A stretch of 41,787 bases of DNA from Acidobacteriota bacterium. Lineage in GTDB: Bacteria; Acidobacteriota; JAAYUB01. Positions 1 to 41,787 of this stretch are shown piece by piece (position 1 is the first letter of the stretch; every line of letters starts with the position of its first letter). The notes beneath the pieces were generated by a model. The model did no database searches, was not told the DNA's origin, and was given only the letters and a program-made list of their open reading frames with translations. A program made the position numbers and the translations under genes. The stretch lies in contig JAGOHA010000018.1 of the NCBI GenBank assembly GCA_017996395.1, positions 1 to 41,787 of the forward strand, in the 5' to 3' direction.

Positions 1-6
1 GGAAGA

Positions 7-32
7 CCCGGCATGCGGATGCCGGGTTTTTT
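7..32 (+). terminator. Intrinsic terminator of a gene left of the window
   Basis: An 8-bp perfect stem (CCCGGCAT, 7-14, with ATGCCGGG, 19-26) closes a 4-nt loop and is followed directly by six T residues (27-32). The T-run is on the plus strand, so it should end transcription of a plus-strand gene outside the window. It abuts the stop codon of the minus-strand gene at 32, so the two genes converge. Confidence 0.85.
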
Positions 33-478
33 CACGCCTGGATGTACTCGCCGGCGTGACGGATCGAGGACCGGTGGCAGCCCACCACGTTGCACACGGC
101 GATGGCCTCGTCGGCGGTGTGCGCCTCGGTGAGGTAGAGGAGGCAGAGTTCCCCCGGGGCGCCGGCGTCGCCGGAGGCGCAGGCGCAGGGGCCGAGGACG
201 TCCAGGGGCGCGGCGCATTCGGGACAGGCCAGGCTGATCTTTTCCCCGTCGACGAGCCGTCCCGCCAGGACCAGCCTGTCGAAGCAGCCCAGGGTGGGAC
301 TCAGCACGAGCAAACCCCGTTCGCCCCGGGCGTCGGTGAAGACGAGCTTGATGCCCGCCAGACCCTGGATGGTGTAGCACACGTCGAGCAGGTTGTGGCC
401 GTTGGGGCAGAACACTCGGGTGACGGTCCGGGAGGGGAGCACCGGCTCGCTGTGGAATGCGGCGGGGTTGGCTTGCAC
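32..478 (-). CDS. Small protein with zinc-ribbon-like cysteine clusters, function unknown
   Basis: About 148 aa, no family recognised. The N-terminal part has a CPNGHN motif near residue 24, which looks like one half of a zinc knuckle. A second cluster (CPECAAPLDVLGPCAC) lies near residue 85, and two more cysteines lie near the C-terminus. Metal binding is inferred from these motifs. I start it at the GTG at 478 because GGAGAG lies 6 nt upstream. The open frame continues far upstream to 1357, but that extension is antisense to pgsA and has the arginine/proline-rich composition of a shadow. The gene stands alone, with its own promoter just upstream. It could be a cytosolic metal-binding or redox-sensing protein; nothing in the sequence decides this. 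Confidence 0.72.
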   Translation of the reverse strand: MQANPAAFHSEPVLPSRTVTRVFCPNGHNLLDVCYTIQGLAGIKLVFTDARGERGLLVLSPTLGCFDRLVLAGRLVDGEKISLACPECAAPLDVLGPCACASGDAGAPGELCLLYLTEAHTADEAIAVCNVVGCHRSSIRHAGEYIQA

Positions 479-518
479 GGCGGACTCTCCCGGGCGCGGT
501 TGTGGTGTCGACGGACCG

Positions 519-548
519 ATTATAGCAGACGTTGGAAATGTGGGGCAA
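519..548 (-). promoter_or_regulatory. Sigma-70-type promoter for the zinc-ribbon gene
   Basis: Reading the minus strand, a perfect -10 TATAAT (519-524), preceded by TGC (extended -10), lies 18 bp from TTGCCC (543-548). The start codon at 478 is about 40 nt downstream of the -10. Confidence 0.65.
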
Positions 549-691
549 TCGATCGCTGCATCGGGGCCGCCGGTGGCGGGATGCCGCCCGGAACGACCCG
601 CCTTGCCTGCGGGCCGGCCGGTGTGGTATGGTGAAAGGGATAGATGACCGAACACGCTGCCGCGCCGGGCCGGATCCGGCACGGGAAGTGG

Positions 692-1324
692 ATGGCGATG
701 AACCTGGCCAATTACCTGACTCTGTTGCGGATTTTTTCGATCCCCTTCCTGGTGACGGTGCTGCTGACCGAATTCCCCAACAAGGAGATCTGGGGGATCG
801 CGCTGTTCCTCGCGGCGTCGGTGACCGACGTCCTGGACGGCTACATCGCCCGGCGGCGGCGCCAGGTCACCACCATGGGCATCCTGATGGACCCCCTGGC
901 CGACAAGCTGCTCATCTCCTCGGCGTTCATCATCCTGGTCCAGCTCCATCTGGTGCCGGCCTGGATGGTGGTGATCATCATCGGCCGCGAGTTCGCCGTC
1001 ACCGGGTTGCGGAACCTGGCCTCCACGGAGGGGCTGATCATCCGGGCGTCGGCGCTGGGCAAAACCAAGATGGTCTTCCAGGTCGTGGCGGTGTGCCTCA
1101 TCCTGGCCGGCGCGCGGTTCGGCGGGATCTGGCTGCTGCTGGGGAAGATCTCGCTCTGGCTGGTGCTGGTGATCGCCGTCAGCAGCATGGTGCACTATTT
1201 CTTCGTGTTCTGGCGCAAGATCGACGCGCACCGCAAAAAGCGGATCCGCCTGAAACGCATGCTGTTCCAGCGGCGGCAGAACCGCGTGATCCGGGAGGCC
1301 CGCAGTGAACCCTCTGTCGAATGA
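692..1324 (+). CDS. pgsA: CDP-diacylglycerol--glycerol-3-phosphate 3-phosphatidyltransferase
   Basis: Integral membrane enzyme that makes phosphatidylglycerol phosphate from CDP-diacylglycerol and glycerol 3-phosphate, the committed step to phosphatidylglycerol and cardiolipin. The complete CDP-alcohol phosphatidyltransferase signature D-x2-D-G-x2-A-R-x8-G-x3-D-x3-D is present, using D46, D49, G50, A53, R54, G63, D67 and D71. Several hydrophobic segments follow, then a very basic C-terminal tail. I start at the ATG at 692, because family members begin with a short N-NL-x-N-x-LT-LLRI segment. The ATG at 698 is also possible. An in-frame ATG at 644 with an upstream AAAGGG would add 16 residues. 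The 3' end overlaps the AMMECR1 gene by 20 nt, suggesting co-transcription. Confidence 0.93.
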   Translation: MAMNLANYLTLLRIFSIPFLVTVLLTEFPNKEIWGIALFLAASVTDVLDGYIARRRRQVTTMGILMDPLADKLLISSAFIILVQLHLVPAWMVVIIIGREFAVTGLRNLASTEGLIIRASALGKTKMVFQVVAVCLILAGARFGGIWLLLGKISLWLVLVIAVSSMVHYFFVFWRKIDAHRKKRIRLKRMLFQRRQNRVIREARSEPSVE

Positions 1325-1859
1325 CGTCCGCACGGAGTGCCTGTTCCTCGCGCGCAAGACCCTGCACGCCCACGTGCGGCGGCAGCAGGCGGGCGACGCC
1401 TACCGGCCGGCGCACCCCGAGCTGGAACTCCCGTGCGGCGCCTTCGTCACCCTCAAGCGGGGCGGGGAGCTGCGCGGCTGCATCGGCTACGTCGAGGCCG
1501 TCAAGCCGCTGTGGGAGACCATCGCCGACTGCACCGTCTCGGCGGCGAGCCACGACCCGCGCTTCCCGCCCGTGGCGCCCGACGAGCTGGCGGCGATCAC
1601 CATCGAGATCTCGGTGCTCTCGCCCATGCGCGACGTGGCCGACCCGGCGGACATCGCCGTGGGCCGCGACGGCCTGCTGATCTCCACCGGCTTTCGCCGC
1701 GGGCTGCTGCTGCCCCAGGTGGCCACCGAGTACGGCTGGGACCGCGAGGAGTTTCTGCGCCACACCTGCCGCAAGGCGGGCCTGCCCGACGATGCGTGGC
1801 GCAAGGGCGCGCGCATCCAGGCGTTCACCGCCGACGTGTTCGGCGAATCCGAAGCATAA
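1305..1859 (+). CDS. AMMECR1 domain protein (AmmeMemoRadiSam system protein A-like)
   Basis: A 184-aa single-domain AMMECR1-family protein. The family hallmark LRGCIG is at residues 56-61, followed by a conserved acidic/Pro-rich ISVLSP stretch and the typical GLLLPQVATEYGW segment near residue 135. In many prokaryotes this domain (component A) occurs with a Memo-like protein and a radical SAM protein; neither is adjacent here. The molecular activity of the family is not established. The start is the GTG at 1305 with GGGAGG 6 nt upstream, which puts the first 20 nt inside the end of pgsA. Translational coupling to pgsA is likely. Confidence 0.88.
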   Translation: MNPLSNDVRTECLFLARKTLHAHVRRQQAGDAYRPAHPELELPCGAFVTLKRGGELRGCIGYVEAVKPLWETIADCTVSAASHDPRFPPVAPDELAAITIEISVLSPMRDVADPADIAVGRDGLLISTGFRRGLLLPQVATEYGWDREEFLRHTCRKAGLPDDAWRKGARIQAFTADVFGESEA

Positions 1860-1969
1860 CCCGTCAACGGCCGCGGCCGGCCCCCGACCGCCCCGGGCGG
1901 CCCGCCGGACGCATCGCCGGCCGCGCGCAGCGGCCACCGGATCCGAGGTCAGGGAGAAAAGAGGTGAGC

Positions 1970-2386
1970 ATGCAACCGAGACGAATCTTCATCACCGAGT
2001 ACGACAAGGAGCGGCTGGAAAAGATTCTGCCGGCCACCCCGGACTCCACCAACCGCAACCGGCAGGATCTGCGGAACCTGGCCAAGGAGCTGGCGCGCGC
2101 CAAAATCGTGCCGCCCGAGCGGATCCCGCCCGACGTCGTGACCATGAACTCGCGGGTGGTCCTGCGCGACCTGAACTCGGACGAGACGATGACCTACACG
2201 CTGGTCTTCCCGAAGGACGCGGACATCGGCGCCGGCGCCATCTCGATCCTGGCGCCGGTGGGCACCGCCATCATCGGGTACGCCGTCGGGGATGTCATCG
2301 AATGGCCGGTGCCGGGCGGCACCCGGCGCATCCGGATCGAGCAGATCCTGTACCAGCCGGAGGCGGCGGGCGATTTCCACCTGTGA
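1970..2386 (+). CDS. rnk: Rnk-like GreA/GreB-family transcription factor
   Basis: A 138-aa protein of the Rnk type: a short N-terminal segment with a single helical region, then the GreA/GreB C-terminal (FKBP-like) domain. The typical pattern is visible: VTMNSRVVLRDL, YTLVFP, the ISILAPVGTAIIGY core and the GDVIEWPVPGG turn. Rnk-type proteins bind RNA polymerase near the secondary channel without the long cleavage-stimulating coiled coil of GreA. The ATG at 1970 has GAGGTG just upstream. A GTG two codons earlier, with AGGGAGA upstream, is an alternative. The ~110-bp gap from the AMMECR1 gene is very GC-rich. The 3' end is followed at once by a strong hairpin and the convergent response regulator gene. 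Confidence 0.88.
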   Translation: MQPRRIFITEYDKERLEKILPATPDSTNRNRQDLRNLAKELARAKIVPPERIPPDVVTMNSRVVLRDLNSDETMTYTLVFPKDADIGAGAISILAPVGTAIIGYAVGDVIEWPVPGGTRRIRIEQILYQPEAAGDFHL

Positions 2387-2389
2387 CGC

Positions 2390-2412
2390 GGCGCGCCCGC
2401 GCCGGGCGCGCC
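2390..2412 (+). terminator. GC-rich hairpin between convergent genes
   Basis: Perfect 9-bp inverted repeat (GGCGCGCCC 2390-2398, GGGCGCGCC 2404-2412, 5-nt loop) starting 4 nt after the rnk stop. There is no T-run on either side, so this is a possible weak or factor-assisted terminator, or an mRNA 3'-end stabiliser. Confidence 0.45.
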
Positions 2413-2439
2413 GGCGCGGCGACGGGGGTGCGGGCCGGC

Positions 2440-3843
2440 TCAGATCCGGGACGGGTCGATGTCGAGGCGCTTGAGTTTCTCGTTCAGCGTGGTGGCGTTG
2501 AGCTGCAGGAGCTGGGCGGCGCGCTTCTGGTTGCCGCTGGTCTTCCGGAGGGCCTGGACGATGAGCCGGCGCTCGAAGTCCGCGACCGCCTCCTTGAGGG
2601 CCAGACCGGTGTCGGGGACGTCTTCCACCACGCGGAACAGGTCCTGGCCGGCGGTCATCTCCATGGGGAACTGGGCCCGGTGGATGCAGTGGTCGTCGCC
2701 GCTGAGCACGATGGCCCGTTCGATGACGTTCTCCAGCTCGCGCACGTTGCCGGGCCAGCGGTAACTGGTGAGCAGGTTCATGGCGTCCTGCTCGATGGTG
2801 CAATGGGGGCGGCCGTTGTCGTCGCAGATCTTCTCGATGAAATGCTCCACGAGCAGGGGGATATCGTCGCGGCGCTCGCGGAGCGGCGGCAGGTCGACCC
2901 GGATCACGTTGAGCCGGTAGTACAGATCCTCGCGGAACTTCCCCTGCTGGACAAGGTTCTTGACGTCCTCGTTCGAGGCGGCCAGCAGCCGCACATCCAC
3001 CCGGATGTTCTCCACGTCCCCCAGGCGGCGGAACTCCTTCTCCTGGATCACCCGCAGGAGCTTGGCCTGCAGCTCCATGCTGATATTGCCGATCTCGTCG
3101 AGGAAGATGGTGCCCCCGTTGGCCACTTCGAACAGGCCCTTCTTGGTGGCCACGGCGCCGGTGAAGGCGCCTTTCTTGAAGCCGAACAGCTCGCTCTCCA
3201 GCAGCTCGGTGGGGATGTTGCCGCAGTTGATGGGGATGAACGGCTGGTCGGACCGGGGGGAGTAGTTGTGGATGGCCTTGGCCACGAGCTCCTTGCCGGT
3301 GCCGCTCTCGCCCACCACGAGCACCGTGCTCTTGGTGGGGGCCACCTGGCGGATGAGCTTGAAGATCTCCTGCATCCGGGGGGCCTTGCCCACAATGGAC
3401 TCGAACGAGTACTGCCGCTGGAAGCTCTGGCGCAGGTAGAGGTTCTCCAGGACCAGCGCCCGCTTCTGCAGGCCGTTCTTGATCTCCAGGAGCAGCTCGT
3501 CGTTCTTGAACGGCTTGGTGATGAAGCCGTAGGCGCCGTTGCGGGTGGCGGTGACGGCGCTCTCGATGGTGCCGTAGGCGGTGATCATGATGAGCACCGC
3601 CTGGGGATCGAGCAGCCGGATCTCGTGGAGCACCTCCATGCCGTCCAGTTCGGGCATCATCAAATCGACCAGGACCAGGTCGTAGGCGTTGGCCGAAAAT
3701 TTCTCCAGGCCTTCCCGTCCGTTCACGGCGCCGTCCAGGATGTAGCCCTCCTTGCGCAGGAGCGTGCCCAGGACGTCGTGCATGATGGCCTCGTCGTCGA
3801 TGAGCAGAATCCGCTCCTGGTCCGGGCGCTCTTTGGTCGTCAT
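2440..3843 (-). CDS. NtrC-family sigma-54-dependent response regulator
   Basis: A 467-aa activator with three complete domains. The receiver (about 8-125) has the acidic pair D16/D17, phospho-acceptor D60 and K110. The AAA+ domain (about 148-380) has Walker A GESGTGKE at 178-185, an intact GAFTGA sigma-54 contact loop at 225-230 and Walker B FLDEIG at 247-252. The C-terminal Fis-type helix-turn-helix ends with RAAQLLQLNATTLNEKL. It should activate sigma-54 promoters when phosphorylated. Its start overlaps the stop of the upstream histidine kinase by 4 nt (ATGA), so the two form a cognate two-component pair. Target genes cannot be deduced from the window. Confidence 0.96.
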   Translation of the reverse strand: MTTKERPDQERILLIDDEAIMHDVLGTLLRKEGYILDGAVNGREGLEKFSANAYDLVLVDLMMPELDGMEVLHEIRLLDPQAVLIMITAYGTIESAVTATRNGAYGFITKPFKNDELLLEIKNGLQKRALVLENLYLRQSFQRQYSFESIVGKAPRMQEIFKLIRQVAPTKSTVLVVGESGTGKELVAKAIHNYSPRSDQPFIPINCGNIPTELLESELFGFKKGAFTGAVATKKGLFEVANGGTIFLDEIGNISMELQAKLLRVIQEKEFRRLGDVENIRVDVRLLAASNEDVKNLVQQGKFREDLYYRLNVIRVDLPPLRERRDDIPLLVEHFIEKICDDNGRPHCTIEQDAMNLLTSYRWPGNVRELENVIERAIVLSGDDHCIHRAQFPMEMTAGQDLFRVVEDVPDTGLALKEAVADFERRLIVQALRKTSGNQKRAAQLLQLNATTLNEKLKRLDIDPSRI

Positions 3844-6719
3844 GAGCTGGACGCCTCCTTCGCGGCCGGTTCCGCCGCGGGCAGCTTGATGGTGAACCGG
3901 GTGCCCTGACCCGGTTCGCTATCCACGAAAATCCGGCCCGCGTGCTCCTGGATGATGCCGTAGCTCACGGACAGGCCGAGTCCCGTGCCCTGGCCCACCT
4001 CTTTGGTGGTGAAGAACGGATCGTAGATCTTCTGGCGGATCTCCGGCGGGATCCCCTTGCCGTTGTCCTCGAACTGGATCACGTCGAAGCCGTCCCCGAA
4101 GCGGCTCCGGATGTCGATGTGTCCGCCCGGGGGGACGGCATCCCGGGCGTTGAGCAGGATGTTGACGAACACCTGCATGAGCTGGCCCTCGTTGCCGCGC
4201 ACCGGCGGCAGGTCCGGCGCCAGATCCATGCGGATGGCGATGGATTTTTTGGTGAACTGGTGCTCCAGCAGGGCCACCGACTCCTGCAGCAGCTCGTTGA
4301 GGGAGACGGGGCAGAATTCGGTGGTCTGAACCCGGGCGAAGTTCAGCAGGTTCTGGACAATCTCGGACGCCCGGAAACACTGGCTCTCGATTTTCTTGAG
4401 CATGGTGTGATGGGGATGGCTCTGGCCGGTTTCGTCGATGAGCATCTGGGTGAAACTGCTGATGCCGGTGAGCGGCGTGTTCACCTCGTGGGCCACGCCG
4501 GCGGCGATGAGGCCCAGCGACGACAGCTTCTCCGCCTGGAGCAGCTGGGTCTCGAGCTGCACGCGGGCGGTGATGTCGTCGAACACCAGCAGCGTCCCGG
4601 CCACCTGGCCGGTTTCCCGGACGAACGGGCTCACGGTCAGGTTCACGAACCGCTTGTCCCCGCGGCGGTTCTCGAGGAACAGCTTGTAGAAATTGGCCGT
4701 GTCGCTGGTGGTGTAGGAATCCGCGGGGAAGGCGTTGCGGATGGTGGCCGACAGGTCGGGCGCAAAGACCTCCTCCAGCCGGCGGCCGATGGCCTGCCGG
4801 CCCGGCAGGTAGTAGAGCTGGACCATCGCTTGGTTCCAGGTGGTGATGATGCCGTCGTTGCTCACGGCCACGACCCCGACGTTGATGCCCTCGACGATGT
4901 TTTCGTTGTACGCCTTGAGCGCCTCGAGCTCGTGGGCCTTGGTCTGGAGCGAGGAGTAGAGCCGGGAATTCTCCAGGGCGATGGCGGCGTAGCCGGCGAT
5001 CATGCCCAGGAGCTGGAGGTCTTCGGAGGACAGGAAGGTCTCCTGGGGTCCCTTGCCCAGGGCGATGACGCCGATCGTCTCGTTGCGGTGCGCCATGGGC
5101 TGGAAGTAGAACAGGGACAGCCGGGCGTACTCGTCCCGCAGCGCCAGCTGCTCCGGGCGGGTTTCCTCCTCGATGATGGTGAAGGGCAGGGTGGGCACGT
5201 TCACCCCGGTGATCAGGAAGGCATCGGGAATGGCGAACCGCTGGCGGGCCGGCAGGGGCCGCCGGAGGCCGCGGTAGGCCAGCAGGTCGTACTGCTCGGG
5301 CTCCTGGGGGTGGCGCAGGAAGATGGCGACCGTCTCCACCTTCAGCGACTTGTTCACGCGCTCGATGATCGCGGAGGTGATGGTCTCCATGCTGCTTTCG
5401 GTGCTGATGGTGTGGCCGAACTCGATGAGGGACTGGCGGTACTTGTATTCGTCCTTGTAGAAGAAGCGGTCGATCTCCTGCTGGACCCGCCGGCGGATGG
5501 GTGCGAACAGGAAGGCCACCACGAGCGCCGAGATGGCGATGGCGAAGGTGTTGGATTCGGGGAAGAAGAACTGCAGGATCACGCCGCTGAGGCCGATCAG
5601 CAGGAAGTAGATGCCCAGGACAGCGGCGCTGGCGATGAAATAGGCCGCGCCGCGCTTGAACAGGATGTCCACGTCCATGAGCCGGTACTTCACGATGGCG
5701 TACGCAAACGAGATGGGCAGGAAGATGAGGCAGAGGATGGAGGCCTGCATCAGCGGGTTGATGTCGAGGTTCAGCAGGAAGGGGAGGACGTAGAAGAAGA
5801 AGAACGGGACGAGCGACAGCGTGGTGCCGATGACGATCCACTTCATCTGCTGGCGCAGTTCGGTGGATTCGGAGCTGTAGCGCGAAATGAACAGCAGCGC
5901 CAGGCCGCCGAGGAAGTAGAGGCTGAAATAGATCAGGTGGACGATGTCCAGGGTGATACGGGCCGACAGGGTGCGAGGCAAGCCGATCCACGCCAGCCGC
6001 CCGGCGAACCAGAAAATCTGGAGTCCCAGCAGGAACACGAACGGGAGGTAGATGAAGAGGACCACCGGGGAATGGGTCCGCAGCCAGCTCTTGCGGGTGG
6101 GGAAGTTCATGCTGAAGTGCAGGAACAAGGGCGGCAGCAGCAGGGTCGAAACCACCGAGATCCAGTACACCAGATAGTCGAACGGCTGCAGCCGGTTGAT
6201 GTAACTGAACAGATACAGCGAGAACGAGAACAGGCACACCAGGTAGAAGTGGATGCTGCCGCGGCTGCGCCAGTACTTGACCAGGATCAGGACACCCACG
6301 CAGAGGTAGACGAAGGCGACGATGATCCGGAAGAAGTCCTTCATGGCCAGGACCGGCTTCGGCTGGATCGTCAGGCGGACCTCCTTGACGTCGCCGGTGG
6401 ACCGGTCTTTGAGGAAGTAATGGGCGGTTTCGCCGGGATTGAGCAGGAACAGCACGTCGGTGTAATCGCCCATGTTGAGGACTTCATGCTGGTTGATGCG
6501 CAGCAGGGTGTCGCCGGGCTGGACATCCGGCAGGGGTTGCTCGCCGGTCACCGTGAGGACCACCACGCCTTCATCGCGTTCGATCCAGGCGATGCCGTCG
6601 GACGGGTCGTTCCAACTGATCCGGTCACGGATGTTGAATATTCCGGCGGTCAGAAAGCCCACTCCCACCAACAACAGCCCGTACACCTTCAGCTTGTCGG
6701 TCAGGGTGGAATGGCTCAT
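3840..6719 (-). CDS. Large membrane histidine kinase with PDZ-like, GAF and PAS domains
   Basis: A 959-aa sensor kinase. In order: a TM helix (about 12-28); a PDZ-like domain (about 43-118) with an LPDVQPGDTLLRING-type turn; about eight further hydrophobic segments (about 128-410); a GAF-like domain (about 425-580); a PAS domain (about 600-715); a HisKA with phospho-acceptor H744 in HEVNTPL; and a HATPase with N-box near 853, DNGKG at 885-889 and GTGLGL at 911-916. The NtrB-type H-box matches the NtrC-type partner it overlaps. The PDZ-like domain between the first two membrane segments is probably periplasmic and could sense a peptide or an envelope signal. The multi-TM part followed by GAF resembles PrsK-like kinases. 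It starts at the ATG at 6719, with GAAGG close upstream. Confidence 0.93.
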   Translation of the reverse strand: MSHSTLTDKLKVYGLLLVGVGFLTAGIFNIRDRISWNDPSDGIAWIERDEGVVVLTVTGEQPLPDVQPGDTLLRINQHEVLNMGDYTDVLFLLNPGETAHYFLKDRSTGDVKEVRLTIQPKPVLAMKDFFRIIVAFVYLCVGVLILVKYWRSRGSIHFYLVCLFSFSLYLFSYINRLQPFDYLVYWISVVSTLLLPPLFLHFSMNFPTRKSWLRTHSPVVLFIYLPFVFLLGLQIFWFAGRLAWIGLPRTLSARITLDIVHLIYFSLYFLGGLALLFISRYSSESTELRQQMKWIVIGTTLSLVPFFFFYVLPFLLNLDINPLMQASILCLIFLPISFAYAIVKYRLMDVDILFKRGAAYFIASAAVLGIYFLLIGLSGVILQFFFPESNTFAIAISALVVAFLFAPIRRRVQQEIDRFFYKDEYKYRQSLIEFGHTISTESSMETITSAIIERVNKSLKVETVAIFLRHPQEPEQYDLLAYRGLRRPLPARQRFAIPDAFLITGVNVPTLPFTIIEEETRPEQLALRDEYARLSLFYFQPMAHRNETIGVIALGKGPQETFLSSEDLQLLGMIAGYAAIALENSRLYSSLQTKAHELEALKAYNENIVEGINVGVVAVSNDGIITTWNQAMVQLYYLPGRQAIGRRLEEVFAPDLSATIRNAFPADSYTTSDTANFYKLFLENRRGDKRFVNLTVSPFVRETGQVAGTLLVFDDITARVQLETQLLQAEKLSSLGLIAAGVAHEVNTPLTGISSFTQMLIDETGQSHPHHTMLKKIESQCFRASEIVQNLLNFARVQTTEFCPVSLNELLQESVALLEHQFTKKSIAIRMDLAPDLPPVRGNEGQLMQVFVNILLNARDAVPPGGHIDIRSRFGDGFDVIQFEDNGKGIPPEIRQKIYDPFFTTKEVGQGTGLGLSVSYGIIQEHAGRIFVDSEPGQGTRFTIKLPAAEPAAKEASSS

Positions 6720-6854
6720 GCTTCCTTCAGCGCCGCGGCTGTGAAAATCGCTGCAAGACCCATGCCATGAACGCTCTTGCGGCGGCTATCCCAATAAACT
6801 GAAAACAATCAGGTTATTCGTTTTGCCGGCCGCTAATCCAATATTCCGAAACAT

Positions 6855-6883
6855 ATTTTACAATAATTTGAACGAGGGTTCAA
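6855..6883 (-). promoter_or_regulatory. Candidate promoter of the kinase/regulator operon
   Basis: On the minus strand, TTGAAC (6878-6883) and TAAAAT (6855-6860) are separated by 17 bp, about 135 nt upstream of the kinase start. This is the only good sigma-70 match I see in the 260-bp intergenic stretch 6720-6979. An inverted repeat overlaps the -35. Confidence 0.5.
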
Positions 6884-6893
6884 TAAATTGAAC
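6868..6893. repeat. Overlapping TTGAAC/GTTCAA inverted repeats
   Basis: GTTCAAT (6878-6884) and ATTGAAC (6887-6893) form a 7-bp dyad with a 2-nt spacer. A further TTGAAC (6868-6873) forms a second dyad with the same GTTCAA. The shared arm is the -35 hexamer of the minus-strand promoter candidate, so this may be an operator for a dimeric regulator. Confidence 0.45.
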
Positions 6894-6924
6894 AAGCCCG
6901 ATCAGCTTGATGTGAGCGGGTTTT
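6894..6924. terminator. Weak terminator-like hairpin after the barrel protein gene
   Basis: AAGCCCG (about 6894-6900) can pair with CGGGTTT, which continues into a short T-run on the plus strand. On the minus strand the stem is followed by only TTGTTC, so it would be a poor terminator for the minus-strand gene ending at 6980. Confidence 0.3.
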
Positions 6925-6979
6925 TCCTGCGCAGGTCTCATGATTTGGGAGCCGGAGAAATGTGTGGGATTGGACTGCG

Positions 6980-8761
6980 TCAGAAGCGGAAGCTGATGCC
7001 GCCGCGGAGTGTCCGGGGTGCCCGGACGAGGATCAGGTCGCCGGAGGTGGTCTCGTACACCTGGACGCCCTGGTTCAGGATGTTGCGGATGTCGACGATC
7101 GCTTCCCATTTGCCGATCGCTGTCTCGAAGAGGGGGATGGACTGGCGGACAAACACGCTCAGGGAGTTGTCGGTCACGTCGTAGAAGTCGGAATAGGCGT
7201 CGATGGGCGACAGCGGGTTGCCGTCGGCCCGGCGGTAGACGGCGGTGAGGTCTGTGCCGGTCTTCTCGAAACGCGCGTTGATCGAGGCCGCAAGCACATT
7301 GAAATACCGGTTGTTGATCTGGGACGACAGGTCCGAGATGGCGGGTTTCTGTAACCCGACCGGTGTCAGCTCGGCGCCGGAACCGTAGATGTAAAGGACC
7401 GAGGTGCTGATCGTCTGGGTCCACGAATGGGTGAGGTTGAACCGGAAACCCTGCGATTCGGCCATCTCGGAGGGGACCAAGGGAAACTGGGCGGTGCCGG
7501 TTTCCGGGCTCTTCAGGATGGCCACGAACGGGTAGCCGGAACCGGCGACCTCGTCGAGGAACGAGCTGACCTCCAGGTTGGTGTTGTCGCCGAGGAAGAA
7601 GCTGAATCCCGCTTCCATGTGGTCCACCCGGTTGGTGAACGCGCTGTTGTTGACCTTGGCGATGTTGAGCGGCGTGTGCAGCGAGATCAGGTCGCCTTCG
7701 GGCAGGGCGATGCTCTGATCGTGGGACACCCGGTCGCTGTTGAGTTGGAATCGGAACGACAAGTCCTCGACGGGATTGAAGAAAACCTGGAACCGCGGGC
7801 TGATGTGAGCGGCCTTCCGGTTGCTCTTGGAGTAATCGATGTCGAAGCCGTAGACCAGCGTCAGCGGTTCGGCGATCTTGAAATAATCCTGGATGCCGAC
7901 GCTGATGTTCTGGATGGGCTCGATGGTTTTCAGAATGTCGTTTTCCAGCGCGTTGGCGTCGACTCCGCCCAGATCATGGATGGCCCGGGCCTTTTCGCCC
8001 GCCTTGTTGTAGCTCAGGTTCAGCTGAAGCTTGTGCTTGTCGGAGACGTGGTAGTTGACGATGTTCTTGAGGCGGTACTGGCTGTCTGTCCCGGTGGTGA
8101 GGAGGCCGGTGACGACGTAGCTGTTGTTACCGCCCAGCGGCTCCACGTAGGCGAAGCGGGTGGAGAATCCGGTGCCGATAGGGTTGGGCCACACGGAATA
8201 GCCCAGCGGATTGAGCGGCTGGGACGTGGTGAACTGAACCTGTCCGCTGCGACCGGTTGATTTCTTGTCCGCCTCGGTGAGCAGCCGCCGGCCGGGCGGC
8301 GGCTCTGGAGCGTTGGGGGAGGCGCGGAAAATCAGGCCCCGATCCTTGGATGAGCGCAGGACGGTGGCCACGTCCCAGTTGCCGGGATTCTGTTCGTCGG
8401 ACGACAGGTTTTTCAGGATGACAAACAGGGGGTTGTTCTGCAAGGGAGCGAGGATGCTGTAGGAGGTGGGCTGGTATCCGGATTTGACGATGCTGATGAT
8501 ATACCGGCCCGGTTTGACATCGCTTAGGGAAAAGGCGCCGTCACGGCCGGACTTGACCGTGAACAGCGGCTTGTCGGTCCAGTTCTCCCTGAACAGGGAA
8601 ACCACGGCACCCACCAGCGGCGTGCCGGACTCGTTCCGGACTATCCCTTCCAGAATCGAGACGGATCCACCCGGCGCCGCCCACACGGGTGCCAGCTGAC
8701 AGTAAACGAGCAACAGGATCAGGGCAATCGTGCTCGGGAGTTTTTTCCACGTGCCAGACAT
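6980..8761 (-). CDS. Outer-membrane beta-barrel protein with N-terminal carboxypeptidase-regulatory-like domain
   Basis: About 593 aa. It has a signal peptide (hydrophobic residues 10-27, AWAAPG-type cleavage region near 28), then a CarboxypepD_reg-like beta-sandwich (about 37-115: GIVRNESGTPLVGAVV, GAFSLSDVKPGRY). The rest is beta-strand-rich sequence with alternating polar and aromatic residues, ending RGGISFRF with a terminal Phe, as BAM substrates do. The layout resembles the TonB-dependent-receptor-like proteins abundant in Acidobacteriota, but I see no convincing plug domain or TonB box, and it is much shorter than their usual ~1000 aa. I chose the ATG at 8761 (AGAGG upstream). A TTG at 8770 also lies in frame. 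Transport substrate unknown. Confidence 0.85.
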   Translation of the reverse strand: MSGTWKKLPSTIALILLLVYCQLAPVWAAPGGSVSILEGIVRNESGTPLVGAVVSLFRENWTDKPLFTVKSGRDGAFSLSDVKPGRYIISIVKSGYQPTSYSILAPLQNNPLFVILKNLSSDEQNPGNWDVATVLRSSKDRGLIFRASPNAPEPPPGRRLLTEADKKSTGRSGQVQFTTSQPLNPLGYSVWPNPIGTGFSTRFAYVEPLGGNNSYVVTGLLTTGTDSQYRLKNIVNYHVSDKHKLQLNLSYNKAGEKARAIHDLGGVDANALENDILKTIEPIQNISVGIQDYFKIAEPLTLVYGFDIDYSKSNRKAAHISPRFQVFFNPVEDLSFRFQLNSDRVSHDQSIALPEGDLISLHTPLNIAKVNNSAFTNRVDHMEAGFSFFLGDNTNLEVSSFLDEVAGSGYPFVAILKSPETGTAQFPLVPSEMAESQGFRFNLTHSWTQTISTSVLYIYGSGAELTPVGLQKPAISDLSSQINNRYFNVLAASINARFEKTGTDLTAVYRRADGNPLSPIDAYSDFYDVTDNSLSVFVRQSIPLFETAIGKWEAIVDIRNILNQGVQVYETTSGDLILVRAPRTLRGGISFRF

Positions 8762-8782
8762 TTTGCCCAACCTCTTGCAAAC

Positions 8783-8812
8783 ATTATATCAATCCGTTTC
8801 AGGACAAGTCAA
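8783..8812 (-). promoter_or_regulatory. Strong sigma-70 promoter of the barrel protein gene
   Basis: On the minus strand, TTGACT (8807-8812) and a perfect TATAAT (8783-8788) are separated by 18 bp. The start codon at 8761 follows about 21 nt after the -10, giving a very short leader. Confidence 0.72.
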
Positions 8813-8988
8813 TCCCGCGCGCACACTATCCCCGGTTTAAGATGCGCGGCTGTCCGGTTTGGTTCACTCCCCTTCATCGGTGGTCAACCAGCGTTTGGAG
8901 GAGACTGAACAACTGGTTATACGGAACGAATCACGTTCGGTTCGAAGGGCACATCCCCGGGTGCCCGCGGGGCTGCGGGTGGCAGTGC

Positions 8989-10335
8989 TCAGACGGGCCT
9001 ATCCAGGGTGATGACCGGCAGGTAGACGCTGAAACAGGAGCCCGTGCCAACTTCGCTGGTCACGTCCACTCGGCCGCCGTACTTTTCAACCGTTTTTTTG
9101 ACGATGGACAGGCCGAGGCCGGTGCCGGTCTTGAGCTCCTTTTTGGCATTGGTGGCGCGGAAAAATTCGTCGAACACCCGCGGGAGCTCTTCGGGCGGGA
9201 TGCCGATGCCGGTGTCGCAGATCTTGAAGAGGAAGAAATTGTCGGGCAACAGCGTGCCAATCACGGCGATCTCGCCACCCTCCGGGGTATATTTGATGGC
9301 GTTGCCGAGCAGGTTATGAAAAATGCGTTCCAGATCCTGCAGGTCACCGCGGAAGATCACATTGGGATGCTCGATCTGGATACTGAGGCGAAGTCCCTTC
9401 TCGGCCATCTTGGCTTCCATTTCTTTGACGATCCGGGAGATCGACTCGTAAACCAGAATGTCGCTTTTGTCTTCTTCGGGCATCCGCTGGCTGCCGCGCG
9501 CCAGGTCGAGCAGCTCGTTGATGAACTCGAGGAGCTGCATCATCCGATGATCGGCCCGGCCGATCATCTCCCGGGCCTTTGCGTTGACATCACCCGCATA
9601 TCCTTCGAGCACCACCTGGAGCAGGCTCTGGCTGGCCGCCAGGGGGGCGCGGATCTCGTGGCTCACGATCCGGAAAAAACGAGTCTTGGCCTCATCCATT
9701 TTCACGACATCGGTGTAGGCGCGGCGCAGGGTGTCCTGCAGTTCCAGCAGATTGGCTTCCCGCCGGCGCAGTTGCTGGACGAGGAAGGTGGAAAGATAGA
9801 TGATGAAGAGGATGATCGCATTGAAGGAGAGGAGGAAAACCAGCAGATATGAGGGATTTTCGTAATGGGGTAGAACGGGTATGGCCGGGAAGTCGGGGAG
9901 CGGCCAGACGCCCAACATCTCCATGAGCGCCATCCCGTTGACCATGACAATGGCCAGAAACCCTTGCAGGAAGCATTCCCGCCGCGATACCACGATGGAC
10001 GACAACACGACGTGCAGCAGGAAGAACAGGATGAACGGGCTGTCCACCCCGCCGGTGAGATGGCACAGCGCGGTCAGGGCCAGCCAGTCCAGGATGATCT
10101 GCAGGTGAATGCTCAGGCGGGCGTCCAGCCACTGGCGCAGCTGGCGGAAAATCAGGTTGTAAAGCAGGATGGCCAGGCCGATGTAGAACAGTGGCGTCGT
10201 GTTGAGTCCCGGAATCAGCCAGCGCCCAGCCAACCCCAGGAGCACGGTCCCGGTGGCGGCGAACCAGCGCAGTCGCACGAACCAGCGGACGCGTTCCGGC
10301 AATTCACTTTCCAGGGGTAGATCTTTGATATCCAC
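8989..10335 (-). CDS. Membrane sensor histidine kinase
   Basis: A 448-aa kinase. The N-terminal half contains about six hydrophobic segments (about 25-185) with very short loops, so the signal is probably sensed in or at the membrane. A short coiled linker (about 186-215) leads to HisKA, with phospho-acceptor H226 in SHEIRAPLAA. A HATPase domain follows, with HNLLGNAIKYTPEGG, DTGIGI and GTGLGLSIV. The GTG start at 10335 lies 12 nt after the stop of a receiver-only regulator, its likely partner. That regulator follows the hydrogenase operon at 43 nt, so the kinase could be co-transcribed with hydrogenase. The 176-bp stretch downstream to 8813 contains a 6-bp hairpin (8947-8966) without a T-run, plus the barrel gene promoter. 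Confidence 0.94.
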   Translation of the reverse strand: MDIKDLPLESELPERVRWFVRLRWFAATGTVLLGLAGRWLIPGLNTTPLFYIGLAILLYNLIFRQLRQWLDARLSIHLQIILDWLALTALCHLTGGVDSPFILFFLLHVVLSSIVVSRRECFLQGFLAIVMVNGMALMEMLGVWPLPDFPAIPVLPHYENPSYLLVFLLSFNAIILFIIYLSTFLVQQLRRREANLLELQDTLRRAYTDVVKMDEAKTRFFRIVSHEIRAPLAASQSLLQVVLEGYAGDVNAKAREMIGRADHRMMQLLEFINELLDLARGSQRMPEEDKSDILVYESISRIVKEMEAKMAEKGLRLSIQIEHPNVIFRGDLQDLERIFHNLLGNAIKYTPEGGEIAVIGTLLPDNFFLFKICDTGIGIPPEELPRVFDEFFRATNAKKELKTGTGLGLSIVKKTVEKYGGRVDVTSEVGTGSCFSVYLPVITLDRPV

Positions 10336-10347
10336 TCGAAAGGTGTC

Positions 10348-10752
10348 CTATCGTCGGAGGAGCAGAGTCTGCACCTTCTCCAGCAGTTGTTTGGGCGACA
10401 CGGGCTTGGGTATGAATTCATCCACGGGCAGAAGGTCACCGTCCGTCTTCGGGTCGAATTTCATCCCTTTTTTCTCTGAGATCGAAGTGATCATCAGCAG
10501 CGGGGTGCGCCGATAGGCGGCGTATTCCGACTTGGGGTCGGCGCTGCGCAAGGCCCATGAGACCTTGAAACCCGCGGTGTCGTCTTCCATGATCACGTCG
10601 AGGATGATCAGGTCGGGCGAGACCTCCTTCACCCTGCTCAAGCCCTCGGATCCGGTGAAGGCGGTGAAGACTTCGTACCCGCGGGCCTCCAGGGTCATCT
10701 TCATGGCTTCCACGATGTCGAAGTCGTCATCGATGATCAGGATTTTTGCCAA
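10348..10752 (-). CDS. Single-domain response regulator (receiver only)
   Basis: A 134-aa stand-alone receiver domain. The acidic cluster D8-D10, the phospho-acceptor D52 in ILDVIMED and the lysine in IPKPVS near the C-terminus are all present. No output domain follows. The start is a TTG at 10752 with a good GGAGG 5 nt upstream; earlier in-frame codons lack a ribosome site and lie in the protease gene. It sits between the hydrogenase maturation protease (43 nt upstream) and the histidine kinase (12 nt downstream). Output must be through protein-protein contact or a phosphorelay. Confidence 0.92.
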   Translation of the reverse strand: MAKILIIDDDFDIVEAMKMTLEARGYEVFTAFTGSEGLSRVKEVSPDLIILDVIMEDDTAGFKVSWALRSADPKSEYAAYRRTPLLMITSISEKKGMKFDPKTDGDLLPVDEFIPKPVSPKQLLEKVQTLLLRR

Positions 10753-10795
10753 CGCAACCTCCAAAGTAAAGCCAGAATGTTCCGTTCGCTCAGAC

Positions 10796-11245
10796 TCAGT
10801 CGAGTTCCGTCCGTATCGCCGCGACCAGCGCCGGAAGGACGGCGGAGCAGGCGGCACTGAGTTCCACGGTGTGTCCCAGCGTGGCGGGTTGCACCCCGAA
10901 GATGACGAGTTCCGGCGGCCAGGCGCCCGTCTGCCGGGCCAGGCCGAGCACGTTGAACAAGCCGGTCTCGTGCAGGGAGAGTCCCCGCTCCGCGCTCAGC
11001 GCCCGAACTTCGTCGGGTTGAAACCGCCGAAACGTCCCCGGTGACTGCCCCATGTCCGCCGCGTCTATAAAGATCACCTTGTCGATGTCTTCCAGGTATT
11101 CGATCAGACCCAGCCCGGCCGTGCCGCCGTCGATCAATTCCACCCGGGGCGGCACTCCGGCCTGCTCCAGCGCCCGGATCGCGTGCACGCCCACACCTTC
11201 ATCGCCAAGCAGCAGGTTGCCCACGCCGATGACCCGGATCCTCAT
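10796..11245 (-). CDS. NiFe hydrogenase maturation endopeptidase (HycI/HoxW/FrxA-like)
   Basis: About 149 aa. The N-terminal GVGNLLLGDEGVGVHAI segment is the hallmark of the hydrogenase maturation protease family; its Glu/Asp in GDEG is a nickel ligand. Further conserved acidic and His positions are in DAADMG and SLHETG. It removes the C-terminal peptide of the large subunit after NiFe centre insertion. The large subunit just upstream does carry a short extension after DPCxxCxxH, as expected for a substrate. Start ATG at 11245, overlapping the hydA stop by 4 nt (ATGA). An upstream in-frame extension to 11290 lies inside hydA and is not credible. Confidence 0.93.
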   Translation of the reverse strand: MRIRVIGVGNLLLGDEGVGVHAIRALEQAGVPPRVELIDGGTAGLGLIEYLEDIDKVIFIDAADMGQSPGTFRRFQPDEVRALSAERGLSLHETGLFNVLGLARQTGAWPPELVIFGVQPATLGHTVELSAACSAVLPALVAAIRTELD

Positions 11246-12546
11246 TCCACGAATTCCACCTTCAGAAAATGCGCGGAACAGGAGATGCACGGATCATAGG
11301 CGCGCACCAGCATCTCGGAAAGCAGGGTGATCTCCTCGGGGCTTTTATCCAGAACCTGCGGCACCAGCGTCCGCATGTCCAGCTCGATGTTGGCCAGGTT
11401 CTGACCCGTCGGGATGATGCAGTTGGCCTTTTCGATCAGACCCTGGTCGTTGAACGTGTAGTCATGGTACAGCACACCCCGGGGCACCTCGGTGGCACCG
11501 ATACCCCGGCCGGCCCGCGGGATCACCTCGATGGGTTCGCGGCGGACGCCCCGCCGCAGCACCTCGTCGATGAGCTCGATCGCGTCCTCGAGGCAGTGCA
11601 GGCACTCCACGACCTGGGCCACCGTGATCATGTAGGCGTTGTGGCACGGGGCCTGGAGACCCAGATCGGCTGCCGCCTGCTTCGCCTCGGGTCGCAACTG
11701 GGCATGGTTGTTGTTGAACCGCGCCAGCGCACCCACCATGAAGCTGTCGCGCTTGACTCTCGCGTGTTTGGCGGACGAGTGGGGGACGATGTGTTCGTTG
11801 GTCATTTTCAGATACTCGCCCACCGGCACCCGGCCGGCGTCGGACGAGAGAATGTCGCCGTTGAGAAATGCATATTCGTCGTCCCGGGTCAGGGAGATGT
11901 ACTCCGTGGGGCGGTTGAACGCGGGAATCTTGTCCCGGACGGACTTGAACAGCTCCACCGTTTCCCGGAAGTCTTCGCGGGCGGCGATGAGGCGTAGTTG
12001 CATTTCCTTCAGTCTCTTGAGATCCGGAACGTTCGTGAATCCGCCCACCGCCATGGACACGGGGTGGACGTGGCGGCCGGCGACCGCCGCGCACAAGTCG
12101 TTGGCGAGCTTCTTGAGCCGGAGCGCCCGCTGCACCACCGGCAGGTGGGAGGCCGCCAGCGGCAGCACGCTGCCCACGCCGAAAAAGTCGGGGGCGGCCA
12201 GGTAGTAAGCATGGAGGACGTGGGACTGCAGGGTTTCGCCGTGAAGGCAGATCTTCCGTAACCGCGAGGTCTGTTCGGTGGGCGTCACCCCCAGAGCTGC
12301 CTCGCTTGCCTGGATCGAGGCACAGGTGTGGCCCACCGAGCAAATGCCGCAGATCCGGCAGCTGATGTGATGCGCCTCATAATAGGGCCGTCCCTTGAGC
12401 ATGGCTTCAAAGAAGCGGGGCGATTCGACGATTTCGAGCTTGCATTCCTCAAGGCGGCCGTCTTTGACGTTGATCCGGATGTTGCCGTGGCCCTCCACGC
12501 GGGTGATGTGGTGGACGTTGACCGTGACGTTGGCATTGCGGCTCAT
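11242..12546 (-). CDS. hydA: NiFe hydrogenase large (alpha) subunit, group 3-type
   Basis: A 434-aa catalytic subunit. The N-terminal NiFe ligand motif R-I-C-G-I-C lies at 64-69 (C66, C69). The C-terminal motif is D418-P-C420-x2-C423-x2-H426, followed by an 8-residue tail (427-434) that the protease next door would remove. The four cysteine ligands are all present. Together with the partner genes in hydB-G-D-A order it matches the cytosolic bifunctional NAD(P)-linked (group 3b, sulfhydrogenase-like) hydrogenases, which couple H2 oxidation or evolution to NAD(P)H. The subgroup is inferred from gene order and subunit make-up. It overlaps hydD and the protease gene by 4 nt on each side. Confidence 0.96.
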   Translation of the reverse strand: MSRNANVTVNVHHITRVEGHGNIRINVKDGRLEECKLEIVESPRFFEAMLKGRPYYEAHHISCRICGICSVGHTCASIQASEAALGVTPTEQTSRLRKICLHGETLQSHVLHAYYLAAPDFFGVGSVLPLAASHLPVVQRALRLKKLANDLCAAVAGRHVHPVSMAVGGFTNVPDLKRLKEMQLRLIAAREDFRETVELFKSVRDKIPAFNRPTEYISLTRDDEYAFLNGDILSSDAGRVPVGEYLKMTNEHIVPHSSAKHARVKRDSFMVGALARFNNNHAQLRPEAKQAAADLGLQAPCHNAYMITVAQVVECLHCLEDAIELIDEVLRRGVRREPIEVIPRAGRGIGATEVPRGVLYHDYTFNDQGLIEKANCIIPTGQNLANIELDMRTLVPQVLDKSPEEITLLSEMLVRAYDPCISCSAHFLKVEFVE

Positions 12547-13340
12547 GGTTTACCCTCTTGCTTGGATTCTGTCAGGGACGGAATGACCGCATCCTGGATC
12601 TTCTCCTGGAACGTCTTGTAACCCAGGAACATCCTCGTTGTCTGGCGGGCTTCTTCGTAGGTCAGGCCGTGTTCGTGCAACACCTCGATCATGTATGGAA
12701 TATTCGGTTGGTCCACCATGCCGCGGCAGGCCACGCAGCTGTCACCGAATTCGGGGCAGATGGCGCCGCAGCCCGCACGGGCGATGGGGCCGAGACAGGT
12801 TTTCCCTTGGGTGTAGAGGCAGACGTTCTCCTTCAACCGGCACTCCACGCAGACGGGGTAGTTGGGCAACGTCGGGGTCTGACCGGTCAGAAGGGCCTTG
12901 ACCACCCGCAGGAACTCACCCCGGTCGATGGGGCAACCGTGCAGGTGGTAATCCACCTTGATGACCCGGTCGATGGGGCGGGTTTCCCAGGTTGGAAAAT
13001 AGTGGGCCTTGTCGCCGTAAACCGTTTGGCGTACTTCGTCCAGGTTGTGAAAATTCTTCAGGCAGTTGATGCCGCCGATGGTGGCGCAGGCGCCGAGGGC
13101 TATCACGATCTGAGCGTTCTCGCGAATTTTCTGCAGGCGGGCCACTTCCTCCTCGCGGGTGCACGACCCTTCGATGAAGGCGATATCGTAGTCGTCCGAG
13201 CGTTCGGTCATGATCTCACGGAAATTGACGATGTCGATGTGCGACACGAGATCCAGAAGTTCGTCTTCGCAATTGGAGACGGTCAGTTGGCACCCTTCGC
13301 AACAGCTGAAATCGAAAAAGGCGACTTTCGGCTTGGCCAT
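12543..13340 (-). CDS. hydD: NiFe hydrogenase small (delta) subunit
   Basis: A 265-aa electron-transfer subunit. The proximal-cluster cysteines are visible in SCCEGC near residues 13-16, GACATIGG near 85 and HGCPID near 137. More cysteines in VECRLKENVCLYTQGKTC, AGCGAICP and CVACRG suggest additional Fe-S clusters, as in group 3 small subunits. No Tat signal peptide, so the enzyme is cytosolic. Its ATG (13340) shares one base with the hydG stop, and its end overlaps the start of hydA by 4 nt. A longer open frame reaching 14549 is an antisense-like extension through hydG in another frame and is not part of the protein. Confidence 0.95.
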   Translation of the reverse strand: MAKPKVAFFDFSCCEGCQLTVSNCEDELLDLVSHIDIVNFREIMTERSDDYDIAFIEGSCTREEEVARLQKIRENAQIVIALGACATIGGINCLKNFHNLDEVRQTVYGDKAHYFPTWETRPIDRVIKVDYHLHGCPIDRGEFLRVVKALLTGQTPTLPNYPVCVECRLKENVCLYTQGKTCLGPIARAGCGAICPEFGDSCVACRGMVDQPNIPYMIEVLHEHGLTYEEARQTTRMFLGYKTFQEKIQDAVIPSLTESKQEGKP

Positions 13341-14164
13341 CAGATTGCCTCCTCGAGTTTGGTGACTTCCGGGTAGCAAAAGACGGGACCCTTCTGGCAG
13401 ACGTACACGTTGTTGATCTGGCAATGGCCGCACTTGCCCAGCCCGCATTTCATCCGTCGTTCGAGCGACAGGTAAATATTTTGCTGGGGGACGCTCCGGG
13501 CCAGCAACTCCAGCAGCACATACTTGTACATGATCGGCGGGCCGCAGACCGCCGCCACGGTTCGTTTCGGGTCGAACTCCATTTTCGGGAAAAGCGTGGT
13601 GATGACTCCGACGTGCCCGCTCCAGCCGGCCTGCGGCGCGCGGTCCACCGTGATGTAGAAGTCGATGTCCCGGCGGTTGGTCCACTCGGCCAGCTCGTCC
13701 TTGAACAGCAGATCGGCCGGAGTCTTGGCGCCGAACATGATGATGACCCGCCCAAAGGCCAGGCGGTCTTCCAAGACGGCGTGGATGAGCGAGCGGAGCG
13801 GCACGAGACCGATGCCGCCGGCCACGAACAGGACGTCGCGGTCCCGGAACGCGTCCAGGGTGAAGCCGTTGCCGTAAGGGCCGCGGATGGTCACCCTGTC
13901 GCCGACTTTGTGCTGGTGCAGCAGGTTGGTGAAGTTGCCCACCTTCCGGACCACCAGGTCGAAGCTCTCTTTGCGATTTGGGGACGAGCTGATGGAAATG
14001 GGCGCCTCGCCCACGCCGTAGATGCCGACTTCGACGAACTGCCCCGGCTTGTGTCCCAGGGGCGCCTTGTCCGGCAGTTCCAGCTCGAACAGTTTCTCCA
14101 ACTCGGTCTCCTGGCGGATCCGCTTGATGGTGGCCCATTGCGGCAGATAGGGCGACTGGCTCAT
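13340..14164 (-). CDS. hydG: Hydrogenase gamma subunit, FAD/NAD(P)-binding oxidoreductase
   Basis: A 274-aa ferredoxin-NADP reductase-like flavoprotein. The FAD-binding barrel is at about 10-100 (APISISSSP flavin motif near 55, RGPYGNGF near 94). The NAD(P)-binding domain follows, with VAGGIGLVPLRSL near 114 and CGPPIMYKY near 211. A C-terminal 2Fe-2S cluster region has CGLGKCGHC and a further Cys. This is the dihydroorotate dehydrogenase electron-transfer subunit / sulfhydrogenase gamma family, and it links the hydrogenase module to NAD(P)H. It overlaps hydB by 4 nt. Confidence 0.94.
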   Translation of the reverse strand: MSQSPYLPQWATIKRIRQETELEKLFELELPDKAPLGHKPGQFVEVGIYGVGEAPISISSSPNRKESFDLVVRKVGNFTNLLHQHKVGDRVTIRGPYGNGFTLDAFRDRDVLFVAGGIGLVPLRSLIHAVLEDRLAFGRVIIMFGAKTPADLLFKDELAEWTNRRDIDFYITVDRAPQAGWSGHVGVITTLFPKMEFDPKRTVAAVCGPPIMYKYVLLELLARSVPQQNIYLSLERRMKCGLGKCGHCQINNVYVCQKGPVFCYPEVTKLEEAI

Positions 14165-15213
14165 CGCGCGCCTCCTTGGGGGCTCTTTTCCGCGAAATGG
14201 TTGACGGTGTCAACGACGCTGATGTGCACGAGGCAGCTGCGGACGCACCGTCCGCAGGCGACGCAGAACGTCTTCTTGTACCGGATGACGGGGTAGAGAA
14301 ACTTGCGATAGAAACGATGGCGGTTTCGGTCGCTGCGGTGCTCGCGGAAGTTTTCGCCGCTGCCCACCAGGGCAAAATCCTCGAGCTGGCAGCCGTCCCA
14401 CACCCGCTCTCGCTCGCCCCGCTTGAGGCTGGCAATGTCGACGTGATCCTGCACGTCGAAGCAGTAACAGGTGGGACACACAAGGTTGCAGGCGCCGCAG
14501 GACAGACAACGCTGTCCCAGTTCCTCCCAGATCCCATCGTGGTACTCACCGCCGAACAGCAGCGGGAGATGCTCCACGTCGGTCCGGACGGCGATTTTTT
14601 GGCTGGCGGCTTTCTTGTCGTACCACTCGCCGACTGCCTTCACCGCCGTGTCCACGATCGGCACGGTGCGGGCGTAAGCATCGAGGGCGGTTTGCCCTTT
14701 GGGCGATCCGATCTCCACGGCATACCCCTCGCCGATATCCGTGAGAAACAGGTCGAAGCTGTTGTCGGGCGGCCGGATGGTGCCCATGCTCGCGCAGAAG
14801 CACTGGTCGTCCGGCATGCAGTTGACGCCGATGATCAGAGCGGCGTTGCGCTTTTCCAGATAATTCGGATCCGGATTTTCGTCCTGGAACACCATGTCCA
14901 GGCGCTGGATGCCGTGGAGGTCGCACGGGTGGACCCCGACAAGTGCCAGCGGCTGCCGTTCCACCACCGGAACGATCGTCGGCTGGTCCGCTGACAGGTC
15001 AAACCTCAGGAGCGTTTCGCGCTGGGGGAAAAAGAACTTCTTGGGCGGCAGAATGGTGTGGACGTAGTCCATCCGCAGGAGGGAGTAATCGTCCAACGGG
15101 GCGAAGGTGAACTGCCCCGGCTCCTTCTCAACAGGTCCGACCAGATGAAAATCCCGGGCCATCTTTTCCAGGAAGTCGGTGAAATCTTTCTTCGCGATCA
15201 ACCGATATGGCAT
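14161..15213 (-). CDS. hydB: Hydrogenase beta subunit, 4Fe-4S protein
   Basis: A 350-aa sulfhydrogenase beta-type (anaerobic sulfite reductase A-like) subunit. The long N-terminal region includes VGVHPCDLHGI and a Cys-containing NCMPDDQCFC segment. The C-terminus holds two ferredoxin-like 4Fe-4S motifs, CLSCGACNLVCPTCYC near 237 and CVACGRCVRSC near 318. It carries electrons between the small subunit clusters and the gamma flavin. It is the first gene of the hydrogenase operon, with GGAGG upstream of the ATG at 15213. Confidence 0.94.
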   Translation of the reverse strand: MPYRLIAKKDFTDFLEKMARDFHLVGPVEKEPGQFTFAPLDDYSLLRMDYVHTILPPKKFFFPQRETLLRFDLSADQPTIVPVVERQPLALVGVHPCDLHGIQRLDMVFQDENPDPNYLEKRNAALIIGVNCMPDDQCFCASMGTIRPPDNSFDLFLTDIGEGYAVEIGSPKGQTALDAYARTVPIVDTAVKAVGEWYDKKAASQKIAVRTDVEHLPLLFGGEYHDGIWEELGQRCLSCGACNLVCPTCYCFDVQDHVDIASLKRGERERVWDGCQLEDFALVGSGENFREHRSDRNRHRFYRKFLYPVIRYKKTFCVACGRCVRSCLVHISVVDTVNHFAEKSPQGGAR

Positions 15214-15244
15214 TAATCCTCCTGTCTCGCCACCGGCGAGATGA

Positions 15245-15257
15245 GCGCAAATTGCGC
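15245..15257. repeat. Palindrome in the hydrogenase operon leader
   Basis: GCGCAA and TTGCGC separated by a single A form a perfect dyad about 32 nt upstream of the hydB start and downstream of the candidate promoter. This is a possible operator or a small mRNA hairpin. Confidence 0.4.
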
Positions 15258-15288
15258 CGAGCGTGCTGTCAGATGTCCACCCTTTTCA

Positions 15289-15315
15289 ATTATCATCGAG
15301 GCATTTCAGAGTCAA
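15289..15315 (-). promoter_or_regulatory. Candidate promoter of the hydrogenase operon
   Basis: On the minus strand, TTGACT (15310-15315) is followed 15 bp later by GATAAT (15289-15294); an alternative -10 with 17-bp spacing is TAATTG. The leader to hydB would be about 70 nt. The short spacing leaves this a moderate match. Confidence 0.45.
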
Positions 15316-15362
15316 GCTGATATCTGTATTGGGCGATCTTCCGTCTGCCCGTCATCCCGCCC

Positions 15363-15399
15363 GACATAAAAGAACCTCCCCGCCGGAGTGGCGGGGAGG
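15363..15399 (-). terminator. Intrinsic terminator after comEA-like gene
   Basis: A 10-bp perfect GC-rich stem (CCTCCCCGCC 15375-15384 with GGCGGGGAGG 15390-15399, 5-nt loop) is followed on the minus strand by TTCTTTTATG. It lies 28 nt after the stop at 15427 and separates this run of genes from the hydrogenase operon. Confidence 0.85.
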
Positions 15400-15426
15400 G
15401 CGTGATCCATGATACCCCGGGAGATA

Positions 15427-15741
15427 TTACTGGACGGTGACCAGCGGTTTGAGCTGGGCCATCTTCTTCTCCCCGATCCCCTTGACCGCCATCAGGTCCT
15501 CGACTCTGAGAAACTTCCCGTTTTCCTTCCGCCATTCAACGATCCGTTGGGCGGTCTTGGGGCCGATGCCCGGAAGTTCCTCGAGCTCAGCCGCGGTGGC
15601 GGTGTTGATGTTGATCTTGCGGACGGTGTCCGCCTGCCCCTTGGGGGTGTCGTTCCCGCTCCCCTCCGCCAGGATCACGGGCGGGAGCGCGATCAGCATA
15701 GCCAACATCAGTCCGACGATCCATCTGCGATTCACGGTCAT
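15427..15741 (-). CDS. comEA: ComEA-like secreted helix-hairpin-helix DNA-binding protein
   Basis: A 104-aa protein with an N-terminal signal peptide or membrane anchor (hydrophobic residues about 7-22). It is followed by a ComEA-type tandem helix-hairpin-helix domain: NINTATAAELEELPGIG then VEDLMAVKGIGEKKM. In transformable bacteria ComEA binds incoming DNA in the periplasm and feeds it to ComEC. Here comEC lies directly upstream on the same strand. Start ATG 15741 with GGAGGG upstream; the open frame extends to 15804 without a ribosome site. A 170-bp gap with its own promoter-like region separates it from comEC. Confidence 0.88.
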   Translation of the reverse strand: MTVNRRWIVGLMLAMLIALPPVILAEGSGNDTPKGQADTVRKININTATAAELEELPGIGPKTAQRIVEWRKENGKFLRVEDLMAVKGIGEKKMAQLKPLVTVQ

Positions 15742-15857
15742 GGTACCCTCCCTTCCGACGTTTGTTGCGTGAACGGCCTGCGCGCGGGCGATCACGAGAC
15801 TCACTCTGACAAACGTGGCCGGTGGGCCGGTTTCCGAAAAACTGACGGGGAGAGAGT

Positions 15858-15889
15858 GGATAGATCACTATCCGCTGATTTTAAATCAG
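15858..15889. repeat. Two adjacent palindromes upstream of comEA
   Basis: GGATAG-ATCA-CTATCC (15858-15873) is followed one base later by the 15-nt dyad CTGATTT-T-AAATCAG (15875-15889). Both are perfect. They lie between the comEC stop (15912) and comEA and overlap a promoter candidate, so an operator role is plausible. Confidence 0.5.
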
Positions 15890-15894
15890 TTCAA
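15867..15894 (-). promoter_or_regulatory. Candidate promoter of comEA
   Basis: On the minus strand, TTGAAC (15889-15894) and GATAGT (15867-15872) are separated by 16 bp. The second palindrome fills the spacer, and the first covers the -10 and probable start point. Confidence 0.4.
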
Positions 15895-15911
15895 ATGCGA
15901 CAGATAACAAA

Positions 15912-18512
15912 TCAATGCGAAACGGAAGTGATCTCCGGTCTAGGGAAGGCCAGACGGAACCCGGGCCGGTGGAATTGCACCAGGATTTCGCCATGCTGGT
16001 GAGTGGTCAGGTTCGGGATGCCCCGACTCTCCAGTCGGGCGATGACGCGCGGGGATGGATGGTTGAAGCGCCAGGGTGAGCCGCTGGAAATCAGCACCAG
16101 CGAAGGATCGACGGACCGGAGCAGCACAGGAGTGCTCGACGTCTGGCTGCCGTGGTGAGGGCTTTTCATAATCGCGCAGCGGGTCAGGCGACCCGTTTCG
16201 GCCAGATGCTGCTCGGTGGCGGCTTCGATGTCCCCGGTGAGCAGGATCCGGTGACCTTGCCACTGCCCCTCCAGCACCAGCGAGTTAGCGTTGGCCCGCG
16301 GGTCCGGTTCTCCTCGTTCGGGGTGCAACACGCGGAGAGTCAGTGAGTGAAATCGCAGCGTATCGCCCGTGGCCAGTGGACGGATGACCAGCCGATTCAG
16401 CTGCGCCTGAGCGGCCAGCTCTGCAGCGAACGGCGGACGCCTGCGCCACTCGGCATCGGAGACAAGCAAGGCACGGACGGGAAATGCGCGCAATAGTCCG
16501 ATCGCCGAACCGGTGTGGTCCGTGTCGAAATGGGTGATCACAAGTGCGTCCAGCCGGCGGATCCCCTTTTCAAGAAGCGCGGGGATGAGCACGCGCCGAG
16601 ACAGATCGCCGGAACCATCCCGCGCCTGATTGGGCGGCCCGACAGGTGGCGTGCCGCCGGTATCCACCATCACGGTGTCCCCTTCGGGGGTCCGAAGCAG
16701 CAGGCTGTCACCTTCCCCGACGTCAAGTACGCTGAAGTGCAACCCATCCGGCCCTGGCACGGGGACGCCAATCAGCACCACCAGCATGAGAGCGGAAACC
16801 AAAAACGCCGACCGGTGCCGAGGACGTTTCGTCACGAAGCAAAACAACAGCGCGGTCAGATAACACGCCGTCAACACGCCGCCGGGCGGAACCATCCAGA
16901 AGGGCGGCCAGCGGCAGGCGTCCACCAGCGTGTTGAGGACGCCGACCAGCCAACCGGCGGTCTGAATGAGCATTCCGGCGGCGGTGCCACCAACGGCGGC
17001 GAGAGGCACAGCCAGCAGCAGCAGGATCATGATGGGCCAGACCAGTGTCGTTGCGACCAGCGTCAGGACCGTGCCGCTCAGGGGCAGGGGGAAGTGCAGG
17101 GCGGCCAGAAGCGGCAGGCTCACCATCAGCACCGCCACAGAAGCGAGCAGGCCGCTGGCCACCCAGGCTGCCGCGCGCAGTCCGCGCCCGGCCCAACGGC
17201 CGAAAACCGCCGGTGCCAACCGGCGGACAAATCGGAAATGCAACCACTCCATCCGATAACGCCAACGGCGCCCGATCGAGTGGGGTCGGGCCGAATCGAG
17301 GTCGATGCGCGGAGAGAACAGAGTCCCGGCGGCGTACTGGAGTGGTCCCGCCACGGCCTGCGTCAACGGTCGGCCTACGAGGGCGATGGCGCACACGGCC
17401 GTAAAAGTGAGCTGAAATCCGGCATCGAACAAATACCACGGCTGCCAGGCCAGCAGGATCAGGGCGGCGAGGGCAATGGCGTTCAAGAATGCCGCGGGGC
17501 GGTCCAACAGGCGCCCGAGGATGTAAATCGCCGCAATCAAAAACGCTCGAACCACCGACACGTGGTATTGCACCAAAACGAGATACAGAGACAAGACCGC
17601 CAGGAGCAGAACATGACGCACCGGCGCCGACAGCGGCAGCAGTGCGAGCAAACCTCCAACAAACAGCGCGATGAGCGTGAAGTGGGTGCCGCTGATCACC
17701 AGCAGGTGATAAATACCGGCATCGATGTACGCGCTGCGCAGTTCGGGCGTGCTGATATTCGAACCGAGGAGCAGGGCGCCCAACACCTCGGCGCGGACAA
17801 AGTCGCCGGATTCCGCATGAATCAGGGTGCCCAGGCGCCGGGCGAGGCGGTCGCGCGGACCTTCGGCCGCCGGTTTCTGGATTGTCAACAGGCTGGGTGA
17901 TTTGCAGCTTCCCAGCAACCGGATGTCGCGGTTCCAGTAATACAGGCCGGCCGGCCGCGAGCCTTCGTTCCGGAAACCGCGGGGGAGGGTCAGGCGGGCC
18001 AGACACTGGATGCGGTCGCCCCGACGCCAGTGCCCCGGCCAGTCGTGAGGCGAGTACACCCGCAGCAGAACGGGCAACGCCACCTCGGTTTCGCGACCCT
18101 GTCGCCAGATCCGATCCACCATGACCACACCCTCCAAGGCGTCGCGCGTGGGTGTTCGCCGTGGCAGATCCAGGGTCACACCCTCAATCCGCTCGTATTC
18201 GCCGGCCGTTGAATCGTCACGCCAAGCTGCGGTTTCAGCAACGGATCGGCTGAACCGGTCCTGCTCACGAAGTTCAAGGACTGCGCCCGCCAGCACAAAC
18301 AGGCATCCCAAGGCCAGCAGGGCGGCCCGGTTGAATCGCCAGTGCACGGCCATGAGCGCCGGGATCAACATGGCGGCTGCAGCTGCGGCCACTAACGGCC
18401 AACCCGGCAGAGAAACTGCGCGGGCCAGCAGGATGCCGAGGGCGATCAGGGCCACGGCCGGCAACAGCGGAGATGCGAGTCCCAGACTGGCCGGTGTCGC
18501 CGGTTCACGCAT
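15912..18512 (-). CDS. comEC: ComEC/Rec2 DNA uptake channel with C-terminal metallo-beta-lactamase domain
   Basis: About 866 aa. An N-terminal pair of TM helices is followed by a periplasmic OB-fold-like region (about 95-215). The competence domain of many TM helices (about 235-575) contains the LLVISGTHFTLIAL signature near 272. A C-terminal metallo-beta-lactamase-like domain (about 590-860) has VLDVGEGDSLLL, VDTGG, THFDTDHTG and SPHHGS. ComEC forms the inner-membrane channel for single-stranded DNA in natural transformation, and the lactamase-like domain is a candidate nuclease. Start ATG 18512 overlaps the RNA methyltransferase stop by 8 nt. The rest of the competence/pilus machinery is outside the window. 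Confidence 0.94.
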   Translation of the reverse strand: MREPATPASLGLASPLLPAVALIALGILLARAVSLPGWPLVAAAAAAMLIPALMAVHWRFNRAALLALGCLFVLAGAVLELREQDRFSRSVAETAAWRDDSTAGEYERIEGVTLDLPRRTPTRDALEGVVMVDRIWRQGRETEVALPVLLRVYSPHDWPGHWRRGDRIQCLARLTLPRGFRNEGSRPAGLYYWNRDIRLLGSCKSPSLLTIQKPAAEGPRDRLARRLGTLIHAESGDFVRAEVLGALLLGSNISTPELRSAYIDAGIYHLLVISGTHFTLIALFVGGLLALLPLSAPVRHVLLLAVLSLYLVLVQYHVSVVRAFLIAAIYILGRLLDRPAAFLNAIALAALILLAWQPWYLFDAGFQLTFTAVCAIALVGRPLTQAVAGPLQYAAGTLFSPRIDLDSARPHSIGRRWRYRMEWLHFRFVRRLAPAVFGRWAGRGLRAAAWVASGLLASVAVLMVSLPLLAALHFPLPLSGTVLTLVATTLVWPIMILLLLAVPLAAVGGTAAGMLIQTAGWLVGVLNTLVDACRWPPFWMVPPGGVLTACYLTALLFCFVTKRPRHRSAFLVSALMLVVLIGVPVPGPDGLHFSVLDVGEGDSLLLRTPEGDTVMVDTGGTPPVGPPNQARDGSGDLSRRVLIPALLEKGIRRLDALVITHFDTDHTGSAIGLLRAFPVRALLVSDAEWRRRPPFAAELAAQAQLNRLVIRPLATGDTLRFHSLTLRVLHPERGEPDPRANANSLVLEGQWQGHRILLTGDIEAATEQHLAETGRLTRCAIMKSPHHGSQTSSTPVLLRSVDPSLVLISSGSPWRFNHPSPRVIARLESRGIPNLTTHQHGEILVQFHRPGFRLAFPRPEITSVSH

Positions 18513-19740
18513 GGCCTTCGATCCGGGCCAGGCATTCGATGTGAAACGTGTTGGGGAAGAAGTCAAAAATTACCAGCGCGGTCAGCCGCCGGCTGGCAGC
18601 CAGCCAGGAGCTCACATCCCGGCGCTGGGTGGCGATCTCACAGGACAGATACAGGATGGGGTTCAGGCGTGACTGTCCGACCCAGTGACGGACAGCGGGA
18701 CTGAGCCCGGTGCGCGGCGGATCCAGGAACAAGGCATCAAAAACCGAATCCATTCCATTCTCAGCCAACCAATGTTCGACGGACTGGTTGCTGAATGTCA
18801 GATTGGCCGCCGCATGGCGCCGCTGGTTCAAGGGAAACAACCGGCCCGCCGCCGGATCGCCCTCGACGGCGTGAACCGAACGCACCCGCTTCGCGAACAG
18901 AAGGCTGAACAAGCCGATTCCGCTATACAGTTCCAGCAGGCGCGAATCGGCGCTCAGGTGCATGGCGGGGTGCCGTCCCACTTCTGCTGCGGCGGCAGGA
19001 AACGCTTGAAAAAAAACATCCGGACCGATTGTTAATCGAAGTCCATCGAAATCCAGATCGCCGGCCGGCACGGGTTCCGGCTGGGAGTCAAAGGCCACGG
19101 GGTAGGGAGCCGCTCGTTGTATCGTCTGTCGATCGATTGAATGAACCGGCAGGCGGTTGTGCAGCCGGACGAAAGGCACATTATCTACTATTATTATAGT
19201 TATTGATTGCGGCTTGATACCAGCGGCACGGAGTGCGGGCAGCAGTTCATCTTGGATGTGGGGCAGAATCCGGCGGATCGGCGCCGCGCAGATCAAACAA
19301 TCACAAATATTTACTATATTATTAGTATTTAATTGGGCGAATCCGAAACCGCTCAGGTCGGGCGCCACCTGGAAGCGGACCCGGTGCCGGTATTCGAATT
19401 CCTGACCGTGCCGGCTGCCTCTCTCAACCGGTGGGCCGTTGGACCAAAATTCTTCGGCTATGCGCGCTTTCCAAAGCGTTTGACAGGGGTAGGCGAGATG
19501 CATCAATTGGCAGCCGCCGCACCGGCCGAAGTACGGACAGGGCGGCGTCCGACGATCAGGCGATGGGCTGAGCACGTCGAGCAGTTCGGCCTCGGCGTAC
19601 GACTTGTGCTCGGTGCGCACACGAACCCGGACATCTTCTCCGGGGGCGCTGAATGGAACGAAGACCGCCTGGCCGTTGGGCCGCCGGCCCAGTCCCAGTC
19701 CTCGGTGTATCAATTTGTCGATGTGGATGATCTCGGTCAT
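18505..19740 (-). CDS. TrmA/RumA-family class I SAM-dependent RNA (uracil-5-)methyltransferase
   Basis: A 411-aa enzyme. An N-terminal TRAM domain (about 1-55) is followed by a 4Fe-4S cluster motif CPYFGRCGGC near residue 68 with a later Cys (YPC). The SAM-binding site is ELYSGIGLFSLLFA near 270, DPPRTGL is near 342, the catalytic Cys is in YLSCEIATQRRD near 368, and the terminal HIEC contains the general-base Glu. Such enzymes make m5U in 23S rRNA (RlmD/RlmC) or tRNA; the exact target is undecided. Two short very AT-rich patches (19181-19206, 19300-19332) stand out in this GC-rich gene. It overlaps its neighbours on both sides. Confidence 0.92.
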   Translation of the reverse strand: MTEIIHIDKLIHRGLGLGRRPNGQAVFVPFSAPGEDVRVRVRTEHKSYAEAELLDVLSPSPDRRTPPCPYFGRCGGCQLMHLAYPCQTLWKARIAEEFWSNGPPVERGSRHGQEFEYRHRVRFQVAPDLSGFGFAQLNTNNIVNICDCLICAAPIRRILPHIQDELLPALRAAGIKPQSITIIIVDNVPFVRLHNRLPVHSIDRQTIQRAAPYPVAFDSQPEPVPAGDLDFDGLRLTIGPDVFFQAFPAAAAEVGRHPAMHLSADSRLLELYSGIGLFSLLFAKRVRSVHAVEGDPAAGRLFPLNQRRHAAANLTFSNQSVEHWLAENGMDSVFDALFLDPPRTGLSPAVRHWVGQSRLNPILYLSCEIATQRRDVSSWLAASRRLTALVIFDFFPNTFHIECLARIEGHA

Positions 19741-20462
19741 CGGCTGTCCAACAGCGTGAGTTCGGACAAGCCGAACCGCTCGCGGATGCGGCGGCGGGTC
19801 AGACTGTCCAGAATGCGCTGGTACATCTCGGGCGGCAGGCTGGCGCGGTGATGACGGAGCTCCCGTCGGCAGGCCTCGACCAGCGCCTTGCGCTCAGGGA
19901 CGGGTATCGTGTCGGCCAGCGCAGGGGCGAGATCGTCGTCGATCGCGCGCAGGTCGTTTTCCAGCCGCTCGGGGTCAGGGCGGTCCGAGCGCTTCACCGC
20001 AGCAATGATTTCCTCGAGGCGCCGGGCTAACCGCACGCCGCTTTCCGCAGCCGGGGTGCCGGGATGCCGATCAGCCAGACAGCGCAACTCGACCTGACGT
20101 TTGGTCAGGAAACCTGGCAAGTCTGACGCCAGCATCATGGGAGCGGGATGCTGCGACGGTTCCGTTGCCTCGGCGGACTGGCCTTCCAGACTAAGCAGGT
20201 GGTGTTCGTACTCTTCCAGCACGGCCTGGTTACAGTAGAACAATGAGTTGACCAGACGGTGGCGCAGCTGTTTTTCGCGAAATGCCGTCATCGCACGGTC
20301 GATGCCGCGAAGCGCCACATGGATCGGAATGCCCATCGTCTGCCAGGTTTCGATCAGTGTCCAATCCAGCGGGGACAGCAGAATGTGCTTGCCGCGTTTG
20401 GTAATGAAGTGATCTTCGATGTCGGTAAAATAGTTGAAATAGTTAAAGCGTGGCTCGCCCAT
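19737..20462 (-). CDS. Conserved protein of unknown function
   Basis: A 241-aa soluble protein without signal peptide or TM helix. The best preserved-looking part is the N-terminal 60 residues: EPRFNYFNYFTDIEDHF, then LLSPLDWTLIETW and IPIHVALRGIDRAM. I recall similar N-termini in unannotated Acidobacteriota proteins; that is memory, not a search. The middle is helical and charged (EEYEHHLLSLEGQ) and the C-terminal half is arginine-rich with predicted helices. It starts at ATG 20462 with AGAGAG upstream and overlaps the RNA methyltransferase by 4 nt, suggesting a functional or at least transcriptional link. Its 5' end overlaps the last codons of the coaX remnant. Confidence 0.8.
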   Translation of the reverse strand: MGEPRFNYFNYFTDIEDHFITKRGKHILLSPLDWTLIETWQTMGIPIHVALRGIDRAMTAFREKQLRHRLVNSLFYCNQAVLEEYEHHLLSLEGQSAEATEPSQHPAPMMLASDLPGFLTKRQVELRCLADRHPGTPAAESGVRLARRLEEIIAAVKRSDRPDPERLENDLRAIDDDLAPALADTIPVPERKALVEACRRELRHHRASLPPEMYQRILDSLTRRRIRERFGLSELTLLDSR

Positions 20463-20858
20463 GAGACTCTCTGAAAGCATAATAAATGCCGGCGGGCGTG
20501 AAGTTGTCGCCGGCCGTGACCATGCGATCTACACCCAAATCACCGGGCGTCGCATATGCGGTGGTGAGAAGCGGTTGATTTTCGACAGTAATAACGGACG
20601 GCTCGAAATCCAAGTACAATCTGACTGCCCGGATCAATGCGTCGGTCACGACCGGTACTCCCGAAGCGATGGTCGCAGCCTGGACAGCTGCCAAGTCGAC
20701 CTGGTGAAAGGCGGATTATTGTGGCGGATTGCTTGTCTGTACTCGTCGACAATCTTGATCGGCTGCGAGGCCACCCGCCATCCATTTTCCGGACTGTCGG
20801 CTTCAGAAAATGTCACACACGTTACGTTGGTGTTGCCAACGTCGAGAAGGAGCAGCAT
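20443..20858 (-). pseudogene. coaX: Truncated, frameshifted type III pantothenate kinase remnant
   Basis: The first frame begins at ATG 20858 and reads LLLLDVGNTNVT, the ATP-binding start of CoaX, then DEYRQAI. Around 20704-20715 (near a CCTTT/AAAGG run) the reading frame is lost. The matching continuation lies in a second frame, with PVVTDALIRAVRLYL and the conserved GDLGVDRMV that precedes the catalytic core. After GVDRMVTA the sequence diverges and stops at 20443, where the next gene already begins. About half of a normal ~255-aa CoaX is therefore missing. The single-base shift could be an assembly error, but the missing C-terminal half could not. CoA synthesis would need another pantothenate kinase elsewhere. 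Confidence 0.8.
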
Positions 20859-20874
20859 GCCACACTCCGGCGAT

Positions 20875-21234
20875 TCAGGCGATTTCAGCGTTGATGATTG
20901 CGGCGACGCGGTCGATTTCATGAATCCCTTGGCCGATGTTGGCCGAAGGGTCCAGGACGAGGACAACGTAATAATTATCCTTCAAATTCTTGGTGATGAA
21001 ATTGGCGCCCTCGTAACCGGTGACGATCTTATCCAGGCCGGATACCCGAAGCCGGCTGACGATGCCGCGCATGTGCTGGAGAAGGATCCCCTGGTATGCC
21101 CCGAGCAACTTGGTTCGGAACGAGTCGAGATGACCATAATACTGCACGTATTCGCACTCGCCGTCGAGAAAAATCGCGCCTGAGGCGCCGGCGACCGAAT
21201 CCACCAAGTCAGCGAGCAGTTTGGAAAAGGGCAT
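20875..21234 (-). CDS. Roadblock/LC7-like small protein
   Basis: A 119-aa single-domain protein. The N-terminal helix (FSKLLADLVDSV), the GAIFLDGECEYVQYYG strand-turn-strand, a long middle helix, and the YYVVLVLDPSANIGQG strand are typical of roadblock/LC7 domains. In bacteria these (for example MglB) often act with Ras-like GTPases or signalling proteins. No MglA-like GTPase is in the window. The ATG at 21234 lies 2 nt after the stop of the HD-GYP gene, so the two are probably translated together. The family call rests on overall pattern rather than a diagnostic motif. A signalling adaptor role for the HD-GYP protein is inference. Confidence 0.7.
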   Translation of the reverse strand: MPFSKLLADLVDSVAGASGAIFLDGECEYVQYYGHLDSFRTKLLGAYQGILLQHMRGIVSRLRVSGLDKIVTGYEGANFITKNLKDNYYVVLVLDPSANIGQGIHEIDRVAAIINAEIA

Positions 21235-21236
21235 GG

Positions 21237-23009
21237 TCAATTGCTCGTGACGTATCGCGGCTTTTTCACGTCTTCCGGATTGGGCAGGTCGATCAGACCC
21301 CGGGAAACCGCGGCCGCCAGCGCATCGACCACCCGGCGGTCAAATTTCTGGCCGGCTTTGCGGTGGATGATCTCCAGTGCTTCATCGGTGGCAAGGGGTT
21401 TTTGGTACGGTCGTTCGGTGGTCATGGCGTCGAACGCGTCGGCGACGCCGATGATGCGGGCCGCCAACGGGATCTCGTCACCCTTGAGACCGCGCGGGTA
21501 GCCGGAGCCGTCGAGCGATTCATGGTGATAGCGCATGCCCGGAATGATGTGCTTGAGCTGTTGGATCTGGCTCATGATGTTGCCCCCCAACTCGGGGTGC
21601 TGTTTCATGACCGCATATTCATCTTCGGTGAGGATGCTCGGTTTCTGGAGAATTGAGTCCGATATGCCGATCTTGCCCACATCGTGGAGCAGGGCGGCGA
21701 TCTGAATGTTCTCCACCTCCTCGGTCGGGAGACCGAGTTCCGTGGCAATGATTTCCGAATAGCGGGTGACCCGTTCCGAATGCCCGCGGGTGTAGGGATC
21801 CTTGGCGTCGATCGCGGCGGCCAGAGTCCGGATCGCGCCCAGGAACAGCTGGCGGTTCTCCTCGGCCGCCTGCTTCAGGCGCTTGATGTAGTCCTCGATT
21901 TCTTCGGTCATGAGGTTGAAGTTCTCAGCGAGGATGCCCAGTTCGTTGTTGGATCGGATGTCCACCCGCTCGCTGAAGTTGCCGTCGGTGATGGAGAGAG
22001 TCTTCTGCGTCAGGATCTGGATGGGAATGCTGATCTGCTGCGAGAACAGAAAGCTCATTAGCAGCGCCAGGATGATCGACAATAGAATCCAGTACACCGT
22101 TTGCCGGCGCATGTTCTGGATGACGACATTGGCCACCTCGGCCGGCGTCTGAACGGCGACTCCCCAGCCGACGACCGTGTCAGGAATCATGTACACGGTG
22201 CCCAACATGTCGACGGGGCGCCCGGATGATCGGTCCGTGAACGGGAAGGTGGAAATGGCATGGGAGCGCAGTTTGCGCAGTTCCTGGAAAATGGGACTGT
22301 CGGCGACGTTGATCTCGGCGCGGATCACCCGGATTTCCGGATGGAGGATGATGTTGCCCTGGCCATCCAGAACGAAAGCGGTATTGCTCGACTGGTGGGC
22401 CCGCCGGACGGTGTCCATCACATCGGCCATACTGAAGACCATGGTAATCACACCTTGGATCTTGTTGTTGATCAGCACGGTCTTGCCGATGACAAACAGC
22501 ACCTGATTGAAGTCCTCGGAGTATTGTGGTCGGGAAATATGAAAGTAGTCCGACGACAGACACCGCTGGATGGTGTCCATCAACTCGCTGTTGATAGGTG
22601 ATGCCTCGTCGATTTTATATCCGGCCTGCACCCCCCGGTTGTTCAGATACAACACCCGGATATTGATGATCCGGTTGTGAGACTGGAACAATGCCGTGAT
22701 CAGATCGCGGGTCTTGCTGTCATAGAACACCGCGCTGGGATTGTCGGATACGAAGCCGATCTCAACGCTTTTCTCAACTGGGGTGATGATATTGGCGGAC
22801 GATCTCAGGAAAAGGGCGACTTCGCTGGCCACCGATTTGCAAATCTGCAAATGCAGAAGTTTCTGGTCGGTATCCAGAATGCCGGCATTGTACGAGATGA
22901 GGTTGTAGCCGCTGATGATCAGGGGGATGGTCCCGACGATGAGCATGGACAGGACCAGCAAATTGACAATGCGGCCGCGCTTTTTGCCCGTCTTCCGGAT
23001 GCCTAACAT
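21237..23009 (-). CDS. Membrane HD-GYP domain protein (probable cyclic-di-GMP phosphodiesterase)
   Basis: About 590 aa. A TM helix (about 17-38) and a periplasmic dCache-like sensor domain (about 40-310: FVLDGQGNIILHP, FTDRSSGRPVDML, VVGWGVAVQTP) are followed by a second TM helix (about 318-340). Then come a HAMP domain (about 341-395) and an HD-GYP domain (about 400-580). The catalytic motifs are intact: HSERVTRYS, LLHDVGKIGI, HHESLDGSGYP and GVADAFDAMT. It should hydrolyse cyclic di-GMP in response to a small extracytoplasmic ligand. Start ATG 23009 with GAGG 5 nt upstream; a TTG at 23036 is in frame but without a site. Confidence 0.94.
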   Translation of the reverse strand: MLGIRKTGKKRGRIVNLLVLSMLIVGTIPLIISGYNLISYNAGILDTDQKLLHLQICKSVASEVALFLRSSANIITPVEKSVEIGFVSDNPSAVFYDSKTRDLITALFQSHNRIINIRVLYLNNRGVQAGYKIDEASPINSELMDTIQRCLSSDYFHISRPQYSEDFNQVLFVIGKTVLINNKIQGVITMVFSMADVMDTVRRAHQSSNTAFVLDGQGNIILHPEIRVIRAEINVADSPIFQELRKLRSHAISTFPFTDRSSGRPVDMLGTVYMIPDTVVGWGVAVQTPAEVANVVIQNMRRQTVYWILLSIILALLMSFLFSQQISIPIQILTQKTLSITDGNFSERVDIRSNNELGILAENFNLMTEEIEDYIKRLKQAAEENRQLFLGAIRTLAAAIDAKDPYTRGHSERVTRYSEIIATELGLPTEEVENIQIAALLHDVGKIGISDSILQKPSILTEDEYAVMKQHPELGGNIMSQIQQLKHIIPGMRYHHESLDGSGYPRGLKGDEIPLAARIIGVADAFDAMTTERPYQKPLATDEALEIIHRKAGQKFDRRVVDALAAAVSRGLIDLPNPEDVKKPRYVTSN

Positions 23010-23058
23010 ATTGCCTCGGGTTCCCGTGCCGTCCAAGCCGGGGACCGATTGTGAAGCG

Positions 23059-23088
23059 AGTATATCACAATTCTCGCAGTGCTCACAA
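23059..23088 (-). promoter_or_regulatory. Candidate promoter of the HD-GYP gene
   Basis: On the minus strand, TTGTGA (23083-23088) and TATACT (23059-23064) are separated by 18 bp, about 50 nt upstream of the start codon at 23009. The TTGTGA hexamer recurs within the spacer. Confidence 0.55.
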
Positions 23089-23162
23089 TCAGCCGGATAA
23101 GGTAAAACCGGTTGCAGTCGGACCCAAGCACGGGCCAGGAAAAAGCGGCGGATCCGGCACCG

Positions 23163-23894
23163 TCACTGCTGGTCTTTCATATGTTTGGCGTACATGTAAT
23201 GGATTAGGCTCAGAGGGAGCGGCATCAGGAATTCCACACCGAATCCGTGTCGGGGCGGTGAGGCGTTGACTAGATTGACGCGGCGGACGATGCGTGACGG
23301 CAGCTCGACGGTGTGGATGCGCGATCGAAGGATCAGCGTGAAACGCTCCAGCTCGATCGGTTCGCGGGTTTCGAAATAGGTGCCACTCCAGCTGATGTCG
23401 CGGCAGACTACCGGATACTGCGCCGTGCTCCCCTCGGGTTGGGCGAATGCGACAAATTCAACCGGGATTCGGGTGAAATGCCGGGGGCTGTAGGTCAGGA
23501 CTTCGACCAGTTGTTGGATTTTGGCCAGATCGAGACGTTTGAACGGATAGGGCTTCTTACCGAACAGAAACGCCTTGTGTTCAGCGATCTTGTTGCCGGC
23601 GTGCGTGACCGGAATGATGGGAATCTTTCCCGGTTGTTGGCGGAAGAACAGGGAGGCGATGGCCAGATAGTTGTCCATGAGGTTGCGGGAAAGGCCCAGG
23701 ATGATGACCCAGTCGTCGGACGGGTTGCCCCTGATGAGCTGGAACACGTCCGTAACGGTCTTGACCGAGTTCACCTCCAGACCTTCTGAGTCGAACTCGA
23801 TGCATCGGGTATCCAAATTGAGGTAGATGCAACGCAACGTCCCAACCGGTGCTTCGGGAGCTGGCGCTGCAGTACGCTTTGCCTTCATTTTCAT
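23163..23894 (-). CDS. PilZ domain protein with N-terminal receiver-like region
   Basis: A 243-aa protein. The C-terminal PilZ domain (about 135-235) has both parts of the cyclic-di-GMP motif: RxxxR as RHFTR (138-142) and DxSxxG as DISWSG (166-171). The N-terminal 125 residues have alternating strands and helices (DWVIILGLSRN, KIPIIPVTHAG, KAFLFGKKPYPFK) resembling a response-regulator receiver fold with the phosphorylation site lost. It is likely a cyclic-di-GMP effector. Start ATG 23894 (an in-frame ATG at 23888 is equally possible); no good Shine-Dalgarno is seen. It lies upstream of the HD-GYP gene on the same strand. Confidence 0.87.
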   Translation of the reverse strand: MKMKAKRTAAPAPEAPVGTLRCIYLNLDTRCIEFDSEGLEVNSVKTVTDVFQLIRGNPSDDWVIILGLSRNLMDNYLAIASLFFRQQPGKIPIIPVTHAGNKIAEHKAFLFGKKPYPFKRLDLAKIQQLVEVLTYSPRHFTRIPVEFVAFAQPEGSTAQYPVVCRDISWSGTYFETREPIELERFTLILRSRIHTVELPSRIVRRVNLVNASPPRHGFGVEFLMPLPLSLIHYMYAKHMKDQQ

Positions 23895-23909
23895 AAGAAT
23901 GCCGAGGGC

Positions 23910-23938
23910 AATCTAACAAATTACCGTAGGGAAAGCAA
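23910..23938 (-). promoter_or_regulatory. Candidate promoter of the PilZ gene
   Basis: On the minus strand, TTGCTT (23933-23938) and TAGATT (23910-23915) are separated by 17 bp. The -35 lies in the tail of the rpsA terminator, so the PilZ gene would be expressed independently of rpsA. Confidence 0.45.
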
Positions 23939-23971
23939 TAAGGTTCGGGCCGGCTGGAGCCGGCCCGAACC
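23928..23971 (-). terminator. Intrinsic terminator of rpsA
   Basis: A perfect 13-bp stem (GGTTCGGGCCGGC 23942-23954 with its complement 23959-23971, 4-nt loop) is followed on the minus strand by TTATTGCTTT. It lies 33 nt after the rpsA stop at 24005. Confidence 0.85.
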
Positions 23972-24004
23972 GCGATCATCCGGATGTGACAGGCAACGCG
24001 GCGA

Positions 24005-25690
24005 TCAGTCGCCTTTCTGCGCCTTCATCCGTTCCAATAGTTCTTTGGGAAACCGCTCGCCCAGTTTGGTGGCAAATGACGCCACATCGGTCATGTACCG
24101 CTGCTCGTCGCTCTCCTTTTCGCGGCGCGGCGGACGGCGGCCGCCCTTGCGCGGAGCGTGGCCGGCACCCGCTTCACCGGCCTCATTAGCGGGCGGCTCG
24201 CCCATCCGACCGCTCAAGGCGACCTTTTCGGTGTCTTTGTTGATATGCAGAATGCGGACAGTCACCTTGTCGCCGACGTGGAGGGTTTCGTCGATGTTAC
24301 GCACGGGAGACCAGGAGATCTCCGAAATATGCATCAGCCCTTCGACCTGTTCCGAGAGCTTGACGAACGCGCCGTACCCGACCACGTTGGTGATCTCCCC
24401 TTCGAGGACGTCGCCGGGCTGGTGATCCAGTGCGAACTGGGTAAACGGCGAAGGAGTGACCTGCTTGAGGGACAGGGAAATCTTTCGTTCGGTAGGATCC
24501 ACTCGCAGCACCATGGTTTCCACCAGGTCGCCCGCCTTGATCACTTCACTGGGATGATTGATCCGGCGGGCCCAACTCATCTCGGAGATAGGAATGAGGC
24601 CGGTGACACCCGGTTCCAGCTTCACGAAGGCGCCGAAAGATTCGAGTTTTTCCACCTTGCCCTGGACGCGCTGTCCCAGCATGTACCGGTCGCCAACGGT
24701 GAGCCAGGGATCGGCTACCAATTCCTTGAGGCTGAGACCGATGCGCTCCTTTTCCATGTCCAGCTCGATGACCTGCACATCAATTTCCTGGCCGACCTTG
24801 ACGATCTCAGAAGGTTTTTTGACTTTGTCCCAGGAAAGATTGGAGATGTGAATCAGGCCTTCCATGCCGCCCAGATCCACAAAGACACCGTAACCGGTGA
24901 GTCGGGTCACTTTGCCCTTGACCACCTGGCCGACGCTGATCTGGCTCCACAGGTCGTTCTTGAGGCGGTCTTTCTCTTCCTGCAGCAGGGCGCGACGGGA
25001 TACGACCAGCTTGCCCAGCCGGGGATGGAATTTCATGATGCGGAACTGTTCGGTGCGGCCCACCCAGGTGTCGGTGTTTTCGACAAAGCGGAGATCGATC
25101 TGTGAAGCGGGCAGAAAGCCCTCAAACCCCTCGATGTTGACACGCAGGCCGCCCTTAACCGATTCGCTGATGATTCCGGTCACCGCCGTGCCGTCCTCGT
25201 ACGCCTTTTTGAACTGGCGGACCATCTCCTGCCGGCGGGCGTTCTTGTGAGACAGGCGGATGGTGAAATCGGTGGTCACCGAGGAGACCACTTGCACCGT
25301 GATGGTATCACCTTCCTTGTACAGGAACTCGCCCTGGGCATTGCGGATTTCCTCGGCGGGAAAGCTGCCCTCGCAGCGGGTGCCGATGTCCACGAGCACA
25401 TCATTGTCCTTGATCTTGACAATGGTGCCCTGCACAAACTCGCCTTTCTGGACATTTGGAACCTGTTGGTCCCAAGCAGCCATCATTTTCTCGAATTCCG
25501 AGCCGGTGTCCGGCGCTGGGGGCTCCGCCGCGGCGGCGGGAACCTCGGCCGGGGGCGTCGCCGCGGTTTCCATCGGGACGGCTTCGACCGGCGCGGATTC
25601 ACTCACGTGCGGACGGGCCTCCTCGGTGGGATTCGGGGTCGCCTCAGGCACTGGCTGGATGTTGTTTTCCAGGGGGTGGTTCTCGCTCAT
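24005..25690 (-). CDS. rpsA: 30S ribosomal protein S1
   Basis: A 561-aa protein that helps the 30S subunit bind and unfold mRNA. Five S1 OB-fold repeats are visible from about residue 77: GEFVQGTIVKIKDNDVLVDI; a diverged repeat with GGLRVNIEGFEGFLPASQ; then three close repeats with YGVFVDLGGMEGLIHIS, FGAFVKLEPGVTGLIPIS and YGAFVKLSEQVEGLMHIS. The first ~75 residues are a Pro/Glu/Ala-rich extension with no fold. The C-terminal tail has a basic, Gly/Arg-rich stretch (RKGGRRPPRREKE) and then a short helix. Six repeats are usual in Enterobacteria; five or fewer is common elsewhere. Start ATG 25690 with GAGGTG upstream. Confidence 0.93.
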   Translation of the reverse strand: MSENHPLENNIQPVPEATPNPTEEARPHVSESAPVEAVPMETAATPPAEVPAAAAEPPAPDTGSEFEKMMAAWDQQVPNVQKGEFVQGTIVKIKDNDVLVDIGTRCEGSFPAEEIRNAQGEFLYKEGDTITVQVVSSVTTDFTIRLSHKNARRQEMVRQFKKAYEDGTAVTGIISESVKGGLRVNIEGFEGFLPASQIDLRFVENTDTWVGRTEQFRIMKFHPRLGKLVVSRRALLQEEKDRLKNDLWSQISVGQVVKGKVTRLTGYGVFVDLGGMEGLIHISNLSWDKVKKPSEIVKVGQEIDVQVIELDMEKERIGLSLKELVADPWLTVGDRYMLGQRVQGKVEKLESFGAFVKLEPGVTGLIPISEMSWARRINHPSEVIKAGDLVETMVLRVDPTERKISLSLKQVTPSPFTQFALDHQPGDVLEGEITNVVGYGAFVKLSEQVEGLMHISEISWSPVRNIDETLHVGDKVTVRILHINKDTEKVALSGRMGEPPANEAGEAGAGHAPRKGGRRPPRREKESDEQRYMTDVASFATKLGERFPKELLERMKAQKGD

Positions 25691-25728
25691 CCGGACACCT
25701 CGTTATAGACTCCCAGACAAAGAGTGAT

Positions 25729-25757
25729 ACTGTATCCAAAAAGACATGAAATGACAA
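25729..25757 (-). promoter_or_regulatory. Candidate promoter of rpsA
   Basis: On the minus strand, TTGTCA (25752-25757) and TACAGT (25729-25734) are separated by 17 bp, with a leader of about 32 nt to the start codon. The surrounding DNA is locally AT-rich. Confidence 0.5.
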
Positions 25758-25878
25758 GTATTTTTCCGATTGCAAAAAAACATTTTCTCCGTGAGAATTG
25801 CAGTCCTCGGGTATTGAATAACTTCCGCGTGCGATCCATCCGCGTGGGTGGGGCGTGCCGGCCGGGAGGACAGCGCGC

Positions 25879-26808
25879 GTGGCCTCAAAACGTTCGGATG
25901 CCTTACTTTACGGTTTCGGCCGCGGCATCATGACGCTCCTGTACGTGCTGCCGCTCGGTGCGGCCATCGGTTTCACCCGTTGGGTAGCCGGCCTGTATTT
26001 CCGGTTGGACCGTCGCCACCAGCGGATCGCGGACGTGAATCTGTCCATTGCCTTTCCGGACATGACGCCGGCCCGGCGGCAGCAGGTCGCCCGGGATTCC
26101 TATCGGAACCTCGGTGAGATGCTCGCGTTGATCGCCCATTTCCCTCGCCTGCGCGACCGAAAACGCCTGAGTAAGCTGGTTCGGTACGACTTCACGGACG
26201 AATACGTTAAATTCAAGGCGGAGAACCGTCCGGTCCTCATCCTGACGGCACACCTCGGATGTTGGGAACTGCTGTCGTTTGCTCACGGTGTGTTCCACCG
26301 GCCCATCCACTACTTGTATCGCCCTCTGGATAATCCGCGCATCGACAATGCCTTGCTGCGCTATCGCGGGCTGTCGGGCAACCAGGCCATCTCCAAACGG
26401 GACGCGTCGCGCAAGGTGCTTCGGGCGCTGGCGTCGGGCGCCGACGTGGGCATTCTGGCGGACCAGAACGTGCAGGAGCGCGAAGGCGTGTTTGTGGACT
26501 TTTTCGGCAAGAAAGCGTGTATGACTTCGGGCCTGGCCCTGCTGGCGTTACGGAGTGGCGCGGCCGTGATCCCGTCGTTTCTGGTGCCGGATCCGGAACG
26601 GCGGACTCGCTATCTGATCCATGCGCTGCCGTCCATCCCTGTGCGCAACACCGGCAACACCGAGGCCGATGTCCTGGAAAACACCAGCCGCTACGCCCGC
26701 TGCATCGAGGAAGCCATCCGGCAGTGGCCCGACCGGTGGCTGTGGGGGCATCGCCGTTGGAAAACCCGCCCGGTCGACGACCTGGCGGATCCCTATGCTG
26801 GAATCTGA
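25879..26808 (+). CDS. Lipid A biosynthesis (LpxL/HtrB-family) acyltransferase
   Basis: A 309-aa membrane-associated acyltransferase. One hydrophobic N-terminal segment (about 15-40) precedes the catalytic H-x4-E motif HLGCWE (H125, E130). Conserved LYRPLDNPRID, GILADQN and FFGKKACMTSG segments follow. The C-terminus has a WLWGHRRWKTRP motif typical of LpxL-type enzymes. It adds a secondary acyl chain to lipid A, implying a Gram-negative envelope. Which position or acyl donor is not decidable. Start GTG 25879 with GGGAGGA 8 nt upstream; an in-frame GTG at 25855 has no site. It is transcribed divergently from rpsA and converges with the metallophosphoesterase gene. Confidence 0.92.
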   Translation: MASKRSDALLYGFGRGIMTLLYVLPLGAAIGFTRWVAGLYFRLDRRHQRIADVNLSIAFPDMTPARRQQVARDSYRNLGEMLALIAHFPRLRDRKRLSKLVRYDFTDEYVKFKAENRPVLILTAHLGCWELLSFAHGVFHRPIHYLYRPLDNPRIDNALLRYRGLSGNQAISKRDASRKVLRALASGADVGILADQNVQEREGVFVDFFGKKACMTSGLALLALRSGAAVIPSFLVPDPERRTRYLIHALPSIPVRNTGNTEADVLENTSRYARCIEEAIRQWPDRWLWGHRRWKTRPVDDLADPYAGI

Positions 26809-26846
26809 ATCCTAACTTCGCCTGAGTGCGGCTTCGCCGGATCCGC

Positions 26847-27602
26847 TCAGATCGGCTGCGCGCACCCGGTCGTCAGCCAGTGCGCCCAATCGGGTCGGTG
26901 GTTGGCCGCCGCCGTTCGTGCCGCAGCGGCCCAATCATACGGGACGGCCACGAACTCGACCTCCCAACCCGGCGCTCGGTGACACAGGATCGCATAGCGG
27001 GCAAGAGGCGTGCCGGCGGCCATCACATGGGGATAGGGTTCTTCGTCCCGGTAGGCCGGCAAGCCCACACTGCCGGGGTTGACCACTTGCCGCCCTCCGG
27101 AAAGGAGAACACGCCGCGGGGTGTGGCTGTGCCCGCAGGCGATCATCTCAAACGGGAGCCCCTGCAATTGCCGCTCGAGCGGTCGCCGGCCGATCGGTCG
27201 GACGCGGCCATCGCGGCCGACACGATCCAGAAGGTATGCATCGTCCTGTTGAGGCGTGCCGTGGCAGCAGAAACACACACCGGCCACCACCGCGGTGGGC
27301 GGCAAAGTCCCCAGCCAATCGAGGTGGCGCTGAGTGAGCCGGCTTCGGGTGAAGGCCCAACTGGGGGCTGTCTCCCCATCGGGTGACGACTGGAGGAGCA
27401 ACCGGTCCTGATTGCCCCGGACGCTTGCCAGGGACCGGGCCATAATCAGGTCGGCGGTGCCGTCCGGGTCGAGGGGGCCGTACAGGCTGTCGCCCAAATT
27501 GGCGATGTCCCGAATGCCCCGCCGGTCCAAATCCTTCAAGACGGCTTCCAGGGCCCAGCGGTTGCCGTGGATATCGGCGATGAGGGCGATCGCGCCGTGC
27601 AT
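26847..27602 (-). CDS. Calcineurin-like metallophosphoesterase
   Basis: A 251-aa protein with the full metal-binding motif set of the metallophosphoesterase superfamily: DIHGN (10-14), GD near 37, GNQD near 63, a Cys-Cys-His-Gly near 112, GHSHTP near 155 and NPGSVGLP near 173. It resembles small YfcE/MJ0936-like phosphodiesterases that act on small phosphodiesters or nucleotides; the physiological substrate is unknown. It follows the cupin gene after 28 nt, so the two are probably co-transcribed. It converges with the acyltransferase gene, 38 bp apart, with only an imperfect hairpin between. Confidence 0.9.
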   Translation of the reverse strand: MHGAIALIADIHGNRWALEAVLKDLDRRGIRDIANLGDSLYGPLDPDGTADLIMARSLASVRGNQDRLLLQSSPDGETAPSWAFTRSRLTQRHLDWLGTLPPTAVVAGVCFCCHGTPQQDDAYLLDRVGRDGRVRPIGRRPLERQLQGLPFEMIACGHSHTPRRVLLSGGRQVVNPGSVGLPAYRDEEPYPHVMAAGTPLARYAILCHRAPGWEVEFVAVPYDWAAAARTAAANHRPDWAHWLTTGCAQPI

Positions 27603-27630
27603 CGGATGAACAACTCGTTCGAGAGGTCGT

Positions 27631-27960
27631 TCAGTCGACGATGAATAGCGTCGCCCCGGTGCGGGTCACCGAGCGGTGGGCGACGTCGCCGTCGGCCACC
27701 TGGTAGCTCATGCCGGCGGCCAGGTGCACGCGGCGGCCGTCCTCAAGCTCGGTTTCCAGCTCGCCGTCCAGCACGAGCAGGATGTGACCTTTCTGGCACC
27801 AGTGGTCGGCCACATAGCCGGGGGAATACTCCACCATCCGCACCCGGATCTCGCCGCACTGGCGGGTGCGCCACCGGGCCTCGCCGGTGGTGCCGGGGTG
27901 GACGGTCGCCTCCACGGCGGACCAATCGGTGGTGTCGAAGGGGATGTTGTTGATTTTCAA
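27631..27960 (-). CDS. Small cupin-fold protein (DHCW-motif type)
   Basis: A 109-aa single-domain beta-barrel. The motif ADHWCQKGHILLVLDGELE (about 57-75) combines the cupin strand pattern with a D-H-W-C segment, and a second half-motif follows in LAAGMSYQVADGDVAHRS. The histidines could bind a metal. I recall families named for the DHCW motif; no enzymatic activity is known to me. The start is a TTG at 27960 with a strong GGAGGAGGT upstream; the open frame continues to 28083 but that part is Arg/Ser-rich and unlikely. The 220-bp stretch upstream (27961-28180) shows no clear promoter. Confidence 0.85.
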   Translation of the reverse strand: MKINNIPFDTTDWSAVEATVHPGTTGEARWRTRQCGEIRVRMVEYSPGYVADHWCQKGHILLVLDGELETELEDGRRVHLAAGMSYQVADGDVAHRSVTRTGATLFIVD

Positions 27961-28180
27961 ATGGGACCTCCTCCGGAATGGTCGATGGTGCGACGTGGGG
28001 CGTATCATCTGAGGTGACAAGACGCTGTATTGTACGGAATCACTGCCGTTGCGTTTGACGGTATCTTGGGAACGACCAACCAATCGATTATGCCCGGCGC
28101 CAACCAGTGGAGTGCCCCGACTGGCGGGGGCTCGATTATGGGCGGCAGAAAGCGGCCGGCCGCGGGGACGATCGATCGGG

Positions 28181-28696
28181 TCAGATGGCGGCTTTTGGGA
28201 AGCGGTCCGAAAAAAGGGTCAGCACGACCAGGAAGAACTTGACCAAGTCGGCGCGCAGCGCCTCATCGACGCTCCCCTCCTCGGTCAGTTCGTCGAGGCA
28301 ACCGTCCCAGACGGTGTAAAACAGGCGGGCCCACTCCCGAGACAATACCGGATGATCCCAGGCGTCGACTGCGGCTTTGTCGAAAAAGCGGTCCACGGCG
28401 TCGATGGCGGCCAGCACGTCCTCTTTGCCGAAGGCCGGGGGCGGTGATTGAAGCCGCTCGTCAAAATATGCCTGCAGCGCGTAGACGTGGAAGACGCATT
28501 CGCCGAGGAATTCGGATTCAATCTGGTGGGATTCCTCGATGGCGGTGAACAGACCGATGAGCCATGGCTGGGTTTCGTCGGCGAACTGGCGGAAGAGGGT
28601 TTCGATCTCCTCCTCGCTCAGGGCCCCCAGGCGGGTGTCCAGCTCATCGATGAAGGTGTGGAGGGTTTCAATTTTAGCCGCCGGATCGTGGCTCAT
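28181..28696 (-). CDS. Acidic helical protein of unknown function
   Basis: A 171-aa protein, not recognised. It is all-helical in appearance and acidic, rich in aromatic residues in the C-terminal half (REWARLFYTVWDGCLDEL, KFFLVVLTLFSDRFPK). No signal peptide or TM helix. It starts at ATG 28696, after a run of nine Cs on the plus strand (28701-28709) that forms the G-rich ribosome site and is a place where read errors could occur. It lies 16 nt downstream of the ankyrin-repeat gene and is probably co-transcribed with it. Confidence 0.78.
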   Translation of the reverse strand: MSHDPAAKIETLHTFIDELDTRLGALSEEEIETLFRQFADETQPWLIGLFTAIEESHQIESEFLGECVFHVYALQAYFDERLQSPPPAFGKEDVLAAIDAVDRFFDKAAVDAWDHPVLSREWARLFYTVWDGCLDELTEEGSVDEALRADLVKFFLVVLTLFSDRFPKAAI

Positions 28697-28712
28697 GCCG
28701 CCCCCCCCCACC

Positions 28713-29450
28713 TTATTCCTTGCCGCCAGCGGCCGTGAGTATTTCCTTGATTTCAGGGCGGAACGCATAATACAGCGCAGCGTGCCCGTTGCCATCCTTG
28801 GCGTTAACGTCTGCGCCGGCCTTGATGAGGAGCTGGACGACCTCGGTGCGATCATTGGATGTTGCGGCGATCAGGGGCGTTCGCTCCTCGAAACAATGGA
28901 CATTGACTTCGGCTTTGCTGGCCAGCAGGAGTTGAACGACTTTAACGTGGCCGGCATCGGCCGCGATGAAGAGCGGGGTGCTGTTGAATCGGGTGCGGAT
29001 CTCGGTCTTGGCGCCGCGCTTGAGAAGTTCCCCAACGACCCCGGCGTGCCCCTGCTGGGCGGCGACGTACAGTGCAGTGGCTTTGGATACACCGATCGGC
29101 TGGTTGATGTCGAGTCCCTTGTCCAACAGCAGTTTGACGATCTCAGTGTATCCGCCGTGGGCGGCTTTCAACAATGTCGAGTTGCCAAAATTGTCCGCAG
29201 ACGCGGCGTTGGCGCCCTTGGCCAGCAGGAAGCGCACAACCTCGAGCTTGCCGCCGCCGGCGGCGAACTGCAGGGCGGTCCGCCCGTTCTCATCGCCGGC
29301 CTCGATCTTCGCACCCTTGGCGACCAGCGCCTTGACCTGTTCCAGGTTGCCGGCCTTGGCGGCGGCGATCAGGTCCTCATTGATTCCGGCCGCGACGTCG
29401 AGCAGAGCGCAGCACAGGATAAGCACACTCAGAATGAAGGCACGATGCAT
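28713..29450 (-). CDS. Secreted ankyrin-repeat protein
   Basis: A 245-aa protein. The signal peptide (hydrophobic residues 5-20, cleavage near AAG-IN) is followed by about six ankyrin repeats with the usual G-x-TAL-x2-AA and VV-x-LLL-x-KGA patterns (for example DENGRTALQFAAGGGKLEVV and GHAALYYAF at the end). It is probably a periplasmic protein-binding scaffold; the partner is unknown, and the adjacent unknown gene 16 nt downstream is a candidate. Start ATG 29450 with GGAGG 8 nt upstream. The 296-bp stretch 29451-29746 upstream holds nothing I can identify with confidence. Confidence 0.87.
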   Translation of the reverse strand: MHRAFILSVLILCCALLDVAAGINEDLIAAAKAGNLEQVKALVAKGAKIEAGDENGRTALQFAAGGGKLEVVRFLLAKGANAASADNFGNSTLLKAAHGGYTEIVKLLLDKGLDINQPIGVSKATALYVAAQQGHAGVVGELLKRGAKTEIRTRFNSTPLFIAADAGHVKVVQLLLASKAEVNVHCFEERTPLIAATSNDRTEVVQLLIKAGADVNAKDGNGHAALYYAFRPEIKEILTAAGGKE

Positions 29451-29746
29451 GCGACTTTCCTCCTTGCGGGAACCGGTGACCGATCGCGGCCGGGTCATCG
29501 GCGATGGTCGAATCATAAGAGATGACGGCGCCAGATGCAAAGACGAAGATGCAGAAAAAATGTCGAAGGTTTCAGCTTGGATCTGATCCGCTTGACGCGT
29601 TTCCGACCACCGCCCGAGTACGAGTAGTCGGACATCACTCTGTGACGGCTGAACAAACAGGTTCGATCCGAGACTCACATGAATGAGGGTGTCGCCCGAT
29701 TCGGTTGAACGTCACTGCGCGGATGCGACCGCATCGGCAACTGCAA

Positions 29747-30823
29747 TCATGGCCGATCTCCTTTGAGCGTCAGTTCGCGCACGTCGATTCGAAAGCGCCG
29801 CAGCAACGCGGCAACTTCCTGGTCGGAGAGACACCGGTTCCGCTGGACGCGTCGTCGTTCGCGCAGCACATGCGGCATCAGTCGAAGCACGCCGGCGTAG
29901 GCCCGGACCAGGACGGCGAGCAGGCGGAACCGACTGTGTTCGCGGACAAAACGGCCGGAAGTGCCTGTCCGGCTGATCGCTCCCCACGTCAGCCACAGGT
30001 ACCGCCGCAGGGTCCAGTAAGGGTTCTGAACCAACAAGCCGAGGGGAAAATCCTTCAGGGCGAGGAGCAGTCGGTTGCGCTCCACCAGACGAATCTTCAG
30101 CGGTGAAAATGCGCCGGCGCTGGCGCTGTGATGGTGGTGTACCACCGCCTGCGGTACGTACCAGGCCCGCCAGCCCAGCAGTCGTGCCCTCAGGCCCAGG
30201 TCGGCGTCGTCGCCGTAGGCGAAGAATGCGTCATCGAATCCGCCCGTCTGGGTGATCAGCTCGCGATGGTAGAGGGCGGCGCAGCCGTCGGGCCAGAGGA
30301 TCTCCTCCTCCCGGTCGTACTGGCCATGGTCGGTTTCACCCGTGCCCCGGCCGCGGTTCTGACCGTCGGGCCAGATGAGGTGGCCGGCCTTGTCAATGAC
30401 GCTGGGTGCGCCGGCGAGCAGTATCTTGCCGCCGAGCATGCCGATGCCGGCAGTTGGATTTCCACGTGCCACCAGGTGGGCCAGCCAATCGGGCTCGGCC
30501 ACGGCATCATTGTTGAGCAAGGCCAGCCATTCTCCGCGGGCATGGCGGAACGCCAAATTATTGCCACCGGTGAAACCGGTATTGGATTCCAGCAGGAAGA
30601 TCCGCACGTTTGGTTTTTCACTCCAACGGCGGACCGTGTCGGCGGAGCCGTCGGTGGAGCCGTTGTCCACCACGAGGAGCTCAACCTGGGGGTACGTCTG
30701 GCTGGCGACGGACGCCAGGCAGGCGTCCAGGTACGGCGCACCGTTCCAATTGACCACGATCACGCTGACAAGGGGGCACGGGTCTGTGTGGCTCGAGGGT
30801 GCGGGTGGAACCACCTCAGGCAT
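29747..30823 (-). CDS. Family 2 glycosyltransferase (rhamnosyltransferase-like)
   Basis: A 358-aa GT-A enzyme. The nucleotide-sugar-binding N-terminus reads VSVIVVNWNGAPYLDACL near 19-36, then VVDNGSTDGS near 50, the LALLNNDAV (DxD-like) site near 100 and a catalytic GDDADLGLRARLLGW segment near 205. The C-terminal part is basic with hydrophobic patches, as in membrane-associated WcaA/rhamnosyltransferase-like enzymes that decorate surface polysaccharide. I start at ATG 30823, with GAGG 6 nt before it; ATG 30835 is an alternative. It lies 153 nt downstream of the NadD-NadK gene on the same strand. Confidence 0.9.
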   Translation of the reverse strand: MPEVVPPAPSSHTDPCPLVSVIVVNWNGAPYLDACLASVASQTYPQVELLVVDNGSTDGSADTVRRWSEKPNVRIFLLESNTGFTGGNNLAFRHARGEWLALLNNDAVAEPDWLAHLVARGNPTAGIGMLGGKILLAGAPSVIDKAGHLIWPDGQNRGRGTGETDHGQYDREEEILWPDGCAALYHRELITQTGGFDDAFFAYGDDADLGLRARLLGWRAWYVPQAVVHHHHSASAGAFSPLKIRLVERNRLLLALKDFPLGLLVQNPYWTLRRYLWLTWGAISRTGTSGRFVREHSRFRLLAVLVRAYAGVLRLMPHVLRERRRVQRNRCLSDQEVAALLRRFRIDVRELTLKGDRP

Positions 30824-30976
30824 GGCAATCCTCATGGAACCGGCTGCGTGGAGCCGGGTAATCGTCTGTTCCGGCCAGGGCGCTTTCCGAATGCGTCGCC
30901 GGCGTGCAGAGATAACTGGTGTCGGACGAAATCGGCATGACACCGACCCGGTGAGTGACTGCTGGAAAAACAACCA

Positions 30977-32362
30977 TCATGCCACCGGTGGAAACTGGAT
31001 CTGGGCGATCTTTTCGGCCATGTCGTGGGCCGGACTGAACGCCAGCTCGGCGGTGGCGATCCGGCTGGTCCGCAGGCGCAGCTCGGCGGTCTCGCCCAGG
31101 GGGACGCCGTCGGCGTAGGCCGTCACGGGGCGCTTGACGGGTTCCAGGGCGCGGAAGACCACCTGGCTGTCGAGGGCGAGCATCACCGCCTTCCAGCCGG
31201 GCGGCTCCAGCACGTTGGAGCCCACGAGCACCAGCGCCGGTGTTTCGAACAGCACGGGCGTGGCGCCCATGGCGCGGGCGTAGGCGGTGGAACCGGCGGC
31301 GGTGGCCAGCAAGATACCGTCGCCCATCAACCGGGGGATCCGGATTTCCCCCCCCACCCGGACCTCCACCCAGGCGGTCTGGCCGGTGCACCGCTCCACC
31401 CAGGCGTCGTTGAACGCCAGCACGCCGGTGGTGACCCGGCCGCCGGGCGCCACCGCCTCCACATGCAGGAGCGGGGCCTGGCGGACCACCAGCGGCCCGG
31501 ACGGCCAGCCGGCGGCAAAATCGGCGGCGCCGCTCAGCAGAAACCCGCGGTGACCGGTGTTGATGCCGATGAACGGCAGACGCTCGCGCCAGTGGCGGCG
31601 GATGGCGTGGAGCATGGTCCCGTCGCCGCCCACCACGAGGATGCAGTTGGGCGGGCTCGCAGGTTCGGTGCCGGCAAGGCGGGCGGCGAGTTCGCCGGCC
31701 TGCGGATTGGACTCATCCACGACCAGTAGCGGCCGGGGCGGGTCCAGCCGCAGCGGCGCCGTGCGCACCGGAGGCCGGCCGCGGTAGAGTCCGTAGCGGT
31801 CGATGTATTCGGCCACCCGGGGGTCCAGCCGATCGGTGACCGGTTCGTGGCGAAACAGGCGTTCGCGGACGTCGGCGCTGGACCCGGCGAGGTTCAGGTC
31901 GAAGAGGCGGGATCGGGGCGGCCGGTCGAGAGGGATGAGCGGATGGCCGGGCCGGGTGAACACGGCGAACCGCAGCTCCTGCCAGAGCGCCTCGCCGCGG
32001 GACCACCGCGTCTGGATGAAGGAGCGGCCTGCGCTCCCGCCGCCGACGAGGTCGCCGCCCACCACGTGCCACACCTCCCCCTCGGCGGCATAGCGGGTTT
32101 CCAGGTCGTGGTTGCGGGTGAACGTGCCTTCCTCGAGATCGAACAGATCCACGCGGACGTTGGCCAGCCCGCGAAACGCCATGTCAGCCATGGCCGCCCG
32201 ATGAATGGGTTCCACGTCCTGCATGGACGGCTTGTCGGGTCGCGGTCCCGAGGGGACCACCACGACGCGATCGAACTGCCGGCTGAGCGCCTCGGCGATC
32301 GCCCGGTGATGCTGACCGGGCGGATTGAACGCGCCGCCGAACACGGCGATGGTGGGACACAT
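30977..32362 (-). CDS. nadD/nadK: Fusion protein: NadD-like adenylyltransferase domain plus NAD kinase domain
   Basis: A 461-aa two-domain protein. Residues 1-194 are a nucleotidyltransferase of the nicotinate-mononucleotide adenylyltransferase type: GGAFNPPGQHH at 9-19, WHVVGGDLV near 98, AGSSADVRER near 159 and a C-terminal YIDRYGLYRG. After a proline-rich linker (about 195-209), residues 210-461 form an ATP-NAD kinase with GGDGT (245-249), FIGINTGHRGFLL and ATAAGSTAYARAMG. It could carry out NaMN to NaAD and NAD to NADP, two steps separated by NAD synthetase. The adenylyltransferase HxGH motif is altered (G-Q-H-H), so that domain may be weakened. Start ATG 32362 with GGGAGG upstream; no in-frame stop or frameshift separates the domains. 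Confidence 0.92.
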   Translation of the reverse strand: MCPTIAVFGGAFNPPGQHHRAIAEALSRQFDRVVVVPSGPRPDKPSMQDVEPIHRAAMADMAFRGLANVRVDLFDLEEGTFTRNHDLETRYAAEGEVWHVVGGDLVGGGSAGRSFIQTRWSRGEALWQELRFAVFTRPGHPLIPLDRPPRSRLFDLNLAGSSADVRERLFRHEPVTDRLDPRVAEYIDRYGLYRGRPPVRTAPLRLDPPRPLLVVDESNPQAGELAARLAGTEPASPPNCILVVGGDGTMLHAIRRHWRERLPFIGINTGHRGFLLSGAADFAAGWPSGPLVVRQAPLLHVEAVAPGGRVTTGVLAFNDAWVERCTGQTAWVEVRVGGEIRIPRLMGDGILLATAAGSTAYARAMGATPVLFETPALVLVGSNVLEPPGWKAVMLALDSQVVFRALEPVKRPVTAYADGVPLGETAELRLRTSRIATAELAFSPAHDMAEKIAQIQFPPVA

Positions 32363-32403
32363 CGTAGACCTCCCCGCGTTTGGCAAGGTGAGACGACTCC
32401 ATT

Positions 32404-33129
32404 TCAGCACAAAGTCGGGTCAGGCACAACTGGGGGTTGTGGTGACGGCGGCGCAGAACCGCGCTCACCGCGGGACCGGCCCGTTGCCGGCTCACGGTAC
32501 AGTCCGGCGCGACGGCAGATGGCCAGGATGTCCGGGGCGACGAATCGGCGCAGCGCCGCATCGTCGGCCCCGGCGACAGCCAGCGCGCGGATCCGGGTGG
32601 AGGAGATGTCGCGCACCGCGGCGGGCACCCGAATCCGCCCGGCGGCGTCGCCCGACCGGCCGAACGCCATCACCCGGCGGCTCAACCGGGCGAGCCGGCC
32701 GGCGTCCGCCGCCGTCCATGGCAGTCCGAGCCGGGCGAAGTACTCCGGGGAGCGGAGCAACCGCCGCCACGTGTCGTCACCCATGGCGAAGGTGATCGCC
32801 GCGTCGGGGAAGAGCGCCGCCAGCTCGTCGGCCAGCCGCACGAACAACGCCTCGCGCGTCACGCCGCCCAGGACGCGGCCGCCGGAGCGCTCCGAGAGCC
32901 GGGCGATCATGGCCAGGCGCTGGGTGAAGGTGGCGTTGACCGGCCAGACGGGGTGCTTGTCGAAATGGCGGAGCGGCACCAGCAGCAGGACGCGGTTGCA
33001 CCGACGGAGGAGTTGGCGCACCATCCACTCGTGCCCGCGGTGCAGCGGGTCGAACGACCCGACGATCACGCCCAGGGTGCGCGTCCGGCGGGCGTCCTCA
33101 GTCAGGTTGGCGATGGTCACACGGTGCAT
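32404..33129 (-). CDS. NadD-like nicotinate/nicotinamide mononucleotide adenylyltransferase
   Basis: A 241-aa nucleotidyltransferase with intact catalytic motifs: GSFDPLHRGH at 24-33 (H30 and H33) and ISSTRIR near 175. The FAMGDDTWRRLL segment matches the NadD GAD region. It likely adenylates nicotinate (or nicotinamide) mononucleotide; because the superfamily is broad, another mononucleotide substrate is possible. The C-terminal ~25 residues are a low-complexity tail. Start ATG 33129, 3 nt after the stop of the radical SAM gene. The NadD-NadK fusion follows 41 nt downstream. Two adenylyltransferase domains in one operon is unusual and suggests different substrates or a catalytic/regulatory split. 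Confidence 0.87.
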   Translation of the reverse strand: MHRVTIANLTEDARRTRTLGVIVGSFDPLHRGHEWMVRQLLRRCNRVLLLVPLRHFDKHPVWPVNATFTQRLAMIARLSERSGGRVLGGVTREALFVRLADELAALFPDAAITFAMGDDTWRRLLRSPEYFARLGLPWTAADAGRLARLSRRVMAFGRSGDAAGRIRVPAAVRDISSTRIRALAVAGADDAALRRFVAPDILAICRRAGLYREPATGRSRGERGSAPPSPQPPVVPDPTLC

Positions 33130-33132
33130 GGC

Positions 33133-33855
33133 TCACCCCGCGAGGCGGTATTCCCGGCTGATGGTCCCGTCGCTGAACAAGTTGAGGCACCGCAGGGTGG
33201 AACGCGCGAAGTCCCAGACGGTCACTTCAAGTCCGTCCACGTCATAGACGGGATTGCCGGCGAACAGCCGAACCGGCGCGCAGCCCGGGAAGAAGTCCTC
33301 GGGCTGCGTCTCGCCGTACAGCCGGCGCAGGACCAGGCGCCGGACGGCCAGCTCCTGACAGCGACTGATGATTTCGGAAATCTCCCGCCGGTTGTCCGGT
33401 GTGACGAGTGTGGAGATCTTGATGGGAATCACCGCCCGGCGCAGGATGGCCGCCAGGTCCGGCCCGCCGTTGCAGCCGGTCATGCGGCGGATCGTCTCCG
33501 GCCGGAACGACGGGATGGAAACCGTGGCCCGGTCATAGCGGTTGAATATATCAATCTTGTCCAGCACCAGCCGGCCGTTGGTATGCAGCGACACCCGCAC
33601 GCCGGGCAGGCGGTCACGCAGCCGGTCCAGGAGGGCGGCCTCGTGTGGGTAGAGCTGGGGGTCGGTGTTGGTGCCGGTGAGTGAGATCTCCCGGATCCCC
33701 TCGTGGACCAGCAGATCCAGGAATGGTTCGAGGTTGAGGAGGGGGAAGCGGTCGAGATTGTCCGGCAGCACCCGGGCGGCCAGGGTCCGGCCGATGCAGT
33801 GGGGGCACCGCTGGTTGCAGGGCCCGGTCAGGAGGATGTTGGCGAAGCGGTCCAT
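33133..33855 (-). CDS. Radical SAM protein of unknown substrate
   Basis: A 240-aa minimal radical SAM enzyme. The 4Fe-4S motif C-x3-C-x2-C is at C13, C17 and C20 (CNQRCPHC). The SAM-binding region is SLTGTNTDPQLYP near 57, and RVSLHTNGRLVLDK follows near 85. The fold matches MoaA/activase-like short radical SAM proteins. There is no SPASM or B12 domain, but three further cysteines (GCNGG, PGCAP, RCLNLFSDG) could take part in catalysis. I chose ATG 33855, 7 nt after AGGAGG; ATG 33861, which overlaps the upstream stop by 4 nt, is the alternative. It lies within the putative NAD operon, so the substrate may be linked to pyridine nucleotide metabolism, but that is inference. Confidence 0.9.
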   Translation of the reverse strand: MDRFANILLTGPCNQRCPHCIGRTLAARVLPDNLDRFPLLNLEPFLDLLVHEGIREISLTGTNTDPQLYPHEAALLDRLRDRLPGVRVSLHTNGRLVLDKIDIFNRYDRATVSIPSFRPETIRRMTGCNGGPDLAAILRRAVIPIKISTLVTPDNRREISEIISRCQELAVRRLVLRRLYGETQPEDFFPGCAPVRLFAGNPVYDVDGLEVTVWDFARSTLRCLNLFSDGTISREYRLAG

Positions 33856-33857
33856 GG

Positions 33858-35297
33858 TCATTCCTCCTCCAGGCCCAGCAGATGGGCCTGGACGCGCGGC
33901 GAGTAGAAGAGGGCGATGACGCCGTTGAACGCCGCGGCGCCCGCCGGGGTCAGGCGCAGGACCGGTCCGTGGTACTCCATCAAGCCGCGCGCGAGCACGA
34001 AGGCGATCGCTTCGGGGAAGCACGCCTCGAGGGGACGCCCGAAGGCGTGCCTAAACGCTTCGCGGTGGATCTGGCCGAAGTAGAACGAGACGGCGATCAT
34101 CTTGGCCATGCCCTCGCTGGGTGGGAGGTGGTAGAGGTCTTGCAGCGGCAGCCGGCCGGCGGCGACGGCGTCCAGGTAGGGCCCCATCGTCTTCGTGGCG
34201 GCGCCGAGGTTGTATCCCAGAACGGTGTTGGTGAAGGTCTGGGCGCCGAGCCCCAGGCCCAGATAGGGCGTGCTCCAGACCACGCGCTCGGTGAGGTAGC
34301 GGCTGGTGCCGGGATCATCCGGGATCCGGCTGAAGGCGTTCTTGCCCGGGTTGGCGGCGTAGCCCGCCGCCAGCAGCAGCTCGCGGGCGGTGTGGTACAT
34401 CGCGTTGATGCGGTCCAGGTCCACCTGCCCGGCTTCGCCGGCGACGCGGGTGCCCTTGTAGCGCATGCGGTACAGCGTGATGTAGTCGGGGGCCAAGTCG
34501 ATGGCGTACCGGACGCTGGCCGCAAAATCGTCGACGGTCTGGTGGGCGAAACCGTACATCAGGTCGATGTTGAAGGCCCGAAAGCCGGCCCGGCGGATTT
34601 GGTCGGCGGCGAGCCGGTTGTAACCCGCCTGGTCGCGCGCGTAGGCCCGCAGGAGTTCGGGATTCACCGTCTGCAGGCCCATGCTGATCCGTTCGAACCC
34701 CAGGGCGTGCACCGCTGCCAGCCGGTCGGGATCCAGGGCGGCGATCTTGGGGGTCGTCTCGATGCTCATGGCGAAACCGGCGGCCAGCGGAAAAGCCCTC
34801 AGGATCCGGTCCAGCACGGCGCCGATGCGCGCCGGCCGGGCCAGGAGCGGCGTGCCGCCGCCCACGTCCAGGCCGGCCAGCTCGTGGGCGCCGGGATCCA
34901 GAAGTTCGAGGTACAATTCGACTTCTCGCTCCAGCGCCGCGAAATAAGCCGCTTCGGCCGCGTCGTCGTGCCGCTCGAGAACGGTGTACTCGCAGAACGC
35001 GCAGCGCCGCTCGCAGAAGGGGACGTGGACGTAGAGGCAGAGGCGCGGCCCGGCAAGCGCCCGGCGCAGGAGGTTCCGGTGCCGCTCCGGATCCTGGCGG
35101 AAGGGCCAGATGGTCTTCCGATGGGCGATGGGATAGGCGGTGTTCGCCAGATGATGGTGCCGCTGCCCGGCGGCGAAGACGGCGGCCGGATCGGGACGCT
35201 CGAGTTCGGGCTCGGGCATCCAGAGCAGGGGATGTTCGCCGCACACGGGACGCGGGTGTTTCTTCCGATCGTTCTGGATGCGGGTGATGGGTGTCAT
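33858..35297 (-). CDS. HemW/HemN-like radical SAM protein
   Basis: A 479-aa protein of the coproporphyrinogen-dehydrogenase-like radical SAM group. A ~85-residue N-terminal extension precedes CERRCAFCEY (C95, C99, C102). GGGTP lies near 146, SIETTPK near 176, ISMGLQT near 205 and NIDLMYG near 247, and a HemN-type C-terminal domain has LGLGLGAQTF and NPGKNAFSRIP. The extra Phe-Cys (CxFC) is as in HemN/HemW. HemW is a haem chaperone and HemN an oxidase; the long N-terminal extension and the operon context argue against a plain housekeeping version. Start ATG 35297 with AAGGAGG upstream. It is the first gene of the operon, divergent from nrtR. Confidence 0.88.
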   Translation of the reverse strand: MTPITRIQNDRKKHPRPVCGEHPLLWMPEPELERPDPAAVFAAGQRHHHLANTAYPIAHRKTIWPFRQDPERHRNLLRRALAGPRLCLYVHVPFCERRCAFCEYTVLERHDDAAEAAYFAALEREVELYLELLDPGAHELAGLDVGGGTPLLARPARIGAVLDRILRAFPLAAGFAMSIETTPKIAALDPDRLAAVHALGFERISMGLQTVNPELLRAYARDQAGYNRLAADQIRRAGFRAFNIDLMYGFAHQTVDDFAASVRYAIDLAPDYITLYRMRYKGTRVAGEAGQVDLDRINAMYHTARELLLAAGYAANPGKNAFSRIPDDPGTSRYLTERVVWSTPYLGLGLGAQTFTNTVLGYNLGAATKTMGPYLDAVAAGRLPLQDLYHLPPSEGMAKMIAVSFYFGQIHREAFRHAFGRPLEACFPEAIAFVLARGLMEYHGPVLRLTPAGAAAFNGVIALFYSPRVQAHLLGLEEE

Positions 35298-35318
35298 GTC
35301 GGCCTCCTTTATGGTTTT

Positions 35319-35347
35319 ATTTTATTTCAATATTATTAGTTTGTGAA
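35319..35347 (-). promoter_or_regulatory. Candidate promoter of the radical SAM / NAD operon
   Basis: On the minus strand, TTCACA (35342-35347) and TAAAAT (35319-35324) are separated by 17 bp, about 22 nt before the first start codon. The region is strikingly AT-rich compared with its surroundings, and a TATTAGTTTG element overlaps the -35. Confidence 0.45.
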
Positions 35348-35404
35348 GGTCAAATTTATCTCAGCCGGTAAAATAAAATTGAACAGAAAACGAATAATAG
35401 TTTG
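35334..35404. repeat. Direct repeat in the nrtR intergenic region
   Basis: TATTAGTTTG (35334-35343) and TAATAGTTTG (35395-35404) differ at one position and lie 61 bp apart between the divergent operon and nrtR. These are possible regulator half-sites, but the region's AT-richness weakens the case. Confidence 0.3.
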
Positions 35405-35449
35405 ATATATAAGGATATAAAACGACACGGCTTTGATGATGCGAAGGGG

Positions 35450-35478
35450 TTGACCGCTCGACTGGTTTTCTATAAAAT
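35450..35478 (+). promoter_or_regulatory. Candidate promoter of nrtR
   Basis: TTGACC (35450-35455) and TAAAAT (35473-35478) are separated by 17 bp. The start codon at 35508 lies about 30 nt downstream of the -10, a normal distance. Confidence 0.6.
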
Positions 35479-35507
35479 TAACAAAAGCCGTAGAGTTGGG
35501 GGTGCAG

Positions 35508-36194
35508 ATGAACCGGAACGTGTTGGAGCGGCCCGTCGTGGCGGTGGACGTGGTGGCGCTGCGGGCCGGTGGCGGGCGGCTGGAGGTGCTCCTGGTCCGG
35601 CGGGCGGACGAGCCGTTTGCCGGTGCCGAAGCCCTTCCGGGGGTGGCGCTGCGTGCGGACGAACCGCTGGAGTCCGCGGCCGTCCGGGCGCTTGTGGACA
35701 AGGCGGCATGCACCACGCCGGCGGCCGAGAGCCTGTACATGGAACAGCTGGCCACGTTCGGCGCCCTGTACCGGGATCCGCGTGGCCGCACCGTGAGCGT
35801 CGCCTACCTGGCGCTGGCACGCGAGGGCGTTCTGACACCGGGCCGCGGCCGCTGGGCGGCGGCGGCCGGCTCAGCCAACCGGGCATTGCCGTTCGACCAC
35901 GAGGCGATCGTGGCCGCCGCCGAGTCCCGGCTGAAGGGGAAACTGCGCTATACCAACATCGCCCGGCACCTGCTGCCGCCGGAGTTCCGGATCGAGGAGC
36001 TGCAGGCGGTCTATGAAGCGGTGTTGGGCTGGAAGGTGAACAAGACCAATTTCCGCAGCCTGATGCTGCAGCGCGGGCTCATCGAGCGTGTGAGGATTCT
36101 GGCTGAGGCGGTGGGCCGGCGGGGCGGGCGCCCGCCCCACCTGTATCGGTTTACGGGGGATCGTGTCGCTGCGGAGGACCGGGACTTCCTCTAG
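35508..36194 (+). CDS. nrtR: NrtR-type transcriptional regulator (Nudix-like sensor plus winged helix)
   Basis: A 228-aa protein. Residues about 8-150 are a Nudix-hydrolase-like domain (VVAVDVVALRAGGGRLEVLLVRR). Its Nudix box is degenerate: the usual REL-x-EE glutamates are replaced in AVRALVDKA, as expected for an ADP-ribose sensor without catalysis. Residues about 150-225 form the NrtR winged helix-turn-helix (LPPEFRIEELQAVYEAVLGWKVNKTNFRSLML). NrtR proteins repress NAD biosynthesis or salvage genes and release DNA on binding ADP-ribose, a signal of NAD turnover. The adjacent divergent operon with adenylyltransferase and NAD kinase genes fits this role. Start ATG 35508 with GGGGGTG upstream. 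Confidence 0.9.
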   Translation: MNRNVLERPVVAVDVVALRAGGGRLEVLLVRRADEPFAGAEALPGVALRADEPLESAAVRALVDKAACTTPAAESLYMEQLATFGALYRDPRGRTVSVAYLALAREGVLTPGRGRWAAAAGSANRALPFDHEAIVAAAESRLKGKLRYTNIARHLLPPEFRIEELQAVYEAVLGWKVNKTNFRSLMLQRGLIERVRILAEAVGRRGGRPPHLYRFTGDRVAAEDRDFL

Positions 36195-36278
36195 TCAACC
36201 GACTCGTCCGCGCAGTACCCGCGGGCGCAGACCAGCCGGCACGAACTTGCCGGATGTCGGATCGTCAACCGGCCGGAG

Positions 36279-37022
36279 TCACTCGGCGAGGACCGGCGGC
36301 TGGGCCGTCTTGAGGCGTCCGTCGTTGAGCAGGACGGTGCGGGCCTTGGCCAGATCGATGCGCCGGTCGTTGAGCTTCTTCTGCTTGTCGTACACCTCGG
36401 ACTGCTTGTCGGCCAGATCCTTCAACGCCTGGGAAACGGTCTCCTCGGCCAGGAAGGCGGACCGGGCGGCGGTGACCGCACCGGCATCCCCGGCGGGCTG
36501 GGCCGCCCAGGTGCCCCGCTTTTGCGCCAGATCCTGATCCGCCTGACCGGCGGCGCGGCAGGCGCTGGCGAGCACCTGTTGGGCCTTGGCCAGGTTGAGC
36601 GCCGCCTCGCGCACGGACTTGAGCTTTTCCAGGAAATCCTGGACGAGTTCGTGTTCTTTCTTTTGCGCTTCCAGCGCGGCCTTGTCGGCGTCGCGCTTTT
36701 CCTTTTTGGCGGCGTCGATCTGCAGCTTGAGGCCGTCGATATCCAGCTTCTGCAGCTTGATCCAGCCTTCCGCTTCGATCACCTGCGCGTTGCAGGCGGC
36801 GACCGCCTGCTCGGCCTTCTGGCGATCCTCGTCGGCACGGGTCAGATCCGCCTGGATGGCGTCGGCGGAGCGGGCCGGGATGATCGGCATGATGATCAGT
36901 GCCTCGTAAAATTTGGCCGACGCCGGCTCCGCCGGTTTCGCCTCCTGGCCCGCGATGAGGCCGCCGAACAGCATGACCGATGCAATCGCCATGAGTGCTG
37001 TCAGAATCCTACGTCCGTCCAT
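36279..37022 (-). CDS. Secreted coiled-coil protein of unknown function
   Basis: A 247-aa protein. The signal peptide (hydrophobic residues about 7-24, ending near AGQEA) is followed by a long charged, Ala/Lys/Glu-rich helical region (about 55-215) with heptad-like spacing (AAKKEKRDADKAALEAQKKE) that should form a coiled coil. No catalytic motif is seen. It could be an envelope spacer or a periplasmic scaffold. Start ATG 37022 with AAGGAGG upstream. It is divergent from the DUF4139-like gene and converges with nrtR; the 84-bp gap to nrtR contains a 6-bp hairpin (36236-36253) without a T-run. Confidence 0.83.
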   Translation of the reverse strand: MDGRRILTALMAIASVMLFGGLIAGQEAKPAEPASAKFYEALIIMPIIPARSADAIQADLTRADEDRQKAEQAVAACNAQVIEAEGWIKLQKLDIDGLKLQIDAAKKEKRDADKAALEAQKKEHELVQDFLEKLKSVREAALNLAKAQQVLASACRAAGQADQDLAQKRGTWAAQPAGDAGAVTAARSAFLAEETVSQALKDLADKQSEVYDKQKKLNDRRIDLAKARTVLLNDGRLKTAQPPVLAE

Positions 37023-37066
37023 CGAAACCTCCTTGCCCGATCCGATCGCCTGTTGAGTGCAAGCGT

Positions 37067-37072
37067 ATTGTA
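37067..37072 (-). promoter_or_regulatory. Possible -10 element for the coiled-coil gene
   Basis: TACAAT on the minus strand, about 45 nt upstream of the start codon at 37022. I find no clear -35 at the right distance. Confidence 0.3.
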
Positions 37073-37121
37073 TGCGATTCGGAGAAAAAAATCACGCGGC
37101 CACCTGCGGGCTGGATACCCC

Positions 37122-37149
37122 TTGACATTCCGTTCGATCCCCTTACAGT
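37122..37149 (+). promoter_or_regulatory. Candidate promoter of the DUF4139-like gene
   Basis: A consensus TTGACA (37122-37127) and TACAGT (37144-37149) are separated by 16 bp. The leader to the start codon at 37291 would be about 135 nt and contains no structure I recognise. Confidence 0.6.
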
Positions 37150-37290
37150 GGCAGACAGACCAGTTTCTGCCTTGAATGTCGCTTGTCGGGCGATGAACTA
37201 CAGGTGGCCATCCGGCATCGATAGCCGCAGGGCAGCGATTGCGTTGACCGGATGGAATGATGATCGGCTTCCACCATGAGGAGGTGTGGC

Positions 37291-38985
37291 ATGCACACTG
37301 GACGTACCGTCGCACTGGCCGTGTTCCTGGAACTCGTGATCACGCTGGGATTGGTGGCATTCGGCGCGCCGGCCGGTGATGGAGCACCTGCGCCGGCCGC
37401 AGTCACCGTGGAAAAGGTGGCGCTGTTCAAGGACGGCACCGCGTTTCTGATTTCCGGGGCGACTCTGCCTGCGGGTGCCGCCACCGTTGCGCTGGGTCCG
37501 CTGCCCGTGCCCGTGCACGGGACGTTCTGGGTGAGCTACGGCCCCGAAGTCGCCCTGCGCGGCCTGGTGGCGGCACAGGAGGAGACAGCGGTTCCCGTCG
37601 CTGTGGAGAGCATGGCCCAGCTGCTGCACGCCAACGCGGGCCGCCGGGTGACGCTCCGCGTGGGGCCCGGCGACCGGGACGTGGTCACCGGGACGGTGCT
37701 GGCCGCGCCGCTCCTGCCGCCCGCCGAGTCCACCGGCCCCTACATCATGGGTGGGCGGTCCGACGGTGACGACGGGAACTCCCGGTCTCCAATCATGACC
37801 GCAACGAACTTGATCACCCTGCAGACCGACGCCGGTCCGGTGACCCTGTCTGCCGGATCGATCCACCGGGTGGAATTCGAAGGTGGCGAGATCGCGCGGA
37901 CGGTGACAGTGTTGCAAAAACGCCCCGGCCTCCGGCTGGAGCTGGAGCGGCCGGCAGGGGGCAGCCGCATTGCCGCCAGCTGCCTGGCCCGGGGGGCGAC
38001 CTGGGCGCCGGCCTACCGGATCGACCTCACCGACCCGCAGACCGCCCGGTTTAGCGCCCACGCGGTGGTGGTCAACGAGCTGGTGGATCTGAACAACGTA
38101 CGCCTGGAGCTCGTCACTGGCTTTCCGAACATCCGGTTCGGGGGAGTGTCCAGCCCCATCGCCATGGTCCAGAACCTGCAGGGATTCCTCGCCTCGCTCG
38201 GCGGCGACGCCCGGGGCGGCGGTCGCCGGTCCGATGTCATGATGCAGCAGGCCGTGCTGTCGAACGTCGCGGAATTCGACGCCGCGCCGCCACCGGAGCT
38301 GTCATACGCCGGCGTGGCGGAGGGCCAGGCGGTGGAAGACCTGTTCCTCTACCCGGTGCCCGGCTTCTCCCTGAAACGGGGCGAGACGGCCTGGGTGCCG
38401 CTCTTCACCGCCGACATGCCGTACCGGCACATCTACACCTGGCAGATCGACGACTACCTCGACCGGGACGATCACTACCGCGACGCGTCGGAACGCTCCG
38501 GCGAATCCGAGGAGATCTGGCACTGCTGCCGGCTGGTGAACAGCCTGAAGATGCCCCTGACCACCGCGGCGGCGGAGTTCGTCACCGGCGGTGCCTTCAC
38601 CGGCCAAGACATCTGCCGGTACACGGCGCCCGGCGCCGAGACCACCATCCGGATCAACCGGGCGATGAACATCGTGGCGGAGCAGGCCGAGGTCGAAGTG
38701 GCGCGCACCCGGGACGCGGCCACGTTTCACGGCAATTCGTATGACCGGGTGAAGGTACGCGGCGAGCTGAAGCTCCGCAGCCGGCTCGACCGGGCGGTGC
38801 GGCTCGAGATCATCAAGGAGCTGTCGGGCGACGTGATCGAGGCGTCCCTCCAGGCGAAGGACGTCGTCACGGCCAAGGGCCTCAAGCAGGTCAATCCGAA
38901 GCACGTGCTCACCTGGGAACCGGACCTGCCGTCAGGCGGAGAACTGAAAATTGTCTACATTTACGAAGTGTTCATACGCGACTGA
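37291..38985 (+). CDS. Secreted DUF4139-like protein
   Basis: A 564-aa exported protein: signal peptide (about 1-30), then VTVEKVALFKDGTAFLISGATLPAG, which resembles the start of DUF4139/mucoidy-inhibitor-A-like proteins. A central region reads ASCLARGATWAPAYRIDLTD, followed by NELVDLNNVRLELVTG (the family's typical 'W-x-P-x-Y' and 'N-x-T-x-E-D-W' zone, here diverged). A beta-rich C-terminal half ends with PSGGELKIVYIYEVFIRD. It probably resides in the periplasm or on the cell surface; no enzymatic role is known to me. A mid-region Gly/Arg-rich loop (GGDARGGGRRSD) may be disordered. Start ATG 37291 with GAGGAGG 6 nt upstream; the VOC gene follows after 12 nt. Confidence 0.82.
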   Translation: MHTGRTVALAVFLELVITLGLVAFGAPAGDGAPAPAAVTVEKVALFKDGTAFLISGATLPAGAATVALGPLPVPVHGTFWVSYGPEVALRGLVAAQEETAVPVAVESMAQLLHANAGRRVTLRVGPGDRDVVTGTVLAAPLLPPAESTGPYIMGGRSDGDDGNSRSPIMTATNLITLQTDAGPVTLSAGSIHRVEFEGGEIARTVTVLQKRPGLRLELERPAGGSRIAASCLARGATWAPAYRIDLTDPQTARFSAHAVVVNELVDLNNVRLELVTGFPNIRFGGVSSPIAMVQNLQGFLASLGGDARGGGRRSDVMMQQAVLSNVAEFDAAPPPELSYAGVAEGQAVEDLFLYPVPGFSLKRGETAWVPLFTADMPYRHIYTWQIDDYLDRDDHYRDASERSGESEEIWHCCRLVNSLKMPLTTAAAEFVTGGAFTGQDICRYTAPGAETTIRINRAMNIVAEQAEVEVARTRDAATFHGNSYDRVKVRGELKLRSRLDRAVRLEIIKELSGDVIEASLQAKDVVTAKGLKQVNPKHVLTWEPDLPSGGELKIVYIYEVFIRD

Positions 38986-38997
38986 GGGAGGGCGGCC

Positions 38998-39378
38998 ATG
39001 CGTCGAGTGACCGGCATCGGAGGCGTCTTCTTCAAGGCGAAGGACCCGGCGGCCCTGCGCGAATGGTACCGCCGCCACCTCGGCCTGGAGATCCTGGAAT
39101 GGGGCGGCGCGGTCTTTCACGGGCCCGAAGCGGCGGGCGCCACGGTCTGGAATGTCTTCGAAGCGGATACCGGCTACTTCGATCCGAGTCCCGCCCCATT
39201 CATGATCAACTACCGCGTGGCTGACCTCGACCATGTCCTGGCCGCCCTGCGGGTGGAGGGGTGCGCCGTCGACGAGCGGACCGAGGTGTCGGAGCTCGGC
39301 AAATTCGGCTGGGTCATGGATCCGGAAGGCCACCGCGTGGAGCTGTGGGAACCGCCCGCCGGGCCTCTCCCGGATTGA
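38998..39378 (+). CDS. VOC (glyoxalase/bleomycin-resistance fold) family protein
   Basis: A 126-aa protein with two beta-alpha-beta-beta-beta units: GIGGVFFKAKDPAALREWYRRHLGLEI at the start, and YRVADLDHVLAAL with a C-terminal WVMDPEGHRVELWEPP. The C-terminal Glu in VELWEP occupies a normal metal-ligand position. Members include glyoxalase I, dioxygenases and antibiotic-binding proteins; the actual activity cannot be told. Start ATG 38998 with GGGAGGG upstream. It lies 12 nt after the DUF4139-like gene and converges with the DUF1848-like gene. Confidence 0.9.
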   Translation: MRRVTGIGGVFFKAKDPAALREWYRRHLGLEILEWGGAVFHGPEAAGATVWNVFEADTGYFDPSPAPFMINYRVADLDHVLAALRVEGCAVDERTEVSELGKFGWVMDPEGHRVELWEPPAGPLPD

Positions 39379-39446
39379 CGCCGGACACGGTCCCGGGGCG
39401 TCACCCGGCCGATCGGGCGAGCGGGACGCGGCGGACGTCCGGTCGC

Positions 39447-40223
39447 TTATGAGGGCACGTGGCGCAGGTGCTCCTTGTGGGCGTAGCAGTAGAGGCAGCC
39501 GTGGGCGCAGGCGCCCCCCAGCGCCTGGCGCTTGGCGATGACGCAGCGGCATCCCGGCCGTTGCCGCCCCGGGGCGATACGCTTGAAGCGGTCCACGCCG
39601 ATGGCCGCGAGCAGCGCGTCGTCCACGCAGCCGGTGTGCTCGGCCCCTTCCACCTGGTAGGGCATCCCGCAGAACGAGACGCAGCCGACGAAATCGGGCC
39701 GGGCCTGTAGCAACTCGCTCAACCACCAGACGGCCAGCTCCGGGTCCGGATAGACGGCCCGCCCCGACTTCTTGTTGTATCGGCTCCGGTCGATCCCCAG
39801 CTTGTGGAACAGGGTGTCGTGCCCTTTGTAGAACTGGATGATGGAGGTGATGGTGCGCACCGGCGCGGCGATGCCGCCGAGCACCGCGGTGGCGCGGCGC
39901 AATCCCTCGGCGGTGGGGATGCCGGGGTCCACCCGCAGCCGCAGCCGTTCCAGGCCCATGGCGTCTGCCGCCCGGTTGAAATGCGCCACCATGGCTTCCG
40001 GCGGCGCCACGCCCGGCTCCAGCCAGGTGCCGCCCCAGCCGGTGATGGTGAGTCCCAGGGCCACCCGCGGGTGGTCCCGGAAGAAATCCACGGGGATGAG
40101 GTTCTTGGAATAGACCACGAGCGGCTGGCCGGATTCGGCCGCCTCGGCCACCGCCGGCCAATGGAAGAACGGATCCGACGTTTCCGTGACCCAGACGAAT
40201 TCGGTGGTTGTATCGCTCATCAT
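39447..40223 (-). CDS. DUF1848-like protein with C-terminal cysteine cluster
   Basis: A 258-aa protein. The N-terminal part (EPLVVYSKNLIP, GLTITGWGGTWLEPG, LRLRVDPGIP) has the look of a TIM-barrel related to spore photoproduct lyase-like radical SAM folds. The C-terminus carries C-x-C, then C-x3-C-x2-C-Y (GACAHGCLYCYAH), the Fe-S motif expected at this end in DUF1848 proteins. A Cys near 182 (FVGCVSFCGMPY) is also typical. Function unknown. Two consecutive ATGs (40223 and 40220) can start it; GGGGGA lies just upstream. A TGC-TATACT extended -10 (40233-40238) is so close that a nearly leaderless transcript is possible. Confidence 0.82.
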   Translation of the reverse strand: MMSDTTTEFVWVTETSDPFFHWPAVAEAAESGQPLVVYSKNLIPVDFFRDHPRVALGLTITGWGGTWLEPGVAPPEAMVAHFNRAADAMGLERLRLRVDPGIPTAEGLRRATAVLGGIAAPVRTITSIIQFYKGHDTLFHKLGIDRSRYNKKSGRAVYPDPELAVWWLSELLQARPDFVGCVSFCGMPYQVEGAEHTGCVDDALLAAIGVDRFKRIAPGRQRPGCRCVIAKRQALGGACAHGCLYCYAHKEHLRHVPS

Positions 40224-40331
40224 GTCCCCCTTAGTATAGCAACCGGACCATGGAGTCCAGCGCGATTTGGAGAAGATGTTTGGTCAACGATCCGTAAGAA
40301 TCACCGGAACAAATAATCCGAGGAGAATTCC

Positions 40332-41787
40332 ATGTATAAACAATGGACCGGTCTCTGGCTGGTGGTGGTCCTTGGCGTGTGCGGCTGGGCTCTGGCCGCC
40401 GAGCCGCCGGCGGCGCGGCACGTGCCCACGGTGGACGAGCTGCTGCAGCTGCGCGTGCCGCGTCTGGTCGAAATCTCGCCGGACGGCCGCTGGGTGGCCT
40501 ACTCGGTGCTGACGCCCGACTTCAAGAAGGATGCGTTCACGCCGCAGGTCTGGCTGGCGGAGACGGCCACCGGACGCACCTTCCAGCTCACCCGCGGCGA
40601 CGACGGCGCCGGCAACCCGAAGTGGTCGCCGGACGGCCGCTGGCTGTCGTTCGTGTCGAGCCGGGACGGCGGCAAGAACCAGCTGTTCCTCATCAGCCCG
40701 GACGGGGGCGAGGCGGTGCGGATCACCGACGTCAAGGACGGCGGCGGAGATTACGAGTGGTCGGCGGACGGCCGCCAGATCGCCTTCCTCGCCGAGGAGC
40801 CGGAGGTGCCGGCGGACAAGGACCGGACGGAGCACCTGGGTGATTTCCGGGTGGTCCGCAGCGACTACCGCCACACCCATCTCTGGACGATCGACGTGGA
40901 GAAAGCCCTGGAAACGCCCGCCGCCGGCGTGCAGCGGACGAAGGGGCGCGATTTCAGCGTCGGCGACTTCGCCTGGTCGCCCGACGGCACCCGGATCGCC
41001 TTCAGCGCCACGGTGAATCCCGACCTGGTGCAGAGCGCCAGCGCGGACATCTACCTGCTGAACCTCGCGGACGACACGGTGACGAAGATCGTGGACCAGC
41101 CCGGCCCTGACACGTCGCCTGTCTGGTCGCCCGACGGCGCCCGGATCGCCTTCGCCTCGGCCATGGGCAACCCGCGGTACTTCGCGCTCAACTCGCGGCT
41201 GGCGGTGATGCCGGCCGCCGGCGGCGCGCCCGTGTCGCTCACAGACGCCTTCGATGAAAATCCGAGTCTGTTGGCCTGGAAAACGAATGGCATCTATTTT
41301 TCGGCCCTGCAGCGCACCGCCGTGCATCTGTTCCGGGTGCATCCCGAAGACCGCCGGATCGACCGGTTGTCACAGCCCGACGGCCTCCTGGCCGGCGCCT
41401 TCAGCCTGACGCGGGACGGCCGCACCGTGGCGTTCCTCGCCGGCGCTCCCGACGCGCTCCCGGAAGTTTTCGTGACCGCGGCGGAGCCGTTCGCGCCGCG
41501 CCGCCTCACCGACTTCAACGCCCAGACGGCCAGCCTCATCCTGGGCACCCGCGAGCTTGTCACCTGGACCAGCCGGGACGGCGAGCCCATCGAGGGCGTG
41601 CTCATCAAGCCGGCCGACTTCGACCCGGCCAAACGATACGCCCTCCTCTGCGTCATCCATGGCGGGCCCACCGGCATCGACCGGCCGGTGCTCCTCCTGC
41701 CCGACTCCCGCTACTACCCGGCGGACATCTGGGCGGCGCGCGGCGCGCTGGTCCTGAAGGTGAACTACCGCGGCAGCGCCGGCTACG
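40332..41787 (+). CDS. S9-family (prolyl oligopeptidase-like) peptidase, truncated by the window edge
   Basis: The first 485 codons of a larger gene. A signal peptide (about 1-22) is followed by a seven-bladed WD40-like/TolB-type beta-propeller with repeated SPDGRWVAYS, WSPDGRWLSFVS, WSADGRQIAFL, WSPDGTRIAFS and WSPDGARIAFAS blade motifs. Then comes the start of the alpha/beta-hydrolase domain (VTWTSRDGEPIEG, VIHGGPTG, LVLKVNYRGSAGY). The catalytic Ser, Asp and His lie beyond 41787 and cannot be checked. It is likely an exported dipeptidyl/acylaminoacyl-peptidase-like enzyme, a class abundant in protein-degrading Acidobacteriota. Start ATG 40332 with AGGAGA upstream. Confidence 0.92.
   Translation, partial: MYKQWTGLWLVVVLGVCGWALAAEPPAARHVPTVDELLQLRVPRLVEISPDGRWVAYSVLTPDFKKDAFTPQVWLAETATGRTFQLTRGDDGAGNPKWSPDGRWLSFVSSRDGGKNQLFLISPDGGEAVRITDVKDGGGDYEWSADGRQIAFLAEEPEVPADKDRTEHLGDFRVVRSDYRHTHLWTIDVEKALETPAAGVQRTKGRDFSVGDFAWSPDGTRIAFSATVNPDLVQSASADIYLLNLADDTVTKIVDQPGPDTSPVWSPDGARIAFASAMGNPRYFALNSRLAVMPAAGGAPVSLTDAFDENPSLLAWKTNGIYFSALQRTAVHLFRVHPEDRRIDRLSQPDGLLAGAFSLTRDGRTVAFLAGAPDALPEVFVTAAEPFAPRRLTDFNAQTASLILGTRELVTWTSRDGEPIEGVLIKPADFDPAKRYALLCVIHGGPTGIDRPVLLLPDSRYYPADIWAARGALVLKVNYRGSAGY

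Follow-up and report, generated by a model that had tools for sequence, protein, structure and literature searches.

NrtR regulons that govern NAD metabolism (SoNrtR type) are the closest described counterparts of the locus considered here; the same regulator family includes a sugar-sensing branch, AraR, which responds to arabinose (PMC4666351). As in these systems, the locus encodes a regulator composed of a catalytically impaired Nudix-like domain and a winged helix, and the regulator gene is divergent to the NAD genes (or, in other cases, heads them). Unlike in the known regulons, two radical SAM genes and a NadD–NadK fusion are part of the gene set, the regulation being predicted from the sequence. 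The individual enzymes also have described relatives, namely, NadD and NadK (PRK00071/TIGR00482 and PRK04761 type, respectively), the HemN-fold proteins, including the STM4012 family and the class C methylases NocN and NosN, and, for the shorter radical SAM protein, MoaA and prokaryotic viperin, which act on nucleoside triphosphates. To our knowledge, no HemN-fold radical SAM enzyme has been established in NAD metabolism, and the few papers found do not contradict this.

The analyzed window, i.e., the whole stretch of 41,787 nucleotides of an Acidobacteriota contig, comes from a draft assembly that is 91% complete, and contains the following features.

29747 to about 30835, minus strand: family-2 glycosyltransferase, possible downstream member of the operon (no terminator between)
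30977-32362, minus strand: NadD–NadK fusion P0001, 461 aa (Pfam/NCBIfam, PDB matches, homologues, alignment)
32404-33129, minus strand: second HIGH-type nucleotidyltransferase P0002, NadD-like (Pfam CTP_transf_like, 33 bits; genus-limited)
33133-33855, minus strand: short radical SAM protein P0003, 240 aa, with CNQRCPHC (profiles; genus-limited)
33858-35297, minus strand: HemN-fold radical SAM protein P0004, 479 aa, with CERRCAFCEY (profiles, trees, residue mapping)
35298-35507: divergent intergenic region (three-genome alignment, promoter scan)
35508-36194, plus strand: NrtR-family regulator P0005, 228 aa, degenerate Nudix domain and winged helix (profiles, alignment)

The four minus-strand genes, from the fusion to P0004, are spaced by 41, 3, and 2 nt, and the Pfam domains (NAD_kinase and CTP_transf_like in P0001, CTP_transf_like in P0002, Radical_SAM in P0003 and P0004, NUDIX and NrtR_WHD in P0005), together with the open reading frames, agree with the layout given in the initial annotation, in which these genes lie divergent to a Nudix/winged-helix gene. 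The five genes are colinear in two further genomes of the same genus (three genomes in total, 88–98% identity), and all five are under purifying selection, with dN/dS in same-genus comparisons ranging from 0.10 to 0.40: 0.10–0.12 for the fusion, 0.13–0.18 for the regulator, about 0.2 for both radical SAM genes, and 0.29–0.40 for the second adenylyltransferase. Thus, these are real genes. Among the collections searched, the complete five-gene set occurs in a single genus only. In each of the three genomes, the glycosyltransferase gene comes directly after the fusion; within the window, no terminator was detected between these two genes or inside the operon, so that the transcript may extend into the glycosyltransferase, whose function is probably unrelated to that of the operon.

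We suggest, with about an even chance of being right, that the locus is an accessory NAD(P) operon under a divergent NrtR-type repressor, with the radical SAM enzymes acting on a metabolite pool linked to NAD(P). The initial annotation had placed the whole operon in NAD(P) metabolism; this placement holds strongly for the fusion, due to the NadK and NadE fusions described below, and moderately for P0004, due to its NrtR and NAD neighbors, whereas P0003 and P0002 are attached to it only by their position.

The NAD-kinase domain of the fusion retains the GGDGT, ND, and GSTAY motifs and is assigned to NadK by its score with PF01513 (35.6 bits, cut-off 25.5). The fusion thus keeps both nucleotidyltransferase and NAD-kinase motifs, but differs from the described NadD and NadK proteins in being fused, in being additional to the housekeeping copies, and in its nucleotidyltransferase signature: P0001 carries G-x-H-H and GSSADVR instead of HxGH and ISSTxxR. 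Throughout the fusion family, Gly (Ser in one member) takes the place of the first His of HxGH, and two positions on, His usually replaces Gly. Against TIGR00482 the protein scores 55.3 bits, below the cut-off of 112 and hence outside that family; judging by the fusion context, it would still work like NadD.

Full-length homologues of the fusion (50–57%) are present in four further acidobacterial genomes, which represent three families, and in two acidobacterial genomes the same NadD type is joined C-terminally to glutamine-dependent NAD synthetase (NadE); one genome, G345, carries both the NadE–NadD and the NadD–NadK fusions. The two NadE–NadD fusions (L095, 7006-9573, 855 aa; L096, 7118-9577, 819 aa) both have the G/S-x-H-H type of NadD. 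As this NadD type is fused both to NadE and to NadK, the domain can be placed in NAD(P) synthesis, and the comparison of homologues provides good support for the fusion as a genuine NAD(P) enzyme family. The repeated joining of this NadD type to NadE and NadK orders the route to NADP. An ordinary NadK is encoded in every fusion-bearing genome, and an ordinary NadD in all but one of them; the exception is G266, in which the search revealed no canonical NadD, so that the fused domain is the only NadD candidate found there. The genome from which the window was taken has an ordinary NadD beside rsfS, as well as an ordinary NadK and CoaD, and the copies in the operon are therefore accessory.

The second nucleotidyltransferase is closer to NadD in its motifs (GSFDPLHRGH and DISSTRIR, with HRGH and ISSTRIR kept, and a NadD-like C-terminal GLYR), but not in its score with TIGR00482, 22.2 bits against the cut-off of 112, which leaves it outside the family as well. 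None of the profile searches fixes its substrate, its AF2 model is weak (pLDDT 54) and has Foldseek matches to generic nucleotidyltransferases (PanC/CoaD/NadD), and no orthologue outside the genus was found in the collections searched.

The relatives of P0004 moderately support a link of this protein to NAD metabolism. In a search of 396 acidobacterial genomes, the best relative of P0004 from outside the genus (218 bits, the next one 165) was that of G315, a member of another acidobacterial family, where it is the last gene of a tight same-strand array, NrtR–pncA–pncB–nadE–nadM–RfbH-like–radical SAM, nadM being of the nadM-Nudix type; the radical SAM gene is absent from a sister species of G315. 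Among 72,556 plasmid records, the best relative (168 bits, the next about 122) is encoded on a Prevotella plasmid, after a short MoaA-like radical SAM gene and downstream of genes for an ADP-ribosylglycohydrolase and an NrtR-type regulator; the regulator gene and the radical SAM pair are separated by four genes. The NrtR link of this plasmid is weakened by the location of related regulators within arabinose operons on plasmids of Bacteroidota, and, as P0003 and the short Prevotella protein P0008 are only weakly similar, the two loci are not proven to carry the same pair. In maximum-likelihood trees with a small background set, the three lineages (the genus, G315, and Prevotella), all on long branches, form one group with support 100/98, apart from HemW, HemN, STM4012, and another acidobacterial group. 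No match to any of these radical SAM proteins was found within about 8 kb of any of 37 other acidobacterial NrtR loci, and viral contigs and phages yielded either ordinary HemN/HemW relatives or nothing. Taken together, the supported clade near NrtR-type genes and the zero count among background loci make a chance association unlikely.

The initial annotation had staked the linkage on co-occurrence beyond this genome. Such co-occurrence is observed for P0004, in the G315 NAD operon and, less convincingly, on the Prevotella plasmid; for P0003, no orthologue outside the genus was found in the collections searched. The fusion has homologues in four other acidobacterial genomes but without the radical SAM genes; near these homologues, matches to the remaining four genes of the operon are likewise absent.

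Two observations concern the neighbors of these relatives. The RfbH-like DegT-family (PLP) enzyme encoded directly before the radical SAM gene in the NrtR-headed NAD salvage operon (L119, 10354-11502, minus strand) has His at the position where, presumably, the catalytic Lys would be expected. The Prevotella cluster (L101, 2701-9152) comprises genes for ADP-ribosylglycohydrolase, an NrtR-type regulator whose Nudix box is intact, two DUF1810 proteins, a 291-aa uncharacterized protein, and two radical SAM proteins.

The same data bear on the main alternative, which we consider appreciable, though distinctly less probable than the accessory operon: a plain NADP-supply operon formed by the fusion, the NadD paralogue, and NrtR, in which the radical SAM genes are merely co-transcribed and serve an unrelated purpose, e.g., protein modification or the synthesis of a natural product, specific to the genus. 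It would account for the occurrence of the fusion without radical SAM genes elsewhere, for the restriction of P0003 and P0002 to the genus, and for the glycosyltransferase gene that also lies downstream. It does not fit well with the closest relatives of P0004 being near NrtR-type genes in two independent searches, compared with none of the 37 background loci, nor with the 2–3 nt junctions and the position of the adenylyltransferase gene between the fusion and the radical SAM genes.

P0003, the shorter radical SAM protein, is most similar to MoaA (39.9 bits) and prokaryotic viperin, both weakly; with the viperin profile NF038283 it scores 23.4 bits, far from the cut-off of 180, and is thus not classed as a viperin. 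It has the radical SAM core in common with these families, but stays far below their cut-offs and has a shorter C-terminal part. STM4011 was considered as a relative and rejected. The AF2 model (pLDDT 38) is unusable. Given the substrates of MoaA and viperin, this resemblance weakly favors a nucleotide as the substrate of P0003.

Another conceivable reading is an ADP-ribose conflict or repair module, in which the regulator would sense ADP-ribose released by toxin or phage ADP-ribosylation, the fusion would rebuild NADP, and the radical SAM enzymes would make a viperin-style nucleotide analogue. In line with this scenario, an ADP-ribosylglycohydrolase gene lies beside the Prevotella NrtR, both short radical SAM proteins (P0003 and P0008) have weak viperin-profile matches, and Nudix-type regulators are known from ADP-ribose-linked immune systems (PMC9503650). 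On the other hand, the viperin matches are weak and exceeded by those to MoaA in NCBIfam, PADLOC has no match for the operon proteins other than P0003, the operon is vertically stable within the genus, and the G315 relative resides among ordinary salvage genes; hence, we regard this scenario as improbable.

The regulator fits the NrtR domain definition, with both PF21906 (53.4 bits) and PF00293 above their cut-offs. The degenerate Nudix box noticed in the initial annotation is borne out by the alignment: the Gly of GX5E is replaced by Val, REUXEE reads RALVDK, and the catalytic glutamates are lost. With 120.7 bits against the cut-off of 400, P0005 is below the NCBIfam equivalog NF050029 (ADP-ribose-NrtR), and among PDB entries it matches AraR of Bacteroides best (87.7 bits, compared with 75.7 for the ADP-ribose NrtR). 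One could thus suppose that it is an AraR-like sensor of a sugar, such as the arabinose to which AraR answers, or a sensor of something else, and that its control is only seemingly linked to NAD. We find this very unlikely, since homologues of NadD and NadK are among the putatively regulated genes, the operon has no sugar-catabolism genes, and P0005 shows greater similarity to the regulator at the head of the G315 NAD operon (38% identity by BLAST, 45% by MAFFT); due to this last similarity, ADP-ribose would be the likely ligand. Many other acidobacterial NrtR-type ORFs (L162-L185, e.g., L166, 8960-9823) align to the G315 regulator in two pieces, separated by a segment between the Nudix part and the winged helix that does not align.

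The divergent region (210 nt) contains promoter-like sites on both strands, at 35347-35319 on the minus strand and 35450-35478 on the plus strand; the promoter scan yielded three sites, compared with 0.4 expected. In the three-genome alignment these sites are largely conserved, and so are AT-rich stretches. An operator search by inverted repeats revealed no element common to all three genomes.

Returning to P0004, its best profile is that of the STM4012 family (NF006067), with 184.3 bits against the cut-off of 380, and it belongs neither to this family, which is also defined by STM4011 and STM4013–4015 neighbors, nor to HemN (TIGR00538, 134.4 bits, cut-off 325), of which it lacks the fourth Cys (CERRCAFCEY compared with CxxxCxxCxC). 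The "HemW-like" identity proposed initially did not stand and is reduced to a resemblance at the superfamily level. HemW binds haem by the HNxxYW motif (PMC11834973); this motif is present in both HemW controls (Escherichia coli and Paenibacillus) and absent from P0004 and from P0009 and P0016, which belong to the same clade, and, with a score of 108.8 bits (TIGR00539, cut-off 205) and a position in a separate clade, P0004 was rejected as HemW. A haem or Fe–S status control, with a HemW-like haem chaperone or sensor setting the NADP supply, would draw on the same superfamily resemblance to HemW and HemN, but hardly survives the lack of both HNxxYW and the fourth HemN-type Cys and the grouping of P0004 outside both families.

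P0004 is instead probably a member of a new NrtR-linked subfamily of HemN-fold radical SAM proteins with a predicted nucleotide or pyridine-type substrate. Its second SAM site can be compared with that of NocN, formed by Tyr34, Tyr96, Arg153, Asp196, and Ser225 (PMC12871812). Three of these five residues, Tyr34, Arg153, and Asp196, are retained as Tyr89, Arg203, and Asp245, respectively, while Tyr96 is replaced by Asp, and Ser225 by Thr; the counterpart of NocN Tyr276 is Ala, in a part of the alignment that is uncertain. Similarity to the STM4012 family, NocN, and NosN thus comprises the HemN fold (by sequence), CxxxCxxC, and the Tyr, Arg, and Asp of the second SAM site; unlike them, P0004 falls in a separate NrtR-linked clade, with two of five residues of this site changed. 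Two-SAM, class-C-like chemistry is possible.

In the accessory NAD(P) operon suggested above, the repressor would bind at 35298-35507 and be released when ADP-ribose or a related product of NAD turnover rises; the fusion would then convert NaMN or NMN to the dinucleotide and phosphorylate NAD to NADP, while the second nucleotidyltransferase would activate a related mononucleotide. P0004 and the MoaA/viperin-like P0003 would carry out radical reactions, their target being a nucleotide or an aromatic (pyridine-type) group connected with the same pool, P0004 possibly using two SAM molecules. A more specific version, unlikely in our estimate, is that the operon makes a carbon-modified pyridine nucleotide or dinucleotide (e.g., ring-methylated or otherwise radical-altered): P0004 would attack a non-nucleophilic sp2 carbon using two SAM molecules, P0002 would make the dinucleotide, and NrtR would couple the output to NAD turnover. 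If the linkage holds, a subfamily of HemN-fold radical SAM proteins belongs to NAD metabolism, and the operon gives candidates for an NAD-linked metabolite. The occurrence of a P0004 relative in an unrelated NAD-salvage operon hints at a so far undescribed NAD-linked reaction.

Elsewhere in the window (10796-15213, minus strand), there is a [NiFe] hydrogenase cluster resembling the NAD(P)-linked group 3 hydrogenases, with genes for a maturation-protease-like protein, the large subunit, an NAD/FAD-binding subunit, and a 4Fe-4S subunit.
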